Source of the DNA: Methanomassiliicoccus luminyensis B10
Lineage (GTDB): Archaea; Thermoplasmatota; Thermoplasmata; Methanomassiliicoccales; Methanomassiliicoccaceae
Length of the DNA: 64,000 nucleotides
Reading direction: 5' to 3'
Assembly: GCF_000308215.1 (NCBI RefSeq)
Contig: NZ_CAJE01000004.1
Span: 62,001-126,000, forward strand
In this document: positions 1 to 64,000 of the stretch, in pieces
How positions within the stretch are numbered: the first letter of the stretch is position 1
How the letters are laid out: each line of letters opens with the position of its first letter
Position numbers and translations under genes: made by a program
The notes under the pieces: model-generated
The model's database searches: none
Told to the model about the DNA's origin: nothing
The model's input: the letters and a program-made list of their open reading frames with translations, nothing else

Positions 1-1431
1 ATCGCTTTCTTCGCCATGACCGCCTCCACGTTCTCCTTCGTGCAGACGATGGGGCTGGTGCTGGGCATATCCATCGTCATCGCTCTGCTGGTGGCCCTGA
101 CCCTGGTGCCGGCGGTGCTCATGGTCGTAGGCAACCGCTTGTTCTGGCCCAATACCGGGGAGAGGTTCAAGCGCTTCGCGGCCAACATGATGGAGAAGAA
201 GAAGGCCGGCAACCACGGCTATTTCCATCGGGCCGCCACCTTCGCCACCGACCACGCCGTGGCGGTGCTCCTGGCCGCCGTCCTGGTGTCCGTACCGGCG
301 ACCTACATCTATCTGACCCAGGAGACCAGCTTCGACTTCATCGGGACGATGGGCGATCCGGAGAGCATCCAGGGCATGAACGCGATGACCGACGACTTCG
401 GCGCGGGCATGCTCATGCCCACGCAGATCGTGATCACCGGCGACACCCTGGTGTACGACCCCGATACCGGCACGTATAACGCCGTGTACCTGGACGCTAT
501 AGATAATATAACCACGGCCATCGCGGCGAACGATAATGTCCAGGAGGTCACCGGGATCACCCGCCCGTTCGGCGACCTGATCGATTACCGCGCGCTCCCG
601 ACGATGTCCACGGAGGAACGGGTCCAGTACATGGCCGGCATGAACCAGAGCCTCGGGAGCGATGGCAAGAGCGTCCTGCTGACCGTCGTCCTGAAGGAGC
701 AGCCTCAGAAGGCCAGCTCGGTGGACTTCATGCCGGTGCTCCGGCAGGAGCTTGCTGACGCCAAGGCCGCCGAGCCCGCCCTGGCCGACTCGACCGTTCT
801 GGTGGGAGGCTCCACCGCGGCCCTGTACGATACCAGCCTGGATACCTCGCAGCAGTTCACCAACATCCAGATAATCGTGCTCGTCGGCATATTCGTCGTG
901 CTGCTGATCGTGCTCGGCTCGGTGCTCCTGCCCCTGTTCGCGATAATCTCCATCGCCATGAGCATCTCCTGGGCATTCGCCATCACCTCGCTGGTGTTCG
1001 GTACCTGGCTCAGCCTGCCTATCCTGTGGATCGTCCCGCTGGTGCTCTTCGTGATGCTGATGGGCATAGGCATGGACTACAACGTGTTCATCCTCACCCG
1101 CATAAGGGAAGAGGTGCACAAGGGCAAGGACACCAAGACGGCAGTGGTGGACGCGGTCGACTGGACCGGCGGCATCATCACCGCTCTGGCGCTGATCATG
1201 GCGGGTACCTTCGGCTCTATCATGATCTCCAGCAACGCCATGCTCCAGGAGTTCGGGTTCGCCCTGGCCCTGGCGGTGCTCCTCGATGCCATGGTGGTCC
1301 GTACCTACATCGTGCCGGCGGCCCTCATGCTCATGGGCAAGTGGGCATGGTGGGCCCCCGGGCGCCTGCAGCGCGTGGGCCGCAAGGAGAAGATGGAGGC
1401 CAAGAGCGCGGAGCACGAAGAGAGCCAGTAA
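1..1431 (+). CDS. MMPL/RND-family exporter, C-terminal part (runs off the left edge)
   Basis: The frame is open from the first base, so the true start lies outside the window. About 475 residues remain. A first membrane bundle (FVQTMGLVLGISIV and on) is followed by a long extracytoplasmic domain, then a second bundle of about five helices carrying the GMDYNVF motif seen in MMPL/HAE3 transporters. These exporters move lipids or other hydrophobic compounds using the ion gradient; the substrate cannot be told. The C-terminal tail is short and charged, and the gene ends with TAA. The family assignment is sound; only the missing N-terminus limits it. Confidence 0.85.
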   Translation: MAFFAMTASTFSFVQTMGLVLGISIVIALLVALTLVPAVLMVVGNRLFWPNTGERFKRFAANMMEKKKAGNHGYFHRAATFATDHAVAVLLAAVLVSVPATYIYLTQETSFDFIGTMGDPESIQGMNAMTDDFGAGMLMPTQIVITGDTLVYDPDTGTYNAVYLDAIDNITTAIAANDNVQEVTGITRPFGDLIDYRALPTMSTEERVQYMAGMNQSLGSDGKSVLLTVVLKEQPQKASSVDFMPVLRQELADAKAAEPALADSTVLVGGSTAALYDTSLDTSQQFTNIQIIVLVGIFVVLLIVLGSVLLPLFAIISIAMSISWAFAITSLVFGTWLSLPILWIVPLVLFVMLMGIGMDYNVFILTRIREEVHKGKDTKTAVVDAVDWTGGIITALALIMAGTFGSIMISSNAMLQEFGFALALAVLLDAMVVRTYIVPAALMLMGKWAWWAPGRLQRVGRKEKMEAKSAEHEESQ

Positions 1432-1480
1432 ACCCTTTTCAATCCCCCTCTTTCCCATATTCTTTATTTTGCAACCATGG

Positions 1481-2059
1481 TCATCTGGCAGGCCTGTAGC
1501 TCAATAGGACGTTGCCCGACGCGAACCTGCGCACATCCACCAGCTCCAGGTCGAGCTCGCTCCCCAGACCTTTGAATATGGGGGTGCCGGCCCCCAGTAC
1601 GACAGGGTCCACCATGAACCTGAACTCGTCGATCAACCCTTCCTTTATGAACGACAAGGCAAGATCGGACCCGCCCACCCATATGCCCTTTCCTGGCTGC
1701 TCCTTCAGTAGCCTTATCTCCTCTGGGTCGAGATCATGGACGAGCGTGACGTTCTTCCAGTTCTCCTTCTCCTCCACTTCCTTGAGGGTCCGGGAGAACA
1801 CCACCTTGTTGGCGTTGTTCATCAGGCGGGCGATCTCCCGGTCGTCTTTCGACGCAGCAGGGTCCTCGGCGACCTTGGGCCAGGAAGACTCCATGAGCTG
1901 ATAGGTCCTCCGCCCGAACATGATGATGTCCGCTTCCCCGAACTGCTCGATGGCGAACCTGTTGAACTCGTCGTCAACGCGGTGCCAGGAAATATCATGC
2001 CCCGGCCCCTCGAAGTAGCCGTCCAGGCTCAGCGTCATGAACATGTACACCTTTCTCAT
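1481..2059 (-). CDS. Dihydrofolate-reductase-fold protein (RibD C-terminal/YyaP type)
   Basis: 192 residues, typical for the YyaP/YwjB branch of the RibD C-terminal family. Family signatures are the N-terminal VYMFMTLSLDGYFEGPG, the FGRRTYQLM segment and a C-terminal GGSDLALSF followed by VDPVVLGAG. Members bind NADPH and are presumed reductases, but most have no known substrate. It lies tail-to-tail with the MMPL gene. ATG start, TGA stop. No catalytic claim beyond the fold is justified. Confidence 0.8.
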   Translation of the reverse strand: MRKVYMFMTLSLDGYFEGPGHDISWHRVDDEFNRFAIEQFGEADIIMFGRRTYQLMESSWPKVAEDPAASKDDREIARLMNNANKVVFSRTLKEVEEKENWKNVTLVHDLDPEEIRLLKEQPGKGIWVGGSDLALSFIKEGLIDEFRFMVDPVVLGAGTPIFKGLGSELDLELVDVRRFASGNVLLSYRPAR

Positions 2060-2144
2060 GGCCTTCTACACCCATCTCTGCTCTTTGCGTAGATAAGGCC
2101 TTGCCGTTCCATGGGGGACGGGGCCGGACCGGGACGATGCGTCG

Positions 2145-2912
2145 TCACTTCACGATCATGGAGGCGATGTAGTCGTAGTCCCGGGGTGCGCCGGTGCTCC
2201 CCGGGTCCTTCACCACCGCCTCGGCCTTCCTGCCGGAGTTCTCCGCGGCGAGCCAGAGGTGGCACATGGCGATCCCGGCGTCGATGGCCTTCAGGCGCTG
2301 GGGAGGGATGAGGCCTCCTCTGCCGGCATAGACATGGATGGCATCCCCGGTGCGGGTGAAGTACCAGGTCTGCTTGTTCACCGCCGAGGGCGCCAGGCGC
2401 ACCGCCTCCAGCAGCTCGTCCTCCCCGCTGATGTTGGTAATGCTGGTCAGCGGGTTCCGCTTGAACTCGGAGACGCTGTTGCGGAAAAGCTCCTCGGCCG
2501 GCCTCCCGAACGCCAGCAGGATGACGAACTCCAGGCCGTCCGCTCCCTTGAACTCCTTAGTGGGCCTCGGACCGCCCTGCCAGCAGCTCCCTATGTTGAG
2601 CGTGGGGAGGAACAGGTCCACCTGCTGCAACAGGAACCCCGCGTTGGCGAGGTAGCCATCCTTCTCCTCGGAGTATATTGCCAGATAGTGGGGCGCGTTC
2701 ACCTTGAAGATGCCCTTGACCTCATCGGCGCCCATGAACTTGAGCTCGGTGCGTATCTCTGGGAACAGAGGCCTTAGAGTAGTAAGGAACGTCCTTATCT
2801 TTTGCAGGGCCGCCTCATCCAGGGGAGCGGCCTCGAACTTCCTTACCGATTTTCGCTTGAAAATGATCGGATAGACATCTTCACCGTTTATCGCTCTCAC
2901 CTGGTCTCCCAA
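2145..2912 (-). CDS. Nitroreductase-family protein
   Basis: About 255 residues. RKSVRKFEAAPL near the N-terminus is the standard FMN-nitroreductase opening, and the C-terminal half (RLAPSAVNKQTWYF, then AIDAGIAMCHLWLAAE) fits the TM1586-like two-lobed subgroup that binds FMN. The substrate is unknown. The start is uncertain: the longest frame begins with TTG at 2912, while an in-frame GTG at 2900 lies close to where a TATA-like element at about 2925-2930 would place the transcript start, so a leaderless GTG start is possible. Confidence 0.75.
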   Translation of the reverse strand: MGDQVRAINGEDVYPIIFKRKSVRKFEAAPLDEAALQKIRTFLTTLRPLFPEIRTELKFMGADEVKGIFKVNAPHYLAIYSEEKDGYLANAGFLLQQVDLFLPTLNIGSCWQGGPRPTKEFKGADGLEFVILLAFGRPAEELFRNSVSEFKRNPLTSITNISGEDELLEAVRLAPSAVNKQTWYFTRTGDAIHVYAGRGGLIPPQRLKAIDAGIAMCHLWLAAENSGRKAEAVVKDPGSTGAPRDYDYIASMIVK

Positions 2913-2979
2913 TCGTTCTCGGTATAGTTATACCTAGATGCCGCCGGAACGCCACTGACATCCAGCCTGCGGCATGTGC

Positions 2980-4395
2980 TCAGAAGTGGAACGACTCCCT
3001 GCCCCACCGCGCGTCGATGCGGCGGTAGAACAGGACGCTCCCGGCGAGCAATGCTATGCAGATGGCCACTATCAGCAAGCCCATGGCCAGGGGGTTCCCT
3101 GGGTACTCGAAGGACAGGATCACCAGCGCGCACAGGGGAGGGATGCACATCAGCGCGAACCTGGACAGGACGCGGGGATCGAACAGGTAGCTGTTGGTCC
3201 TCAGCCCGGTGAGGTAGGCGGTCCCGCACACCGTGAACGCGGTGGTGGAGTAGCCCACCAATAATGCCATCGGCAGCAGGGCCAGCTCGTCCCTGGCCAC
3301 TCCCAGGCCGATCAGGAACGCGGTCGACAGGGCCAGGGCGAACAAGGATAGCATGATCATCTTGGTGCGGACCATCTCCGAGACCTTCACCGGCAGCACC
3401 TCCAGGAACGCCGGCGCGTCTAGCATGTTCAGCCACCCGTAGATGGACACGCTGAAGAAGCCTATCATGGCAGAATAGAAGATCAGGTTGATGGGGATGG
3501 GGACCTGCATCATCTCCTCCACGAACCAGAATATCACCGCCAAAAGCAGCAGCGGGCCGACGTACGCCCCCATCACCGGCCCCAGGGTGCGGCTGCGCTT
3601 CAGGTCGATCCAGTCCTTCGCCGCCAGGGACCTCGCGCTCCCGGCGAACGCGAACTTCCGGTCCGCCTCCAGGACCTCTGGCTCGAACTGCTTGGAGGCC
3701 TTGCCGAAGCGGACCTCCAGGGTCATTATGGCGATCGCGGAGAGCGCCACGACGGCCGCGGTCGAGAGCAGCAGGTACCACGGGTCGGCGGTCCTCTGCA
3801 GCATGAGCGACGGCAAGAGGTAGCGGAGCGGGAACAGGTCCCATATGTAGGCGGTGAGCAGCAGCACCCCCGCGCCGCCGAGCAGCGCCAGGAAGGCGTT
3901 CTTCCAGCGTACGTACACCGACGACAGCGCGAAGGAGAGGGATATGCCCAGCAGGAAGGAGAGCGTGGCGGTCAGCAGGAGGAACAGCACGCTCACGGCT
4001 CTGAACCCGGTGACCGGAATGCTGAGGGCGATCCCGCCGACGAGCGGCGCCACGCTGTACAGCAGGTAGTAGATGATGTCCTTCACGTAGAACGCCGCGA
4101 AGATGGTGCGGAAGCTGACCGGCAGCAGCGTCGGGGTCCCGAGCAGAAGGGACACCTCCCCGAACCTCCGGTTGGCGATGCGGTCGCCGAACAGGGCGAA
4201 GCTGCCGACCGAGAGACCATAGGCGAACATCAGGAGGTGCAGGATGACATATATCTCGTCCATCGAGGTCGACCGCAGCAGCTGCGGCGACGCCAGGGAA
4301 ATGAGCAGAGAGAAGACCAAGATCATGAGAGGGAACATCAGGAACTGCACCTTCCCGATCATTCCCGCGTTGAGCCTGAGCTCCTCTGACATCAT
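2980..4395 (-). CDS. ABC-2 type exporter, membrane subunit
   Basis: About 471 residues with roughly a dozen hydrophobic segments, for example LMFPLMILVFSLLISL and LLLLTATLSFLLGISL. The shape is that of large archaeal ABC-2 permeases. It begins with MMSEELRLNAG, 35 nt after the ATPase gene ends, and the two are one operon. The long open frame continuing upstream is a shadow of the ATPase gene, so I take the double ATG at 4395/4392 as the start. Probable role: export of a drug, lipid or other small molecule. The substrate is not visible from sequence. Confidence 0.8.
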   Translation of the reverse strand: MMSEELRLNAGMIGKVQFLMFPLMILVFSLLISLASPQLLRSTSMDEIYVILHLLMFAYGLSVGSFALFGDRIANRRFGEVSLLLGTPTLLPVSFRTIFAAFYVKDIIYYLLYSVAPLVGGIALSIPVTGFRAVSVLFLLLTATLSFLLGISLSFALSSVYVRWKNAFLALLGGAGVLLLTAYIWDLFPLRYLLPSLMLQRTADPWYLLLSTAAVVALSAIAIMTLEVRFGKASKQFEPEVLEADRKFAFAGSARSLAAKDWIDLKRSRTLGPVMGAYVGPLLLLAVIFWFVEEMMQVPIPINLIFYSAMIGFFSVSIYGWLNMLDAPAFLEVLPVKVSEMVRTKMIMLSLFALALSTAFLIGLGVARDELALLPMALLVGYSTTAFTVCGTAYLTGLRTNSYLFDPRVLSRFALMCIPPLCALVILSFEYPGNPLAMGLLIVAICIALLAGSVLFYRRIDARWGRESFHF

Positions 4396-4430
4396 CAGCC
4401 GGACCAGGCGCAGATGCCGACCCAGAGCGT

Positions 4431-5159
4431 TCACGCCTTGCCGGCCTCCTCGTCGGTGAGGCGCAGGAACGCGGAGTCCAGGGCCTCCCCGGGCCGGACT
4501 ATCTCGCCCATCTTTCCCGCGGCGATCAGGCGGCCCCGCGACATGATGCCGACCCGGGTGCACATCTTCTCCGCGATCTCCAGGAGGTGGGTGCACATGA
4601 ACGCCGTGCCGCCTCTCTCGATGTAGGCATGGATGTGCTCCCTGAACAGCTTCTGGTACTTGGGGTCGAGGCCGGAGAACGGCTCGTCCAGGAACACCAG
4701 CGGCGGCTCGTGGATGAGCGCGGCGGCGAACATGAGCTTTTGCCTGGTCCCCTTCGACAGGTCCTTGCACGGGACCTTCTCGTAGCTCTCCATATCCAGC
4801 ATGCCGATCCACCTCTCGGTCCGCTCCTCGATGTCGTCGATGCCTCGGACCAGGCCGATGAAGTGAAGGTACTCCCGGCCGGTCAGGAAGGAGGGGGGCG
4901 ATTCGACCTCGGGCAGTATGCCGATGCGCCGCTTGACCTCCATGGGGTCCGCGGCGGGATCGACGCCGAGGACCGTGCACTTCCCGGAGCTGGGCTCCAG
5001 CTGCCCGGTGAGGATCTTGAGCAAGGTGCTTTTCCCCGCGCCGTTCGCCCCGAGGAGCCCGAACAGCTCACCCTTCCCGATGGTGAAGGAAACGTCGTTC
5101 ACAGCGGTGATGTCCCCGAAGCTCCGCACCAGGGAATCGGCCTTGATGATATCGGACAT
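4431..5159 (-). CDS. ABC transporter ATP-binding subunit
   Basis: 242 residues with a complete nucleotide-binding domain: Walker A GANGAGKST, signature LSKGTRQKL, Walker B LVFLDEPFSGLDP and a switch histidine in CTHLLE. This is the DrrA/CcmA-type ATPase that pairs with ABC-2 permeases, here encoded directly downstream at 2980-4395. ATG start; a TATA-like AT-rich stretch lies at about 5190-5205. It powers the exporter. No substrate-binding protein is present, consistent with export. Confidence 0.9.
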   Translation of the reverse strand: MSDIIKADSLVRSFGDITAVNDVSFTIGKGELFGLLGANGAGKSTLLKILTGQLEPSSGKCTVLGVDPAADPMEVKRRIGILPEVESPPSFLTGREYLHFIGLVRGIDDIEERTERWIGMLDMESYEKVPCKDLSKGTRQKLMFAAALIHEPPLVFLDEPFSGLDPKYQKLFREHIHAYIERGGTAFMCTHLLEIAEKMCTRVGIMSRGRLIAAGKMGEIVRPGEALDSAFLRLTDEEAGKA

Positions 5160-5496
5160 GGAACCGGGCGGGCAACCGATTAGGTGTCAATATAGGTTTC
5201 TAGATAATATTGCGCGGTCGAGACCATGCTGGGGCCAGGGATGCGGGGGCAATGTTCGCTGACCACTATCGAGATGCCGTCAGCTGGTGGCTTCCTGACC
5301 GCCCGAAGGGCCCCGCCCCCGGCCCTCCGTCGCCCTAATTCAGGGTGGACCAAGCTTTATCTATAGCTAATGAGAGTGCCCTCCCCCGTCAGCGGGGGAT
5401 GGGAAATTCTTCGAGCATGCGCACAGGTGGGCGACGGTACGTAGCTACAATGCCCGTGAGCTTAACGCCTTTCATCTGGTCGTTCTGCTGGGCATA
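5160..5496. promoter_or_regulatory. Divergent intergenic region with leader hairpin
   Basis: This gap separates the ABC operon (minus) from the MFS gene (plus). A TATA-like CTTTATCTATAGC at about 5353-5365 points toward the MFS gene. The predicted transcript would begin near a perfect hairpin CCCCCG-TCAG-CGGGGG at 5383-5398. From about 5374 onward the MFS frame is open but contains no ATG, GTG or TTG before 5497. I see no RNA gene. Confidence 0.4.
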
Positions 5497-6660
5497 GTGT
5501 CGCTGTTCACCGACATGGCCGGGGACGGCTACTACAGCATCGTCGGCCCATACCTGGGTTCCATAGGAGCGACCGCCTCGGCCATCGCCATCGTAGTGGG
5601 CCTGGGCGGGCTGGTGGCTTACGCCCCCCGCCTGGCCTCGGGATGGTACTGCGATGCCACCGGAAGATATTGGAGCATATATCTGGCCGGCCTGGTCATC
5701 AATCTCCTGGCCATTCCGCTGCTCGCCCTGGCGGGCCACTGGGGGCTGGCGTTCGGCCTCATCCTCTTTGAGAGAGTGGGCAAGGCCCTGAGGGCCCCGG
5801 CCAGGGATGCTATCATTTCTCACGCCGCCAAGGGGGTGGGCGGCGCCGGCAGGGCGTTCGGCCTGCATGAGGCTATGAGCGACATCGGTTCCATGGCCGG
5901 CCCCATCGTCATCGCCCTCATGCTGCAGTCGGAGATGGGCTTTTCCGCTGCCATCGGGATATTGATAGTTCCAGCGTTAATGGCGATAGCGATACTCCTG
6001 CTCACGATGCGCTGGTACCCCCACCCCATGAGCATGGAGGCGCCCTGCCCCTGCGAGAAGGGGGCGAGGACGAAGCTTCCCCGCCTGTTCTGGATCTACC
6101 TGCTGGCATCGGGCCTGCTGGCGGCCTCGTTCATCGACTTCCCCCTGATATCGTACCACATGAGCGCGGTGGACCACCTCCCGGAGTTCTGGATACCGGT
6201 CCTGTTCGCCACGGCCATGGGCGTCGACGCCCTCAGCGCCCTGATCTTCGGCCACCTCTACGATCTGGTGGGCATGAAGGCGCTGGCGATGGTGTTCGCC
6301 CTCTCCGCCCTGTTCGTCCCCTTGGTCTTCGGGACCGACCGCGTTCTGATGGTCGCCGGAGTGGTGCTGTGGGGAGTGGGAATGGGCGCCATAGAATCGA
6401 TCCTGCGCGGCGCGGTGTGCGAGCTGGTGCCCATGGAGCGCCGGGGCGCCGGCTACGGCATATACTCGACCGGCTACGGGGTGCTCTGGTTCGCCGGCAA
6501 CTTCGCCATCGGCCTGCTGTATGTCATCAGCATCCCCCTGATGATCTCCGCCTCCGTGGCCCTTCAGTTGGTATCGGTCTCGCTGTTCATCTACATCCAG
6601 CGGAGGATGGAACATCAGCCTGGTACGGGGCCGAACCCCGCTCCGGGGAGCGGCGGCTGA
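5497..6660 (+). CDS. Major facilitator superfamily transporter
   Basis: 387 residues from GTG with about 11 hydrophobic segments. The loop between helices 2 and 3 carries a weak MFS motif A (RLASGWYCDATGRY), and KALRAPARDAII resembles MFS proteins of unknown substrate. The start is doubtful: residues encoded just upstream (HLVVLLGI, then the GTG-coded position) complete the first membrane helix, yet no standard start codon exists upstream in frame. Either an unusual start codon is used or an indel separates this frame from ATG codons at 5417 or 5450. Transporter identity is firm, substrate unknown. Confidence 0.75.
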   Translation: MSLFTDMAGDGYYSIVGPYLGSIGATASAIAIVVGLGGLVAYAPRLASGWYCDATGRYWSIYLAGLVINLLAIPLLALAGHWGLAFGLILFERVGKALRAPARDAIISHAAKGVGGAGRAFGLHEAMSDIGSMAGPIVIALMLQSEMGFSAAIGILIVPALMAIAILLLTMRWYPHPMSMEAPCPCEKGARTKLPRLFWIYLLASGLLAASFIDFPLISYHMSAVDHLPEFWIPVLFATAMGVDALSALIFGHLYDLVGMKALAMVFALSALFVPLVFGTDRVLMVAGVVLWGVGMGAIESILRGAVCELVPMERRGAGYGIYSTGYGVLWFAGNFAIGLLYVISIPLMISASVALQLVSVSLFIYIQRRMEHQPGTGPNPAPGSGG

Positions 6661-6734
6661 GGTCGTTCTATCTTTGAGCGATGACTGCGACAACGTTCAA
6701 ATAGCATATGCATGTACCCTGAGAAAGTACCACG

Positions 6735-6760
6735 GTCGTACTATCTGCTCGTAGTACGAC
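6735..6760. promoter_or_regulatory. Perfect inverted repeat, probable MarR operator
   Basis: GTCGTACTA (6735-6743) and TAGTACGAC (6752-6760) are perfect inverted arms with an 8-base spacer. The repeat lies between a TATA-like AATAGCATAT (about 6700-6710) and the ATG of the MarR gene, where a bound repressor would block transcription. This arrangement is typical of MarR self-regulation; binding by this protein is inferred. Confidence 0.65.
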
Positions 6761-6776
6761 ATGCAATGGCCGTGAC

Positions 6777-7238
6777 ATGATGGACGAGACAACGAGGGAC
6801 GGGCGCATTGACAGCATCGCGGAGGCGATGATAATGGCCACGCCGCTGTTCAAGAAGAGGATGGCCAAGCTTTGGGTCTGTCCGAGCGGCTCCTCGACCT
6901 ACGTGTCCACGATCTGGGTCCTCCTGACGCTCAAGAGGAGGGGACCGCTACCGCTGACCGCCGTCGCCCAGGAGCTGGGATATTCCAAGCAGAACCTCAC
7001 CACCATCGCCGACCGCCTGCAAAAGGCGGGGCTGGTGGAGAGGAGGCCCAACGATGCGGACAGGCGCGTGGTCAACGCGGCCATCACCGAAGCGGGGGTA
7101 CAGTTCCTCAGGGAGAGCAAGAAGAGGGCCATGAGCGCCTTCAAGGAGGACATCTCCCGCCTCGACGAGGGGGACATCGACGACCTCTATCGGTCGTTCG
7201 AAACGGTAAAACGCATACTTTCGAAACTGGACGGATGA
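6777..7238 (+). CDS. MarR-family transcriptional regulator
   Basis: 153 residues with a winged helix in the middle (AVAQELGYSKQNLTTIADRLQKAGLVERRPNDADRR) holding the usual MarR recognition helix and DxR wing, between helical dimerisation ends. Two ATG codons in tandem (6777, 6780) make the start uncertain by one residue. A palindrome sits in its promoter and a 14-helix drug pump starts 35 nt after it ends, so it most likely represses its own operon and is released by a toxic ligand. Confidence 0.85.
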   Translation: MMDETTRDGRIDSIAEAMIMATPLFKKRMAKLWVCPSGSSTYVSTIWVLLTLKRRGPLPLTAVAQELGYSKQNLTTIADRLQKAGLVERRPNDADRRVVNAAITEAGVQFLRESKKRAMSAFKEDISRLDEGDIDDLYRSFETVKRILSKLDG

Positions 7239-7272
7239 GCTGTCCACGCACGGTCGATACGATCACAGTCTG

Positions 7273-8754
7273 GTGAACAATATGGTCAATAAGTTAAAAG
7301 GGATGGGCTACGGGGGAGTAGTGCTCTCGGTCACCACCATCGGGGTGCTGATATCGTCCATCCAGGGCTCCGCCCTTCTGATTATCCTTCCGGAAATGAT
7401 GCAAGCGCTGAACATGGACCTGCTGACCATCATGTGGGTCCTGATGGTATACCTCCTCATCCTCACCGCGATGGTGCCGGTGTTCGGCCGCCTGGCTGAT
7501 ATGTTCGGTCGAAAGAGATTATATGTCCTGGGGTTCGCGGTGTTCACCATCGGCTCGCTGCTGTGCGGCCTCTCCCAGCCGCAGTTCAGAGGTGTGGACC
7601 TCATAATCTACAGGATCGTACAGGCCATGGGCGGCGCCCTGCTCACCGCCAACGGTCCCGCGATGATCGCCGATGCCTTTGATGCCCGTCACCTCGGCTT
7701 CGGCCTCGGGGTCAATATGGTCGCCGGAGGCGCCGGCCTGGTGCTCGGCCCCCTGGTGGGCGGCGCCCTGGCCCCGTTCGGCTGGGAATGGATCTTCCTG
7801 ATCAACGTCCCCATCGGAATAGTCGGCACGCTGTGGGCCCTGCACCGCCTCCGGGAACCGGTGCTCCTGCCCAAGGGGCAGAGCTTCGACTGGCTCGGCA
7901 GCGGGGTGTTCCTCGCCGGCCTGGTGGCGATCCTGCTGGGGCTGTCGTTCGTGGCCTTCCCTGCGGTGGACCAGGCGATGATCATCGCCCTGTTCGTCTT
8001 CGGGGCGCTGGGAATGGTGGCGTTCATCGCCGTGGAGAGGAAGGCCAAGTACCCCATGATGGACCTCAATCTGTTCAAGAACCGGGAGTTCGCCATGGGC
8101 AACGCCACCATGTTCCTTAACAGCCTGGCCAGGGGGGCGGTGCTGTTCCTCCTGATCTTCTTCCTGCAGGGGCCGTACGAACAGGACCCCCTGACCGCGG
8201 GCATCAGCCTGATCCCGTTCGGCATAACCTTCGTGGTGATGGGGCCGATATCCGGAAGGCTTTCCGACCGCTACGGGCCGCGCCCGTTCATCATCGCCGG
8301 CCTTGCGCTGTCGGCCCTCGCCCTCCTGGGGTTCGCCACCATCGACCACAACACCCCGTTCTGGCTCCTGGCCACGTACATGGCCATGATGGGCATCGGG
8401 GGCGGCCTGTTCGCCTCGCCCAACAGCAGCTCGGTCATGAACACGGTTAGGCCGGAGAAGAGGGGCATCGCCGCCGGCACCAGGTCCATGCTGATGAACA
8501 TCGGATCGATGTTCAGCCTGGCCCTGGCGTTCCCGCTGGTGATGACCGACCTTCCCATGGACGACCTGATGAACCTGTTCCTGTACGGCGGCGGCATAAG
8601 CCCTGGTGCCCTGGCCATATTCGAGAGCGGGCTGCACATGGCGTTCCTGCTGTTCATGGCGACCTCCGTTCTGGCGGTGGCCATGGCGCTGGTCAAGGCC
8701 AAGCCGAGGCAGATGAAGTTCCGAGAGAACGGCGGGGAGCCCTCGGTCGAATAA
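7273..8754 (+). CDS. MFS multidrug exporter, DHA2 (14-helix) type
   Basis: 493 residues, the usual length for DHA2 drug:proton antiporters. About 14 hydrophobic segments are visible, with motif A as GRLADMFGRKRLY after helix 2 and the antiporter motif C region as GAGLVLGPLVGG in helix 5. Start is GTG at 7273; an in-frame ATG lies three codons later (7282). No strong ribosome site is seen. It follows the MarR regulator directly and is probably induced together with it. Confidence 0.85.
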   Translation: MNNMVNKLKGMGYGGVVLSVTTIGVLISSIQGSALLIILPEMMQALNMDLLTIMWVLMVYLLILTAMVPVFGRLADMFGRKRLYVLGFAVFTIGSLLCGLSQPQFRGVDLIIYRIVQAMGGALLTANGPAMIADAFDARHLGFGLGVNMVAGGAGLVLGPLVGGALAPFGWEWIFLINVPIGIVGTLWALHRLREPVLLPKGQSFDWLGSGVFLAGLVAILLGLSFVAFPAVDQAMIIALFVFGALGMVAFIAVERKAKYPMMDLNLFKNREFAMGNATMFLNSLARGAVLFLLIFFLQGPYEQDPLTAGISLIPFGITFVVMGPISGRLSDRYGPRPFIIAGLALSALALLGFATIDHNTPFWLLATYMAMMGIGGGLFASPNSSSVMNTVRPEKRGIAAGTRSMLMNIGSMFSLALAFPLVMTDLPMDDLMNLFLYGGGISPGALAIFESGLHMAFLLFMATSVLAVAMALVKAKPRQMKFRENGGEPSVE

Positions 8755-8799
8755 GCGCCTCAGGCAGGCGGGGCCGGGCCCCGCCTAAAACTTATTTTT

Positions 8800-9183
8800 T
8801 TAGTATGAGCACAATTCCTTCTCTATTAATGCCGAAGCGATTTGAAATGCTTCAATCCTGCGGATAGCAAGAGTATGCTGAGAAGTGCCCTCTCTAAACT
8901 TGGGTCTCACTTTCTCGATCTTTTGAATGAACAATGGTAAGGCCTGTAGAGCTTTCTCCAATTCTTCTTTTGAATGATTGTTTGAATGATCCTCATTTAA
9001 TGCTTTTGCAATCATTGAGGAAGCTATATAGAATACTTTGAGATTTTGCGAAACCATGGCCATCTGCGAAGCGCGTGGAGGTCGCTTTTGAGATAGTGTT
9101 CCACTTATTTTCTCGTTTTTGCGTATTTGTGACAATATTGCTTTTTGTGCTGCTTCCAATTCTGTTGTTGTGAACTCGCTCAT
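8800..9183 (-). CDS. AT-rich orphan protein, function unknown
   Basis: 127 residues, mostly helical and charged, with no motif I recognise. The gene is conspicuously AT-rich compared with its GC-rich neighbours, which suggests recent acquisition. It has its own likely promoter: TTATAAAAC on the minus strand (9208-9217), about 25-35 nt before the ATG. It begins MSEFTTTELEAAQKAIL and ends with TAA. No mobile-element genes flank it. I can say only that it looks expressed and foreign in composition. Confidence 0.55.
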   Translation of the reverse strand: MSEFTTTELEAAQKAILSQIRKNEKISGTLSQKRPPRASQMAMVSQNLKVFYIASSMIAKALNEDHSNNHSKEELEKALQALPLFIQKIEKVRPKFREGTSQHTLAIRRIEAFQIASALIEKELCSY

Positions 9184-9204
9184 GCGATTTCATCCAGTTA
9201 ATGT

Positions 9205-9861
9205 TCAAGTTTTATAATAAAATACGAGGTCAGCCCTTCTCCGCGGCGAGTTCCTTGGTCTTATCCAGCCCGCTCTGGAGCAGGGACAGGGTCTCCCATT
9301 CCTGCTTTCGTACAGGAGGTTCAGCTGCTCGGCGAACTCCTTGGCCTTGGCCACGGCCGCGTCCACGTCCCCCAGGCCGTCGTCGACGAACAGCACGCGG
9401 GCGTAGCCGTCGAACAGCTTATCCATGTACCAGTCGATATCGATGCCCAGCTCCTCGTAGTTCGGCAGCTTCTCCCTCAGGTCCCTTAGGAACCAGTCCC
9501 GGTTCATGTTGGCGAAATAAGGGGTGCAATACCAGGTGCCGGCGCAGCACCTCCTCTCCCTGTCGTACTCTTCCGGGGTGATGAGCACGCCTATGCAATC
9601 GTCCGCCTGGAGGCGCACCGTGGGCACCTTCATCTGCGAGGTGACGTCCTTGAGGGAGTTGCAGACGCCATAGCCCAGCAGCACGGCGTCGACCTTGCCC
9701 TCCAGGGAGTTGACCTTGTCGATCACTTCCTTCTTTAGCTCTTCAGGGTACGCGTGCAGCCCGAACTCCAGATATTCCTTGTGAACGATGTCGGGGTCGC
9801 CCTTGGTAATGTGGTCCAGGCCCCTCTCGAAGGTCTCGCAGGCGATTATGCCGATCCTCAT
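9205..9861 (-). CDS. DUF1638-family protein with C-terminal frameshift
   Basis: Starts MRIGIIACETFERG and carries the family motif LLGYGVCNSL and a cysteine pair (RRCCAGTWYC). DUF1638 proteins are common in methanogens, often near corrinoid methyl transfer genes; their biochemical role is not known to me. The last roughly 40 residues read as arginine-rich nonsense. Shifting frame by one base near 9308-9312 restores a sensible helical tail (KQEWETLSLLQSG and on) ending at a TGA at 9230-9232. A single-base deletion, real or a sequence error, therefore changed the C-terminus. A GTG nine bases upstream is an alternative start. Confidence 0.7.
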   Translation of the reverse strand: MRIGIIACETFERGLDHITKGDPDIVHKEYLEFGLHAYPEELKKEVIDKVNSLEGKVDAVLLGYGVCNSLKDVTSQMKVPTVRLQADDCIGVLITPEEYDRERRCCAGTWYCTPYFANMNRDWFLRDLREKLPNYEELGIDIDWYMDKLFDGYARVLFVDDGLGDVDAAVAKAKEFAEQLNLLYESRNGRPCPCSRAGWIRPRNSPRRRADLVFYYKT

Positions 9862-9911
9862 CTCAAACACCCTTGTCGCGCCCTCTTAGGCCGATGAAAA
9901 TATTAATGTAT

Positions 9912-9923
9912 TATTACGTAATA
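9912..9923. promoter_or_regulatory. AT-rich palindrome in promoter of HTH gene
   Basis: TATTACGTAATA is a perfect 12-base palindrome inside a very AT-rich promoter, about 20 bases before the proposed ATG at 9942. It could be the TATA region itself or an operator used for self-regulation. Nothing else supports a choice. Confidence 0.35.
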
Positions 9924-9941
9924 TTTTCCTATGACGATGAG

Positions 9942-10667
9942 ATGAGCAACGGCAGCCTCCAGGAGCAATTGGACGTACTGCGGAGCGAGGTCCGGGCCCT
10001 CGGCAGCTCCGTGGCGGGCATCAAGCGCGAGGACTTCGCTCGCGCGTACGCCGAGCAGATACGCTCGATATTGCTGGAGAGGATCGACCGAGCCCTGGCC
10101 GAGATGGTCGACGCCGGGGGCAGGGAGGAGGCCAGGAGCCGGCTGGTCGAGATGGTGGACCGTTCCGTCGCCTCCTACCAGGTGGGGAGCAAGGAGCAGG
10201 CCCTGAGCGTGCTGGACGAGTTCCAGGAGGAGATAGTCAACGGCACAGCACCGTTCAATGACCGGCGGTACTCCAAGCTCGCCCAGGACCTTATCCGGCA
10301 GATACGGTCGTACCTAGAGCTGGAGAAGATCGTCAACAAGCCGACCCAGAGCGTCCTCGGCGACCCCCGGGCGCCCACCGCCACCAAGGAGGTGCTGTCG
10401 CCGGTGGCGGCGGAGAAGGCGCTCGCCCCCCTGGCCAGCTCTTGGAGGATGAACATCCTCATGCTGCTCTCGATGGACAGCCGGTCCCTCGCCGAGCTCA
10501 GCAAGGAGCTGGGAGTGCAGAAGGGGCATTTGCAGTTCCACCTGAGGTCCCTGTCCAACGCGGACTACATCCGCTACGACCGGAGGACGCATCTTTATTC
10601 CCTCACCGAGAGAGGCTCGATCGCGCTCGACGGGGTGGCCGAGCTGGTGGGGCGGCTGGAGCGGTGA
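9942..10667 (+). CDS. ArsR-like winged-helix regulator with helical N-terminal domain
   Basis: 241 residues from the ATG at 9942 (MSNGSLQEQLD). The N-terminal two thirds is helical and charged. The C-terminal part is an ArsR/MarR-like winged helix (SSWRMNILMLL, then LSKELGVQKGHLQFHLRSL and YSLTERG). The regulator beside mtmB2 (27105-27860) has the same layout and clear similarity in the HTH, so the two are paralogues. It diverges from the DUF1638 gene, with an AT-rich palindrome between them. The ligand is unknown. Confidence 0.7.
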   Translation: MSNGSLQEQLDVLRSEVRALGSSVAGIKREDFARAYAEQIRSILLERIDRALAEMVDAGGREEARSRLVEMVDRSVASYQVGSKEQALSVLDEFQEEIVNGTAPFNDRRYSKLAQDLIRQIRSYLELEKIVNKPTQSVLGDPRAPTATKEVLSPVAAEKALAPLASSWRMNILMLLSMDSRSLAELSKELGVQKGHLQFHLRSLSNADYIRYDRRTHLYSLTERGSIALDGVAELVGRLER

Positions 10668-10876
10668 ACCGTTCCTAGAGGTCTGCGGCCCCGCTGCACC
10701 CGAAGCACATCGTTTTCATGACCTTCTTCAGGCCATTTAGCAGATAACTGCATCCAGATCAGGCCGGACGACGCGAGCGCATCGTCCCGCTGGGTCGGTC
10801 ATACTTAAAAGTAGTTTCTGGTGCAACAATAAGATCAGCACAGTAACTAGAGGGCCGAGAAGATATGAAAAGTGGC

Positions 10877-10993
10877 TGACAGCGTCTCGTGGTTCCCGCG
10901 GGCTCGCGCACCGCAGTACAGCACGAAACGCGGGCGGGCTTAACTTCCGGGTTCGAATGGGACCGGGTGTATCCCCGCCGCTGTGGCCGTCAC
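10877..10993 (-). rRNA. rrf: 5S ribosomal RNA, solitary
   Basis: Read on the minus strand, the gene begins TGACGGCCACAGCGGCGGGG, contains the invariant loop CCCGGAAGTTAAGCC and ends with CACGAGACGCTGTCA. The ends pair (TGACGGC with GCTGTCA) to form helix I. Boundaries are accurate to a few bases. No 16S or 23S gene is nearby, as is known for Thermoplasmata, whose rRNA genes are unlinked. The loop C stretch reads CCCATTCGAACCC, one C fewer than the usual CATTCCGAAC. A TATA box lies about 26 nt upstream. Confidence 0.9.
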
Positions 10994-11017
10994 ACCGAAA
11001 TCGAGGATACGTTCCCG

Positions 11018-11026
11018 GTATTTATG
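11018..11026 (-). promoter_or_regulatory. TATA box of the 5S rRNA gene
   Basis: On the minus strand the sequence reads CCATAAATACC, centred about 26-29 nt before the 5S 5' end, the standard archaeal spacing. The 5S gene therefore has its own promoter, although it lies downstream of CDC48 on the same strand. Confidence 0.6.
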
Positions 11027-11046
11027 GTTTATCGTCCCCAGCGCCT

Positions 11047-13272
<2,226 letters not shown>

Positions 13273-13290
13273 CTACCCATCTAGCGACAG

Positions 13291-13343
13291 GTAGACAACT
13301 AGCAGTTGTTTACTGCCGCATAATACAGCACTTCTATATAAAA
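13291..13343 (-). promoter_or_regulatory. CDC48 promoter: TATA box plus inverted repeat
   Basis: The minus strand holds TTTTATATAG at about 13334-13343. About 25 nt downstream, where transcription should start, sits an inverted repeat with arms ACAACT (13295-13300) and AGTTGT (13304-13309). It extends outward through GTA/TAC with one mismatch. Its position over the start site fits a repressor operator, perhaps for a heat-shock or proteostasis regulator; no such regulator is identified here. Confidence 0.5.
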
Positions 13344-13420
13344 CTATTTTCAATCTCGGCCCGACCCTCGAATGAACGGGACGGCTCCCCTAGGTCCCCG
13401 GGGCCGGATGGCCAGGGATC

Positions 13421-14011
13421 TCAGGGTCTATTCCCGATCACCAGCCGGTACCCTATGTACGGACCCATGCCCTGGATGAAGGCGAGGCTGATCAGCTGCA
13501 TGCCCATGGGCTCTAGGTAACGCGCGGAATGGAGCGGCCCCGCATCCACCGGCTCGTACCCCATCTCCCTGGCCAGGTCCATTACCGCCTCCCTGGACCC
13601 CTTATCATTGCCGGCCACGAACGCCGTTAGGGAAACGTCGCCCACCATCCCGATGCTCTGGTTCTGCGCGAACACGGTGTTGAAGCACTTTACCACCTTG
13701 GCGTTCGGCAGCGCTCTCTGCAGCTCCTCCGCCGCCGAGGTAGTATACCCGATGCCCCACTCCCCGTCCCGGTTCAGGGGGTTGGTGACGTCCACCACGA
13801 TCTTCCCGTCCGCGGCCGCGCCGACGGAACGGGCGGCGTTCCGCAGCTCCACGAACGGAACGGCCATAATGATCAGCTCTCCCCACTCCGCGGCATCCTT
13901 CACCGGCTCCTCGGGGTCCCGATGGCCGAACCTTACCTGGTGCCCGATCCTCTCCAGTCCGGCCGCCAGGGCCGAGCCCACGCGCCCGTTCCCGATAACC
14001 CCTATCTTCAT
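13421..14011 (-). CDS. F420/NADP oxidoreductase-like protein (Fno family)
   Basis: 196 residues from ATG at 14011. The Rossmann motif GVIGNGRVGSALAAGL at the N-terminus, VDVTNPLN in the middle and KCFNTVF are signatures of the coenzyme-F420-dependent NADP oxidoreductase family. Genuine Fno transfers hydride between F420H2 and NADP+. Homologues of unproven activity also exist, so the exact substrate is not certain. A TATATCC-like element (about 14030 on the minus strand) is close enough for a short or absent leader. Confidence 0.75.
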   Translation of the reverse strand: MKIGVIGNGRVGSALAAGLERIGHQVRFGHRDPEEPVKDAAEWGELIIMAVPFVELRNAARSVGAAADGKIVVDVTNPLNRDGEWGIGYTTSAAEELQRALPNAKVVKCFNTVFAQNQSIGMVGDVSLTAFVAGNDKGSREAVMDLAREMGYEPVDAGPLHSARYLEPMGMQLISLAFIQGMGPYIGYRLVIGNRP

Positions 14012-14076
14012 CTTCGGACCTCTCGATGGATATATGCTTGGGGAGGCGCGGGGATATAAGGTTCTCCGCTGGCCCC

Positions 14077-15000
14077 TTACTCGACCTGCGCTACGAAAGC
14101 ACCGCTGAGGCCCTGGGGGGTCTCTCCGATATCCCAGCCGTACGAGGTGGTCTCGCAATAGTAATATTCCGTCCCCTCGTACGAATAGTGGCTCCCCTTC
14201 GCCCCCTCCAGGTCGATGCCCGCTGCGGCATGGCCGTCGAAGAAGAGAGCGACCGCGTCGTACCCCATGGCCTCCATGATGGACGCGAACAGGAAGACCT
14301 TGTCCTCGCAGTCCCCCACCTTGTCCTGGAGCGTCTCCACCGGGTAGCGCCAGTATTCATCGCGCAGGGTGCTCTCGCTATCCTCGACGTACGCGATGGT
14401 CTGTATGAAGGATAGCACCAGCTCGATGGTCTTCGTCTTGTCCAGGCCAAGGTCGTCCCGGGTCCTCTCGAACGAGGCGGCCACTTCCCGTATCACGCTG
14501 TCGTCCGACGTAACGTACTGATCAGCCAGCTGGACCATCTGGGTGAAGCTGCGGGCCTGCCTCGCTATGTTGTCCTCGCGGTACCGCTGGTACTCGTCGG
14601 AGGTGATGTTCACCTGCAGGCTGTACGTCCTCCTGTCATGCTCCCAGGTGTACTCCACCGTACCGGTGCCCATCGAGTAGTCCGGCGGCCCCAGGGGGTT
14701 CAGGGGATCCAGCACCGGGCCCGCGTTGTTAAGGACCAGCACCAGCACGATGGCCGTCGCGGCGATCGTCATGACCGACACCAGCGGCCCCGCTCTCGAC
14801 CGGGGGCGGCCGGCCTTCGAGGTCAGGTCGTAGCCGCACCTGGGGCAAAAGCTCGCCCCTCCCGCGATGCCGGTGCCGCACCGGGGGCAGGACGCCCCCT
14901 CCGGCGCCGACAGGACCGCTCCGCAGGAGGTGCAATATCGCGACCCCCCCTTCACCTCGCCCCCACACCGGCCGCATTTGACCGAGCTCGGTCCGAACAT
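14077..15000 (-). CDS. Membrane-anchored double zinc-ribbon, transglutaminase-like protein
   Basis: 307 residues. Two zinc ribbons open the protein (Cys 9/12 with 23/26, and 38/41 with 52/55), then one membrane helix at about 73-90, then an external domain. The latter holds a transglutaminase-like core: GDCEDKVFLFASIM with the likely nucleophile Cys231 and FFDGHAAAG with His257. Such domains act as proteases or crosslinkers, or are inactive. The architecture (cytosolic zinc ribbons, outer TG-like domain) is common in Thermoplasmata, but its role is unknown. Confidence 0.7.
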   Translation of the reverse strand: MFGPSSVKCGRCGGEVKGGSRYCTSCGAVLSAPEGASCPRCGTGIAGGASFCPRCGYDLTSKAGRPRSRAGPLVSVMTIAATAIVLVLVLNNAGPVLDPLNPLGPPDYSMGTGTVEYTWEHDRRTYSLQVNITSDEYQRYREDNIARQARSFTQMVQLADQYVTSDDSVIREVAASFERTRDDLGLDKTKTIELVLSFIQTIAYVEDSESTLRDEYWRYPVETLQDKVGDCEDKVFLFASIMEAMGYDAVALFFDGHAAAGIDLEGAKGSHYSYEGTEYYYCETTSYGWDIGETPQGLSGAFVAQVE

Positions 15001-15160
15001 GCCCGGAACTATTGGAGGAATTCAAAGATATGGTTTGTTATCATAAGAGAGAACACAAAGTGGGCATCATGCAGGGGCCTGCAGCCCATGCCTGGTCAAT
15101 GCGAAATAAAAGGTTTGGAAGGGGTTTGGAACAGGATTTAGGTGGTAGACGTGGTCATCT

Positions 15161-16429
15161 TCAATGGGTTGCGCCACTCACCTCCCTGTCGGCCTCTGCT
15201 CCCATCTCGTTCAGTGCCGAGGCGCTCGACGGCATCTCGTTCTTTATGAAGTCGAGGTCGTCGTTGAAGAGCAGCTCGTCGGAGATCTTGCCGCGCGTAA
15301 CTCTGACCACAGCGCCCACGATGGCGCCTGTGACCAGGGTTATCAGCGCGACCGATACTGCCGCGATGGCGTTGGTCGCGCTGCCGACGATCAAGGCCGC
15401 GGCCAGCGCTCCGGTCCAGCCGCCCATACCGTGCAGGTTGTGCACGCCCATGACATCCATCGCCCCGATCTTCTTGGTCAGCCAAGGCTGCAGGTAGATG
15501 AACGACAGGGCGGACACGACACCGGCGACCAGGCCGATGACGAGAGCGCCCCATTGGTTCACCGACAGCAAGGGGGAACCGATGGCTACCGGGCCCGCGA
15601 GCATGGCATAAGTGAAGATGAGCGGGTTCACCTTCTTCTGCACTGCCTGGCAGACGATGTAGGTCGTTATGATCGACCCGATGCCGGCCATATAGCAGGT
15701 AATCATGCCCCACGTCACCTGGTCCGCGGGCAGGAGCGAGGTCACGAACGATGGCCAAAGGATGAACAGCAGCATGCTGGCCAACCACACGAAGCTCACG
15801 CTGTGCGTGGTCGTGTACTGCGGCTCATTGAACGCTCTTTTATCTCTAATGGCCAACGCGACGCCCAGGCCGAAATATGCCGCGCACATGTGCACGAGTA
15901 TGGACCCTCCGGGATCGACCACTCCTGAAAGATACTGGAAAAGGAACCATTCGACGAAGGCGTAGATCGGCCCGAAGAGCGCCCCCACCATCAGGTACTG
16001 CCACATCTTGATCGTTCCCAGGAACACACCTATCGCGATCACCACCGTGATCGAACAGATGACCCCCCTTATCATGAGGGTCTGGTCCCATGCCTGATCG
16101 AAATAGAACTGTTGGGTCGCCATATATGCCAAGAAGCTGCCCGCGGTGACCAGAAGGGTGGCCAGGGCCACCCCCCATTCATACTTGCGTATGAATATCA
16201 TCAGGAAGGCGACCAGCATGAGCATGAACCAGATGTCCATGTTCTTGGAGTACTTGGTATTCTCATCCTGGATCAGGCTGCTGTCCGAAGTGCTCCCCGG
16301 CTCCCCCGACGGGGTCGTCAGCTCCTCTCCCGCGGCCGATACATTCCATGTCGCCACTATCATTATGGCAAGGCATGCTACGACCAATGCGATCATCATC
16401 TCCGTTCTTTTTTTCAATCTCATGTTCAC
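15161..16429 (-). CDS. Rh-type ammonium/methylammonium channel
   Basis: 422 residues from GTG at 16429 (ATG at 16423 is the alternative; ribosome site GGGAGGA precedes both). About 11-12 membrane helices. The twin pore histidines are H180 in GGSILVHMCAAYFGLG and H330 in DVMGVHNLHGMGGWTG. The VHNLHGM motif and the segment SKNMDIWFMLMLVAFLMIFI match Rh proteins more than bacterial AmtB. It is the third gene after mtmC1 and mtmB1, so it likely exports the ammonia released from monomethylamine or imports the amine. The codons joining it to mtmB1 contain only TAG stops in frame. Confidence 0.85.
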   Translation of the reverse strand: MNMRLKKRTEMMIALVVACLAIMIVATWNVSAAGEELTTPSGEPGSTSDSSLIQDENTKYSKNMDIWFMLMLVAFLMIFIRKYEWGVALATLLVTAGSFLAYMATQQFYFDQAWDQTLMIRGVICSITVVIAIGVFLGTIKMWQYLMVGALFGPIYAFVEWFLFQYLSGVVDPGGSILVHMCAAYFGLGVALAIRDKRAFNEPQYTTTHSVSFVWLASMLLFILWPSFVTSLLPADQVTWGMITCYMAGIGSIITTYIVCQAVQKKVNPLIFTYAMLAGPVAIGSPLLSVNQWGALVIGLVAGVVSALSFIYLQPWLTKKIGAMDVMGVHNLHGMGGWTGALAAALIVGSATNAIAAVSVALITLVTGAIVGAVVRVTRGKISDELLFNDDLDFIKNEMPSSASALNEMGAEADREVSGATH

Positions 16430-16464
16430 TATTCCTCCCTATCTCTCCTCCTTTGTCGTTGATC

Positions 16465-16485
16465 TTAAAAAAGTGAAAAAAGGGG
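16465..16485 (-). terminator. Oligo-T tract between mtmB1 and the Rh gene
   Basis: On the minus strand CCCC is followed by six T, CAC and six T just after the mtmB1 stop. Oligo-T runs are the usual archaeal transcription terminators. It should reduce read-through into the Rh gene, which begins about 35 nt later and may also have its own weak promoter. Confidence 0.5.
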
Positions 16486-16516
16486 TTTGTGGAGTCGTGC
16501 CAGATCTTCTGCCTGA

Positions 16517-17896
16517 CTACCTTATCGTCAAGCCGAACTCCCCGAGGGTCTTGACCGCGTTATCGTAGACCTTCAGGTACTCGTTGGTCGGCTTGACGGT
16601 CAGAACGTCGTAGCATTCGCGGAAGCTCTTGCCCTTGGGCGCCTTGGCATAGTCCTTCTCATAGGAGCTTATAAGGGCCTCCAGGATCTCGTTGACCTTG
16701 GAGACCTTCATGCCGGCCGTCGCTATGGCAGCCTCGCCCATGATCCTCGCTTCCATGCCGGTGGTGTAGTCCTGCGCGACACCCTTGGCGGCGGCGGAGC
16801 CCGATAGGAGCTCCCTTCCGCTGGCGGTATCCGTGATCGCCTGAGCGGCGGTCTCCAGCAGGCACATCTCCGTGCACGGCCCAGCTACCGGATAGTACTG
16901 GTTCGCCAGCAGGAGATCGCTGTTCGCGTCGACCGCGGCGGCAGCGTGGGCGGCGATCTGGAGCGTTTCCCTAGCCGTCGTTATGCCCCACCTGATGTGG
17001 ATCGGTCCGTCCAGGTGGAAGTTCCCGCTGAACAGGGCGAACGAGGACAGGGTGGTGGCGATATCAGAGATCGTGGTCTCCTCAACTCCACCAGTATATC
17101 CGCCGAAGATGGGCATCTGCTCTATCATGATGGTGTCGCCGTCGGCCGTCCATCCTGCGAGCATGTTGAGAGCGGCCATATCTATCTTGAGCTCATTGAG
17201 CTGAGAGCACTCGTGGCTATCGCAGATCCTCAGACCGGCTGGGCCATCGCTAGCGAGACGTCCCGCTGCGGACAGCGGGGTCTCCGGGCCCTATATGCCG
17301 AGGTTCGGTCTTCCGGCGCGAATGCGCGCCTCCTTCACCGCCCTGAGCTCGGCCATCATCGCCCTGATCTCCCAGGGGGTGTTGGTGGTGGCGGGGTGGC
17401 CCTCGATGGTGGCCATGACGCCGTTGACCAAGGTATCCACCGTCGCTTCCTGGGCGTAGGACTGCATCACTTGGATGAAGATGTCCTCCGAGACCGGCGC
17501 TCCGGTGGGGCCGCCCTGAATGATAGGCTTTACCGGGGAGTTGCCCTTCCTCGGGTAGAAGCGGGCCATGTCCCTGCCCTCGCCGATATGTAAGAACTTG
17601 GGGGTCTTCTTGATCCCTTCCCAGACCTCTTCCTCGGTCACCTTGATGACCCTGCCGAGGTCCTGGTTATAAACTCCGGAGGTGACCAGCATCTCCAGGC
17701 CGGCCTGGAACAGGCGGTCCTTGAGGTCCTTGTCCTCAGGGATGATCTCCTTGCCGAACTTGATTTTGTATTTCTCCTTGAGCTTCGCGAGGTTCTGGGG
17801 GATGATCTGGTAGTCCCACTCAGCCTCGGTGACCTTCTGCCCCTTCTTTGAGCGCTCGTAGGTCTCGAAGATGTCTATGGGTCTGACTGGTGCCAT
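16517..17896 (-). CDS. mtmB1: Monomethylamine methyltransferase MtmB, copy 1, with amber-encoded pyrrolysine
   Basis: 459 residues including pyrrolysine at codon 202 (TAG at 17291-17293), the same position as in Methanosarcina MtmB. Flanking residues are AGRPNLGI-Pyl-GPETPLSAAG, and the downstream half holds QMPIFGGYTGGVEETT and ANQYYPVAGPCTEMCLLE. The enzyme moves the methyl group of monomethylamine to the corrinoid of MtmC, with pyrrolysine binding the amine. Start ATG, 4 nt after mtmC1. A second TAG at codon 460 acts as the stop at the normal family length. An ORF finder would split this gene in two. Confidence 0.95.
17255..17284 (-). promoter_or_regulatory. PYLIS-like hairpin after the amber codon of mtmB1
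   Basis: Seven bases after the TAG, the mRNA can fold GAGAC-CCCGC, an 8-base loop, GCGGG, two unpaired bases, then GUCUC. The same stem at the same distance follows the amber codon of mtmB2. The place matches the PYLIS element proposed for Methanosarcina mtmB. It is coding sequence too, so conservation alone does not prove an RNA role. Confidence 0.5.
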
Positions 17897-17900
17897 TTTT

Positions 17901-18542
17901 TCACCCCTTCATGAGCCCGTTCACCATCTCAACGGCCTGGGCACCAGACGGGCAATACTTGTCCCCGCCGATGCTCGCCACCCACTCTTCCGATGCAGGT
18001 GCGCCACCGAAAATGGTCTTGATATTCACGCTCCCCTCCTTCACGAGGTCGACGATCTCCTTCTGGACGACCATGGTGGTGGTCATCAAGGCCGAGGCCC
18101 CCACGACCTTGGCCTTGTTCTCATCCGCCGCCTCTATGAACTTCTCCGCCGGCACGTCCCTCCCCAGATCGACGACCTTGTAGCCCGCGCCGCGGAGCAT
18201 CGCCGCGACCACGTTCTTGCCGATCTCGTGGATGTCACCGTGCACAGTGCCCAGTACCACGGTCCCCTTGGCCGAGGCTACGCCGCCGGACATGGCCGGC
18301 CCCAGCACCTTCAACGCAGCTTCCATAGCGGTGGACGCCGCCAGCACCTGGGGCAGGTAGATCTTGGCCTCGTCGAACAGTGCGCTGATGGTCTCCATTC
18401 CCTTCCCGAGACCATTCTCAACAGCATCGCCGGGCTTTATTCCTGCGTCCAAGGCCTCCTTTGCGGCCGTCTCGGCAAGCTTTACGTCCCAAGTCTCAAT
18501 GGACTTTTTTAGACGTCCTAATATTTCATCATTTTTGCTCAT
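17901..18542 (-). CDS. mtmC1: Monomethylamine corrinoid protein MtmC, copy 1
   Basis: 213 residues. The N-terminal helical cap domain (to about residue 90) is followed by a B12-binding domain with the base-off motif GDIHEIG; His105 should coordinate cobalt. GASALMTTTMV and TIFGGAP are also family motifs. It carries the methyl group from MtmB to the MtbA methyltransferase (not in this window). I chose the ATG at 18542 because GGGAGG lies 8 nt before it; the frame extends ten codons further upstream. First gene of the mtmC1-mtmB1-Rh operon. Confidence 0.93.
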   Translation of the reverse strand: MSKNDEILGRLKKSIETWDVKLAETAAKEALDAGIKPGDAVENGLGKGMETISALFDEAKIYLPQVLAASTAMEAALKVLGPAMSGGVASAKGTVVLGTVHGDIHEIGKNVVAAMLRGAGYKVVDLGRDVPAEKFIEAADENKAKVVGASALMTTTMVVQKEIVDLVKEGSVNIKTIFGGAPASEEWVASIGGDKYCPSGAQAVEMVNGLMKG

Positions 18543-18942
18543 TTTATCTTCCTCCCTTGCGTTTTTATGCATGGTATAAAAAGTTTGAGTGTTTATTGTA
18601 TAACATGTATATTAAACAGTAGTATTGAACAGTAAATGTTAAATACTGAACTTAAGGACTTTATAACTAAAAAAAGTAAAATTTATATATGCATCAGATT
18701 ACTGGCCTGATTTTGATAGTAATTATTATATATGGACTATGTTTTTCTCATTGTTCGTAGGGAATGACGATGAGGGCGCTGATGAAACGCGGTCCGTTCA
18801 TTGCTAGTTCTTCGTTGGCAACCCTGCCTATGCGCTCGATCTCGAGCACTCGTCATCAGGGGATCGCGCGCTGCCAAATCCGTAAAGATCGTTCTCCTCC
18901 GACAACATCATTCGAGGCCCGCAAAGGCTTACGTTTAACGAT
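18543..18942. promoter_or_regulatory. Divergent mtmC1 / pylT control region
   Basis: A 400-base gap, very AT-rich from 18570 to 18740. Candidate TATA boxes are AATTTATATATG (about 18678-18690) for the minus-strand mtm operon and TATTATATATGG (18723-18734) for the plus-strand pyl operon. Two direct copies of TAYTGAAC (18623-18630 and 18644-18651) lie 21 bases apart, two turns of the helix, and AGTATT/AATACT (18621-18626, 18642-18647) form inverted arms: likely activator or repressor sites. The GC-rich stretch 18760-18940 before the tRNA holds no convincing gene. Confidence 0.5.
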
Positions 18943-19010
18943 GGAGGGTTGGTCAGGGACCGCCAGGCCTCTACAGCCACGGCAGCCGGGTTCGACTCCC
19001 GGGCCCTTCG
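18943..19010 (+). tRNA. pylT: tRNA-Pyl, anticodon CUA
   Basis: 68 nt without encoded CCA. Acceptor stem GGAGGGT pairs fully with GCCCTTC, with G as discriminator base. One base (T18950) precedes the D stem GGTC-AGG-GACC, which has a 3-base loop. The anticodon arm is GCC-A-GGC, loop CTCTACA, GCC-AC-GGC, so the stem is interrupted by unpaired bases. Anticodon CTA lies at 18971-18973. The variable region is only AG; the T arm CCGGG-TTCGACT-CCCGG is normal. Tiny D loop, short variable region and broken anticodon stem are marks of Methanomassiliicoccales tRNA-Pyl. pylS follows directly. Confidence 0.95.
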
Positions 19011-19047
19011 CTCACAACATTATGAATCCGAGGATGGGGGATGGCAA

Positions 19048-19875
19048 TTGATCTTCGACATGACCCCGTCCCAGAAGCAGAGGCTTAGAGAGCTGGGGAG
19101 GGTCCCCGATGAAGGGGCCGCGTTCAGTACGGCAGAGGACAGGGATGCGGCTTTCATCAAGGAGGTCGCCTATTATCAATCATATAACCGTAACGTGGTC
19201 AGGGACGCACTGGATGCGCCGAAGCGCCATCCCCTTTCTCATATGGAAGAGGTCCTGGCCCAAGCCCTCGTCGACGAGGGCTTCTTGGATGTCAAGACCC
19301 CCACGATAATATCTGGGGATTCCATTCGAAAGATGGGCATCTCCTGCGCCCACCCCCTGAACAAGCAGATATTCTGGGTCGACGGGACAAGATGTCTACG
19401 GCCGATGCTGGCCCCGAACCTGTACTTCCTCATGAGGCACCTGAAGCGCAACGCTCAGTTGCCGCTTCGTCTGTTCGAGATAGGTCCTTGCTACCGGATA
19501 GAGACTCACGGTTCGGACCACCTCGAGGAGTTCACGATGCTCAACTTGGTAGAGCTGGCCCCCCAGGGCGATCCATTGGCCCAGCTGCACCATCACATAG
19601 CGACGGTGATGGGGGCGGTCGGTCTCGACTACCAGCTTTGCGAGTGCGACTCCGAGGTCTATTCCCGAACGATAGATGTCGAGGTGGACGGGTCCGAGGT
19701 CGCCTCGGCCGCTCTGGGCCCTCATGCGTTGGACCGCGCCCATGGGATCGAGGACCCCTGGGTCGGAGTGGGCTTTGGCCTGGAGCGCCTGTTGATGTCA
19801 AAGAGCGCCGAGAGCAACATCAGGAAGGTCGGGCGCAGCCTCATTTACTTACAGGGGGCAAGGATCGATGTATGA
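19048..19875 (+). CDS. pylS: Pyrrolysyl-tRNA synthetase, catalytic domain only
   Basis: 275 residues from a TTG start, the length I recall for Methanomethylophilus alvus PylRS. With this start the pocket residues fall at L121, Y126, N166 and V168, the numbers used for M. alvus. A ribosome site (GAGGATGGGGG) sits about 7 nt before the TTG; the first ATG (19060) would be 19 nt away. Class II motifs are GPCYRIETHGSDHLEEFTML and GFGLERLL. The N-terminal PylSn domain of Methanosarcina is absent, as in this order. It charges pylT with pyrrolysine. Confidence 0.95.
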   Translation: MIFDMTPSQKQRLRELGRVPDEGAAFSTAEDRDAAFIKEVAYYQSYNRNVVRDALDAPKRHPLSHMEEVLAQALVDEGFLDVKTPTIISGDSIRKMGISCAHPLNKQIFWVDGTRCLRPMLAPNLYFLMRHLKRNAQLPLRLFEIGPCYRIETHGSDHLEEFTMLNLVELAPQGDPLAQLHHHIATVMGAVGLDYQLCECDSEVYSRTIDVEVDGSEVASAALGPHALDRAHGIEDPWVGVGFGLERLLMSKSAESNIRKVGRSLIYLQGARIDV

Positions 19876-20965
19876 CAGCGAGGCCATGACCGGATCGTCA
19901 GAGGTGGAAGGGGTACTGCAGGAGGCCGTGGAAGGGAAGCGATTGGACCTGGAGGAAACGATATCGCTGCTCTCCGTAAGGGATCCCTCGACATTGGAGG
20001 ATCTATTCTGTGCCGCCAGGGAGGTCAAGGAGAAGAACTTCGGCAGCTCGGTGTTCTGCTATGGTTTCGTTTACTTCTCCACCCACTGCCGCAATGACTG
20101 CTCTTTCTGCTATTACAAGCGATCCAACACGGACATCGCAAGATACAGGAAGACGGATGAGGAAATCGTCGCTCTTTCCTCGGACCTGGAGGATTCCGGG
20201 GTCCATCTGGTCGACCTTACCATGGGCGAAGACCCTGTAATCCACAGGGAGAACGGCTATCATCGGCTTGTCGAGGTCGTTCAGAAGGTCAACGATTCCG
20301 TAGATGTGCCCTTGATGGTATCCCCCGGGGTAATGCCGCAAGGTTCCTTCCGGGACCTGGAACAAGCGGGTGCGGACTGGTTCGCCTGCTATCAGGAGAC
20401 CCATAATCGCGGGCTGTTCAGAAGGCTGAGGCCCCACCAGGACTATGATGAAAGGTTCTCTCAGAAAAAATGGGCGATGGGCTCAGGCATGCTGGCCGAA
20501 GAAGGCATCATGATCGGCGTGGGCGAGAGCATCGAGGACAGGGCATGGTCCATCCAGACCATGAGGGACCTGGGTGTACACCAGGTGAGGGCAATGACCT
20601 ACATCCCCCAGCAGTGCGGCCGGACATATGGCTCGACCTCGACGATGCTGGATGAGCTGGTCACCCTGGCGGTGATGCGCCTGGTGCACCCGGATAGGCT
20701 GATACCTGCCAGTTTGGACATCGAAGGCCTGAACGGGCTGAGGCCGAGGCTTGAGGCGGGGGCCAACGTCATTACCTCGATAATACCTCCGAACAAAGGC
20801 CTGGCGGGAGTGGCGCAGCACGAGCTGGACATTGAGTGCGGAGGTCGCACTGTCGATCAGGCCAGTGAGGTGCTGGATGATCTGGGCGTTCGAATGGCCC
20901 CTTCCTGCGCATACAAGGACCTCATCGAGGACTGGAAGAGATCGATCGCGGTCGGAGGGGGGTAG
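19868..20965 (+). CDS. pylB: 3-methylornithine synthase, radical SAM
   Basis: 365 residues. The radical SAM cluster motif is Cys74-x3-Cys78-x2-Cys81 in HCRNDCSFCYYKR. PylB rearranges L-lysine to (3R)-3-methyl-D-ornithine, the first step of pyrrolysine synthesis. The ATG overlaps the end of pylS by 8 nt, so translation is probably coupled; a second ATG six codons later is possible. The stop codon is TAG (20963-20965). If read as pyrrolysine it would add roughly 45 residues before a TGA, through the start of pylC in another frame, so I treat it as a stop. Confidence 0.95.
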   Translation: MYDSEAMTGSSEVEGVLQEAVEGKRLDLEETISLLSVRDPSTLEDLFCAAREVKEKNFGSSVFCYGFVYFSTHCRNDCSFCYYKRSNTDIARYRKTDEEIVALSSDLEDSGVHLVDLTMGEDPVIHRENGYHRLVEVVQKVNDSVDVPLMVSPGVMPQGSFRDLEQAGADWFACYQETHNRGLFRRLRPHQDYDERFSQKKWAMGSGMLAEEGIMIGVGESIEDRAWSIQTMRDLGVHQVRAMTYIPQQCGRTYGSTSTMLDELVTLAVMRLVHPDRLIPASLDIEGLNGLRPRLEAGANVITSIIPPNKGLAGVAQHELDIECGGRTVDQASEVLDDLGVRMAPSCAYKDLIEDWKRSIAVGGG

Positions 20966-20969
20966 GAAG

Positions 20970-22139
20970 TTGAGGCTTGGGATCGTTGGAGGTGCCCTCC
21001 AGGGAATAGAAGCGGCCTATCTGGCGAAGAAAGCGGGCTACGATACTATTGTCATCGACCGTCGGAAGACCGCTCCCGCGCTGTCTCTGGCTGACGAAGC
21101 GGTGGTGCTTGATGTGGAAAAACATGAGCCCATGGCAAAGAAGGTCCTTTCCCAGTGCGATGCGGTCATTCCGGCAAATGAGAACCTGTCCACCTTGGTA
21201 GCGCTCGACAAAATGTTCCGCGAGATTAGTATTCCTTTCATATTCGACCTGAGCGCGTACAAGCTGTCCTCATCGAAGGCGCTCTCGAACCGATACCTCG
21301 AAGGGCTGAACGTGCCAACTCCGGCCCGCTGGCCTTATTGCGGGCTCCCGGTGATCGTAAAACCCTCCGGCCAAAGCGGAAGCGTGGGGGTTGCGATGGC
21401 CACCAACGAGGCGGAGGTCGAACGGGGGGAGCGGAGGGTCCGCGAGCTCGGCGACGAAGCGATCATACAGGAGTTCGTGGAGGGCACGAGCATCTCCATC
21501 GAGGTGATCGGGGACGGCGAAAAGGCCGTCCCGCTGACCCTGACCGAAGTGGTGACCGACGATACCTACGATTGCAGGATGGTGCGCTGCCCGGTCGACG
21601 GGCTGGACAGGGGTGTCGCCGAGAGCTTCAGCCGCTGCGCGAGAAAGATCGCCGAGGGGCTGCGCCTGCGCGGGATAATGGACGTCGAGGCCATCGTTCA
21701 TAATGACATCCCCAAGGTCCTGGAGATCGATGCCCGCATCCCCAGTCAAACCCCCATCGCGGTATATCACGCGACCGGGCTGAACATGGTCGAGCTGCTG
21801 GTCAAAGCGGTGGCCTGCGGAGAGCTGGATGAGAACCCTCCTGTCCGCAATGGCGCCTCGATCTACGAGCATATCGCCGTTGATGATGGTTCCGTGAGAT
21901 CGTGCGGAGAGGGGATATTCTCGGAGGTCCGGCAGCCCCGGATCCAAGCGGGCCTGTTCGGCTCGGACGAAATGATAACGGACTTCTCCCCCGACAAGAA
22001 GAGCTGGAGGGCAACGATCATATGCGCCGGCCCGACCGCGCAGAGCGCGTGGTCCAAGCGGGTGGATTGCATCGGGAGCATCATGCGGCAGAACGACCTG
22101 GCCGGATGCGATGAGCTTCACGCGGGGGTGGCATTTTGA
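20970..22139 (+). CDS. pylC: Methylornithine-lysine ligase (ATP-grasp)
   Basis: 389 residues from TTG at 20970, placed so that the N-terminal Rossmann-like motif LGIVGGALQGIEAAYLAKKAG starts the protein. The ATP-grasp core follows (VIVKPSGQSGSVGVA, then the metal-binding end KVLEIDARIPSQTP). PylC joins methylornithine to the epsilon-amine of lysine using ATP. It begins 5 nt after pylB and overlaps pylD by 4 nt. The open frame upstream of the TTG is antisense or shadow coding within pylB. Confidence 0.93.
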   Translation: MRLGIVGGALQGIEAAYLAKKAGYDTIVIDRRKTAPALSLADEAVVLDVEKHEPMAKKVLSQCDAVIPANENLSTLVALDKMFREISIPFIFDLSAYKLSSSKALSNRYLEGLNVPTPARWPYCGLPVIVKPSGQSGSVGVAMATNEAEVERGERRVRELGDEAIIQEFVEGTSISIEVIGDGEKAVPLTLTEVVTDDTYDCRMVRCPVDGLDRGVAESFSRCARKIAEGLRLRGIMDVEAIVHNDIPKVLEIDARIPSQTPIAVYHATGLNMVELLVKAVACGELDENPPVRNGASIYEHIAVDDGSVRSCGEGIFSEVRQPRIQAGLFGSDEMITDFSPDKKSWRATIICAGPTAQSAWSKRVDCIGSIMRQNDLAGCDELHAGVAF

Positions 22140-22993
22140 CCCGACTGACCCCGGACATGATCAGCAACGTCCCCCGCTCCCTCGTTAAACGAGACGCCGA
22201 TCTCGTGAGCGACCTCGACATGACGCTCAAGGACCTGGCATATCGCTCGGTCGGCATCGGCCCCCATGACCTCGTCATGGAGGGGTTCGTGGCCGCTTCT
22301 GTCCCGGTCTCCTCCGGGAAGGGCATAACCGGAGGTTTCTCGGAATCGGTCTGCTCGATCCTGGAGCATCTCGGCATGTCCGCGTTCACCACCCGCCGGC
22401 CCGATGTCGCCGGGCTCAGCGACGCCGTGGCGGCCAAGGCGGACATAATATTCATGGCCGACGACGAGGAGTTCGTGGCCTTGAACCGGCACGCCGGCAA
22501 GGCCGTGAACAATACGAGGTCCACCGCCCTGGGCTACGTCACGGCCCTCAAGAAGGCGGTGGGAGGGCTGAACGGGAAGGACGTCCTGCTGATCGGCGCG
22601 GGACGAGTGGGGTCCTGCGCGGCGGAGCTGCTCGTCCGGGAGAACGCGCGGGTGACCGTGTTCGACATCGATAGGGAGCGAGCTAAGGCCCTCCAGAATA
22701 AGTTCGATGGATTGAGGGCATGCTCGGACCTCAGGGAAGCGATGCTCGGGAGCATGATGATATTCAATGCCTCCCCCGCCACGATCCCCGGGGAATGGGT
22801 CCGCGAAGGAGCGGTGATATCCTCACCGGGCATGCCCTTTTCCTTTGACGAGGCGGGGATCGATAAGGCTAGGACGATCATTCATGATCCCCTGCAGCTC
22901 GGCGTGTCGGTCATGGCCGTCTGGAGTGCCAGTCTCACCATGCTCAGGGCACCGATATCGTTGAGCAACGCGGTCGGCCTGGAGGTCTACTGA
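22136..22993 (+). CDS. pylD: Pyrrolysine synthase, final oxidation and ring closure
   Basis: 285 residues from a TTG inside the pylC stop region. The N-terminus MTRLTPDMISN aligns with MALLTPEDLEN of Methanosarcina PylD, supporting this start over the later ATG. NAD-binding motif VLLIGAGRVGSCAAELL lies in the second half; MADDEEFVALN and NAVNN-like segments match the family. It oxidises lysyl-methylornithine, which cyclises to pyrrolysine. The TGA overlaps the ramA ATG (TGATG). pylS, pylC and pylD all appear to use TTG. Confidence 0.93.
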   Translation: MTRLTPDMISNVPRSLVKRDADLVSDLDMTLKDLAYRSVGIGPHDLVMEGFVAASVPVSSGKGITGGFSESVCSILEHLGMSAFTTRRPDVAGLSDAVAAKADIIFMADDEEFVALNRHAGKAVNNTRSTALGYVTALKKAVGGLNGKDVLLIGAGRVGSCAAELLVRENARVTVFDIDRERAKALQNKFDGLRACSDLREAMLGSMMIFNASPATIPGEWVREGAVISSPGMPFSFDEAGIDKARTIIHDPLQLGVSVMAVWSASLTMLRAPISLSNAVGLEVY

Positions 22994-24654
22994 TGGGCGA
23001 CATAGTTATCGCGCTGGACCTCGGCACCAGCGGCTTTAGGGCCCAGGCCGTCGATCTCGATGGCCGCAAGACCCTCTCTACCGCGGTGACCACCCGCCAT
23101 CCCATCCCCGGTTCTAACGTCATCGATCACGTCAACTTCGCCATCGATGTGGGGATGGAGCGAAGCAACAGGCTCATCATGGATACGCTGAACCGCCTTC
23201 TCCCCATGCTCCGCGTCGATCTGGAAAAGGTCACCAGGATCGCGGTGTGCGGGAACCCCTTTCAACTTTCGCTCTTTCAGAACATCGAGATACGCGATCT
23301 CGCTTACGCTGGAAAAAAGATGTTGGAATCGCTCAACGTGGTACCGCCAAAGCGGGACGGCGATATCGTTCCCGCGAACGGCCTGGGCCTCCGGGGGATG
23401 CCGCGGGCGTCCGTGATAGTTCCCCCCGCGGTAGGCCACGAGATAGGGGCCGATGCGCTGGCCATGCTGCTGGTCACAGGCGCGATGGAGCAGAGCGAGC
23501 CTTGCCTGGTCGTAGACTACGGGACCAATGCGGAAATGGCCCTGATCAAGGACGGAAAGGTATATTCCGGTTCGGCCGCGGCAGGGCCCGCGCTGGAGGG
23601 CCAGCAGATAGAGATGGGCATGCTGGCGGCCCCCTACGCGATATCTGAGGTCAACATGCGCGGCCAGTGCTGGGACTGCTGGGTGCTGGACGAGCGCTTC
23701 GACCCCCTGGAGGGGGACGCGGTCGACCCCAGAACGGGCGAGGTCAAGAGGATGGGAAAGATGCACGCCCGGGCCAAAGGCATCACCGGGACCGGGGTGG
23801 TGGCCGCACTGGATTGTGGGATCAGGAGCGGCCTGGTGGAAATGCTGAAGGTGCGCACTCCCGATGAGCGGCTGCATCTCCAGGACGGGATCTATGTCAC
23901 GGGGGATGACATCATGGAGGCGGGGAAGGCCATCGGCGCCATACGCGCAGGCTACCTCACCCTGATGAGGGCGGCCGGGCTATGGGTGGATGACGTGCCC
24001 CTGTCCCTCATGTCAGGGGCGTCGGGACTGTACGTGGACGCGATCAAGGCCCAGAGAGTGGGCATGGTCTCCCCGGGGTCCCGCAAGATAGTCCAATACG
24101 GCAACACATCCCTTGTGCTGGCCAAAGAGCTTGCCATTGGAAAGATGGAGCTGGACGACCTGAGGGAACTGGCGCGCAACCTCCGGGCCACTCATTGCAT
24201 GTTCGCTACTTCAGAGGTGTTCAAGAACATCTACTCGATCGAGCTCTCGCTGTGGCTGTACGGCATGCCGAGGCATGCTTACAACGATATGCTGGACATT
24301 TATGGGCTCCCTCACCTGCGCCTTGAGCCCATCGACGCGATCGTAGAGCGAAAGATGAGCCGGGACATCTCTGACGTGGGGAGCGAAGGGCTCGCCATAC
24401 TCCAGGACCCCGGGACCGTTCTGGTCGGGGAGCTAGAAGGGTGCATAATGTGCGGCAAATGCTCGGACTCCTGTCCAGAGGACGCACTGACGATCAGGGA
24501 AGGCGACCCCTTTCCAACAGCAACGATCCGTTCCGACCTATGTGCGGGAACGGCGTGCAAGCGGTGCGAGCTGTCCTGTCCCGAACATGCCATCCTAATA
24601 AAAGACCTGGAATTAAAGGAGAACGGACGGCGCGGGGAGGTGCCACTGGTATGA
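22993..24654 (+). CDS. ramA: RamA, corrinoid protein reductive activase
   Basis: 553 residues. An ASKHA-type ATPase body (ALDLGTSGFRAQAVDLDG at the start, VVDYGTNAEMALI in the middle) ends in two [4Fe-4S] sites: C-x2-C-x2-C-x3-CP in CIMCGKCSDSCP and C-x4-C-x2-C-x3-CP in CAGTACKRCELSCP. RamA uses ATP and low-potential electrons to return inactive Co(II) corrinoid to Co(I) in methylamine methyl transfer. It shares one base with the pylD stop, so it is part of the pyl operon. Its usual size is about 540 residues. Confidence 0.95.
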   Translation: MGDIVIALDLGTSGFRAQAVDLDGRKTLSTAVTTRHPIPGSNVIDHVNFAIDVGMERSNRLIMDTLNRLLPMLRVDLEKVTRIAVCGNPFQLSLFQNIEIRDLAYAGKKMLESLNVVPPKRDGDIVPANGLGLRGMPRASVIVPPAVGHEIGADALAMLLVTGAMEQSEPCLVVDYGTNAEMALIKDGKVYSGSAAAGPALEGQQIEMGMLAAPYAISEVNMRGQCWDCWVLDERFDPLEGDAVDPRTGEVKRMGKMHARAKGITGTGVVAALDCGIRSGLVEMLKVRTPDERLHLQDGIYVTGDDIMEAGKAIGAIRAGYLTLMRAAGLWVDDVPLSLMSGASGLYVDAIKAQRVGMVSPGSRKIVQYGNTSLVLAKELAIGKMELDDLRELARNLRATHCMFATSEVFKNIYSIELSLWLYGMPRHAYNDMLDIYGLPHLRLEPIDAIVERKMSRDISDVGSEGLAILQDPGTVLVGELEGCIMCGKCSDSCPEDALTIREGDPFPTATIRSDLCAGTACKRCELSCPEHAILIKDLELKENGRRGEVPLV

Positions 24655-24889
24655 GGCGCGGCCGTTCACGAGATCTCGATGGGATGATGGCGGCCAGCTT
24701 CGCCGCTACATTCGATGGAAACATATTTGTTTGCACATCATCGATCGGCCCCCCATGGGGAAGGTAACGAGGGCAATCGGTTTGCCAGCGTTCGACAGAA
24801 TGTCTGTCCCCCCCTCACTGGGAGGCCGCCATATCAAAGGAGGCCCGGAATTGCTGTGGAGGAGCAGCAATGGAGGGGGAGAGGAGGAC

Positions 24890-25537
24890 ATGACAGAAAA
24901 AGAAGAAGTGCTGGCGTTGTTGAAAGAGGCCGTGGAGACTTGGAACGTCGACATGTCCAGGGAGACGGCGGAATATGCGATGGACGTGGGCATAAACCCT
25001 TGCGAAGCGATCGAGAGCGGATTGAGCCAAGGCATGGCAAGCATCAGTTCCCGGTTCAGGGAGGGAAAGATCTTTTTGCCCCAGGTTATGGCGGCATCCC
25101 ATGCCATGGAAGAGGCCATGGAGGTCATCGAGCCGCACATATCCGCAAAGGCGCTGACCTCCAAGGGAGTGGTGGTCATCGGGACCGTGCAGGGCGACAT
25201 CCACGAGATCGGGAAGCACATCGTCGTAGCTTTCCTGCGCGGCGCAGGCTATAAGGTATATGATCTGGGCAAGGACGTCTCTCCGGACGAGTTCCTAGAG
25301 GAAGCGATCGAGAAGGGAGCGGACATCGTAGGGGCCTCGGCGCTGATGACGACCACTCTGGTGTATCAGCGGCGAATAATCGAGAGGCTCCGGGAAGAAA
25401 AGCTTAACAACATAAAGACAATATTCGGAGGAGCCTGTTGCACTCAGAAATGGGTAAGGGACATCGGCGGTGACGCCTATTGTGAATGCGGGGCGGAAGT
25501 CGTCGAAAGGGTAGATCAACTGATGTCGGAGGAATGA
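24890..25537 (+). CDS. mtmC2: Monomethylamine corrinoid protein MtmC, copy 2
   Basis: 215 residues from the ATG at 24890, preceded by GAGGAGG. The frame runs further upstream but lacks family similarity there. The B12 motif GDIHEIG puts the cobalt ligand at His105, the same number as in copy 1. It follows ramA after a 235-base gap containing an AT-rich AAACATATTTG (about 24718-24728), perhaps a separate promoter, and several purine-rich ribosome-like sites. It pairs with mtmB2 immediately downstream. Confidence 0.93.
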   Translation: MTEKEEVLALLKEAVETWNVDMSRETAEYAMDVGINPCEAIESGLSQGMASISSRFREGKIFLPQVMAASHAMEEAMEVIEPHISAKALTSKGVVVIGTVQGDIHEIGKHIVVAFLRGAGYKVYDLGKDVSPDEFLEEAIEKGADIVGASALMTTTLVYQRRIIERLREEKLNNIKTIFGGACCTQKWVRDIGGDAYCECGAEVVERVDQLMSEE

Positions 25538-25550
25538 CAGGAGGTCCAGA

Positions 25551-26933
25551 GTGTCGACCATCGAGAAGGGCTTGAACGTGTACGAGACGTTTCTCCGCTC
25601 CGAAAAAGGGCCCCGGGTCACAGAGAATGTATGGGACAATAAGATCGTCCCGAACGCAGCGGCGATGCTGAGGGAGAAATACGACATCAATTTTGGCGAT
25701 GAGTTCATCCCGACGGACCCCGACCTGAAAAAGCGTTTGTTCCTCGCGGGGATGGATATGCTGGTGTCGACGGGGATATACAACGTCGATACCGGCCGCG
25801 TCGTCAAGGTGACGGAAGAGGAGGTCAGGGCCCGCCTGAGGACGGCGCCCAGACGGGTCCAGCTCGGTGAATATCGCGACATGGCGATAATGAAGCCTCG
25901 GAAGGGCAACTCGCCGATCAAGCCCATCGTTCAGGGAGGGCCGACCGGGGCAACGGTCTCCGAGGACATGTTCATACCCATGATCCAGAGCTATGCCCAG
26001 GAGCAGGTGGTGGACACCATAGTGAACGGGGTGATGGCCACCATCGATGGGATACCGTCCACTGCTGATTCGCCCTTTGAGGTCAAGGCCACCTTGGCCG
26101 AGATAAGGAGCGCCCGGGAGGCCTGCAGCCGGGCCGGGCGGCCATACATGAGCATATAGGGCCCGGAGACCCCGCTGTCCGCGGCGGGACGTCTCGCCAG
26201 TGATGGCAAGGACGGTCTGAGGCCGACCGACAGCCACGAGGTCTCTCAGCTCAACGAACTGAAGATAGACAATGCAGGACTGAACATGATCGCCGGCTGG
26301 CTGAACAACGGCGATGTGATAATGGTGGAGCAGATGCCCCTGTTCGGAGGGTACACCGGCGGGATCGAGGAGACCGCGATATGCGATATCGCCACTACCC
26401 TGACCTCATTCACCCTGCTGAACGCGAGCTACCACTTGGACGGGCCGATCCATATCCGGTGGGGGACCACCACCGCTCGTGAGACGCTCCAGATCGCCGG
26501 TCATGCCGCCGCGGCCATCGACGCGAACACCGACCTGCTGCTGGCCAACCAGTACTATCCGATAGCTGGGCCGTGCACGGAGATGTGCCTGCTGGAGACC
26601 GCCGCTCAGGCTATGGTGGACACCGCCAGTGGAAGGGAGCTGCTGTCCGGCTGCGCGTCGGCCAAGGGCGTGGTGGAGGACTCCACCACCGGTATGGAAG
26701 CAAGGATGATGGGAGAAGCGGCCATAGCGACGGCCGGCATGAGCATCGACGACGTCAATGCCGTTGTCAACAAGATCGTCCGAAGCTATGAGCGGCATTA
26801 TCTGACCGCTCCTCAGGGCAGGACCTTCCAGGAGTGCTACAACGTTCGAAAGATCACCCCGACCAAAGAATACATCAAGGTCTATGATTCGGCCTGCGAC
26901 AGCTTAAGGGATTATGGGCTGGACATGCCGTAG
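25551..26933 (+). CDS. mtmB2: Monomethylamine methyltransferase MtmB, copy 2, with amber-encoded pyrrolysine
   Basis: 460 residues including pyrrolysine at codon 203 (TAG at 26157-26159). The context is AGRPYMSI-Pyl-GPETPLSAAG, and ANQYYPIAGPCTEMCLLE lies downstream. GTG start with GGAGGT five bases before it. Same reaction as copy 1. The terminal stop is also TAG (26931-26933); reading it would add pyrrolysine and 22 residues before a TGA at 27000. As this is the normal family end, I take it as the stop. Nucleotides just after the internal TAG are nearly identical to those in copy 1. Confidence 0.95.
26166..26195 (+). promoter_or_regulatory. PYLIS-like hairpin after the amber codon of mtmB2
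   Basis: GAGAC (26166-26170) and CCCGC (26171-26175) pair with GCGGG (26184-26188) and GUCUC (26191-26195) around an 8-base loop. The only difference from copy 1 is in the loop. It starts seven bases after the TAG, as in mtmB1. Confidence 0.5.
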
Positions 26934-27104
26934 TCCTGCCGTCCATCGCTCGATCCCTCGACCGCATCGTCCTGCGCGGGCCCCCCGCGAACGTCCGCCT
27001 GAGCTTTTCGGTGACCTCGTCCATCTCCTCGATGTCATTGGTTGATGAGGCAGGCGGACCCATCGAACTCCTGCGCCTTCGCCGAGTGGGGGGATGACGG
27101 ACCC

Positions 27105-27860
27105 CTAGGGTGAATTCAGCTTTGCCAGCATATCGTCCACGCAGTCCAGGGCGACCCTCCCCTTCGTCGTCAGGGAGTACAGGCGGCTCCGCCGGTCCGT
27201 TGTGACGTAGCCCGCTTCCACCAAGGTCTTGATATGGAAGTTCAGGTGCCCCGTTTTCATGCCCATCTCCTTTCCGAGATCGGACAGGCCCCTGGCGCCC
27301 TCGCGGAGGAGGCGCAGCGTCCTGATGCGCCAGGCATTGGACAGCGGGGCCAGGACTTTTTCGGCATCCTCGGCCTCTCCCTCCGGCGCCTTCGGAGCGG
27401 ACAGGGAAGGGAGCGCCTCCGCTTCCCGGACGCTCAGGTCCTCGGAGAGCCGGGAGTAGATGGAGAGAATGGTCTGCACCCTGCGGATGGTGTCCGCGGC
27501 CTGCCGAGAGCAGGCATCGTTCTGGCATGGCGAACCCTCCCCGCACAGCAGCCCTCTGGCCCGTTCCAGCATGTCCATGGCTCCGGGGAGGTCGCCCTTT
27601 TCGAATGTGCTTATGGAAGATTCCACCGCTCCCGACAGCTGCTCCGTGCATTGTTGCTTGAGGGGGCAGTCGGAGGTACCCCCGATTACGTCCATGCCCT
27701 GGTCGAAGGACCGCCGGCCCTCTTCCACCATGGCCTGCCGCATCTCTTCCACGAACACGTTCTTGAGGTCGAGGTAGCGGAGCCTGACCAGGCGGTCCCC
27801 GAAGGAACCCATGCCCCTCTTGATGTCCTGGATCTCCCGGAGGATGTCGCTGTCGGTCAT
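27105..27860 (-). CDS. ArsR-like winged-helix regulator with cysteine-rich sensor region
   Basis: 251 residues from ATG at 27860 (MTDSDILREIQD). The C-terminal winged helix (NAWRIRTLRLLREG, then LGKEMGMKTGHLNFHIKTL and YSLTTKG) matches the paralogue at 9942-10667. The middle holds five cysteines in two groups: a CPLKQQC pair, then LLCGEGSPCQNDAC. These could bind a metal, an iron-sulphur cluster or act as a redox switch. Convergent with mtmB2, it is a plausible regulator of the methylamine genes, by position only. Stop codon TAG. Confidence 0.75.
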   Translation of the reverse strand: MTDSDILREIQDIKRGMGSFGDRLVRLRYLDLKNVFVEEMRQAMVEEGRRSFDQGMDVIGGTSDCPLKQQCTEQLSGAVESSISTFEKGDLPGAMDMLERARGLLCGEGSPCQNDACSRQAADTIRRVQTILSIYSRLSEDLSVREAEALPSLSAPKAPEGEAEDAEKVLAPLSNAWRIRTLRLLREGARGLSDLGKEMGMKTGHLNFHIKTLVEAGYVTTDRRSRLYSLTTKGRVALDCVDDMLAKLNSP

Positions 27861-27865
27861 TGCTA

Positions 27866-27890
27866 GTATAGAAAAGTATACCATATATAG
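27866..27890 (-). promoter_or_regulatory. Promoter and probable self-operator of the cysteine-rich regulator
   Basis: The gap to the divergent gene at 27932 holds GTATA (27866-27870) and TATAC (27877-27881) as inverted arms, next to CTATATATGG read on the minus strand (27881-27890). The repeat lies between TATA box and ATG, where a regulator would silence its own gene. On the plus strand AATTAAATATTTT (about 27891-27903) can serve the neighbouring flavoprotein gene. Confidence 0.45.
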
Positions 27891-27931
27891 AATTAAATAT
27901 TTTCGAATCGTTTGTCTACGTGGTGTAACAA

Positions 27932-28342
27932 ATGGTCGCTATGCCTCAAGAAGTTGTATCTGCATTGAACACACCGAGCGCCTCCAAGGTTTTGGCCACC
28001 GTCCGTCCGGACGGCAGTGCCCACACCATCTCCGTGGGGAGCATCGTCGCCCCCAGCCCCGAGATGATCGCCTTCGGCGCCATCCTCATGAAGGAGACCG
28101 GAAATAACCTCAAATCCATGAAGGAGAAGGGCCAGTCCGTCTCCGTACTGGTGACCCAGGAGACGAAGTCCTACCAGGTCCGCGGAAAGGTAAAGGACTA
28201 CATTACCTCCGGACCCCTGTTCGACCAGATGAACGAGAACCTGAAGGCCATCGGCCTCAAGGCCGTGGGCGTCTGGACCGTCGAGCCCACCGATGTGTGG
28301 AACCAGAGCGCCAACTACGACGCGGGCAAGAAGATGGCCTGA
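27932..28342 (+). CDS. Pyridoxamine 5'-phosphate oxidase-like flavin-binding protein
   Basis: 136 residues with a split-barrel fold: KVLATVRPDGSAHTISVGSI and SVSVLVTQETKSYQVRGKV match the PNPOx-like FMN/F420-binding family. Members act as small oxidoreductases or flavin carriers; no substrate can be named. ATG at 27932, with another ATG three codons in. It diverges from the cysteine-rich regulator and shares its AT-rich promoter region. Confidence 0.75.
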   Translation: MVAMPQEVVSALNTPSASKVLATVRPDGSAHTISVGSIVAPSPEMIAFGAILMKETGNNLKSMKEKGQSVSVLVTQETKSYQVRGKVKDYITSGPLFDQMNENLKAIGLKAVGVWTVEPTDVWNQSANYDAGKKMA

Positions 28343-28400
28343 GGGCCATCAAAACCCTTCATTTTTTCATTCCGCAGGCCGGTCAGGGCCGCGCGGCCGC

Positions 28401-28871
28401 CTAGTCCACATCCACCCGGCGGTGCGGCTCCGGCGGCACGTTCGATCGGGGGATGGTGATCCTGAGGACCCCGTCCTCCAATTTTGCGTTGACGTGCTCT
28501 CGGTCGGCGTCCGCGGGCAGCGAGAGGCGGCGGTAGAATGACATGGACCCCCGCTCCTTCCGCAGGTAGCCCTCCCCGCTCTGCTCGGCGCTCTCCGCCT
28601 TCTCCGCCTTGATGTACAGGGTGCCTTCCCCCACCTCGACGGACACATCCTCTCTCTTCAGGCCGGGCAGGTCCGCCTCCACGACGTACCACTCCCCTTC
28701 CTCCTTGACGTCCACGGCCGGGATGCGGGGAGATAGCGCCGAGCCCGCCGAGTAGGCTAGGTCGCCGATCTTCATCCGGACGCTGTCGAAGGCGCGCTCC
28801 ATATCCTGCATCATGTTGGCCGGCCCCCAGTAGCTGGGCCGGGACCTGTCATCGCATCTCCTGTCTGCCAT
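28401..28871 (-). CDS. Small heat-shock protein, Hsp20/alpha-crystallin
   Basis: 156 residues. The alpha-crystallin domain runs from about residue 48 (PAVDVKEEGEWYVVEADLPG) to the end, with the LEDGVLRITIP core motif. The C-terminal I-x-I/V anchor is unclear. N-terminal helices include a QDMERAFDSVR segment. It is an ATP-independent holdase that forms oligomers in the cytoplasm. The stop codon is TAG. Confidence 0.9.
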   Translation of the reverse strand: MADRRCDDRSRPSYWGPANMMQDMERAFDSVRMKIGDLAYSAGSALSPRIPAVDVKEEGEWYVVEADLPGLKREDVSVEVGEGTLYIKAEKAESAEQSGEGYLRKERGSMSFYRRLSLPADADREHVNAKLEDGVLRITIPRSNVPPEPHRRVDVD

Positions 28872-28967
28872 AGTGGGACCTCCATGACCTCTTTCGCTCG
28901 GTCGTACGAACTGCTTGTTGGAGCTACGCCTATAGAATGCTTGCTTCGGTCCAGCGGTCCGCCCTGA

Positions 28968-30179
28968 TCAGGCGTCCTCCCCGGTCGAGGCCAAAGTGCT
29001 CTCGGGCCTCACCACCTCGAGCTCGCGCTCCAGGAACGCCAGGTTCCTGGCCTCCAGCGCCAGGGGGTCCACCGGAACGATGAACTTGGACCCTGACACG
29101 ACGGCGGCGTCCTTGACGTCGTAGATGAGGCGGAGCACGCTCTCCGCCCGGTTGTAGGTAAGGAGGTACTCCAGCCCATCCAGGAGGACGACGGACCCGT
29201 CCCCTTTCCTGAGGAAGTCAACGATAGTATGCTGGAGGACCGACAGCGCCGCGGGGTCGATGCGGTCCGGACCGGGCCGGGTGGAGAGCCATATGACCGG
29301 CGTCTTGGTCAGGCCAAACATCTCCTTCACCCTTTCCGAGCGGAAGCGGGAGATGAGCATGCCCCGTCCTCCCGAGGCCAGATCATCGACCACCATCCGA
29401 TAGGCCGCGCATCCCTTCTTTCCTATGACCAGGACGCACCGGCCCGCCGCCAGGGAGGGTGCGCCGGAGCCCTTGAAGCCATCTTCCCTGACCGGTTCGA
29501 TGGCGAACAGATCGTGCCTGAACAGAGCGATCGCGAAGACCGCGCCGGTGGTCAGGACCGCGATGGAGAATATGGGGGGCCGGCCGATCTCCATGATGTT
29601 GAGGATGACCTCGATGGCGCCATACGTCGGCAGGATGGCCACCCCCACCAGCAGGATCCGGTATTGCCCTCTCAGCCTCCCGTCCCTCTCCCTCCGGTAG
29701 CCGGTGAGGACGACCGCCACCGCTCCGATGCAAAATGCCAGCGCCATCGCCAGCCAGGTGTAGAACGCGGCGTCGACAGCGGTCCACCACCCGTACCGGT
29801 CGAGGCTGACACTGCTGGGCATGACCGCGAGGGCGGAAGCGCACGCCAGGCTGATGGCGGCGTAGGGCCTCTTATGCCTCACCGGCCAGGGGTCGGCCCG
29901 GTCGTACGGGAGGCGGCAGGCCAGGTATAGCAGGCTGGCGCCGGCACAGATCGAGAGGAACAGCACCATGCGCGAGAAGATATGTGCCGTCCCCTGGTCC
30001 TGCGCGTTGATCATGAGGAACTCCGCGATGCCGTTGAGAGAGGCGAACGACATCAGCACTATGAACACCTGAGAGCCCTTGAGGTGAGGGTTCTTGCGGA
30101 ACACGTAGATGCCAAGGGCGACGCAGAGCACCCCTGCCACCAGAGAGTTGAGGGAGAATACGAGCCCCCCTTCGAGCAT
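28968..30179 (-). CDS. Membrane sensor protein with DUF835 domain
   Basis: 403 residues. Seven hydrophobic segments fill the first about 225 residues, resembling the histidine-kinase N-terminal 7TM sensor domain (GIYVFRKNPHLKGSQVFIVLM opens it). A cytoplasmic DUF835 domain follows: LVIGKKGCAAYRMV, then PVIWLSTRPGPDRIDP, GSVVLLDGLEYLLTYN and PVDPLALEARNLAFLERELE. DUF835 is frequent in Thermoplasmata and Thermococci signalling proteins; its activity is unknown. No kinase domain is present. A TTTTTATAATC promoter element lies just before the ATG, next to the repeat at 30206-30575. Confidence 0.8.
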   Translation of the reverse strand: MLEGGLVFSLNSLVAGVLCVALGIYVFRKNPHLKGSQVFIVLMSFASLNGIAEFLMINAQDQGTAHIFSRMVLFLSICAGASLLYLACRLPYDRADPWPVRHKRPYAAISLACASALAVMPSSVSLDRYGWWTAVDAAFYTWLAMALAFCIGAVAVVLTGYRRERDGRLRGQYRILLVGVAILPTYGAIEVILNIMEIGRPPIFSIAVLTTGAVFAIALFRHDLFAIEPVREDGFKGSGAPSLAAGRCVLVIGKKGCAAYRMVVDDLASGGRGMLISRFRSERVKEMFGLTKTPVIWLSTRPGPDRIDPAALSVLQHTIVDFLRKGDGSVVLLDGLEYLLTYNRAESVLRLIYDVKDAAVVSGSKFIVPVDPLALEARNLAFLERELEVVRPESTLASTGEDA

Positions 30180-30205
30180 GAGATACTCATTTAAAGAAGA
30201 TTATA

Positions 30206-30575
30206 AAAAACATCGCCATAAATCTCATCTTTTCGACGGCGGGACGAACAACGATGAGCGCAAGCAGCAGAATAGCGTTGCACAATAGGATGTTCCGCAC
30301 CATCACGACACATTATGGAACGCGCCGCTGAGCTCGTTGAGACGGTCAGCGCGCCAGCGAGGCGCATCAGCGTGTCTTGGATCGATAGAACGGGACAGCA
30401 TTCAGCCGCGTTTAGTGCGGGTTCATGTTCGATGCAGACTTGGACGCCAGCAGGAACATCGCCGCCTTCTCCACGCGAGCCGATGGCAGGCTCCGCGTCA
30501 GCGAGCCGAACGCGGTGGATGATGGTCGAGCTCAGCTGCATGCTCACGAACGAGTTCGTGAGCGGCTGACATAGA
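30206..30575. repeat. Intergenic repeat family, copy 1
   Basis: Noncoding stretch matching 55490-55782 in patches over its whole length. Shared blocks include TCTTTTCGA, GATGTTCC-CAC-ATC, GCGT-TCTTGGAT, ATCGCCGCCTTCT and GGCTCCGCGTCAGCGAGCC, and the end GCGGCTGACA. This copy has about 75 extra bases after TCTTGGAT. Its right end is a perfect hairpin GCTCACGAAC-GA-GTTCGTGAGC, replaced in copy 2 by a different hairpin in the same place. It fills the gap between the DUF835 sensor promoter and the TetR gene. It may be a structured RNA or a decayed mobile element. Confidence 0.6.
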
Positions 30576-30595
30576 TCATCCCAGGACGGCTCTGT

Positions 30596-31198
30596 CTAAG
30601 GCACAGTGGTCTTGGAGGATGGCCTCATCATGTGGCCGGCGTTGGACACCCAGGCCTTTCTGATGTCGGCGAGCTTCTTGCCCTCCAGTACGCCGGCAAG
30701 ATACTCCATGAACGTGGACACCATCTCGCGGTTCACCCTCTCGACCCCCTGGATCTCCTCGACGATGGCCATCGCCACCATCTGGGCCAGGTATGCCTTC
30801 ACCGCGAAGTTCATCCCCTCTGAGGCCTTCCTCACGGCCTCGTACAGGGCGCGGTCCTCGGTGGCCTGATACAGCATGCCCATGTACAGCTCCGGACCCC
30901 ACGGGGCCACCGCCTCCATGAACCCGTCGAACAGCGTGCCCAGATGGTCGCCGAGGTCCCCGGTGACCTGCTGGCGCAGTTTCCGTTCCATGCCCCTCTG
31001 CCCGCGTTTGAATGCCTCGTGCAGAACCTCGTCCTTGTCCTCGTAGCGTTCCTTCACCGACGCCAGGTCCGCGCCTGCGGACTTGGCGATCTCGGCCAGC
31101 GTTATCTTTGAATAGCCCTTCTGGGCGATGAGCTGGAGGGCGGCGGGAACGACATCAACGGCCTTCTTCTTGGCGGCGGGCTTCTTCGCTGAGGGCAT
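30596..31198 (-). CDS. TetR-family transcriptional regulator
   Basis: 200 residues from ATG at 31198 (MPSAKKPAAKKKAVD). A lysine-rich tail precedes the TetR HTH: ALQLIAQKGYSKITLAEIAKSAGADLASVKERYEDKDEVL. The C-terminal ligand-binding part is helical and shows nothing specific. GATTATATGG on the opposite side of the start (about 31225-31232) may be a TATA element for a short leader. No obvious target lies beside it. Stop codon TAG. Confidence 0.8.
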   Translation of the reverse strand: MPSAKKPAAKKKAVDVVPAALQLIAQKGYSKITLAEIAKSAGADLASVKERYEDKDEVLHEAFKRGQRGMERKLRQQVTGDLGDHLGTLFDGFMEAVAPWGPELYMGMLYQATEDRALYEAVRKASEGMNFAVKAYLAQMVAMAIVEEIQGVERVNREMVSTFMEYLAGVLEGKKLADIRKAWVSNAGHMMRPSSKTTVP

Positions 31199-31403
31199 AA
31201 TGAACGAAGGGGGACCGGCGAGGCCGATTATATGGGTTTCTGCCCAGATGCCGGTCCGCGAGGCCCCTATCCTACCCTCCGGGACGCATGCGAAATGACG
31301 CGGGAATGCTTTCAAGTCCGATCAGGCCAGATGTCCCTATGATGAAATGTTATCGGGATAGATATTAATAAGAAGCCTTCTCACGTGAGATGCGGGATGG
31401 CCT

Positions 31404-32972
31404 ATGGCAACACCGCATAGACATGGCATACTGCACAGAGAGAGAAAGTTGGTTGGAACGGCGGAGCATGCCGGCAACTTCAGTACTCTGGTGAGCGCGA
31501 TAAGGACGGCGGGCCTGGAGAGCGCCCTTGATGGCGCCGGGCCGTTCACGATGTTCGCGCCGACCGATGCTGCGTTCAGGAAGCTCCCTGCCGGATCGAT
31601 GGAGGGGCTCATGAACGACAGGGGAAGGCTCACCTCGTTCCTGAAGAGCCACGTGGTCCCCGGGACGATCATGGCGAAGGACTCCTTCTCCACCAAGAAC
31701 GTGAAGACCCTGGAGGGACGTGACATCAACTTCGACACCTGCGATGAGTTCAAGGTGAACGGGGCCAAGGTCGTCATGCCCGACATCGAGTGCCGCAACG
31801 GGGTGCTCCATGGCGTGGACACGGTCCTGATACCAGTAGAGCCGCCGGCAAGGGCGGCGGCTGCGGCGGCGCCCGAGAAATGCGCGCCCCGGGAGACCAC
31901 CAGGGCAGCAGTGGCGCCCGCTCCCGTAAGGGAGAAGGTCGTGGAGAAGGAGCACGCTCATACCGCCACCTGCGGGTGCGGAGAGCAGTTCACCGCTCCC
32001 ACCGCCGCCGAGGCGGAAAGGAAGCTGGCCGAGCACACCCCGAAGTGCGGCGCGGCCAAGCCGATCGCGAAGGAATCGGCAGTGAGGGAAAAGGTAGTGG
32101 AGAAGCCCGTCGCCAAGACGGTGGCTCCCGCCGCGGGGCATGCCCACACGGCCACCTGTGGCTGCGGCCAAGAGTTCACCGCGCCGACCCAGGCAGAAGC
32201 GGAGCGGAAACTGGCCGCGCACGCGCCCAAGTGCGGGGCGGCTAAGGAGGTGGTCAAGGAGAAGGTAGTGAAGAAGCCTGCGGCGGCAGCCCCGGCCGTG
32301 AAGCCCGCCGCTGCCCAGAAGTGCACCACCAAGGAGACCGTGGTCAAGGAGAGGGTGGTAGAGCGGCCCCGGGAGAAGACCGTCACCAAGCAGGTGATGT
32401 CCTCGGACCGCCCCATCGCCCAGTGCACTACCTGCGGCCAGGAGGTCGTCGGCAGCACCGCCGAGGAGACCAAGAGGAAGCTGGTGGAGCATGAGAGGAT
32501 CCACAAGGAGGCGGCCGCCAAGCCGAAGGCCGAGCCCACCAGGGTGGAGAAGAACGTATCCTCCTGCAGCACCTGCGGGGAGCGGTTCAGCGGTTCCACC
32601 ATGGAGGAGTCTCGCCAGAACCTTGAGGAGCACGAGAGGACCTCTCACCGGGGCACCATCAGAGGAACGCTCCACGAAGGGGCGGAGAGGATCCGCGAGG
32701 GTGCCCGGGACACCCGGGACTACGGTTCCAAGAGCTATGAGTCCGGAAGGACCGGAGCGGCCGTAGGCGGCGCTGCCGGTGCCGTAGGGGCCGGCGCGGG
32801 GGCCGTGGCCGGAGGCGCCAGGGGGCTGCTGGAGAGGGCCAGCGACGCCATCAGGGGCAGGAGCGGGCAATACTCCGTCAAATGCCCCGAATGCGGGGAG
32901 GAGATAACCGGGTCCACCCGCGAGGAGACCCAGGCGAACCTCCAGGAGCACGGCAAGGTCCACCTGAGGTGA
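31404..32972 (+). CDS. Fasciclin-domain protein with five C2H2-like zinc modules and a glycine zipper
   Basis: 522 residues. A fasciclin (FAS1) domain covers about 15-145 (FTMFAPTDAAFRKL, then DTVLIPVEPP). Five repeats follow, each with two cysteines and two later His/Cys ligands: C190/C192-H211-C215, C252/C254-H273-C277, C341/C344-H363-H367, C388/C391-H410-H415 and C494/C497-H516-H520. Between the ligands lies a common T-x-x-E-x4-L-x-x-H core. A glycine-alanine stretch at 450-474 could insert in a membrane. Linkers are rich in Lys, Glu, Val, Pro and Ala. No signal peptide is evident. I do not know this architecture; function unknown. Confidence 0.7.
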   Translation: MATPHRHGILHRERKLVGTAEHAGNFSTLVSAIRTAGLESALDGAGPFTMFAPTDAAFRKLPAGSMEGLMNDRGRLTSFLKSHVVPGTIMAKDSFSTKNVKTLEGRDINFDTCDEFKVNGAKVVMPDIECRNGVLHGVDTVLIPVEPPARAAAAAAPEKCAPRETTRAAVAPAPVREKVVEKEHAHTATCGCGEQFTAPTAAEAERKLAEHTPKCGAAKPIAKESAVREKVVEKPVAKTVAPAAGHAHTATCGCGQEFTAPTQAEAERKLAAHAPKCGAAKEVVKEKVVKKPAAAAPAVKPAAAQKCTTKETVVKERVVERPREKTVTKQVMSSDRPIAQCTTCGQEVVGSTAEETKRKLVEHERIHKEAAAKPKAEPTRVEKNVSSCSTCGERFSGSTMEESRQNLEEHERTSHRGTIRGTLHEGAERIREGARDTRDYGSKSYESGRTGAAVGGAAGAVGAGAGAVAGGARGLLERASDAIRGRSGQYSVKCPECGEEITGSTREETQANLQEHGKVHLR

Positions 32973-33008
32973 GCGCCAAGGCCCGGGGACAGGAACAGAG
33001 CATGAACG

Positions 33009-33034
33009 GACCGGCCGGCGCGCGCCGGCCGGTC
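33009..33034. terminator. Perfect 26-base GC palindrome between convergent genes
   Basis: GACCGGCCGGCG and CGCCGGCCGGTC form a perfect palindrome with a CG centre, followed on the plus strand by an AT-richer CATTCTTATTCC. It lies between the fasciclin protein gene and the convergent thioredoxin gene, where a two-way terminator would be expected. Confidence 0.5.
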
Positions 33035-33084
33035 GAACCATTCTTATTCCAGGCCCCGATCGGACCGGCCGCGACCGGAAAGGC

Positions 33085-33339
33085 TCAGTCCCTCCGCGCC
33101 GTGGCCTGAACGATCATCTGTTTTATATCCTCCACGCCGGGGACCTGGCCGACGGCCTTCAGCTCCCCGTCGATGTAGAGAGCGGGGGCGCGCATCTGAC
33201 CGCGCGCCCTGATCGCCTCCAGACCCTCGATCCTCTCGATGGGCAGGTCGAGGCCCAGCTCCTGCAGGGCCTTGGCCACGTTGCCCTCCAGCCGCCTGCA
33301 CTTGGCGCAGCCGGCCACCATGACCTCTATCTTGACCAT
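33085..33339 (-). CDS. Small thioredoxin-like protein
   Basis: About 84 residues from MVKIEVMVAGCAKC. The CAKC active site near the N-terminus, a cis-proline (RAPALYID) and the short length match the MTH895-type mini-thioredoxins/glutaredoxins of methanogens. It likely reduces protein disulphides or low-molecular-weight thiols. An ATG two codons upstream is the alternative start. Confidence 0.85.
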   Translation of the reverse strand: MVKIEVMVAGCAKCRRLEGNVAKALQELGLDLPIERIEGLEAIRARGQMRAPALYIDGELKAVGQVPGVEDIKQMIVQATARRD

Positions 33340-33385
33340 GAGCACCGCATCGACGGAGCCGTATATGGCAGTGGGCCCTTGCTTA

Positions 33386-34912
33386 TCAGGTCCCGTACAC
33401 CCTCTCGACCTTCGCGCTCAGGTAGTCAAGGAAGGGCTGCACCCTCACCCTCTCCCCGGTGACCGTCCTGACCAGCTCCGCGGGGTCGTACAGGTTCCCC
33501 TTGGAATGGATGTTCTCAGCCAGCCACTGCCTGACCGGGCCGAGGTCGCCGTCGCCGACGGACCGTCTCCAGCCGGGAACGTCCTTGGTCATCTTCTTCA
33601 GGAACATCCCGCCGTAGATGTTGCCCAGAGCGTAGCTGGGGAAGTACCCGAAGGAGCCGCCGGCCCAGTGGGTGTCCTGCATCACTCCCTCGGAATCGTT
33701 CCTCACCCTCACGCCGAGGTACCTGGCGTACTTCTCGTTCCAGGCCTCCGGCAGCTCCTCCACGGTGACCTTATGCTCGAAGATGTCCCTCTCCAGCTCG
33801 AACCTTATTATGATGTGCAGCCCGTAGGTCACCTCGTCGGCCTCGACACGCACCTTGGACGGCCCCACCGCGTTCACGGCCTTGAACAGCGTCTCCGCGC
33901 CGACCCCGGCGAGGGCCTTGGGGGCCTGCCTCTTCAGGAACGGCGTGATGTGCTCGATGAACTCGGGGCTCCGTCCGATCATGTTCTCCACGAAGCGGCT
34001 CTGCGACTCGTGGATGCCGTAGCTGCAGGCGGTCCCGATAGGCTGATACATCCACTCCCGGGGCAGGCCCCTCTCGTACAGCGCGTGGCCGGACTCATGC
34101 AGGACGCTGAACAGGTTGGACACGAAGCGGTCCGGGTAGTAGTGGGTGGTGATCCTGACGTCGTCGTAGTAGCCGCCGGTGAAGGGGTGCTCCGTCTCGT
34201 CGATGCGCCCCCACGCCTCCGGCCCGGCGGTCTGGTACCCCACGAACCTCATGGCCTCCGCGCTCACCCTCCTCTGGGCGGGGATGCCGACCTTGCGCGA
34301 CAGGAAGGCGGTGTTGGGCCTGGGGGCGTCCTCTATGCTCTTCATGATCTTGAGGAGCCCGCGGCGCATCTGGGCGAACACCTTGTCGATGGCCTCCGCG
34401 GTCATTCCCGGCTCGTAGAGGTCCAGGAGGGCGTCGTAGGGCGTCCTGGTCCCCTTGACCCTCATCAGTATGGTCGCCGCGCGCTCCTTGAGTTCGATCA
34501 TCTTTTGCAGTTCGGGCATGAACGCGGAGTAGTCGCGGGCGGCCTTGGCCCTCTTCCACGCGCCCACCGAGATGGCCTGGTGCTTGGACATGGCGGCCAC
34601 CAGCTCCTCGGGCAGCTTTGACTCCTCATCGTAGGCCTTGCGCGCCAGGCGTACGTTCCTCTGCTGCTCGGGGGTGAGCCCCTTGGACCCGCGGCCCTCC
34701 GTTCTCTTCAGGAGCCGGGGGAACTCCGGATCGACCTGCATCTGGTGGGCGACCCGGTCCATCAGGGCCAGCTGCTCGCTGCGGAGCTCCAGGCCCGCCG
34801 GGGGCATCATGGTCTCCATGTCCCAGTACACGATCCCGTTGGCGGCCCGGAGGACGGCGAGGTCCTTGCACCGTGCCATCAGCTGATCGTAGCTCTCTTG
34901 AGGTGTCGTCAT
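33386..34912 (-). CDS. M32 metallocarboxypeptidase (thermostable Taq type)
   Basis: 508 residues, the usual M32 length. The zinc motif is HESGH in FSVLHESGHALYERG, with the downstream glutamate in GIHESQSRFVENMIGR. N-terminal WDMETMMPPAGLELRSEQLA is typical of the family. It removes C-terminal residues from peptides in the cytoplasm. ATG start. It diverges from trkA; TATA-like TTTTTAAATAG (about 34971) lies between them. Confidence 0.93.
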   Translation of the reverse strand: MTTPQESYDQLMARCKDLAVLRAANGIVYWDMETMMPPAGLELRSEQLALMDRVAHQMQVDPEFPRLLKRTEGRGSKGLTPEQQRNVRLARKAYDEESKLPEELVAAMSKHQAISVGAWKRAKAARDYSAFMPELQKMIELKERAATILMRVKGTRTPYDALLDLYEPGMTAEAIDKVFAQMRRGLLKIMKSIEDAPRPNTAFLSRKVGIPAQRRVSAEAMRFVGYQTAGPEAWGRIDETEHPFTGGYYDDVRITTHYYPDRFVSNLFSVLHESGHALYERGLPREWMYQPIGTACSYGIHESQSRFVENMIGRSPEFIEHITPFLKRQAPKALAGVGAETLFKAVNAVGPSKVRVEADEVTYGLHIIIRFELERDIFEHKVTVEELPEAWNEKYARYLGVRVRNDSEGVMQDTHWAGGSFGYFPSYALGNIYGGMFLKKMTKDVPGWRRSVGDGDLGPVRQWLAENIHSKGNLYDPAELVRTVTGERVRVQPFLDYLSAKVERVYGT

Positions 34913-35056
34913 AATGGATGGACCAAATGAGCGGGCCGCTCATGAACGTTTCCGCTGTGCTAGCCATCCACTTTTTAAATAGATGCACATTTTAAGCCTA
35001 CTGAGCCCTATGGCCCCGCCGAGCAGCGGCGAGATCCGATAAATGGTGGAATTCAG

Positions 35057-36397
35057 ATGCAGATTGCGATCATAGGTGCCGGCACCGTAGGTTACGCGGT
35101 AGCGAGGATACTGTCGAGCCAGCACTCCGTCCTGGTGGTGGAGGAGGACGAGAAACGGTACGAGCACGTGATCAATACCCTTAACGTGGGGGCCATGAAC
35201 GCCAACGGGGCCAGCCCCAAGGTCCTGCAGAGGGTCATGAAGGAAAAGATCGACCTGTTCCTCGCCGTCACGGAGAGGGACGAGACCAATGTGTTCGCCT
35301 GCCTGGTGGCCAAGCAGATACGGCCGGAAGCGATCACCGTGGCCAGGATGCGGGACCATGACTACACTCAGGGGAGCAAGGTCTCCGAGTTCCTGGGGGT
35401 GGACGACATCATCTCCCCGGAGTACCTCATCGCGGCCAAGATGAAGAAGCTCGCCATGCTGAGGAACGCGGTGGACCACGAGTCCATGCCCTCCTTGGGG
35501 CTGGAGATCGCCAGGTTCCGGGTGCCCGGCAACGGCCGCACCGCCATCCCCATCACCGGCCTCAGCCTGCCCCGGGACTGCAGGATCCTGTCGATACGCC
35601 GGGGCGGGGAGATCCTCCTGCCCGAGGAGTACGAGAACCTGGTCTGCGGCGACGAGGTAGTGGTCATCGGGGACGAGGCCGGCATCGTGCAGTTCGACCG
35701 GGTCCTGGGGGTCGGGAAGAGGGCCCAGGACATTCTCATCGTGGGGGGCAGCATCATAGCCGACTATCTCCTGTGCATGCTGGAGAACGAGAAGGTATCG
35801 GTCCGGCTTATCGAGAAGAACGAGGCCCGGTGCAGGGAGCTGGCCCGCAAGTTCGATGGCGTGGTCATCATCAACGACAACGGCACCGACCCGCTGGTGC
35901 TGCGCAACGAGAACGTTGGCAACACTGATGTGCTGGTATGCACCACCAACAATGAGGAGGGCAACCTCCTGGCGTGCCTGGTGGGCAAGCATCTGGGCGT
36001 ATCCAAGACCGTCACCATGTACTCGAAGCAAGAGTACCGGGACATATTCCAGATGGCCGGCATCGACGCCGCCGTCGGCTACTACGGAGTGGTGGCCAAC
36101 GAGATCGTGAAGAAGACCGTCCCGGACTTCGAGGTGGTGCTGCTGATGAACGGCGCCAAGGAGGAGCTGATATCCCTCAAGGTGGGCTCCCGGAACCGCC
36201 TCAGGGACGTCCGCCTCGGCGATGCCAAGCTGCCCGACCGCACCTCCATCGCCGCGGTGATCAGCGACGGGACGGTCATAATCCCGGACCCTGACACCCA
36301 CATCATGGATGGTGATACCCTGCTGATCTACGCGGACCGGTCGGACATCTCCGTGCTGGAAAGGATGTTCCATGTCAATATCCCGGTGAGCCCTTGA
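35057..36397 (+). CDS. trkA: Potassium uptake regulator TrkA
   Basis: 446 residues with two repeats of an NAD-binding Rossmann domain plus TrkA-C domain: AIIGAGTVGYAVARIL at the N-terminus and ILIVGGSIIADYLL in the middle, ending in a TrkA-C domain. The first domain keeps GxGxxG; the second reads GGSIIAD. TrkA binds NAD(H)/ATP on the cytoplasmic side and gates TrkH. A purine-rich GGTGG precedes the ATG. The stop overlaps the trkH start by 4 nt. Confidence 0.93.
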   Translation: MQIAIIGAGTVGYAVARILSSQHSVLVVEEDEKRYEHVINTLNVGAMNANGASPKVLQRVMKEKIDLFLAVTERDETNVFACLVAKQIRPEAITVARMRDHDYTQGSKVSEFLGVDDIISPEYLIAAKMKKLAMLRNAVDHESMPSLGLEIARFRVPGNGRTAIPITGLSLPRDCRILSIRRGGEILLPEEYENLVCGDEVVVIGDEAGIVQFDRVLGVGKRAQDILIVGGSIIADYLLCMLENEKVSVRLIEKNEARCRELARKFDGVVIINDNGTDPLVLRNENVGNTDVLVCTTNNEEGNLLACLVGKHLGVSKTVTMYSKQEYRDIFQMAGIDAAVGYYGVVANEIVKKTVPDFEVVLLMNGAKEELISLKVGSRNRLRDVRLGDAKLPDRTSIAAVISDGTVIIPDPDTHIMDGDTLLIYADRSDISVLERMFHVNIPVSP

Positions 36398-38016
36398 AGT
36401 TGAGACGGAACGTGGTTAAGAAAGAGATCAAGGTAAAGCTCAAGAAGCCGGTCAAGAAGCGCCTGAAGACCTCGATCCACAAGCTCGGCCTGGACCGGTA
36501 CGGCCTCCAGGAGCGGATCGCCCGCAAGGAGGGCACCGTGCCCTACTTGTTCGGCCTCCTGATATCCTACATCTCCATCTCGTTCCTGGTGCCCATGTCC
36601 GTGGCTTTGTTCTACGGCGAGGACCCCCGGCCATGGATCTACCCGTGGCTGCTCACGACCATGGTGGGCATACCGCTGGTGCTGAGGTACAAGTCGTCCG
36701 TGACGACCCGGCCCACCGAGGCAATACTGGTGCTGACGACCGGCTGGTTCGTGGCCACCATATTCGGCGCGATACCGTTCGTCATGTACGGCATGGGCCC
36801 CCTGGACGCCATGTTCGAGACCCTGAGCGGCTTCACCACCACCGGGGCCACCATAATGCTGGACATAGAATCGTGGCCCAAGAGCCTGCTGCTGTGGCGG
36901 TCCTTCGTCCAGTGGCTCGGCGGCGCGGGCATAGTCATGATATTCGTCACCATCTTCCCCATGCTGGGGGTGGCCGGCCGCAACTTGGTCCGGAACGAGA
37001 CCACCGGCATGGACACCCAGAACGTCACCCTCCGGGTCCAGGCGGAGGCGAAGAAGTTCCACCTCATCTATCTGGGCCTCTCCCTGGCCCAGCTGGGCCT
37101 CCTGCTGCTGACCGGCATCGGCATATACGATGCGTCCACCGTGGTGTTCTCCACCATGTCCACCGGCGGGTTCTCGCCGCACACTCGGAGCATCGAGTAC
37201 TTCAACGACCCGGTGGTGGAGTGGATAATCATCGTGTTCATGTTCCTGGCCGGTACCAACTTCTATCTGCACTTCCAGGCCATCGCGTCCCGCAGCGCCC
37301 GGACGTACTGGCGCAACTCGGAGTTCCGGACCTACGCGCTGCTGGTGGTCTTGTTCAGCGCGGTGGGGGCGGCGCTGCTGTGGGGGGACTACGGCGGGGG
37401 CGTGGAGGCGAACATAAGGGCCTCCACCTTCCAGATGCTGTCGGTGATGACCTCCACGGGGTTCGCCACTACTGACTTTTCGATATGGAGCACCAGCCTC
37501 CTGTTCATGCTCTTCGCGCTGATGGTCATCGGGGGCAGCTCCGGCTCCACCGCCGGCGGCCTCAAGGTGATCAGGTTCGTCATCTCCCGGAAGTTCATTG
37601 CCGCGTCGCTGTACAAGACGGTCCACCCCAAGGCGATATTCTCCATCAAGCTGGACGGGCGGATACTGGGAGAGAACACGGTATCCTCGCTCATGGCGGT
37701 GGTGATGTGCTATCTCGGGACCATCGGGGCCTGCACCGTCGCGCTGGCCCTCATGGGCATCGAGCCCATGGTATCACTAAGCGCGGCCATGACCGCGGTG
37801 TCCAATGCCGGCCCCGCCCTGGGCAGCCTCGGGCCGATGGGTACGTTCGGCCTGCTCCCCGACCCGGCCAAGATGGTGCTCATGTTCGCCATGTGGGCGG
37901 GCCGTATGGAGTTCCTGACGGCGTTCGCGATCCTGACCCCGGCGTTCTGGCGGGAGCTGCTGAGGTACAAGAGCAAGGACGAGGCTTTCTCCAGGCTCCC
38001 GGAGCTTCAGAAGTAA
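36394..38016 (+). CDS. trkH: Potassium uptake channel subunit TrkH
   Basis: 540 residues beginning at TTG in the trkA stop region. After a basic N-terminus about 10-12 membrane helices carry four pore loops with filter-like segments: SGFTTTGAT, TMSTGGFSPH, VMTSTGFATTD and AVSNAGPALG. The GGSSGSTAGG loop is the family gate. It imports K+ with TrkA and is the first gene pair of the osmotic block. The last ten bases overlap the convergent aminomutase-family gene. Confidence 0.93.
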   Translation: MKLRRNVVKKEIKVKLKKPVKKRLKTSIHKLGLDRYGLQERIARKEGTVPYLFGLLISYISISFLVPMSVALFYGEDPRPWIYPWLLTTMVGIPLVLRYKSSVTTRPTEAILVLTTGWFVATIFGAIPFVMYGMGPLDAMFETLSGFTTTGATIMLDIESWPKSLLLWRSFVQWLGGAGIVMIFVTIFPMLGVAGRNLVRNETTGMDTQNVTLRVQAEAKKFHLIYLGLSLAQLGLLLLTGIGIYDASTVVFSTMSTGGFSPHTRSIEYFNDPVVEWIIIVFMFLAGTNFYLHFQAIASRSARTYWRNSEFRTYALLVVLFSAVGAALLWGDYGGGVEANIRASTFQMLSVMTSTGFATTDFSIWSTSLLFMLFALMVIGGSSGSTAGGLKVIRFVISRKFIAASLYKTVHPKAIFSIKLDGRILGENTVSSLMAVVMCYLGTIGACTVALALMGIEPMVSLSAAMTAVSNAGPALGSLGPMGTFGLLPDPAKMVLMFAMWAGRMEFLTAFAILTPAFWRELLRYKSKDEAFSRLPELQK

Positions 38017-39884
38017 TACCAGATGCTGCGGTACTCCTCGGGGTCCTCGCCCCGCTCCCTCAGTCTCAGCAGGTAGTCCAGAATGGGCACGTCGGTGTAC
38101 ATGTAGGTCGACGCGGTAGTGATGTTCTTCTCCCAGGGATGGAACTCATAGACCCTCTCCCCCTGGGGAGAGATCGTGATAAGATCGTGGTTCTGCCACG
38201 ACCTCAGGTGGTTCTTCCCCAGGGCGGGTATGTTGAACACCGGCTCGTCCGTGCGCGACAGCCCGGGCAGGAGCCTCGCTTCCTCCTTCCGCTCCTGGAG
38301 GATGCGGGCGATGGGCACCCGGTACCAGTTCGTTTCCGTCTTCCCCTTGGTGTTGAACGTATAGTAGGGGTCCACCCCCACCTGCTTTAGGAGGAGCCGC
38401 AGCGCGGCGGTCTCGAATTTCCGGCTGTTCTCGAAGGTGAACACCTGCTGGTTGTACACGGCGATGCCCTGCATGCGGAACTTCTGCACCGCGGCCACCG
38501 CTTCCGGCGTCACTTCATAGGTGTGCTCGAAATGCGTCACCATGCAGAGGTCCTTCTCCGGGGGCACGTGGAACCGTCCGATGCTGTCGACGAACTCGTC
38601 GGTAAATCGCATCGGCAGGACCACCGGTAGGCGGGTCCCGATCCTGATCCTGGCGATGTGCTCGATGTCGGAGAGCCTCCGCAGCAGGCTGGAGAGCTTA
38701 TCATCATCCAGCAGGGCGGGATCGCCCCCGGTGACCAGGACCTCCGACACCACGGGGTGGTCCTCGAACCAGTCCAAGGCCCCGTCGATGCTATCGTCGG
38801 AGGCCGTGGCGTCGGGGCAGGAGACCCCTCCGATCTCCCAGTTCCTCTGGCAGTACACACAGATCTGGGCGCAGGTGTTGTAGGGCTTGAGGATGGCGAT
38901 CATGGGGTATCGCCGGGTCACCAGGTCCACCGGGGAGGTGTCCCCCTCCTTCATGAAGTCCAGCGAGGCGCCCCCGTTCCTTCTGGATTCCAGCACCCCC
39001 CGCACGTAGCTCAGGGGAGGGATGACCTGGGCCCTCACGGCGTGGTCCCACCGCCCCGACGGCTCGGGGTCGAACAGCGAAAGGTAGTAGGGGGTGATGC
39101 CGAAAGGGAGGTGGTGGTTGACCGCCAGGTCAATGGCCGCGGCCTCCTCCTCGGTGAGATCCACCAGCGCGGAGACCTGGTCCAGGTCCAGGAGCGCGTT
39201 GCGCTGGTGCCATCGATGGTCGTTCCAGTCATCCTCGGTGCCGCCGAGCACATCCAGTATCATGTCGCGGTTCCGCTTCCGCACCTCCACGATCTCCGGC
39301 TCCAGGCCGGTGCGGTACGACCCGATCTTTTCCTCGCACCTCTGGCCCAGCCGGTCGAGGTAGTCCGACCGGATGCGGGCACCCTCCCTGCCGCCATAGG
39401 CCAGGAACGAGGGGGCCTCGTCGGGGCAGATGTCCGATCGGCCCAGGGAGCCCTTGGCGATGTTGGAGATGTCCGTGAAAAAGGCCCTTCTCTCCACCTC
39501 CACCGCCCCGCCCCCGCGGACGATGCTTAAAAGGGTCGCTACCGCGCTGTGCCCGGTCATGCGCTCGCTGCGTCCGGAAAAGATGTTCTTCAAAACCCTG
39601 ATGCACTGGAGAGCATTAGCCCTTTCCAGGTCGTCCATGGCGCAGCGCTCCGACAGAAGCTCCTGTTCCCTGCGGAACAGGAGGTCGAAGAGCTTGGCCC
39701 GCACCTCCTCGACATCCTGAGGGCGGCTCAGGATCTCATTGAGCTCGGGATCCTCCTTCCTCAGGTGATCGGACCTGGTAACCTCGACGGTGGTAACGCC
39801 TCTGCTCCCCGCTCTCATATCCACGTCGCTTCCGGTCCGGCGCTCCTCACAGTCATTTCTTGCAGATCCGCTTTCCTCGTCCAT
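38007..39884 (-). CDS. Lysine 2,3-aminomutase-family radical SAM enzyme, long form
   Basis: 625 residues, about 200 longer than AblA/KamA. The radical SAM site is C-x3-C-x2-C in NTCAQICVYCQRN. SEVLVTGGDPALL and IRIGTRLPVVLPMRFTDE are family motifs, and the lysine in NIPALGKNH may hold PLP. The N-terminal about 300 residues have no domain I recognise. KamA-type enzymes make beta-amino acids; in methanogens beta-lysine feeds the osmolyte N-acetyl-beta-lysine. No acetyltransferase is adjacent, so the product is unproven, but the leader RNA is shared with the betaine importer. AGAGGTT precedes the ATG. Confidence 0.75.
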   Translation of the reverse strand: MDEESGSARNDCEERRTGSDVDMRAGSRGVTTVEVTRSDHLRKEDPELNEILSRPQDVEEVRAKLFDLLFRREQELLSERCAMDDLERANALQCIRVLKNIFSGRSERMTGHSAVATLLSIVRGGGAVEVERRAFFTDISNIAKGSLGRSDICPDEAPSFLAYGGREGARIRSDYLDRLGQRCEEKIGSYRTGLEPEIVEVRKRNRDMILDVLGGTEDDWNDHRWHQRNALLDLDQVSALVDLTEEEAAAIDLAVNHHLPFGITPYYLSLFDPEPSGRWDHAVRAQVIPPLSYVRGVLESRRNGGASLDFMKEGDTSPVDLVTRRYPMIAILKPYNTCAQICVYCQRNWEIGGVSCPDATASDDSIDGALDWFEDHPVVSEVLVTGGDPALLDDDKLSSLLRRLSDIEHIARIRIGTRLPVVLPMRFTDEFVDSIGRFHVPPEKDLCMVTHFEHTYEVTPEAVAAVQKFRMQGIAVYNQQVFTFENSRKFETAALRLLLKQVGVDPYYTFNTKGKTETNWYRVPIARILQERKEEARLLPGLSRTDEPVFNIPALGKNHLRSWQNHDLITISPQGERVYEFHPWEKNITTASTYMYTDVPILDYLLRLRERGEDPEEYRSIWYYF

Positions 39885-40195
39885 GGTGGCAACCTCTGTT
39901 TATATCGGCTGTCGATAGCCCTCCCGGGAGCGAGCTTAAGCTCTTACCGTCAGGGCGCATGCAGTTACGGGTTCCGCCGCAAGCTATTGGACCAGCACGG
40001 GGGCGTCAGGCCACTCCTAGAATGAAGCCACGCCCTCGCGATCGGTCGATTAAAGTGTCGCTTGCAGGATAGTAAAAGAACGACTGCGCGGCTTAAATAA
40101 TTATCTCATCATTATCTAATTGGATATTGTATCTATATGTACATTGGATGTGCCCAAGTAAAAAAAAGATAGGGGGCGAGCGCCCCTTGGGCCGT
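39885..40195. promoter_or_regulatory. Leader and promoter region of the aminomutase-family gene
   Basis: The 311-base gap holds, in minus-strand order, a very AT-rich stretch, TTATTTAA (40093-40100) as the likely TATA box, the structured leader (39977-40068), then about 80 bases with small hairpins (GAGCTTAAGCTC, CTCCCGGGAG, GGCT-AGCC) before AGAGGT (39892-39897) and the ATG. The rest is the short 3' flank of the betaine-binding gene. Confidence 0.5.
39977..40068 (-). promoter_or_regulatory. Candidate riboswitch-like leader RNA, copy A (aminomutase-family gene)
   Basis: Minus-strand RNA closed by P1 (CUGCAAGC, 40067-40060, with GCUUGCGG, 39984-39977). Inside lie a small CGA/UCG hairpin and P3 (GGGCGU with ACGCCC). 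The copy at 43460-43540 shares blocks GCAAGCGA, AAUCGACC, UGGCUU, AGUGG, CGUGCUGG and CCAAUAGCUUGCGGCG. P3 there is AGGCAU with GUGCCU, so pairing is kept by double changes. P1 begins only a few bases after the transcript start predicted from the TATA box. I do not recognise a known riboswitch class. Confidence 0.7.
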
Positions 40196-41080
40196 TCAGT
40201 TCGCCACGCCAGTGATCCAGTAGTCCACGGTCCCCCGGTTCGCGTCGATCCATTTCTGGGCGGCCTCTTTCTCGGACATGCCGTCGGCTATGTCCGACAT
40301 TACCGATTGGATGTCCACCTGGGTCCAGTTGAACCGCTCGATTATGGCGTAGGCCTCCGGGTTCTCTTCCTGGAACCCCTGCCGGGCCAGCGTCTCCACG
40401 TGCTCCACGCCGCCATATACTCCCTCAGGGTCCTCAAGCATCACGAGGTCCCACCTCTCGAACGCCCAGTGAGGGGTCCACAGGGTCACCACGATCCATT
40501 CCTCGTCGGAATATGCCGAACGGAGCTGCGTAAGCATCATGGCACTGTTGCTGGTCACCAGGTCATAATCCAGGCCGTAGCTTTCGATGGCCTCTTCGGT
40601 GGCGATCGTGACCCCCGCTCCGGCGTCGATGCCATATATCTTGCTGTCGAACTGCGCTTTCCTTTCGTTGAGGTCCTCTATGCTGACCACCCCGCTCTCG
40701 TAGACGTAGTAGGGGACGGCAAGCCCGATGGTGCAGCCTTCCAGATTGGTCGACACTCGATCTATATCATCCCCGTAGGAATTCCAGTAGCCGCTATGCG
40801 TCACCGGCAACCACGCTGAGGTGGTGAAGTCAAGGTCCCCATTGGCCAGGCCCTGATACAGCAATCCCGGGTCCACGTTGACCATCTCTATCCCGAACCC
40901 CGCCTCCTCGAGCACCAGCGTTAGCACGTTGGTGCTGGCGATCTCTCCATCCCACGCTACGTACCCGAATTGGAGCTTATCCTCTCCGCTTCCGGATGAC
41001 CACACGGCGTAGGAGACGGCCGCCAGGGCGACCGCCAAGACCACACCGATCGTTATTGTCTTCTGCGTCTTCTTGTCCAT
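40196..41080 (-). CDS. Glycine betaine/choline-type substrate-binding protein
   Basis: 294 residues from ATG at 41080 with GGTGAAAG before it. One N-terminal membrane helix (IGVVLAVALAAVSYAVW) anchors it outside; there is no lipobox cysteine. Aromatic motifs typical of OpuAC/ProX betaine cages are YVAWDGEIAST, TSAWLPVTHSGYW and TLWTPHWAF. It is the third gene of the importer operon, 116 nt after the permease. The open frame extending upstream is a permease shadow. Substrate assignment rests on these motifs and the operon. Confidence 0.88.
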   Translation of the reverse strand: MDKKTQKTITIGVVLAVALAAVSYAVWSSGSGEDKLQFGYVAWDGEIASTNVLTLVLEEAGFGIEMVNVDPGLLYQGLANGDLDFTTSAWLPVTHSGYWNSYGDDIDRVSTNLEGCTIGLAVPYYVYESGVVSIEDLNERKAQFDSKIYGIDAGAGVTIATEEAIESYGLDYDLVTSNSAMMLTQLRSAYSDEEWIVVTLWTPHWAFERWDLVMLEDPEGVYGGVEHVETLARQGFQEENPEAYAIIERFNWTQVDIQSVMSDIADGMSEKEAAQKWIDANRGTVDYWITGVAN

Positions 41081-41196
41081 TCTTTCACCTCTCATATTCG
41101 TTCTTTTTCGTCGTTCTTTCCATTCATCACCCGCGGAGGGGTGGAGCGTGATAGCTTGCGCTAGCTCGGCGCATTGGTCCTTCTCGTTCCGGGGGA

Positions 41197-42021
41197 TCAT
41201 TTCGACGGACGAGCGGTGCCCTGGGTGATCCGGTCGAGTATGATGGCGATCAGCACGACGGCCAGGCCAGCTTCGAACCCCAGCCCGATATCCACAGTAT
41301 TTATGGCCCTCAGGACGTTCCCTCCCAACCCCCTCGCCCCGATCATGGAGGCGATGACCACCATGGACAGAGAGAGCATGATGCACTGGTTGATGCCCGC
41401 ACGTATGGTTGGCATGGCCAGCGGCAGCTCGATATGCAGCAGCTTCTGGAACGGGGTGGAGCCGAACGAGTCGGCCACTTCCTTCATATCGCGGGGTACC
41501 TGGCGGATCCCCAGGTTGGTCAGCCGAACGATGGGGGGCAGAGCGAATACCACCGTCGCGATCATGCCTGGCACGTTCCCCAGCCCGAAGAAGATGGCCA
41601 CCGGTATCAGGTACACGAACGATGGCATGGTCTGCATGAAGTCCAGGAGTACCTTGACCGCGGCGAAGAGGCGGTCGCTCCGGGAGCAGGCGATCCCGAT
41701 GGGCATCCCGATGATCACGGCCACCAGGGTGGCGGTCAGCACCAGGGACACGGTGTCCATGGCCAGCTGCCACAGCCCCATGGAGTGGATCAATGCCAGG
41801 GCCGCGGCGACACCGCCGGTCAGCAGCAGCCTGCGGGTGGCCACGAAGGCCAGGACCGTGATGAGCGCGATGAGCAGGGGGGCGGGGATCGCCATCAGGG
41901 CCTTGCTCACGTAGCCCAGGAACCATCCCAGGGTGTCGGAGAGCCCGTCCAGGAACCATCCCAGGTTCTCATCGATCAGGTCCACCAGTTCGACGGCCGC
42001 CTCGCCTATGGGCCCGGTCAT
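41197..42021 (-). CDS. Betaine ABC importer, permease
   Basis: 274 residues with about six membrane helices and the ABC importer EAA-like loop in KEVADSFGSTPFQKLLHIELPLAMPTIRAG. The layout matches OpuAB/ProW. The ATG overlaps the end of the ATPase gene by 4 nt (ATGA). It forms the membrane channel for the binding protein encoded downstream. Confidence 0.9.
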   Translation of the reverse strand: MTGPIGEAAVELVDLIDENLGWFLDGLSDTLGWFLGYVSKALMAIPAPLLIALITVLAFVATRRLLLTGGVAAALALIHSMGLWQLAMDTVSLVLTATLVAVIIGMPIGIACSRSDRLFAAVKVLLDFMQTMPSFVYLIPVAIFFGLGNVPGMIATVVFALPPIVRLTNLGIRQVPRDMKEVADSFGSTPFQKLLHIELPLAMPTIRAGINQCIMLSLSMVVIASMIGARGLGGNVLRAINTVDIGLGFEAGLAVVLIAIILDRITQGTARPSK

Positions 42022-43439
42022 GCCAGCGCCTCCTCGGGCTCGATGGTGTTCAGTACCCTGGTGGGCAGGACCTTGCCGATGAGGCGGCGGTCCGGGCCCA
42101 CCACCGGGGCCGGGTGATCGGTCCTGACGAGAATGGGTATGATCTCCCTTATCGGCGATGAGGGTGCTACCGCGGTGACCTCGGTCATCATGATGTCATC
42201 AAGGCTTTCTTCAGGGCCATGCGCGGAGCGGAGGTCCTCGATGCGCACCAGCCCGGCCAGTCTCATGTCCTGGTCGACCACGAACATCCTGGTGACCCCC
42301 TCGTCCTCCATGATGGCCAGCGCTTTGACGGGGTCGGTCCTCCGGGGCAGGCAGGGCCCGGGCTGTTCCATGACCCTTTCGACGGTCAGCACCTTGGCCT
42401 TGTCCACGCTGCTCATGAAGGACCGGACGAAGTCGTCGGCCGGTTTAGCCAGGATGTCCTCGGGAGTACCGATCTGCACGATGCGGCCCTCTTTCATTAT
42501 CGCTATCCGATCCCCTATCGAGAGCGCCTCCTCAAGGTCATGGGTCACGAAGACAATGGTCTTCCTGACCTTTCCCTGGAGCTGCACCAGCTCGCGCTGC
42601 ATGTCCCTGCGGATGATGGGGTCGAGAGCGCTGAAGGCCTCGTCCATGAGCAGGATGTCCGGGCCGTTCACCAGTGCCCTGGCCAGCCCCACCCTTTGCT
42701 TCTGCCCCCCGCTCATCTGGGACGGGAGGGCCTCTTCGTAGCCCTCCAACCCGACCATCCCCAGCATGGAGCGGGCGCTCTCGTGCCGGGCTTCCAGGGG
42801 GACCCCCTGAAGCTCCAGTCCATAGGCGACGTTCTCAACGGCGGTCCGATGGGGCAGCAAGGCGAAGTTCTGGAAGACCATGCTTATCTTGTGCCGGCGG
42901 AGATCCCGGAGCGCGTGGGCGTCCAATTCCAGCACGTCCTGGGAATCGATGACGATCGATCCGCTCGACGGCTCGATAAGCCGGTTGATGCATCTCAATA
43001 GGGTCGACTTGCCGCAGCCGGACAGCCCCATGATGACGAAGACCTCTCCCTCCCTTATGTCCAGATCTATGTTCTGGATGCCTACGTTGCTGCCAGTGGC
43101 CTCCATGATGTCCTTTTTTGACCGGCCGGCCGCGAGAAGTGCCAGGGCCGGCTTGGGATCGGCCCCATAGATCTTGGTGAGGTCCCTGATCTTTATCTTG
43201 ATGATAGAAGGATGGTCCCTCTCGGGTACCGCGCGGGAGAGGGCAGGGACCATGGCCATGCTCCCGGCGGTGCCTTCGTTCGTGGCAGATGGGGACGGAC
43301 GCTTCCGGAAGCGGTCCATCAGCCCGATCAGCCACTCGAAGACGTGATTATTGATCGGATCGATGATCTCGTCGAGCCAGAGGGATAGTCTCGTTTCGGC
43401 GTTCCTGAGCAGAGCTTGCGCTCTTGTTGTTAAGGGCAT
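42018..43439 (-). CDS. Betaine ABC importer, ATPase with CBS domains
   Basis: 473 residues. An N-terminal extension of about 80 residues precedes the ATPase: Walker A GLSGCGKST, signature MSGGQKQRVG, Walker B ILLMDEAFSALDP. Two CBS domains end the protein (from about 330), as in OpuAA/ProV, where they sense ionic strength or c-di-AMP. The extension before the first ATPase strand is unusual. ATG at 43439, GAGGTGA 8 nt upstream, and the candidate leader RNA ends just before that ribosome site. First gene of the operon. Confidence 0.92.
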   Translation of the reverse strand: MPLTTRAQALLRNAETRLSLWLDEIIDPINNHVFEWLIGLMDRFRKRPSPSATNEGTAGSMAMVPALSRAVPERDHPSIIKIKIRDLTKIYGADPKPALALLAAGRSKKDIMEATGSNVGIQNIDLDIREGEVFVIMGLSGCGKSTLLRCINRLIEPSSGSIVIDSQDVLELDAHALRDLRRHKISMVFQNFALLPHRTAVENVAYGLELQGVPLEARHESARSMLGMVGLEGYEEALPSQMSGGQKQRVGLARALVNGPDILLMDEAFSALDPIIRRDMQRELVQLQGKVRKTIVFVTHDLEEALSIGDRIAIMKEGRIVQIGTPEDILAKPADDFVRSFMSSVDKAKVLTVERVMEQPGPCLPRRTDPVKALAIMEDEGVTRMFVVDQDMRLAGLVRIEDLRSAHGPEESLDDIMMTEVTAVAPSSPIREIIPILVRTDHPAPVVGPDRRLIGKVLPTRVLNTIEPEEALA

Positions 43440-43703
43440 ATACTTTTCACCTCAGTTCGCCGCAAGCTATTGGGCCAGCACGAGGCACCACTCAGAAAGC
43501 CATGCCTTTGTGATAGGTCGATTTAAGTATCGCTTGCGGGACAGCTAAAGGAACTGCGCTATCGCATATAAAATTATCCCAATTATATCAACATTGATAA
43601 TATTGCTGGACATGACCTGGTCACATCATCCGTCGCCGGGCAGGCAAGAGCCCCCGGCGCAGGATGTCGGGGCGCGGCGCCTTAGTGGGAACGCTCAGGC
43701 GCT
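43440..43703. promoter_or_regulatory. Promoter and leader of the betaine operon
   Basis: Minus-strand order: AT-rich promoter with ATTTTATATG (43565-43574) and a second AT box about 15 bases upstream, then the structured leader (43460-43540), then GAGGTGA (43447-43453) and the ATG. The far side, 43620-43703, is the short GC-rich 3' flank of the antiporter gene; I see nothing else in it. Confidence 0.5.
43460..43540 (-). promoter_or_regulatory. Candidate riboswitch-like leader RNA, copy B (betaine operon)
   Basis: P1 pairs CCGCAAGC (43539-43532) with GCUUGCGG (43467-43460) in the minus-strand RNA. Internal hairpins are CGAU-ACUUAA-AUCG and AGGCAU with GUGCCU. TATA box to P1 spacing is the same as in copy A (about 30 bases). 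The ribosome site GAGGUGA begins 7 bases after P1, so folding could control translation. The same element precedes the other osmolyte-related gene on the same strand. Confidence 0.7.
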
Positions 43704-44948
43704 TCACTCTCCGGCCTCGGGCACCGCGCATGCAAGGTTGTTCTTCCTCTTGAACGCCCACGTGAGCAGGGGAGGCGCCACTATGGTGGTGGCCATGGAC
43801 ATGAACACGATCACGGAGAACATGCTGTCCGAGATCACCGCCATGCTCAGCCCGATGGAGGCGATGATGATGCCCACCTCGCCCCGGGGGACCATGCCGA
43901 CGCCGATGACCGTGGCGGACCTTCCGCCCAAGCTCCTCGCGCCCAGGCCGCAGCCCAGGAACTTGGTGACGATGGCGAGCAGAGTAACGATCACGGCGAG
44001 GACGATGACATCGCCGAACGAGGCGAGGTCCACCGACATCCCCACATGAAGGAAGAAGAACGGCACCAAGAACTCGTTGATGGGATGGAAGTCCTCCTCG
44101 CAGGGCCATTTGTCCTTGAACTCGGCGAAGGCCATGCCTGCCAGGAACGCCCCTATGATGGCTGCCAGGCCCACATAGGAGGCGAAGAAGGAGAGCCCGA
44201 GGCAGACGATGATGGCGAGAGGCAGGGGGGTGATGCCGCGGCGCTTCCGCTCCACGGCGCAGCCGTCCCTCGCTTCAGCGCTCTCTCCCTTCCGGGCGGC
44301 GAGGCGCTTCCTGGCCCGGGGGATGAGGATCGAGCCGACGAATATGACCATCACCACGAACAGCACTCCCTCAAGGGACACTAGGGCGATGTCCAGGATG
44401 CTGGTGCCGCTGCCGGAGGCGACGCCGACCACTATGGCCAGGACGATCATGCCCAGCACGTCATCGATGACCGCCGCGCCTATGATCACGCGTGACTCGA
44501 TGGCGTTGGTTAGGTCCATATCCTTGATGACCCGGGCGGTGATGCCCACGCTCGTGGCCACCAGGGCCGCGCCGATGAACAGCGCCTCGGTCATCCCGTG
44601 GCCCAGCCCAAGCATCAGGGCGATGCCGGCCACCAGGGGAAAGACCACGCCCAGAACGGCCACCAGGGTGGCGGTCCTGCCCACCTTCCTGAGCTCGCTG
44701 AACGGCGTCTCCAGTCCCACCGCGAACAGCAGGAAGATGACCCCGAGCTCGGCCAGTATCTCGAAGAAGCTCAGGTCGGTGTCAAGGCCCAGCGACGTGA
44801 ACAGGAACGTGTTCGCTACAATTATTCCCGCCAGGATCTCGCCGATGACGGGGGATATCTTGATCCTCTCGCACAGCAGCCCGGCCACCTTGGCCAGGAG
44901 GATCAGGACGAACAGCTGCATCAATATGGTCTCGATCGAAAGCTCCAT
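43704..44948 (-). CDS. CPA2-type cation/proton antiporter
   Basis: 414 residues, about 12 membrane helices, with GEILAGIIVANTFL near the N-terminus and the ion-site motif GAAVIDDVLGMIVL carrying the paired aspartates. FKDKWPCEEDFHPINEFLVPFFFLHVGM is typical of the KefB/NhaS3 branch. It exchanges Na+ or K+ for H+. No TrkA-N domain is attached. It neighbours a second, divergent antiporter-like gene. A TTTTTAATAGG promoter element precedes the ATG. Confidence 0.88.
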   Translation of the reverse strand: MELSIETILMQLFVLILLAKVAGLLCERIKISPVIGEILAGIIVANTFLFTSLGLDTDLSFFEILAELGVIFLLFAVGLETPFSELRKVGRTATLVAVLGVVFPLVAGIALMLGLGHGMTEALFIGAALVATSVGITARVIKDMDLTNAIESRVIIGAAVIDDVLGMIVLAIVVGVASGSGTSILDIALVSLEGVLFVVMVIFVGSILIPRARKRLAARKGESAEARDGCAVERKRRGITPLPLAIIVCLGLSFFASYVGLAAIIGAFLAGMAFAEFKDKWPCEEDFHPINEFLVPFFFLHVGMSVDLASFGDVIVLAVIVTLLAIVTKFLGCGLGARSLGGRSATVIGVGMVPRGEVGIIIASIGLSMAVISDSMFSVIVFMSMATTIVAPPLLTWAFKRKNNLACAVPEAGE

Positions 44949-45198
44949 CGCGCGCCCCGGTCAGCGAATAGGGTCATGCCTATTAAAAATCCCCAGATGG
45001 GGCGGTCTCCTCTCCGCGCCGTTCTATCAAAGCTCACACTCATATGTTACGCCCCGCTCGCTCATGAGGCCGGCGGGATGGCCGATCATGGTCGGAGACG
45101 CCCAGAGGGGACCGCGAGGCTCTTGCTATGCCCTGTTGATCCCGGTCTGCGGCCGGTTTTATATACCAAATACGTTGCAGTCCCAGAGAGTGACCAGT

Positions 45199-46491
45199 AT
45201 GGATGCGACCATGGTGTTCTTGATAGGGTCCGTGGCCCTGCTCGTAGGGTTCACGGCGGACTATCTGTTCAGGCGATACAAGGCCCCGGACGTGCTGATC
45301 CTCATCGCGTTCGGGGCGGCCCTCGGGCCGGCCTTCACCGGCCTTATCAACGAATCCATGGCCCAGAGCATGACCGTACTGACACCCTACGTGGCGACCC
45401 TGGCCCTGGTCGTGATAATGTTCCATGCGGGGATGGGCCTCCATATCAGGGAGGTGCTGACCTCCCTCAACCGGGCGCTGGTCCAGACCGTGGTCGCCTT
45501 CATGATATCCCTGGCCCTGGTGGCGGGGATATGTTTCTTCGCCCTGCGGTGGGACCTCATGACCTCGCTGCTCATGGGCGCCATCCTCGGCGGCACCAGC
45601 GCGGCAATCGTCATCCCGCTGATCAACGGCCTCAAGGTCTCCGGGAACGCCAAGATCATTCTCACTCTCGAGTCGGCCATCGTGGACGTCCTCTCCGTGA
45701 TCGTGGCGATGGTGCTTATCGGGGTCATACTCTCGGGGAAGGCCGACCTGGGCGGGATCGCGGTGATGATGGTGTCGACCTTCCTGATCTCCATTCTGGC
45801 AGGCTTCGTGGCCGGACTTATCTGGCTAAAGGTCCTGTCCAGACTCTCGGGGAAGCCGTTCTCCTACATGGTCACCTTGGGGGTCATGCTGGGCGTGTAC
45901 GCGATGACCGAGGTGCTGGTCGGGGGGACCGGCGGGGGAACGCTGGCGGCGCTGGTATTCGGTCTGACCCTGTCCAATGGCGAGGAGCTGGCCAGCATCC
46001 TCCGGAGGGATGCCCGCAACTACGTCTGTGACGAGCACATCAGCACCCTTCACGACGAGATCACCTTCTTTGTCCGGACCTTCTTCTTCATCTACCTGGG
46101 CATTGTGGTGACGACCATGTCCGTCACCATGTTCCACATCGCGGCGGGGGTGACAATGTCCGTGGCCATCATCCTGGGCCGGTATCTCTGCACCCGCCAC
46201 TTCTCCCGGCGCCTGGTGTCCACCAAGATCGACCGGGAGGCCATGATGTTCATGATGCCCCGGGGCCTGTGCGCGGCGGTCCTGGCGTCCCTCCCCCTGT
46301 CCATGGGGGCGGTGAGCGTGGAGATGGGAGAGGCGATCATGGGGGCCGTTACCATCGTGATCCTGATCACCACTGCGGTGGCCTCGTTCGGCGCGTTCTA
46401 CATGCACCGCGGCCTGGCAAAAGAGGAGAAGGCCGCAGAACTCGCGACGCTCTCGCCCCCCGCCGAGGGGCCGTCCGGGGGGCAGGCATGA
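45199..46491 (+). CDS. Cation/proton antiporter, second type
   Basis: 430 residues from ATG at 45199, about 12 membrane helices. The family is CPA (NhaP/KefB-like): RRYKAPDVLILIAFGAALGP at the start, and GGTSAAIVIPLINGLKVS with LESAIVDVLSVIVAM as the ion-binding region. One aspartate rather than two is seen there, typical of CPA1-like electroneutral exchangers. TTTATATA at 45157-45164 gives a short leader. The 330 codons open upstream are antisense of the neighbour. Confidence 0.85.
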   Translation: MDATMVFLIGSVALLVGFTADYLFRRYKAPDVLILIAFGAALGPAFTGLINESMAQSMTVLTPYVATLALVVIMFHAGMGLHIREVLTSLNRALVQTVVAFMISLALVAGICFFALRWDLMTSLLMGAILGGTSAAIVIPLINGLKVSGNAKIILTLESAIVDVLSVIVAMVLIGVILSGKADLGGIAVMMVSTFLISILAGFVAGLIWLKVLSRLSGKPFSYMVTLGVMLGVYAMTEVLVGGTGGGTLAALVFGLTLSNGEELASILRRDARNYVCDEHISTLHDEITFFVRTFFFIYLGIVVTTMSVTMFHIAAGVTMSVAIILGRYLCTRHFSRRLVSTKIDREAMMFMMPRGLCAAVLASLPLSMGAVSVEMGEAIMGAVTIVILITTAVASFGAFYMHRGLAKEEKAAELATLSPPAEGPSGGQA

Positions 46492-46530
46492 ACTCCCGAT
46501 GCGGACCGCCCGCGTGAGCGATCCTGGAGA

Positions 46531-47319
46531 TCAGTCCTTCAGCGGGTGATTGGCCAGGAACCTCAGGATGGCCGGGGCGTACCCCGAGGGCGGGAGGAAG
46601 TGGCCCGCCGCCGGGATGGTGACGAACTTCGCGCCGGGTATGCTCGCGGCAACCTCCTCCCCGAAGTACAGCGGGACCATGATATCCTCGATGCCATGGA
46701 TGACCAGGGTCGGTGCGCGTATATCACGGAGCCGCTCCTTGCTGGTGAAGGCATCCAACGCCTTCTTCTGCCTCGCGTACCCGTCCAGTATGCGGGGGTC
46801 GCACCCGTTGCCGTTCAGGCACATCGACTCCTTGCCCCGGTAATATCCTTCGGTGGAGCACCAGGCGTTCATCATTTGCAGGAAGGTCTCCATGCTCGCC
46901 CCCTCCCGAACGGAATGCACCATCGCATCGATGGCGAAGCGGGAGCGATCGGGCTCCTTGGTGTAGGTGGACATGAGAACCAGTCCGCCGACCCGGCGGG
47001 GATGCCGCATTGCCACCAGCTGGGCCACATTGCCCCCCATGGACCAGCCTACGACATGCGACTTCTCGATGCCCAATGTATCCAGCAGGCCGGCGGCGTC
47101 GTCGGCCAGGTCATCCATGGTGAACGGTGTGCCGTCGTCCTCGGTCAGGCCGCTCCCGCGGTTGTCGAAAGCGATGACCTGGTACCGCTTCTCCAGCAAC
47201 GGAATGGCCTTCTTCCAGTTGTACAGGTCGCCGCTGAAGCCGGTGATGAGCAGCAGCGGCTCCCCCTCGCCGTGGACGTGATAATGTATGTCGGCGCTTC
47301 TTACCTTGACCTTGGGCAT
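46531..47319 (-). CDS. Alpha/beta hydrolase
   Basis: 262 residues from ATG at 47319 (GTG nine bases upstream is possible). Oxyanion region LLLITGFSGDLYNW, nucleophile elbow GWSMGGN (Ser), late acid HGIEDIMVP and catalytic His in AAGHFLPPSG. This is a general esterase/lipase-like fold. It is the last gene of a minus-strand series with an acyl-CoA synthetase, so it could be a thioesterase or ester hydrolase; that is only context. Confidence 0.85.
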   Translation of the reverse strand: MPKVKVRSADIHYHVHGEGEPLLLITGFSGDLYNWKKAIPLLEKRYQVIAFDNRGSGLTEDDGTPFTMDDLADDAAGLLDTLGIEKSHVVGWSMGGNVAQLVAMRHPRRVGGLVLMSTYTKEPDRSRFAIDAMVHSVREGASMETFLQMMNAWCSTEGYYRGKESMCLNGNGCDPRILDGYARQKKALDAFTSKERLRDIRAPTLVIHGIEDIMVPLYFGEEVAASIPGAKFVTIPAAGHFLPPSGYAPAILRFLANHPLKD

Positions 47320-47364
47320 CGGGGCCACGAACTCCGAGGAACTATTTACGGGTTGCCGAACTCG

Positions 47365-49017
47365 TTACGCGTCCGGCCAGCGCTTCGCCGCGTCCTCCCT
47401 CAGCTTGTACTTCATGATCTTGCCCGAGGCGGTCAGGGGGAAGGAATCCACGAAGGCCACATATTTCGGGATCTTGTAGAAGGCGATCTGGCCGCGGCAG
47501 AAGTCCTGCACGTCCTCCGGGGTCATCTGAACGTGGGGGTACAAGATGACATAGGCACCCGGCTGCTCCCCGTATTTCTTCGAGGGCACGCCCACGACCT
47601 GCACGTCCTGCACGCCGGGCATGTGGTGGATGAAGTCCTCCACCTCTTTTGGGTAGATGTTCTCCCCTCCCCGGATGATCATGTCCTTGAGCCGGCCGGT
47701 GATCGAAAGGTAACCGTCCTTGTCCATCATCCCGATGTCGCCGGAGTGGAGCCAGCCGTTCTTGTCGATGGCCTTCTCGGTCTCCACGGGCATTTTGTAG
47801 TAGCCTTTCATGACATTGTAGCCCCGGCAGCACACCTCGCCGTGCTCGCCCGCGCCGCACTCCTTCCCGGTGTCGGGATCGAACAGCTTCACCTCCACCC
47901 CCGGGAGCGGCTGCCCCACCGTGGAGCACTTCTTGTTGATGTCCGGCTCGTCCCAGCGGGTCTGCGTCATGCCGGGCGACGACTCGGTGAGGCCGAACAC
48001 GATGGTGCACTCGCTCATGTTCATCTTCTCCACCACCTCGTGCATGCTCTTCACCGGGCAGGGGGACCCCGCCATGATCCCGGTCCGCAGGGTGGAGAAG
48101 TCGAACTTGCTGAACAGGGGATGATCGAGCACGGTTATGAACATGGTCGGCACGCCGTACAGCGCGGTGCATCTCTCTTTCTCCACTGACATCATGACGT
48201 TGACGGGGTCGTACTTCTCCAGTATGACCATCGTCGCCCCGGTGTTCAGGCTGGACATGACCCCCAGCACGCACCCGAAACAGTGGAACAGCGGCACCGG
48301 GATGCAGATGCGGTCCTGGGGGCCGAAGTTCATGTACGAGCCGATCCAGTAGCCGTTGTTGCCTATGTTGTGGTGGGTGAGCATCACTCCCTTCGGGAAC
48401 CCGGTGGTCCCGGAGGTGTACTGCATGTTCACGACGTCGTAGCAAGAGAGCTGCGACTGCCGCTCCCTGTACTCGGCGTCGGAGGTCTGCGAGGCAACGT
48501 CCATGACCTCGTCCATGGCGTACAGCCCGCGATGCTTCTCCGGCCCCAGGAACAGCACCCTCTTCAGGTGCGGATAGTTCGCCGAACGGAGCTGGCCCCG
48601 GGGCCGCTCCTTCAGCTCGGGCACCAGGTCGTACATCATGGCCAGGTAGTCGGTGTCGCGGTACCCGTCGATAATGAAGATGTTCTCCGTCTCCGACTGC
48701 TTGAGGACGTAGTCGATCTCGGCGCGCTTGTAGTTGATGTTGATGGTGAGCAGGATCGCCCCGATGCGGGCAGTGGCGAACTGCAGGGTGACCCAGTGCG
48801 GAACATTGGTCGCCCACACCGCTACCTTCTCACCCTTCTTCACCCCCAGGGCCATGAGGCCCTTGGCCACCCGGTCGATGGTGGCGGAGAACTCCCTCCA
48901 GGTCTGCCGGTAGTTGCGGTCGGCGTACACCACCGCGTCGGTGTCGGGGCACTTGGCCACCGTTTCGTCGAGAAGCTGTCCGAGGGTCGCTTCCCTGGTG
49001 ATCTCTTGGCGGAACAT
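47365..49017 (-). CDS. AMP-forming acyl-CoA synthetase
   Basis: 550 residues with the adenylate-forming motif YTSGTTGFPKGVMLTHHN, GLTESSPG, the hinge motif SITGRLKDMIIRGGENI and the catalytic lysine in TASGKIMKYKLRE. It activates a carboxylic acid to acyl-AMP, then acyl-CoA; medium-chain or aryl acids are likely by family. Neighbours are a cupin regulator (10 nt upstream) and a 2-oxoacid:ferredoxin oxidoreductase. Together they fit uptake of external acids for amino-acid synthesis by reductive carboxylation, an inference. Confidence 0.9.
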   Translation of the reverse strand: MFRQEITREATLGQLLDETVAKCPDTDAVVYADRNYRQTWREFSATIDRVAKGLMALGVKKGEKVAVWATNVPHWVTLQFATARIGAILLTININYKRAEIDYVLKQSETENIFIIDGYRDTDYLAMMYDLVPELKERPRGQLRSANYPHLKRVLFLGPEKHRGLYAMDEVMDVASQTSDAEYRERQSQLSCYDVVNMQYTSGTTGFPKGVMLTHHNIGNNGYWIGSYMNFGPQDRICIPVPLFHCFGCVLGVMSSLNTGATMVILEKYDPVNVMMSVEKERCTALYGVPTMFITVLDHPLFSKFDFSTLRTGIMAGSPCPVKSMHEVVEKMNMSECTIVFGLTESSPGMTQTRWDEPDINKKCSTVGQPLPGVEVKLFDPDTGKECGAGEHGEVCCRGYNVMKGYYKMPVETEKAIDKNGWLHSGDIGMMDKDGYLSITGRLKDMIIRGGENIYPKEVEDFIHHMPGVQDVQVVGVPSKKYGEQPGAYVILYPHVQMTPEDVQDFCRGQIAFYKIPKYVAFVDSFPLTASGKIMKYKLREDAAKRWPDA

Positions 49018-49026
49018 GGGATGACC

Positions 49027-49590
49027 TCAGAACGGCGTGTACACCACGGCGTAGATGGCCGCCCTCTCGGCGCCCGCGGCCTTCACCAGGTGCGGCACTA
49101 TGGAATTGTAGTAGATGGAGTCCCCGGCCTTGAGGCGGCTGGCCTCCTTCCCGACCTGCACCTCCACTTCACCGGATACCACGATGATGAACTCCTCGCC
49201 CTCATGGGACGACAGGGACTCCTCCCCGTTCGGCTCTATGTCAATATAGAACGGCTCCATGTGGCGATCGGTCTTCCCCTGCCCCAGAGGGTAGTAGCGA
49301 TAGTTCGCTGGCCCCGCGCCGCGATGCGGGGTGCCGTCATCCTTCCTCTCGCCGGCGCGGACGATGACCGGGCCGTCCACGAACTGGTCGTCCATGAACG
49401 TCCCCACTCTCTGGCCCAGCGCCCTGGAGAGCTTCACCAGGACGCTGATGGACGGATAGACCGCGCCGTCCTCCACGTTGCTCACGAGGGCGGCGTCAAG
49501 GCCGGCGTTCTTGGCGAGGTCCTCGACCGACAGGCCGAGCCTCTCGCGGTACGTGCGTATCCTGGTTCCTAGCAGCTGAGACGACGACAT
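49027..49590 (-). CDS. XRE-type HTH regulator with cupin domain
   Basis: 187 residues from ATG at 49590, with GGTGA just before it. HTH: GTRIRTYRERLGLSVEDLAKNAGLDAALVSNVEDG. The C-terminal cupin has PFYIDIEPNGEESLSSHEGEEFIIVVSGEVEVQVGK. This class usually senses a small acid or amino acid and controls adjacent catabolic genes. It sits between the oxidoreductase genes and the acyl-CoA synthetase, both plausible targets. Confidence 0.88.
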   Translation of the reverse strand: MSSSQLLGTRIRTYRERLGLSVEDLAKNAGLDAALVSNVEDGAVYPSISVLVKLSRALGQRVGTFMDDQFVDGPVIVRAGERKDDGTPHRGAGPANYRYYPLGQGKTDRHMEPFYIDIEPNGEESLSSHEGEEFIIVVSGEVEVQVGKEASRLKAGDSIYYNSIVPHLVKAAGAERAAIYAVVYTPF

Positions 49591-49717
49591 GATTCTCACC
49601 GTGACTTCCGTCTATCAAAAAAGGCCATCCAGCCCTTCCGCGGCCTCTCTTCCCGGACGAATCCGCAAGATCGATAATATAGCTTGTCCGCGGATGCAGA
49701 GAGGCTGCCACGCTCGA

Positions 49718-51118
49718 TCATTTCAGGCTCTCCCCGGCCCAGGCCTTGGCGGCCTGGTAGACCTTGCGGTTCCGCTCGATCAGGGCGGGCTTGGCAGAGA
49801 AGCTCTGGTCCAGCGCGGCCAGCAGTTCCTCTTCGGGAACGTCCAGCAGCCCCAGGGCGCTCAGGGCCCCCAGCAGCGCAGTGTTGGCGGCCTTGGGGGT
49901 GCCGTTCTCCGCGGCGATCTTCCCGGCGGGGAACGCCAGCATTCTCACTCCCTCCGGCGCCGCCACCTCTACCGGGATGGACGCGTCGTAGAGCACCGTC
50001 CCGCCCCCGACCACGGCGGGCAGGAACTTCTCCAGGGAGGGCTGGTTCATCGCCACCAGGAGGTCTGGCTCGTCCACGGTGGGAGAGCCGATCTCGCGGC
50101 CGCCCACGACCACCGCGCAGGAGGCGGCCCCGCCCCGCTGCTCCGGCCCGTAGCTGGGGAACCAGGAGACGTAGCGGCCGGCCTTGCCGGCGGCCTCCGC
50201 GATCACCAGGCCGAGGCTCAGGACGCCCTGTCCCCCGAACCCGGAGAACTTCATGCGCCTCTCCCGGAAGGAATCGTCCCTCCGGGGCTCAAGGCCCCCC
50301 TCGGAGGCCCCCAGCAGCTCGGAGATGCCCTTCCGGGGGATCTCCCCGGCCTGGGGGGTAGGCTCCCCGGAGCGGTCGCGGTAGCAGCCCAGGGGGAACA
50401 CCTTCTCCATATGGTCGGTGACGAAGGCCGCCGACTTGAGGGGGTCCATCCTCCAGTTGGTCGGGCACGGCGATAAGATCTCCACGAACGCGAAGCCCTT
50501 GCCGTCGCGCTGGATCTCCAGGGCCCTGCGGATCGCCTTCTTGGCCTGCATGATGCGCTTGGTGTCGGCTACCGACACGCGCTCCACGTACACCGGCGCC
50601 TCCAGCTGGGAGAACACCTCGCATACCTTCAGGGGGTACCCGTTCCTGACCACATCGCGGCCGAACGGCGTGGTGGTGGTTTTCTGGCCCGGGAGCGTGG
50701 TGGGGGCCATCTGCCCCCCGGTCATGGCGTAGATGGAATTGTTGACGAAGAAGCAGGCGAACTTCTCGCCGCGGTTGGCCGCCTGGAAGGCGTTGTTGAA
50801 GCCTATCGCCCCGAGGTCGCCGTCCCCCTGGTAGGCCACGATGACCTTGTCGGGAAGGACCCGGGACAGCCCGGTGGCGACGGCGGAAGCCCTCCCATGA
50901 GGCGCCGCCACGTTCCCGCAGTCGAAGTAGTAGTAGCAGAAGGCGGCGCATCCCACCGGGGACACGAACACCGCGCGGTCCTGAAGGCCGAGGTCCGCGA
51001 GGGCCTCGCCGATCAGCTTGTGCGCGATCCCGTGGCCGCACCCAGCGCAGAACGTGGTGGTCTTGCTTCCGTCCTTTCGGTCGAAGGTATCGTAGAACCC
51101 GGCGGCCTTCTTGATCAT
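49718..51118 (-). CDS. 2-oxoacid:ferredoxin oxidoreductase, fused beta and gamma subunits
   Basis: 466 residues. The first about 270 form the TPP-binding beta subunit: [12 protein letters not shown], the TPP motif [21 protein letters not shown] and [11 protein letters not shown]. From about 288 ([22 protein letters not shown]) it is a gamma subunit, usually a separate protein. The complex splits 2-oxoacids to acyl-CoA, CO2 and reduced ferredoxin, or runs in reverse. The ATG overlaps the alpha-subunit stop by 4 nt. Motifs suggest the 2-oxoisovalerate/2-oxoglutarate group, not settled. Confidence 0.88.
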
Positions 51119-52167
51119 GCGCGCCCCTCCATCATCCTGGCGGCGCCGTCGATCACGGCCTCCACCTTCACCAGGTTCCCGCCCATGCGGTTGACCAGAC
51201 CGATCCCGGACGGCCGGCGGTCGAGGTACAGCCTCACGTCCTCGCGGTACTGCCCGTTGCTCATCTCCACCACCAGCACCCTCTTCCCGCCGCAGGCGGC
51301 GTTCAGCTCCTTCTCCGGGAACGGGGACAGGGTGATGGGGCGGAACAGCCCGGCCTTGACCCCCTGCGAGCGCAGCCGGTCCACCGCGGAGCGGGCGATC
51401 CGTGCCGCCGAACCATACCCGGTGAGCACTATCTCCGCGTCGTCCGTCAGATAGCTCTCGGCCATGCTGTCCTTCTTCATCGATTCGTACTTATCTTGCA
51501 GCGCAAGGTTGTGCTGCTCATGGCGGTCCGGGTCGAGGTAGATAGAGGTGATGAGGTTCCGGCGGGTGGCCGCATCCCCTTTCACCGCCCAGGACGACAT
51601 GTCGGGCCGGGGCGCTTCTTTCTCTGGCAGCCTGAGCGGCTCCATCATCTGCCCCAGGACGGCGTCGGCGAGCACTATGGCGGGGTTGCGGTACTTGATC
51701 GCCAGCTCGAACGCCTTTATGGTAAGGTCGCACATCTCCTGGACGGAGCCCGGAGCGAGCACGATGCTGCGGTAGTTGCCGTGGCCCCCGCCCTTCACCG
51801 CCTGGTTGTAGTCTCCCTGCTCCGGGCCGATGTTGCCCAGACCGGGGCCGGTCCTCTGGACGTTGATGATCACCGCCGGGAGCTGCGCTCCCGCCAGGTA
51901 GGAGATGCCTTCCTGCATCAGGCTGATGCCCGGCCCGGACGAGGCGGTCATGGCGAGCATGCCGGCGCTGGCCGCACCGTAAATCATGTTGACCGACCCC
52001 GTCTCGCACTCGGCCTGCAGGAACACCTTCCCCAGCTGGGGGAAGTACTCCGCGGCCCCGTGGGCGATCTCGCTGGCCGGGGTGATGGGATATCCGAAAT
52101 ACACGTCGCACCCGGCGTACAGAGCGCCGATGACCGCGGCCTCGTTCCCCTTGACGAACTTCCTCAT
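51115..52167 (-). CDS. 2-oxoacid:ferredoxin oxidoreductase, alpha subunit
   Basis: 350 residues from ATG at 52167, which overlaps the ferredoxin-subunit stop by 4 nt. [28 protein letters not shown] is the classic alpha-subunit start, followed by [25 protein letters not shown]. It binds the 2-oxoacid and the pyrimidine end of TPP. The frame upstream of the ATG is shadow coding from the ferredoxin gene. Confidence 0.92.
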
Positions 52168-52412
52168 CGCCTTCCCTCCCTGTCCGCGGTGTGGACCTCG
52201 ATGGCGTAGATCTCCGGGCAATTGTAAAAGCAGATGGCGCAGCCGGTGCAGCCCTCCCCCACGTACTCGGCGGGCACGAAGCCCCTCCGGTTGGGCCGGG
52301 GAGCGGGCCTCAGCACCTTCTTGGGGCAGGCGGCGATGCATCTGCCGCAGCCCTTGCATTCGTCCTCGATTATGACGGGTCGGGGAAGCAGCGTTTCCTT
52401 GGCGGCGCTCAT
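52164..52412 (-). CDS. 2-oxoacid:ferredoxin oxidoreductase, ferredoxin-like delta subunit
   Basis: 82 residues with two [4Fe-4S] motifs: [12 protein letters not shown] and [12 protein letters not shown]. It passes electrons from the TPP site to ferredoxin. First gene of the three-gene operon delta-alpha-betagamma. On the minus strand AAATATAAG (about 52443-52450) is a good TATA box, giving a leader of only about ten bases. Confidence 0.92.
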
Positions 52413-52519
52413 GGTCCCGGTTCCGAAAAGCTGGAACCTACTTATATTTACGCAAAAATGGAGCGATGCGCCCCCTCCGTCCGCCGCGGCAAGAATGAAT
52501 ACTCCGGGCAGGCATCCAT

Positions 52520-53095
52520 GTGAGCGATAACATGCGCAAGATCACCCTCGGCAAGAAGATGCCGCCGCTGGCGATGCCCATCTGCTTGGTCGGTGCGAAC
52601 GTGGGAGGAAAGCCCAACTTCTGCACCATCGCCTGGTTCACCATGATCGACGACGAGCCGCCCATGATCGGGCTGGTGATGGCCAAGGAGCGGAGGACCA
52701 AGGATGGGATCATGGAGAACCGGACCTTCTCGGTGAACCTGCCGAGCACGGCCATGGCCGCGGCCACCGACCACTGCGGACTGGTGTCAGGCCGCGATGT
52801 CGACAAGTCCGATGTCTTCAAGGTGTTCTACGGCGAGCTCGGCAGCGCCCCCTTGATAGAGGAGAGCCCCGTGTCGATGGAATGCCGGCTCAGCAATGTG
52901 GTGGAGTTCGAGACCACCGACCTGATGGTGGGCGAGGTCGTGCAGGTGCACGTCGACGCCTCAGTGGTCCCGGGCGGAAAGATCGACTATGCCATGCTCG
53001 ACCCGCTGCTATATGCCTCCGGCAGCGCCTACCATTCCCTGGGGGAGAAGAAGGCCGACGCGTTCAAGGTCGGGAGGAACTACCGGAAAAAGTAG
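52520..53095 (+). CDS. Flavin-reductase-like FMN-binding protein
   Basis: 191 residues from GTG; an ATG four codons in (52532) is the alternative. The split-barrel motifs [18 protein letters not shown] and RTFSVNLPS belong to the flavoredoxin/flavin reductase family, which binds FMN and moves electrons. The stop is TAG, only two bases from the end of a convergent paralogue (53098-53664). Confidence 0.82.
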
Positions 53096-53097
53096 CC

Positions 53098-53664
53098 TCA
53101 GCGCTTTTCCGCTATCTTCAGCCGCCGCCCCACGTCCCAGGCCTGGGCGACCGTCTCCCCCAGCATGCGGTAGTGGTTGTCCGGCATCGTCAGCACCAGC
53201 GGTCTCATCCCCAGGAGGTCCGCTTTCCCGTTCTCCACGTACTTTTCGTCGGCGTAGGCGTTCTTGACCTCGCCGACGAAGAGGTAGTGGGTCGGGAGCT
53301 CCAGCGTCCTGGCCACCAGGCACTCCGCGGCCATGGGGGAATCGGTTATCAGCGGGGCCATCTCCAGCTCTCCTTTGAACGTTTCGAACACGTCCGACTT
53401 GTCGGTGTCCCGGCCGGAGAACAGTCCGCAATAGTCGGCCTTCTCCACCATCTCCGCCGTGACCAGGTTGATGGAGAACGCACCGGCCTCCAGAATGCCC
53501 TCCGCGGTGTACCGCCCCTTGGCCACGGCTATGGACAGCTGGGGCGGGCTCATGTTGGCCATGGTGACCCAGCCCGCTGGCATGAAGTTCGGCCTTCCTC
53601 TCACCACGGTCCCCGCCACCACGACGGCCATGGGGAGCGCGGGCATCTCGATACTGACCTTCAT
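53098..53664 (-). CDS. Flavin-reductase-like FMN-binding protein, paralogue
   Basis: 188 residues from ATG at 53664. GTVVRGRPNFMPAGWVTM and FSINLVTAEMVEKADYCGLFSGRDTDKSDVF match the convergent neighbour ([17 protein letters not shown] there), so the two arose by duplication and inversion. Role as an FMN-dependent electron carrier or reductase is by family. CTTATTATG (about 53710-53718) is the likely promoter. The open frame before the ATG has no family similarity. Confidence 0.82.
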   Translation of the reverse strand: MKVSIEMPALPMAVVVAGTVVRGRPNFMPAGWVTMANMSPPQLSIAVAKGRYTAEGILEAGAFSINLVTAEMVEKADYCGLFSGRDTDKSDVFETFKGELEMAPLITDSPMAAECLVARTLELPTHYLFVGEVKNAYADEKYVENGKADLLGMRPLVLTMPDNHYRMLGETVAQAWDVGRRLKIAEKR

Positions 53665-53864
53665 TTGATGTACCTCCGTGTGCACTTCCCACGTCGGAGC
53701 CTCTGGTTCATAATAAGAGCGGCGGCGGCCCTGCGGTCCCGCCCGGGCGGAAGTACCAAAAGGACGGGCCGCGGGGCGCTGACGGATGCAGGTCCCGGGC
53801 TCTCTCACTGCACATGAAAATGGGAAAGGTCGGCATGCGGGCCGGCATCGTTCTGAAAAGGACC

Positions 53865-55433
53865 TTAAAGAGCTGTTTTCACAAGATAATAATCTACAGC
53901 GTTGTTCTTCTTGCGCTTCTTTACCGCGCCCATCTTCTCCAGTTCGGCCAATGCGTTCATGCACTGGGCCTTGGGAAGCTTGGAGAGGGACGTGGCCTTC
54001 TCAGCGCTTACCGCCTTGTCCTCGGAGACTATTCCGGCGCTCTTCAGTGAGTTAAAGAGCTTCTCGACCTGAGGTGAGACCATGAAAGGCTGGATTAGCG
54101 AGGGGTTAAAAAGTTTTTCGCTACCTGTGGAAACTGGAGAAAAGGGTCGTCTCCTCCTCTTGGTCTTTCGGGCGGACCGGCCCTTGACGGCCAGGACGAG
54201 GTCTATAGCGTAATTGGAGGCGACGAACAGGGGGACCAGCGGCAGGTGCGTGTAGAACTTCCGGTGGTCCGCCTCTTTGGTCTCCAGCACGTCCTTGATC
54301 ACGTCCACGTTCTCCTGCGACCTCTTGCACAGAGAGCGGACCCGCTCCTTGTCCCTCCATCCCTCGTCCTGCAGCGCGGTGCGGACCTTCTCCATGATGC
54401 CCTCCTCGCTCAGGTCGGTGGTGTCCACCAGGAAGTCCTCCCGCCCGATCTGGGACATGAATGAGTGAAGCTTGGGCGCATAGTCGAACGCCACCATGGG
54501 GATGCCCTGGTCGGAGGCGATGAGAAGGGTGTGCAGGCGCATCGCTATCAGCAGGTCCATGTGGCTGAGCAGCCCCTTCAGCTCGTCCGGGGTGTACTCG
54601 CGAGCCAGCATGGAGAAGCGATCCTTCCTCTCGATGTTGCCGAGGATGCGGTGGCCGATGGTCTCGTCGAACACCTGGGTATGGTAGTATTTCTTCCGCT
54701 CGCAGGTCTCCATGGGCAGGAAGACGATGTGGGCGTCCAGGTCGCTGATGATACGGTTGCACACGCTGGCCACGGTGTCGAGGAACTTGTCCTCGTCCCA
54801 GGTGGAATAGAAGTAGTACATCTCGTCCTGGGAGCGCACGTTCACCCCGATGGTCATCGAAGCTCCGCTATGCCCGTTATTCTCCAGGAGCCTGTTCCCG
54901 TCCAGCTTGGGCAACAGCAGGAAGGCCAGGTCCGCCGTTGCCTGGATGGGTACCTTGTCCACGCCCAGGGCCTGCAGCCGGTCCTTGGAGCTCTCGTCCC
55001 GCACGGTGATGGCGTCCATGCAGTTGAGCGCCCTTCGAGTAAAGAAGCGCTGGAACGAGGACTGCAGGGGCAGGGCGCCGACGCTGCAGCACATTACCGG
55101 AACCCCCATCAGCTTGGCCAGGCGGAGGAACGACATGCTGCAGAGGTCTCCGTTGATGAGGTCCCCGCCGCCGTAGATCACCAGGTCCGAGCGCCGCAGG
55201 AACCCCAGCACCCGGGGCAGATGCTGGGGCTTGTAGTATTCGAATATGGGCGCGGTGCCCGCGACCGAGTGGAACTTTCTCTGTATCTCCTTCTCGTTGT
55301 CCGCCAGGACGTAGACGGTCAGTTTGGAAGAGACCGCTGATTTAAGGACGTTCAGGAGAGAGGAGAAAATGGCATCGTCGCCCGTGTTCACGCCAGCCCA
55401 GTTGGCTATGGTTATCGTCAGCTCATCCTTCAT
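53865..55433 (-). CDS. Polysaccharide pyruvyl transferase-like protein joined to a C-terminal winged helix
   Basis: 522 residues from ATG at 55433. The first about 420 resemble WcaK/CsaB pyruvyl transferases: ANWAGVNTGDDAIFSSL, DLVIYGGGDLINGD, TVRDESSKDRLQALGV and the IAMRLHTLLIA motif. These proteins modify cell-envelope glycans. After a basic linker, the last 72 residues (from MVSPQVEKLFNSLK) form a small winged helix. TTTTTAAC lies 23-30 bases before the codon for that methionine, as in a leaderless promoter. Two genes accidentally in one frame, or a real fusion, are both possible. TATATAAAA (55483-55490) is the promoter. Confidence 0.75.
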   Translation of the reverse strand: MKDELTITIANWAGVNTGDDAIFSSLLNVLKSAVSSKLTVYVLADNEKEIQRKFHSVAGTAPIFEYYKPQHLPRVLGFLRRSDLVIYGGGDLINGDLCSMSFLRLAKLMGVPVMCCSVGALPLQSSFQRFFTRRALNCMDAITVRDESSKDRLQALGVDKVPIQATADLAFLLLPKLDGNRLLENNGHSGASMTIGVNVRSQDEMYYFYSTWDEDKFLDTVASVCNRIISDLDAHIVFLPMETCERKKYYHTQVFDETIGHRILGNIERKDRFSMLAREYTPDELKGLLSHMDLLIAMRLHTLLIASDQGIPMVAFDYAPKLHSFMSQIGREDFLVDTTDLSEEGIMEKVRTALQDEGWRDKERVRSLCKRSQENVDVIKDVLETKEADHRKFYTHLPLVPLFVASNYAIDLVLAVKGRSARKTKRRRRPFSPVSTGSEKLFNPSLIQPFMVSPQVEKLFNSLKSAGIVSEDKAVSAEKATSLSKLPKAQCMNALAELEKMGAVKKRKKNNAVDYYLVKTAL

Positions 55434-55814
55434 GGCGACCCGACCCACCCCTCACGCGACGATAAGTTGGACCAGGCCCATTTTATATATGTATCGCCAG
55501 CAAACCCACTCTTTTCGAAGAGGGATTACATGTAGCCAGAAATACCAATTGTATCGTCGCTGATCTCTCGCCAGATGTTCCTCACTATCTCGATACGCTT
55601 GTAGCGCACTCAACCAGGCATGCCAGCGTATCTTGGATTATCGCCGCCTTCTCTACGCGGGAAGGCGGCAGGCTCCGCGTCAGCGAGCCGAATGCGGCGA
55701 ATGATGAGGCCGAAGGCCATATGGCACTTGAGGCTGAGTTTAGCTGCAAGCCCATGAGTTTAATAGTGGGCGGCTGACAAAAAGGGCCTGCAAGGTGAAT
55801 AGGAGTTGGGACAA
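55434..55814. promoter_or_regulatory. Intergenic region with promoter and repeat copy 2
   Basis: The 381-base gap holds TTTTATATATG (55481-55491), which serves the minus-strand gene. Most of the rest is the repeat listed separately. Between the repeat and msrB (55783-55814) lies AATAGGAGTTG, a ribosome site for msrB. No ORF here is convincing. Confidence 0.5.
55490..55782. repeat. Intergenic repeat family, copy 2
   Basis: Matches 30206-30575 in ordered blocks. It contains a perfect hairpin GCCGCCTTC-(8)-GAAGGCGGC around 55642-55668, the conserved hairpin GGCTC-CGCGTCAGC-GAGCC, and ends in a third hairpin (GCCCA with TGGGC) followed by GGCTGACA, just before msrB. In both copies the left end touches the promoter of a minus-strand gene. 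Confidence 0.6.
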
Positions 55815-56234
55815 ATGGCTTCCAAGAACGTGGGAAACGTGGAAAAGCTAGTGCGGAGTGAAGAGGAGTGGAAGAGGATATTGCCCTCGGACAAGTACCG
55901 CATCTTGAGGCAGGGAGGGACCGAGCCAGCATTCCATAATGAGTACTGGGACGAGCATCGTGCCGGGACCTACGTGTGCGGGGGGTGCGGCCTTCCCCTG
56001 TTCTCATCTGATGCCAAGTTCGATTCCGGGACGGGATGGCCCAGCTTCTTCGCCCCCATCGCCCCGCAGAACGTGGAGACCGCCGAGGACGTCCGGTACG
56101 GCATGATGCGCACCGAGGTCAAGTGCGTCCGCTGCGGGGGGCACCTGGGCCATCTCTTCGATGACGGCCCGAGGCCCACCGGGCTGCGCTACTGTATGAA
56201 CTCGGGCTCGCTGGACTTCAGGCCTGAGAAGTAA
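55815..56234 (+). CDS. msrB: Peptide methionine (R)-S-oxide reductase
   Basis: 139 residues from ATG at 55815. Zinc ligands are the pairs CGGC and CVRC; substrate motifs are GTGWPSFFAPI and GHLGHLFDDGP, and the catalytic cysteine is in RYCMNSGSLDF. It repairs oxidised methionine (R form) in proteins. An in-frame TTG nine bases upstream is weaker. The last 46 bases overlap the convergent phosphatase gene. Confidence 0.95.
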   Translation: MASKNVGNVEKLVRSEEEWKRILPSDKYRILRQGGTEPAFHNEYWDEHRAGTYVCGGCGLPLFSSDAKFDSGTGWPSFFAPIAPQNVETAEDVRYGMMRTEVKCVRCGGHLGHLFDDGPRPTGLRYCMNSGSLDFRPEK

Positions 56235-56869
56235 TGGCCGAACAGGACCGGCAGGACCTCGGAGAAGCCGGTGAAGCGCTGGTAGGCCTTTCCGCTCTTC
56301 TCCAGGAGCCGGTCCAGGCGCGATCCCTCCACCGCGAACGGCAGGTCCGCCGACAGCGCCGCGGCGAGGTCGGAGACGCCGTCCCCGAGATATGCGACGA
56401 CGTTCCCCCTCCCTTTCTCCATCCGGACCTGGTCGTCCTTGAAGTTGAGCGCCCCCTCCTGCTCCAGGGGCGGGAAGGAGAACGTTATGCCCCCGGCCCC
56501 CTCGTCGATGCGGGGGGCCACCACGTCGATGGCTCCCCATCCCCTCGCTTTTAGAAAATGTCGGATGTAGAAGTCCATTCCCGCGCTGGTTATCCTCAAT
56601 GTGGCGCCGTTCCGGGCGCACATCTCCACCAGGGTAGGGAACCCTTCCCGGGGGGCGACGATGGCCTCCAGCTCGGCGATGATGCGGTCCCTGGAGATGC
56701 CTATCATGGCGAACTGCCGGCTCATGCACTCGTCGATGGTGATGGCACCATCCTCGAGCAGGCGGTCCACGGCCTTCCAGTCCCCCCGCGCGAAGCGGTC
56801 CAGGATGTATGCGGCAGTATCGATGTCGGTAATGGTCCCGTCGAAGTCGCTCAATATGGCCAGCCCCAT
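56189..56869 (-). CDS. HAD-family phosphatase (MtnX/SerB-like)
   Basis: 226 residues from ATG at 56869 (MGLAILSDFDGTITDID). The nucleophile motif is DFDGT, motif II includes ITSAGMDFYI, and motif IV is YLGDGVSDLAAAL. This subgroup removes phosphate from small molecules such as phosphoserine or methylthio-pentenyl phosphates; which one is not clear. The 3' end is antisense to the end of msrB. The stop codon is TAG; the frame beyond it is only the reverse of msrB. Confidence 0.85.
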   Translation of the reverse strand: MGLAILSDFDGTITDIDTAAYILDRFARGDWKAVDRLLEDGAITIDECMSRQFAMIGISRDRIIAELEAIVAPREGFPTLVEMCARNGATLRITSAGMDFYIRHFLKARGWGAIDVVAPRIDEGAGGITFSFPPLEQEGALNFKDDQVRMEKGRGNVVAYLGDGVSDLAAALSADLPFAVEGSRLDRLLEKSGKAYQRFTGFSEVLPVLFGHYFSGLKSSEPEFIQ

Positions 56870-57105
56870 CTGCTCCCGTCCCCGCGCCCCGTCCGGCGGC
56901 GAGGGTACTGATGCAGCCACGGATAGAAAATTCTTACCCGGCCGGGCGGGGACGGCGTCGCCCGGTGAGCGGTCCCCTCGACCGCCCCCCACTGTTTGCC
57001 GCCCCAACATTGATAAATCGCTTTTTGGAGAGGAATTCCGGTCAGACGGTCCTCCCAGGGGGCGGGACCGGCGGCCCCCGGGGCCCTGGCCGGAGCGGAT
57101 ATATC

Positions 57106-57531
57106 ATGGCACGATCACCAACAAGGACGATCAACTGGGCGGTGGAGGTGGCCTCCCGAATGCGAGGGGCGGCGTTCCCCATGGGCGAGGAGGACGTCAG
57201 GGACAGGCTTAGTGGCATCAGGGTGGAGGGTCGCAGCATCGACGAGTTCGTCGATAGCATCCATTTCCCCGTGGCCACTCCTGCCGACCTGCTGCACGAG
57301 ATAAGCAGGCAGACCGGCGTCTCCCGTGATGACGGTAAGAACGCCTGGTCCATAGGGGTGGCTAAGGCCATGAAGGACCTGCCGTTCCCTCTGAGCAAGG
57401 AGCAGGCCAGGGAACGCCTGCAGGGGATAGACGTGGGGGGACGGGACATCTCCCAGCTCCTGCCGAAGCTCAAGTACCCCGTAGAGAGCCCCGCCTCGCT
57501 CCTGGACCAGCTGGCCCAAAACCTCGATTGA
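57106..57531 (+). CDS. Duplicated-domain protein of unknown function
   Basis: 141 residues from ATG at 57106. It consists of two tandem repeats of about 65 residues: WAVEVASRMRGAAFPMGEEDV with RLSGIRVEGRSIDEFVDSIHFPVATPADLL, and WSIGVAKAMKDLPFPLSKEQA with RLQGIDVGGRDISQLLPKLKYPVESPASLL. The FP/YP and L-x-G-I pattern recalls DUF2795, tentatively. It ends 4 nt into the longest frame of the next gene and is probably co-transcribed with it. No strong ribosome site; GGATATATC directly before the ATG may be promoter-related. Confidence 0.65.
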   Translation: MARSPTRTINWAVEVASRMRGAAFPMGEEDVRDRLSGIRVEGRSIDEFVDSIHFPVATPADLLHEISRQTGVSRDDGKNAWSIGVAKAMKDLPFPLSKEQARERLQGIDVGGRDISQLLPKLKYPVESPASLLDQLAQNLD

Positions 57532-57554
57532 GGTCCGGGCCCCAGGTCGTGACC

Positions 57555-58976
57555 ATGGCGGACCCCGTCCTCGTCAGGAAGATAAAGGCAGAGGGGCTGG
57601 CCCACCTGTCATACCTGGTAGGCTCGGGCGATGGGGCGGCGGTGGTGGACCCCCGGAGGGACTGCCAGATATATGTCGACCTGGCCGACGAGGCGGGCAT
57701 GGACATCGTTCTTATCCTGGAGACGCACCGCAACGAGGACTATGTCACCGGGTCAAGGGAGCTGGCGGCCGTGACCGGGGCGCCCATATTCCACGGGGAT
57801 CTCGGCTTTGGCTACGGCGCGGTGGTGAGGGAGGGCCAGGAGTTCGATGTGGGACAGGTGCGCCTTCGGGCGCTCAGCACCCCGGGGCACACTCCCGAGA
57901 GCATGTCCTTTGTCCTGTTCGACCTCTCCTCAGGGCCGGAGCCGGTGGCGGCGTTCACCGGCGACGCCCTTTTCGTCGGTGAGGTGGGCAGGACCGACCT
58001 CATGGGGCCGGAGCGGGCGGCCCGGATGGCCTCCCAGCTGTTCGACTCGCTGCACTGCAAGATCCTTCCCCTCGGCCCCGGCACCATCATCTACCCGGCC
58101 CACGGGGCCGGCTCCGCGTGCGGCGGGAGCATATCCTCCCGTGAGGAGAGCACCATCGGCCTGGAGATGTGCCAGAACCCCGCCCTTCAGTTCAGTACCA
58201 GGGAGGGCTTCGTGGATATGAAGCTCCGGGAGAAGCTGGAGCTTCCCCCGTACTTCAAGAGGATGGAGGAGCTGAACCTGGAGGGGCAGCCGGTGCTGGG
58301 AGGAACGCCCCGCCTTCCCCTAATCTCCCCGGAAGGCCTCACATCTAGGATGAGCGGCGGCGTGGTAGTCGATGTCCGCTCGCCCCCCGCCTTCGCCGGC
58401 GTGCACATACCTGGCTCCGTCAGCATCCCCCTGCAGGTCCTCCCCCACTACGCGGGATGGGTGCTCCCCTACGGCCGTCCCCTCTATTTGGTCCTGGGCA
58501 TGGAGGACCCCGCCCAGGCGGTCCGTGATCTGATACGGGTCGGCTACGACCGCCTGGGCGGCCGCCTGAACGGCGGGATGGAGGGCTGGGCCAAGGCCGG
58601 TCTGCCCGCCGAGGGGTTTGCCGCCATGATCCCTATGGAGCTGGAGGAGCGCCGGAGGTCCGGCGAGGATATCTTCATATTGGACATGCGGAACGAGAGG
58701 GAGTGGGAGAGCGGCCACGTGGAAGGCGCGCACCACATCCCCCTGCAGGACCTGGTACGGGGGCAGGCCCCGGTCCCCCGCGACCGGAAGGTGGCGGTGA
58801 TGTGCGCCTCCGGCCTGAGAGGGAGCATAGGGGCCAGCATCCTCGCGGCGAGCGGCCATAGGATGATTGCCAACGTCATCGGCGGGACCACCGGGTGGAG
58901 CGCGGCCGGGCTGCCGATGGTAAGGCCGCCCCCGGCCGCGGAGGTCACCCCTGTTCGTGCCACAGCTTCACGGTAG
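57555..58976 (+). CDS. Metallo-beta-lactamase / double rhodanese protein
   Basis: 473 residues from ATG at 57555. The MBL part (1-about 250) has THRNEDYVTG in place of the usual HxHxDH, as in CstB-like sulfur proteins, plus STPGHTPESM and FTGDALFVGEVGR. Two rhodanese domains follow; the first lacks its cysteine (LVLGMEDPAQ), the second keeps it (VMCASGLRGS). Such fusions handle persulfides or low-molecular-weight thiol sulfur. The stop is TAG. The 3' end overlaps the convergent zinc-ribbon gene. Confidence 0.85.
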   Translation: MADPVLVRKIKAEGLAHLSYLVGSGDGAAVVDPRRDCQIYVDLADEAGMDIVLILETHRNEDYVTGSRELAAVTGAPIFHGDLGFGYGAVVREGQEFDVGQVRLRALSTPGHTPESMSFVLFDLSSGPEPVAAFTGDALFVGEVGRTDLMGPERAARMASQLFDSLHCKILPLGPGTIIYPAHGAGSACGGSISSREESTIGLEMCQNPALQFSTREGFVDMKLREKLELPPYFKRMEELNLEGQPVLGGTPRLPLISPEGLTSRMSGGVVVDVRSPPAFAGVHIPGSVSIPLQVLPHYAGWVLPYGRPLYLVLGMEDPAQAVRDLIRVGYDRLGGRLNGGMEGWAKAGLPAEGFAAMIPMELEERRRSGEDIFILDMRNEREWESGHVEGAHHIPLQDLVRGQAPVPRDRKVAVMCASGLRGSIGASILAASGHRMIANVIGGTTGWSAAGLPMVRPPPAAEVTPVRATASR

Positions 58977-59205
58977 CCTTGGGTGGCGGCGGCACCGGGA
59001 AGGGGCGGCGGCAGGCGATGCAGTACGCCGCATCGATCTCCACCCAGTAGTGGCATTCTGGGCACTCCTTCCGCAGATGGGCTGAACAAGAGGGGCAGGA
59101 GCGCTCCAGGCGCTCCACCTCATGTCCGCATACGGCGCAGTGCCGTCTCACCTCCCCCTTGAGCCAGGGGGCCAATGCTTCTCTGCATGCCCGGATCTTT
59201 GCCAC
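58945..59205 (-). CDS. Small double zinc-ribbon protein
   Basis: 86 residues from GTG at 59205. Cysteine pairs CAVC, CPSC, CPEC and CIAC make two zinc ribbons, followed by a proline-rich tail. No enzymatic domain. It lies just downstream of the CFeSP-like gene and overlaps the end of the rhodanese gene by 32 bases. Such proteins often mediate protein contacts; its function is unknown. Confidence 0.65.
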   Translation of the reverse strand: MAKIRACREALAPWLKGEVRRHCAVCGHEVERLERSCPSCSAHLRKECPECHYWVEIDAAYCIACRRPFPVPPPPKATVKLWHEQG

Positions 59206-59220
59206 CCCATCACCGCGAGC

Positions 59221-59832
59221 TCAGCGCCCCAGCAGATACAGGGGCAGCTCGAACCCGCTCACCGGGCCGACCTCCAGCGTCCACCTGGTTATGCGCTCGA
59301 TGCCGCTTTTCTGTCCTTTGGCGAGGTCCGAGATGACGGCCCTCCGTCCGGATGTCTTGGCCGCTATCCCGCTGTCAGTGATGGCCTTCATGACCGCCAG
59401 GGGCGTCAGCACCCCCTCGACCACTGCGTTGTCCAGCGTGAAACCGTTGGTATCCACCGGCATCACGAAGGCCTTGATCTTGGATGCCTCGAATATCAGC
59501 TTGAGGATCTGGTGGGTTATCACGGAGTTGCCGGTGATGATGACCGGCGAGCTCGCGTCCGGCGAATTGTACTCGAACAGCCTCTCCGGCACCTTCTGCT
59601 GCATGGGGTCGCTCTCCGGCAGGTGGATGTCGATGCCCAGCACCGCGTCCATGACCTCAGCCAGCTTCCTGTCGATGGCGCCACATTCGACCGCCTTCAT
59701 CTTTCCGGCGACCAGCGCTCGCGCGAGGTCGGCCCGGGGGCTTCCCCCGCACGAGGGGGTGTCGGTATCCGGCAGATACCTCATCAAGTCCTCCTCCTTC
59801 AGCTTGTACAGGTCTATCTCCTCGATGGTCAT
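59221..59832 (-). CDS. Protein resembling part of the corrinoid/iron-sulfur protein large subunit
   Basis: 203 residues. The N-terminus (DLYKLKEEDLMRYLPDTDTPSCGG, then ALVAGKMKAVEC) looks like the [4Fe-4S] entry domain of CdhE/AcsC with some cysteines lost. The C-terminal SPVIITGNSVITHQIL and VDTNGFTLDNAVVEG recall the same protein's end; the TIM barrel is absent. It begins 10 nt after the ACR3 gene with a good GGTGAAAGG, so the two are an operon. The link to arsenite export is unexplained. Family call is moderate. Confidence 0.5.
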   Translation of the reverse strand: MTIEEIDLYKLKEEDLMRYLPDTDTPSCGGSPRADLARALVAGKMKAVECGAIDRKLAEVMDAVLGIDIHLPESDPMQQKVPERLFEYNSPDASSPVIITGNSVITHQILKLIFEASKIKAFVMPVDTNGFTLDNAVVEGVLTPLAVMKAITDSGIAAKTSGRRAVISDLAKGQKSGIERITRWTLEVGPVSGFELPLYLLGR

Positions 59833-59841
59833 CCTTTCACC

Positions 59842-60954
59842 TCACTTTTGTGCCGGCAGGGCCGGCCTGTTCCTGACGTTGCCCTTGACCTTGCCGTACC
59901 CATCATAATAACGGCGTCGGAACCAGAACGCCAGGTTCACCAGGGCGATGAGCACCGGCACCTCCACCAGCGGACCGACGACCGCCGCGAACGCTACCCC
60001 CGACCCGATCCCGAACACGCCGATGGCCACCGCGATGGTCAGCTCGAAGTTGTTGGACGCGGCGGTGAAGGTCTGCGCGACCGCGCGGGGATAGTCGAAC
60101 CCTAGCTTGATGCTCAGGCAGAACGACAGCGTGAACATTATCAGGAAGTACGCCAGCAGGGGGACGGCTATCCTGACCACATCCCAGGGCAGGGCAAGGA
60201 CGTCCTCCGCCCTAAGCGAGAACATCACCACGATGGTGAACAGCAGCGCCAGCAGCGAGACCTTGCCGATCCGGGGGGCGAACTTGCGGTCATACCATTC
60301 CGCTCCCTTCTTCCTGACCAGGGCGTAGCGGGTGACTATGCCTGCCAGGAACGGTATGCCCAGATATGTGGCCACGCTGACGGCCACCGATATGATGGAT
60401 ATCTCCACCGCCTGGCCTGAGCCTGGAGATATGATGTCCGAGAGGAAGTATACCAGGAAGTACGCGTATAGTGAGTACATCAGGACCTGGAAGACCGAGT
60501 TGAGGGCCACGAGCATGGCGCAGTACTCGCCGTCACCTCCGGCTAGCTGGTTCCACACCAGGACCATGGCGATGCATCGAGCTATGCCCGTGAGGATGAG
60601 CCCGATGCGGTAAAGGGGCTGGTCAGGAAGGAAGATCCATGCAAGGGCGAACATCAGCATCGGCCCGACTATATAATTCAGGGCGAGAGAGGTGCCGAAC
60701 ATCTTCTTAGCGTCGGGCTGCCTGGTGATCCCGGACAGCTCTTCGTACTTCACCTTGGCCAGGGGCGGGTACATCATAAGGATGAGGCCGATGGCGATCG
60801 GTATCGAAGTAGTGCCGATGCTCAGCGAGTTCAGGAAGTTCGAAAGATCAGGGACCATCACTCCGAGCCCCAGGCCCAGGAAAATGGCCGCAAATATCCA
60901 GACCGTCAGGTACCGGTTCAGGAACGACAGCTTTTTCATCAGTCCGCCAGCCAT
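59842..60954 (-). CDS. Arsenite efflux transporter, ACR3 family
   Basis: 370 residues, about ten membrane helices. RCIAMVLVWNQLAGGDGEYCAMLVALNS carries the conserved cysteine of ACR3, and LGLGLGVMVP, AIGLILMMYPPLAKVKY and NNFELTIAVAI are family motifs. It exports arsenite as As(OH)2O- against protons. It is divergent from an ArsR regulator across an inverted repeat. ATG at 60954. Confidence 0.93.
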   Translation of the reverse strand: MAGGLMKKLSFLNRYLTVWIFAAIFLGLGLGVMVPDLSNFLNSLSIGTTSIPIAIGLILMMYPPLAKVKYEELSGITRQPDAKKMFGTSLALNYIVGPMLMFALAWIFLPDQPLYRIGLILTGIARCIAMVLVWNQLAGGDGEYCAMLVALNSVFQVLMYSLYAYFLVYFLSDIISPGSGQAVEISIISVAVSVATYLGIPFLAGIVTRYALVRKKGAEWYDRKFAPRIGKVSLLALLFTIVVMFSLRAEDVLALPWDVVRIAVPLLAYFLIMFTLSFCLSIKLGFDYPRAVAQTFTAASNNFELTIAVAIGVFGIGSGVAFAAVVGPLVEVPVLIALVNLAFWFRRRYYDGYGKVKGNVRNRPALPAQK

Positions 60955-61001
60955 GATGCCCCAGCCCCCGCTAGAGAAGATTCTCCCGTCTCATTTCAAG
61001 G

Positions 61002-61030
61002 ATAGTTGAACTATTCTGCGATATATATCA
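61002..61030. promoter_or_regulatory. ars operator and arsR TATA box
   Basis: ATAGTT (61002-61007), one base, AACTAT (61009-61014) is a perfect inverted repeat in the divergent ars promoter, followed by GATATATATC (about 61020-61029), a TATA box toward arsR. A regulator bound here could control both genes. Confidence 0.6.
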
Positions 61031-61108
61031 TTGCCGCAGGGGGCATCCGGCCGGCGGAAGGACCAAGACAGAAGCTTTCTAGGGACGACGACATACCACG
61101 AGAGGACC

Positions 61109-61507
61109 ATGACGAACAGTTCTCGCAAGAAGGAGGCCGAGGCGGATGGCGAGGTGTGCTGCGTTGTGAACGGCAAGCCCCGGCTGCCCGGAGAGCTGGA
61201 GGTGCGCCTTGAGAGCGCCGGGGGCCTGGAGAGTGTGCTGGAAAGCATCCCCCCGCCGGACCGACTGAAGATGGAGGCAGGTATGCATCGGGCCCTCGCC
61301 GACCCCACGCGGCTGCGCATCCTGCACTCCCTATCGCGGTGCGACCTATGCCCCTGCGTGCTGAAAGAGGTCACCAGGCTCACCGACTCCAAGCTCTCTT
61401 ATCACCTCAGCGTACTGGAGCAGGCGGGACTGATCGAGTCCTACCCGCTCAGGAAATGGCGCATCTACGTCCTGACGGAAACGGGGCGGGAATGGATGGG
61501 CGGATGA
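61109..61507 (+). CDS. arsR: ArsR-family arsenic-responsive repressor
   Basis: 132 residues from ATG at 61109 with GAGAGGA before it. The winged helix is LADPTRLRILHSL, then LTDSKLSYHLSVLEQAGLIESYPLRKW. The metal site is likely CDLCPC in the HTH region, the position of ELCVCDL in ArsR; an extra CC pair lies near the N-terminus. Divergent from ACR3, it should repress both genes until arsenite or antimonite binds. Confidence 0.88.
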   Translation: MTNSSRKKEAEADGEVCCVVNGKPRLPGELEVRLESAGGLESVLESIPPPDRLKMEAGMHRALADPTRLRILHSLSRCDLCPCVLKEVTRLTDSKLSYHLSVLEQAGLIESYPLRKWRIYVLTETGREWMGG

Positions 61508-61671
61508 CTTCCCCGCCCGCGAGGCCCGCCAAGTTCTAGCTTTTTGGCAACGTGTAATCTGAGAACCATTATTATCGTAGCGAGAATTTATCTCTCAATA
61601 CGCCAGTATGGGTGGAGCACCCCTAACTGGAGGGTTTCCCCGGCCGGGGCCGGGGGCGAGGAAGGTTCATC

Positions 61672-64000
61672 ATGGTCGATTCCGTCAGTGACCAACCGGC
61701 GCTCGGTCCGGAGGCCGAGCAGAGCGTGTCCGAAGATCATATCGCGCTCATCTACGAGACGGCCGAGGAAGAGCTGTCGGCTCTTACCCAGCTGATACGG
61801 GTGGGGCTGGAGAAGGGCGAGCTGTGCCTGTATATCTCCAACGACGGGAAGGACCAGGTCGTGGTCGAGGCCCTCAAGGCGGAGCACGTCGACGTGGACA
61901 AGGCCGTGAGCAACGGTTCCTTGATCCTCGCCAACAAGAGCGAGGTCTACTTCAAGATGGGACGGTTCGACCCCGACTGGACCCTCCGCGTGGTGGGGAA
62001 CATCGCCGATCTGGCAAAGGACTATGGGTTCACCGCCATGCGCATCATCTCGGACATGTCGTGGGCGCTGGAGAACCTCCCCGGGGTGGAGAGGTGGGCC
62101 GAATACGAGGCCAAGCTAAACTCGCTGGACCCCGGCATCAGCGTGCGGGCCATATGCCAGTACGACCGCAGGGCCTTCCCTCCGGAAGCGCTCCTGACGG
62201 CGGTGAAGGCGCATCCCAAGGTAGCGTCCCACGGCTCCGTGTGCAAGAACCACCTCTGCATTCCCGCCGAGGTCCTCCTCAAGGGCGGATATGCGGGAGC
62301 GGAGCTGGACCGAGTCCTGGACAGCATCAGACGCTCCTCCTCGTGGGAGGCGGACCTAAAGGACCGCCAGCTGGAGATGGAGCAGACCAAGAAGCGCCTG
62401 GAGAACGAGGCGGCCACCAAGAAAAAGCTGGAGGCAGCGCTCGACGAATCGCGCCGCCGGTTCGCCGAGTTCGCGGAGAGGACCTCGGACTGGGTATGGG
62501 AGATCGGGAAGGACGGCGCGTACGTGTATTCCTCCCCGAGGGTCAAGGACATCCTGGGGCTGCGGCCCGAGGAGGTCCTGGGCAAGAACATCCTGGACAT
62601 GGTATCGCCGGGGGATGCGGAACGCGTCTCCGATGCTCTGGCCAAAGCGGTCGAGGACCACGCGCCGATAACCGCCTTGGAGAAGGAGGTCAGGCACAAA
62701 GATGGCCACACCGTGTTCCTGGAGATGAGCGGGAACCCCCTGTTCGACCGGAACGGCGAGTTCTCCGGGTACCGCGGAATGGACCGCGACATCACCGGGC
62801 GGAAGGCGGCCAAGCAGGCTATTGACGAGCACCGCAAGCGGGCCGAGATATCAGAGTCCGAAGCGGAGGCCAGGGGCCGGAGGATCTGTCTGCTCGAGAC
62901 CGACCAGGCCCAGCTCAGGGCCGCCATGGAGGAGAGGGACGCCGCGCTGGTATCTCTCAACGAGGCCCTGGCGACAAGCCAGCATGAGCTGTCGCAGGCA
63001 AAGGGCGACGTCGAGCGGCTCAACTCCTCTCTGACGGAACGAGATGAGGAGCTTAGCGCTGCCCGCAGGGCCATCGCGGAGAAGGACGCCTCCCTCAGCG
63101 AGAAGGACGGGGCCGCGGCAGCTATGCAGGAGGCCCTGCAGGCCAAGGACGCCGAGCTTGGCACGGTCCGCGAGGCCCTCGCCGGCACCCAGGACGCAGT
63201 GGCGCAGAAGCAGGCCGACATCATCCAGCTACGGCAGCAGGCGGAGCATATGGAATCCGAGCTGGGGATCGCGCGGACAATCATAGCTCAGAAGGAGGAA
63301 TCGCTCGCCGCGGTGCAGGAGCGGCTCGACCAGGGGAACGCCGAGATGGCCAGCCTCCGGGGCGAGCTGGCATCCGCGCAGGCCGCCGTGGAGGGCACCA
63401 GGAGCGAGCTGGAGGCCCGCATCGGGGAACTGCAGGAGGTCCGGGAGATCCTCTCTCAGAGGGATGAGGAGCTTTCCGCGACCTATGCCCGGATCGGGGT
63501 ACTGGACGTCGATATCACCAAGGCCAGCACCGATCTGTCCGCCGCCCTCGCTGCCGTCGAGAGCATCCGGACGGAGCTGACGTCGCGGACCGCCGAGCTG
63601 GAGGCCCGCATCGGCGAGCTACGGGGCGCTCGGACGGACCTGTCTGAAAGGGAGGAAGCGCTGTCCCAGGCCAACGCGCGCATCGCGGAGCTGGAAGGGG
63701 AACTGGGCAGGACCCATGCGGAGCTGTCCGCCGCGGTCGCGCTGGCAGAGGGCACCAAGGCCGACCTGGCCGCCCGTACTGCTGAACTGCAGGAGGTCCA
63801 GGAAGCCCAGGCGTCCCTGGAGGGGGAGAGGGGGCGGCTGGTCCAGCTGGTCCGCGAGGAGGGCGATCTCATCGGCTCTATGAAGGAGACCGTGGCGAAG
63901 TATTCCGCCGAGCTCAATGAGCGCGAGTCGCTAATAACCAACCTGCAGGCCGCCGCGGCGTTCAGGGAGTCCGAGCTGATCACCCGCAAGGCCGTGGCGG
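61672..64000 (+). CDS. MEDS-PAS sensor with very long coiled coil (runs off the right edge)
   Basis: At least 776 codons, open to the end of the window. The N-terminus (about 15-200) is a MEDS domain: DHIALIYETAEEELSALT, VGLEKGELCLYIS, ICQYDRRAFPPEALL and the late HPKVASHGSVCKN. A coiled coil leads to a PAS domain (about 255-370: ERTSDWVWEIGKDGAYVYSS, then GMDRDITGRK), and then more than 370 residues of heptad-like repeats (SLTERDEELSAAR and similar). MEDS occurs in methanogen and methylotroph sensors. The output domain is outside the window. TTTATC at about 61588 is the likely promoter. Confidence 0.82.
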   Translation, partial: MVDSVSDQPALGPEAEQSVSEDHIALIYETAEEELSALTQLIRVGLEKGELCLYISNDGKDQVVVEALKAEHVDVDKAVSNGSLILANKSEVYFKMGRFDPDWTLRVVGNIADLAKDYGFTAMRIISDMSWALENLPGVERWAEYEAKLNSLDPGISVRAICQYDRRAFPPEALLTAVKAHPKVASHGSVCKNHLCIPAEVLLKGGYAGAELDRVLDSIRRSSSWEADLKDRQLEMEQTKKRLENEAATKKKLEAALDESRRRFAEFAERTSDWVWEIGKDGAYVYSSPRVKDILGLRPEEVLGKNILDMVSPGDAERVSDALAKAVEDHAPITALEKEVRHKDGHTVFLEMSGNPLFDRNGEFSGYRGMDRDITGRKAAKQAIDEHRKRAEISESEAEARGRRICLLETDQAQLRAAMEERDAALVSLNEALATSQHELSQAKGDVERLNSSLTERDEELSAARRAIAEKDASLSEKDGAAAAMQEALQAKDAELGTVREALAGTQDAVAQKQADIIQLRQQAEHMESELGIARTIIAQKEESLAAVQERLDQGNAEMASLRGELASAQAAVEGTRSELEARIGELQEVREILSQRDEELSATYARIGVLDVDITKASTDLSAALAAVESIRTELTSRTAELEARIGELRGARTDLSEREEALSQANARIAELEGELGRTHAELSAAVALAEGTKADLAARTAELQEVQEAQASLEGERGRLVQLVREEGDLIGSMKETVAKYSAELNERESLITNLQAAAAFRESELITRKAVA

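Follow-up and report, generated by a model that had tools for sequence, protein, structure and literature searches.

The gene at positions 15161-16429 (minus strand) of the window, by which we mean the whole 64,000-nucleotide stretch of the Methanomassiliicoccus luminyensis B10 genome analysed here, is confirmed as an Rh50-type member of the Amt/Mep/Rh superfamily, and its product probably works together with the monomethylamine (MMA) demethylation module of Methanomassiliicoccus by letting ammonia out of the cell. Ammonia exit during methylamine demethylation is the likely role, and methylamine entry is possible. The gene is very probably the published RH50 of M. luminyensis. Passages of Matassi 2017 (PMC5209957) describe a single copy each of RH50 and AMT for this species, with RH50 adjoining methyltransferases, and propose a link of Rh50 to methylotrophy and ammonia homeostasis; three methanogens with Rh50 were recognised at that time. 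Likewise, a passage of Borrel 2014 (PMC4153887) proposes that transporters beside monomethylamine genes export ammonium. The gene and its likely role therefore look to be already published, and an altered pore entrance and a bacterial cassette look like the added detail. The main text of PMC5209957 contains no word starting with "pore", "gate", "histidine" or "motif", and "Rh50" and "ammonium" are likewise absent from the main text of a survey published in 2024 that covered 243 genomes of the order (PMC10804542).

Genomic context of the Rh gene

The assembly comprises 2.62 Mb in 26 contigs, with the window located on contig 4 (C4). The Rh gene and the neighbouring methylamine and pyrrolysine genes are as follows:

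15161..16429, minus: predicted Rh50-type ammonia/methylamine channel gene; signal-like helix at the N-terminus followed by the Amt/Mep/Rh fold
16430..16516, minus: mtmB1-Rh spacer; CAAACCCCTTTTTTCACTTTTTT run followed by GGAGG, perhaps a terminator and, downstream of it, a separate ribosome-binding site
16517..17896, minus: mtmB1, monomethylamine methyltransferase, from its translation and the MtmB PF05369 match G000:C4:78529-79878 (one TAG)
17291-17293, minus: internal amber (pyrrolysine) codon of mtmB1, whose own stop is the TAG at 16517-16519
17194..17293, minus: PYLIS_1-like pyrrolysine insertion element beginning at the amber codon; scored at 53.6 bits (E of 3e-10), short of the gathering score of 70
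17901..18572, minus: mtmC1, corrinoid partner of MtmB1; TIGR02370 at 210.7 bits, slightly below the cut-off of 215.3; copy name per PMC5688252
18949..19875, plus: pylS (catalytic part); TIGR02367 at 258.5 bits, cut-off 178; true start probably within the frame
19868..20965, plus: pylB; TIGR03910 at 429 bits, cut-off 348
20832..22139, plus: pylC; TIGR03909 at 360.5 bits, cut-off 248; longest frame, start probably later
22136..22993, plus: pylD; TIGR03911 at 200 bits, cut-off 150
22993..24654, plus: ramA, corrinoid reductive activase; TIGR04270 at 713 bits, cut-off 500
24731..25537, plus: mtmC2, second corrinoid protein; B12-binding domains; TIGR02370 at 214.9 bits, slightly below the cut-off of 215.3
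25551..26933, plus: mtmB2, second monomethylamine methyltransferase, from its translation and the PF05369 match G000:C4:87572-88921 (one TAG)
26157-26159, plus: amber codon of mtmB2, whose stop is the TAG at 26931-26933

The Rh open frame encodes 422 amino acids from the GTG at 16429 or 420 from the ATG at 16423 and lies far beyond chance expectation (Pfam Ammonium_transp, E 8e-36; Nitrosomonas europaea Rh50, E 4e-49). The first-pass annotation had named no strand; the plus strand over the same positions consists of unrelated letters and a stop, and all of the motifs that it quoted are present in the minus-strand protein (FMLMLVAFLMIFI at residue 68, GGSILVHMCAAYFGLG at 174 and VHNLHGM at 329). 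It also placed the gene inside a methylamine operon. The positional part of that description stands, as Rh lies downstream of mtmC1 and mtmB1 with all three on the minus strand. The operon itself is less certain, since a T-rich run within the 87 nt separating mtmB1 from the Rh GTG could end transcription, so that mtmB1 and Rh may or may not be transcribed jointly.

T-rich runs of the form AAACC...TTT are found on the minus strand both before Rh (16477-16488) and after it (15106-15116), and each is the sole match to its own pattern within the 64 kb (0.04 and 0.03 expected). Similar runs come after many mtmB genes. When counted as AAACC-N(0-3)-TTT, the motif occurs upstream of Rh in 13/31 cases and 3' of mtmB in 14/19 cases with Rh next and 8/39 without, in counts that include some overlapping loci and one Rh start placed too far inside. 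A T-rich mtmB terminator fits this spacer motif at least as well as an Rh promoter. Both mtmB genes of the window stop at TAG, which is also their pyrrolysine codon, a trait not conserved among the relatives. Past the mtmB1 stop, the frame crosses a second TAG and continues into Rh (16439-16519, minus). An mtmB1-Rh readthrough fusion was considered as a general feature and rejected: among 19 measured pairs, Rh is in frame in 9, and mtmB ends in TAG in 2.

A tRNA-Pyl gene is expected beside pylS, and the letters near 18941-19010 presumably resemble one; neither ARAGORN nor Rfam reported a tRNA at 18572-19080. The layout on contigs 4, 5 and 23 agrees with passages of an expression study of M. 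luminyensis (PMC5688252), which place two mtmBC clusters on contig 4 with pylBCD/pylS between them and another two on contig 23, where pylC and PII accompany one cluster; contig 5 is given a candidate MMA transporter (35060-37315). Correspondingly, we found mtmB at two places on C4 and at two on C23, with P-II near one of the latter, as well as an APC permease match at G000:C5:35120-36337 that corresponds to the candidate transporter. Outside the window, an mtmB-mtmC copy at G000:C23:82670-87981 has GlnK, Amt and stretches resembling pylD and pylC close by, and it looks as if it were a version of the methylamine module on the nitrogen side.

Assignment to the Rh family

The first-pass annotation had called the protein Rh-type rather than AmtB-type, and this was borne out by sequence scores, the Amt model, the tree, the fold and the position of GlnK. 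Its bit score was 171 against N. europaea Rh50, 113 against RhCG and 109 against RhAG, compared with 31 against the archaeal Amt-1 of Archaeoglobus fulgidus, and a profile built from 30 sequences gave the same ranking (NeRh50 217, RhCG 154, RhAG 153, AfAmt1 29). With the amt model TIGR00836 (cut-off 343) the protein fails at 78 bits, whereas the genome's own Amt passes at 419. In a tree of 72 rows, it clusters with Rh50, RhAG and RhCG (33 rows, SH-aLRT 100), apart from 39 Amt rows comprising 37 Amt sequences, EcAmtB and AfAmt1; placement inside the Amt/GlnK-regulated clade, which the first-pass annotation had named as the outcome that would speak against its assignment, did not arise. This tree was a quick search that omitted the Rh rows L059 and L062 and contained no Mep sequence, and the tool warned of the long branch between the Rh and Amt groups.

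The predicted structure (pLDDT 82, pTM 0.81) has no extra folded domain. In a second comparison of Foldseek's best 1000 PDB chains, three NeRh50 entries ranked first, followed by 7uzq_Q and RhCG and then by Amt. The genome holds one Rh and one Amt, together with six GlnK/P-II matches distributed over C12, C13, C23 and C24. The end of one of these on C23 lies 17 nt from the genome's own Amt match, and none of the six is on C4, the contig of Rh.

An altered pore entrance

The central pore is conserved. All 32 relatives have the twin histidines, the DPGGS-motif Asp and the inner Phe, and the equivalents of AmtB D160, H168, W212, F215 and H318 are likewise retained in 32/32. This set is taken without the G053 fragment and without the Acetohalobium, Methanosalsum, Citricoccus and Trichomonas members of Matassi's clade. 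One Rh protein (L070:1091-2335, from G046) has VQSLHG in place of the VHNLHG of most others and retains the pore His.

The outer gate is changed. At the position of AmtB F107, the outer gate phenylalanine, the 32 relatives have Ile (27), Val (4) or Ala (1), with Ile in the window protein, and the alignment is gap-free around this residue. The Phe is present in NeRh50, RhCG, RhAG, EcAmtB, AfAmt1 and 33/33 readable Amt rows, the other four of the 37 Amt rows (which include a few repeats) having trimmed starts and being blank in the columns of the outer Phe, W148, D160 and H168. The position of AmtB W148 is not Trp in 30 of the 32, although it falls in a gappy stretch, and NeRh50, RhCG and RhAG are also without Trp there. 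The column of the Amt-type S1 serine (Ser219) is a gap in 31/32 and Gly in one, a gap in NeRh50, RhCG and RhAG, and Ser in 37/37 Amt rows.

According to literature passages, AmtB remains active when F107 is changed to Ala or Leu, and W148L raises its methylammonium transport. Because AmtB with F107A or F107L is active, the loss of the outer gate Phe is a lead rather than proof of a new substrate. Judging from its residues, a pore lacking this Phe may pass methylamine as well. A lineage without it would offer a natural protein for testing the effect of the residue on methylamine versus ammonia.

Linkage of Rh to mtmB

Across the Methanomassiliicoccales, Rh is present in 31 of 147 genomes, all of which fall within the 99 that have mtmB and none within the 48 that do not (Fisher p 8e-7, for related genomes that are not independent). 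Among the matches listed, 29 genomes have both genes, and in 27 of these Rh lies at most 2.4 kb from mtmB. The other two have Rh on short contigs, and in one of them (G049) an mtmB piece directly precedes Rh. The same is true of G013 and G021, whose mtmB lies outside the 29-genome comparison. Overall, the link holds in 30 of the 31 Rh genomes; the exception, G053, is unreadable at this point and its contig bears ramA-pylDCB. Within a 389-genome sample of the phylum, the Rh search returned 17 matches, of which 12 were strong and confined to the order. The remaining five, weak at 34-40 bits, look Amt-like, with four coinciding with Amt rows and the fifth being G467. The presence of Rh only in mtmB-containing genomes of the order suggests an Rh channel tied to one reaction with ammonia as a by-product. 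This would be of value given that passages of PMC5209957 and of reviews describe prokaryotic Rh50 genes as rare and of disputed natural function.

Rh matches are absent from 68 of the 99 mtmB genomes, some of which are incomplete assemblies, and 14 of 88 mtmB genomes have neither an Rh nor an Amt row among the matches listed; on this basis, the methylamine module seems able to run without Rh. Amt was considered as a regular substitute beside mtmB and rejected, being occasional rather than general: of the 84 Amt rows listed, 3 lie no more than 5 kb from mtmB and 5 no more than 10 kb. Genomes G100, G134 and G125 carry an Amt 1-5 kb from mtmB. Two further loci are of note. The Rh of G010 lacks its first ~110 residues and its frame continues from sequence resembling reversed mtmC, which looks like an assembly join or a rearrangement (L062/L007). 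In G014 (contig C25), mtmB is followed at the contig end by an apparent Rh start that is cut off (L110), and this genome may be a 32nd Rh carrier.

A related cassette in Synergistaceae

Two contigs of Synergistaceae metagenome-assembled genomes (MAGs) carry Rh-mtmC-mtmB(amber)-pylS-pylB-pylC-pylD in this order (L009:4738-12275 and L010:5085-12910). The MtmB pieces of the two are ~95% identical and the Rh proteins 74%. Among 52 Synergistaceae genomes, Rh and an amber-bearing mtmB occur only in these two. An mtmB-like gene without an amber codon, and without Rh, is found in 14 of the 52 (e.g. L120 and L121). The Synergistaceae Rh rows group with two Methanomassiliicoccales rows (SH-aLRT 99), and the MtmB rows are placed elsewhere, on a long branch. 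A comparison with L124 and L125 shows a single clearly shared gene near the cassette and does not locate the point of insertion. Misbinning of the contigs was considered and is not supported, as two other members of the family have counterparts, at 69-70% identity, of a gene near the L009 cassette and the cassette G+C tracks that of the host contig (0.595 versus flanks of 0.574 and 0.608; 0.512 versus 0.43 and 0.512).

These loci suggest that the channel is able to travel with pyrrolysine and methylamine genes. Methylamine use in Synergistota is not itself new, since a passage of PMC10653893 reports methylamine genes in 59 Synergistota gut MAGs. Similarly, an Rh50 in a pyrrolysine-using bacterium is not new in itself, since Matassi (PMC5209957, in passages) noted both pyrrolysine genes and Rh50 in Acetohalobium. 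A network analysis (PMC7824343, in part) has two Synergistaceae co-occurring with a taxon. Among the matches listed from the literature on pyrrolysine or methylamine in Synergistaceae/Synergistota, no paper concerned the Rh cassette by title or abstract, and the cassette may be new. A more far-reaching proposal, which we put forward tentatively and as a minority view, is that a distinct Rh lineage without the outer gate Phe acts as a methylamine-in/ammonia-out exchanger and belongs to a movable Rh-mtmC-mtmB-pyl cassette crossing between Methanomassiliicoccales and Synergistaceae.

Proposed role and alternative explanations

The analysis establishes the family, the predicted fold, the retained pore histidines and the mtmB linkage, and we infer the direction of flow, the substrate and any joint expression with mtmC1-mtmB1. 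The first-pass annotation had suggested monomethylamine entry or ammonia exit. A role of this kind fits the mtmB linkage across the order, and either of the two is compatible with the sequence. In the established pathway, MtmB1 and MtmC1 release one ammonia per monomethylamine. Removal of the methyl group would leave this ammonia in the cytoplasm, and the channel would then pass it down its gradient out of the cell, either as NH3 or as NH4+ split into NH3 and H+. The missing outer gate Phe might also admit methylamine, and a two-way passive exchanger would be the result, which is our guess. The need for a channel is weakened by the ability of NH3 to cross membranes unaided. Growth on trimethylamine (TMA) and dimethylamine (DMA) also ends in ammonia, and for this reason induction of mtmC1 on TMA, DMA and MMA fits exit better than methylamine entry. 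By qRT-PCR, as given in passages of PMC5688252, mtmC1 rose 130-fold on TMA, was high on DMA and was the sole mtmC copy high on MMA, and the rise of mtmC3 on TMA was negligible. The mtmC3 copy is the one near PII and Amt, matched via the accession order in that study. From the expression of mtmC1 versus mtmC3, we take Rh to be the outlet for ammonia from the energy-yielding copy, with Amt-GlnK serving nitrogen uptake, on published measurements that were of mtmC1, not Rh.

Several other functions have to be weighed against ammonia exit. The main job of the protein could be the entry of monomethylamine for MtmB1, either as the neutral amine or through the splitting of methylammonium at the pore. 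The exchange of the outer gate Phe for Ile, Val or Ala in every relative speaks for this, as do the general lack of Trp at the W148 site, where Leu raises methylammonium transport by AmtB (in literature passages), and the neighbouring mtmC1, which is the one copy high on MMA. Even so, we consider it doubtful. The same passages of PMC5688252 report a separate candidate MMA permease, matched by the APC gene on C5, and AmtB transport survives a change of the outer Phe alone (again in literature passages), so its loss need not alter the substrate. Moreover, mtmC1 is strongly up on TMA too, a condition under which MMA forms in the cytoplasm and would leak out through a methylamine pore, and a passive channel would be unable to concentrate MMA.

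Rh might instead stand in for Amt in nitrogen uptake from ammonia, as a passage of PMC5209957 suggested for Ca. M. intestinalis, which is without Amt. In agreement with this, 11 of the 29 genomes in which both Rh and mtmB were listed show no Amt row among the matches listed, some of them being incomplete, but the other 18 hold both genes among those matches. M. luminyensis has its own Amt with GlnK directly adjoining, the S1 serine column is a gap in nearly all of the Rh proteins, and Rh adjoins mtmB rather than glnK, all of which makes such a substitution quite improbable. Still less credible is a channel mainly for some other small neutral molecule such as CO2, or a protein that has lost transport and become a sensor or scaffold. 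A role as channels for CO2 or for gases in general has been put forward for Rh proteins (passages of PMC5209957 and of reviews), but the full retention of the twin His, Asp and inner Phe, a linkage to mtmB, whose product is ammonia, and a predicted model without an additional folded domain all argue against either function. Ammonia exit is the role that we favour.

Comparison with known systems

The window gene shares with the Rh50_prok_meth clade of M. luminyensis and Ca. M. intestinalis, as passages of PMC5209957 describe it, the arrangement of a methanogen Rh50 next to methyltransferases. The present analysis goes beyond the three methanogens of that set to 31 genomes of the order and the two MAGs from Synergistaceae, and adds the change at the outer gate. 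The closest solved relative in both sequence and fold is the Rh50 of N. europaea (3b9w, 3bhs, 3b9y), which moves NH3/methylammonium according to review passages. It has VHNLHG in common with the window protein, and 3b9w aligns with it over 347 residues at 31% identity (Z 49.4), the sequence score of this Rh50 being 171 bits; unlike the window protein, with Ile at the outer position, it retains both gate phenylalanines. Human RhCG (3hd6, Z 45.8) and chain Q of the RhAG-RhCE complex 7uzq (Z 47.0) belong to the same clade as the window Rh. RhCG and RhAG are next-best in sequence (113 and 109 bits, 27-28% identity) and likewise keep both gate phenylalanines. E. coli AmtB and A. fulgidus Amt-1 share the overall fold, at best Z values of 41.7 and 40.3, as well as the twin His and the inner Phe, yet they differ from the window Rh in being only ~19-20% identical to it, in forming a separate clade, in an S1 serine that is not common to both, and in that the Rh contig carries no GlnK gene.

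Follow-up and report, generated by a model that had tools for sequence, protein, structure and literature searches.

A duplicated promoter and leader segment with a candidate cis-acting RNA hairpin in front of a betaine importer operon and a KamA-family gene of Methanomassiliicoccus luminyensis

The locus was examined in a window of 64,000 nucleotides, that is, the whole stretch of DNA presented above, taken from the genome of M. luminyensis B10 (2,620,233 bases in 26 contigs). As shown in Table 1, the minus strand carries, in order, a cation/proton antiporter gene, a first leader (copy 2), the betaine importer genes for ProV, the permease and the OpuAC protein, a second leader (copy 1), and a gene for a KamA-family radical SAM protein, with which the plus-strand TrkA-TrkH genes are convergent. 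Positions 35057-44948 can be viewed as an osmoadaptation island combining TrkA-TrkH, the KamA-family gene, the betaine importer and the cation antiporter. A comparative genome paper has described a glycine-betaine ABC transporter in M. luminyensis that is missing from two relatives (PMC4153887).

Table 1. Features of the locus and of other proV leaders (window positions unless a locus handle is given)
Feature	Position	Strand	Basis or remark
TrkA-TrkH potassium uptake genes (context)	35057..38016	+	convergent with the KamA-family gene
KamA-family radical SAM protein (CxxxCxxC)	38007..39884	-	TIGR00238 above cut-off
Whole duplicated segment, copy 1	39927..40129	-	promoter, leader, decayed proV-start remnant
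Leader copy 1, KamA-family gene	39977..40068	-	P1, internal loop as in copy 2, P3
P1 of copy 1	40067-40060 with 39984-39977	-	
P3 of copy 1	 	-	GGGCGU/ACGCCC; apical part longer than in copy 2
TATA-like box, copy 1	40093..40100	-	sequence, TTATTTAA; start predicted at ~40070
OpuAC substrate-binding protein	40196..41086	-	PF04069, E 1.7e-69
proW-type permease	41197..42021	-	BPD_transp_1; TIGR03416, 310 bits
proV/OpuA ATPase with CBS domains	42018..43439	-	TIGR01186, 430 bits; Pfam ABC_tran and CBS
Whole duplicated segment, copy 2	43406..43605	-	promoter, leader, first codons of proV
Ribosome site of proV	43447..43453	-	sequence, GAGGTGA
Leader copy 2, betaine importer operon	43460..43540	-	P1, internal loop, P2, P3
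P1 of copy 2	43539-43532 with 43467-43460	-	
P2 and P3 of copy 2	 	-	P2, CC..CAC/GUG..GG; P3, AGGCAU/GUGCCU
TATA-like box, copy 2	43566..43573	-	sequence, TTTTATAT; start predicted at ~43543
CPA2-type cation/proton antiporter (context)	43704..44948	-	PF00999
GAGC/GCUC hairpin, both copies	39932-39943; 43412-43423	-	downstream of P1
R2 proV leaders	L067 3072-3340 (+); L069; L070 (-); L074 (-); L075; L076; L152 (-); L154		
Third-type proV leaders	L061 935-1053 (+); L063; L064; L066 (-)		

The KamA-family protein falls within the broad KamA family TIGR00238 only, scoring 178 bits against the NCBIfam equivalog cut-off of 525.4 for lysine 2,3-aminomutase, 215 against 650 for glutamate 2,3-aminomutase, and 159 against 600 for arginine 2,3-aminomutase. 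Because these scores lie below all three cut-offs, both its product and, with it, the osmolyte link are presumptive, and we regard the gene as a putative solute-synthesis gene.

A preliminary description had placed one and the same leader RNA on the minus strand in front of the importer operon and the KamA-family gene, and both the positions and the strand were borne out. When the importer leader was run by BLAST against the entire genome, the other copy alone was retrieved (E 1.2e-15; 124 nt, 74% identity), confirming that the two leaders share the element. In addition, a covariance model of the element (R1), whose alignment was kept in register by trimming the apical loop of copy 1 and leaving out one C, found these two copies only in this genome, and the unmodified copy 1 scored 87.8 bits against it. 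Both copies lie directly upstream of genes, and they are the only two in 2.62 Mb. The sequence blocks said to be unchanged were absent from the rest of the window, where shuffling predicted 0 occurrences; one of them nevertheless contains two differences and reads GCAAGCGA-Y-ACUU-W-AAUCGACC. The internal loop is asymmetric and conserved, with GAYACUUWAAUCGA opposite YCCAAUA. TATA-like boxes were present upstream of P1 in both copies as described, the transcript starts being predictions, and the ribosome site of proV was located 7 bases after P1. Searched against Rfam at gathering thresholds, the window yielded 5S rRNA only and no family for the element; a hit of that kind had been named in the preliminary description as refuting evidence.

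The likeness is not confined to the leaders. The two regions had been thought to have nothing else in common, which proved wrong, as the similarity passes P1 on both sides. The segment copies gave a local alignment score of 147 against 47 for the best shuffle. Upstream of P1, the likeness runs for ~61 nt, through the promoter, with 44 of 59 aligned positions identical, and downstream for 48 nt, with 33 of 46 identical; the upstream part alone exceeded 1000 of 1000 shuffles and the downstream part exceeded 98.3% of them. The downstream likeness reaches into the proV reading frame, covering its start codon and first codons, and the copy on the aminomutase side retains the first ~30 bases of proV as a degenerate, non-coding remnant. 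The N-terminus of the ProV protein of a relative (L065), MPLNTSAAKDMLARLETSLS, resembles that encoded in the window, MPLTTRAQALLRNAETRLS, and therefore this stretch belongs to proV, the likely source of the duplicate.

Gene order was also compared with a sister genus. All six loci compared (L010, L011, L013, L014, L017 and L038) keep the antiporter, KamA and TrkH genes side by side, with the importer located elsewhere. In the window, the importer operon lies between the antiporter and KamA-family genes, bracketed by the two leaders as direct repeats 3.5 kb apart. From this gene order together with the proV remnant, it follows that the KamA-family gene likely acquired the promoter and leader of proV, segmental duplication being the most likely route. 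Most simply, the importer operon would have moved in between the antiporter and KamA-family genes, where the duplicated segment brackets it; the remnant suggests that the copying ran from proV to the KamA-family gene. A small hairpin, GAGC-(UUAA/GCAA)-GCUC, was also seen downstream of P1 in both copies, with differing loops and a fold z of -2.7; in the importer copy it lies within coding sequence, at proV codons 6-10.

The structural proposal was examined on both copies. All 19 of the proposed pairs form in each. The reported swaps in P3 were recovered as two pairs changed on both sides, as was the C-G versus U-G difference in P1, and three of the 19 pairs were changed on one side only. The alifold consensus reached -24.0 against a column-shuffle mean of -13.1 (z -3.7), with 1 of 1000 shuffles as good. 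The alignment for this test was registered by hand and its columns were shuffled at the mononucleotide level, a procedure that keeps neither dinucleotides nor alignment uncertainty; the upstream flank gave no consensus-fold signal in this test. Folded singly, the two sequences were moderately stable (z -2.3 and -1.9). A covariation control with the two paralogues was not significant, 122 of 500 shuffles reaching the observed level, and since both copies derive from one segmental duplication, their likeness constitutes no independent evidence. We consider a conserved RNA hairpin to be the probable fold of the transcribed part.

Our preferred explanation, to which we assign about even chances, is a duplicated promoter and leader whose cis-acting hairpin places the importer and the aminomutase under common control. 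A stretch of ~200 bp, reaching from the promoter over the 5' leader into the first proV codons, would have been duplicated, leaving the betaine importer operon bracketed by two direct copies and allowing the downstream KamA-family gene to capture promoter and leader from proV. Once transcribed, the leader would form an imperfect hairpin, with P1 a few bases after the transcript start, followed by the internal loop and P2/P3, and the leader would act in cis to give the importer and the aminomutase the same response. Such action would most likely take place after transcription, through RNA stability, protein binding or ligand sensing; retention by selection, the post-transcriptional level and an osmotic signal are all presumed in this explanation. 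The distance from the end of P1 to the ribosome site is 7 nt in proV and about 80 nt in the KamA-family gene, and a single ribosome-site mechanism for both genes is therefore unlikely. The two copies yielded no common expression platform. In copy 2, an alternative pairing of P3 with the ribosome site (UGCCUC/GAGGUG) was seen by eye only. The element may influence mRNA stability as a hairpin at the 5' terminus, or may be bound by a protein or small molecule. A leader peptide was considered unlikely, as the distance between the conserved blocks is not the same in the two copies, and the difference of 11 nt leaves no common reading frame.

The first alternative is a fairly recent duplication that was passive as far as RNA is concerned, the KamA-family gene having gained a promoter and the hairpin being ordinary 5' UTR structure without a regulatory role. 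The flanks, which are likewise 72-75% identical, the moderate single-sequence folds and the non-significant two-sequence covariation would all be expected of such an event. Against it, the leader differs less than the flanks, at 10 of 82 (12%) versus 28 of 105 (27%) aligned positions (one-sided p 0.011), a modest difference measured against flanks that themselves contain promoter and coding sequence, and the final 25 nt of the leader keep 24 of 25 positions. This pattern is consistent with a modest constraint on the leader, and we consider the passive reading somewhat unlikely.

As a special case of the preferred explanation, the conserved internal loop might bind an osmotic signal and switch both genes, as a true ligand-binding riboswitch with K+, c-di-AMP, betaine or a beta-amino acid as candidate signals. 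The conserved unpaired blocks inside a helical frame, the position of the element before two osmolyte-related genes, the consensus fold (z -3.7) and the lack of an Rfam match all speak for this reading, but the element was absent from every other genome searched and so has no phylogenetic support. Pairing of a conserved block with the ribosome sites, attractive by eye, was no better than in shuffles (fractions 0.44 and 0.24), and no terminator-like stem with a U run was seen by eye in either leader. Ligand binding by a true riboswitch is judged unlikely, and about as unlikely is its fuller form, in which a new archaeal riboswitch restricted to this lineage would respond to an osmotic signal and would have been copied from the importer operon onto a compatible-solute biosynthesis gene. 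Of the original proposal of a candidate new riboswitch, the shared, probably structured leader before two osmolyte-related genes is supported, and the riboswitch part is a possibility.

The phylogenetic search was carried out at several levels. Run against 147 genomes of the order and 400 sampled from the class, R1 returned no homologue, and a DNA search of 100 relatives gave chance matches only. A gapped pattern run over GTDB species produced 66 matches against ~58 expected by our own chance estimate, none of them from this order and none with flanking P1 sequence; a single match on a viral contig, in coding sequence, likewise looked like chance. The leaders of KamA relatives bore no likeness to the element, and a by-eye resemblance in the proV leaders of another family found no support from covariance models run in both directions. 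The relatives searched included no second genome of the same genus, so that the absence is informative at the family level and above and says little about sister species.

Comparison with known systems placed the element as an orphan candidate leader RNA, for which ligand sensing is possible. It resembles the orphan cis-regulatory leader RNAs (PMC2864571) in having a structured 5' leader, conserved internal-loop nucleotides, functionally linked genes and no Rfam match, but those rest on many homologues with covariation and this one on two paralogues in one genome. Like the L7Ae-type kink-turn leaders, in which an archaeal 5' leader structure controls translation (PMC6298567), it is an archaeal 5' leader, but no kink-turn consensus was recognised by eye in the window leaders and the gene context is unrelated. 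Against Rfam, the importer leader (copy 2) matched no family even up to E 10, and thus not the c-di-AMP (ydaO/yuaA) riboswitch. That riboswitch controls osmolyte and potassium transport genes, and differs from the window leader in size and conserved blocks as well.

Compatible-solute control in methanogens is poorly understood, and few riboswitches are known in archaea. At this locus, a traceable duplication has put two candidate osmoadaptation genes under one leader, providing two natural variants in one strain, and the case illustrates the spread of a regulatory leader to a neighbour gene of the same physiology. If a riboswitch had indeed been copied onto a biosynthesis gene, uptake and synthesis would be under one RNA sensor.

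Alternatively, the conserved sequence could act as DNA, with a transcription factor recognising CCGCAAGCKAT half-sites that form an inverted repeat and bracket the leader; it is even conceivable that the internal CTTWAAT serves as the TATA box. The half-site match does reach beyond P1 (CCGCAAGCGAT / CCGCAAGCTAT), and the repeat spacing differs by 11 bp, about one helical turn. However, genome-wide counts show no enrichment of the half-site (8 matches versus 13 for the reversed control), and it is paired at these two loci only; a TATA-like box precedes P1 at a suitable distance in both copies, and neither the blocks of 15-20 conserved bases between the sites nor the paired P3 changes would be expected of an operator, which makes this reading quite improbable. 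A mobile or scattered repeat, suggested by two copies of one sequence as direct repeats 3.5 kb apart, is hardly tenable, since both copies adjoin gene starts and the scattered copies that the preliminary description had named as refuting evidence were looked for by whole-genome BLAST and R1 and not found.

Other Methanomassiliicoccales carry proV leaders that are also structured, but they are not recognised by R1, nor are the window leaders recognised by the model built for one of these types. In another family of the order, a conserved, structured proV leader of ~280 nt (R2), without an Rfam match, gave strong matches in 8 of 147 genomes, one in each, and thus has more homologues than the window element. 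Its strand CUGAGYUCGGAGUAU can pair either with the local GUGCCGAUCAG or with the distal AUGCUCCGAUCAG, and CUCCGAU of the distal strand is complementary to AUCGGAG at the ribosome site of proV; judged from these pairings, which were read by eye, R2 has the look of a translational switch. In the L075 locus, which has a proV leader, positions 7702-7810 (-) gave a further R2 match of lower score (26.7 bits, E about 1e-7). A third leader type, found before proV of the sister genus, has a GGGCGC/GCGCCC stem around GUCAUGCUGUUCCUGAC; the CUGUUC within this sequence complements GAACAG of the ribosome site, a putative long-range pairing.
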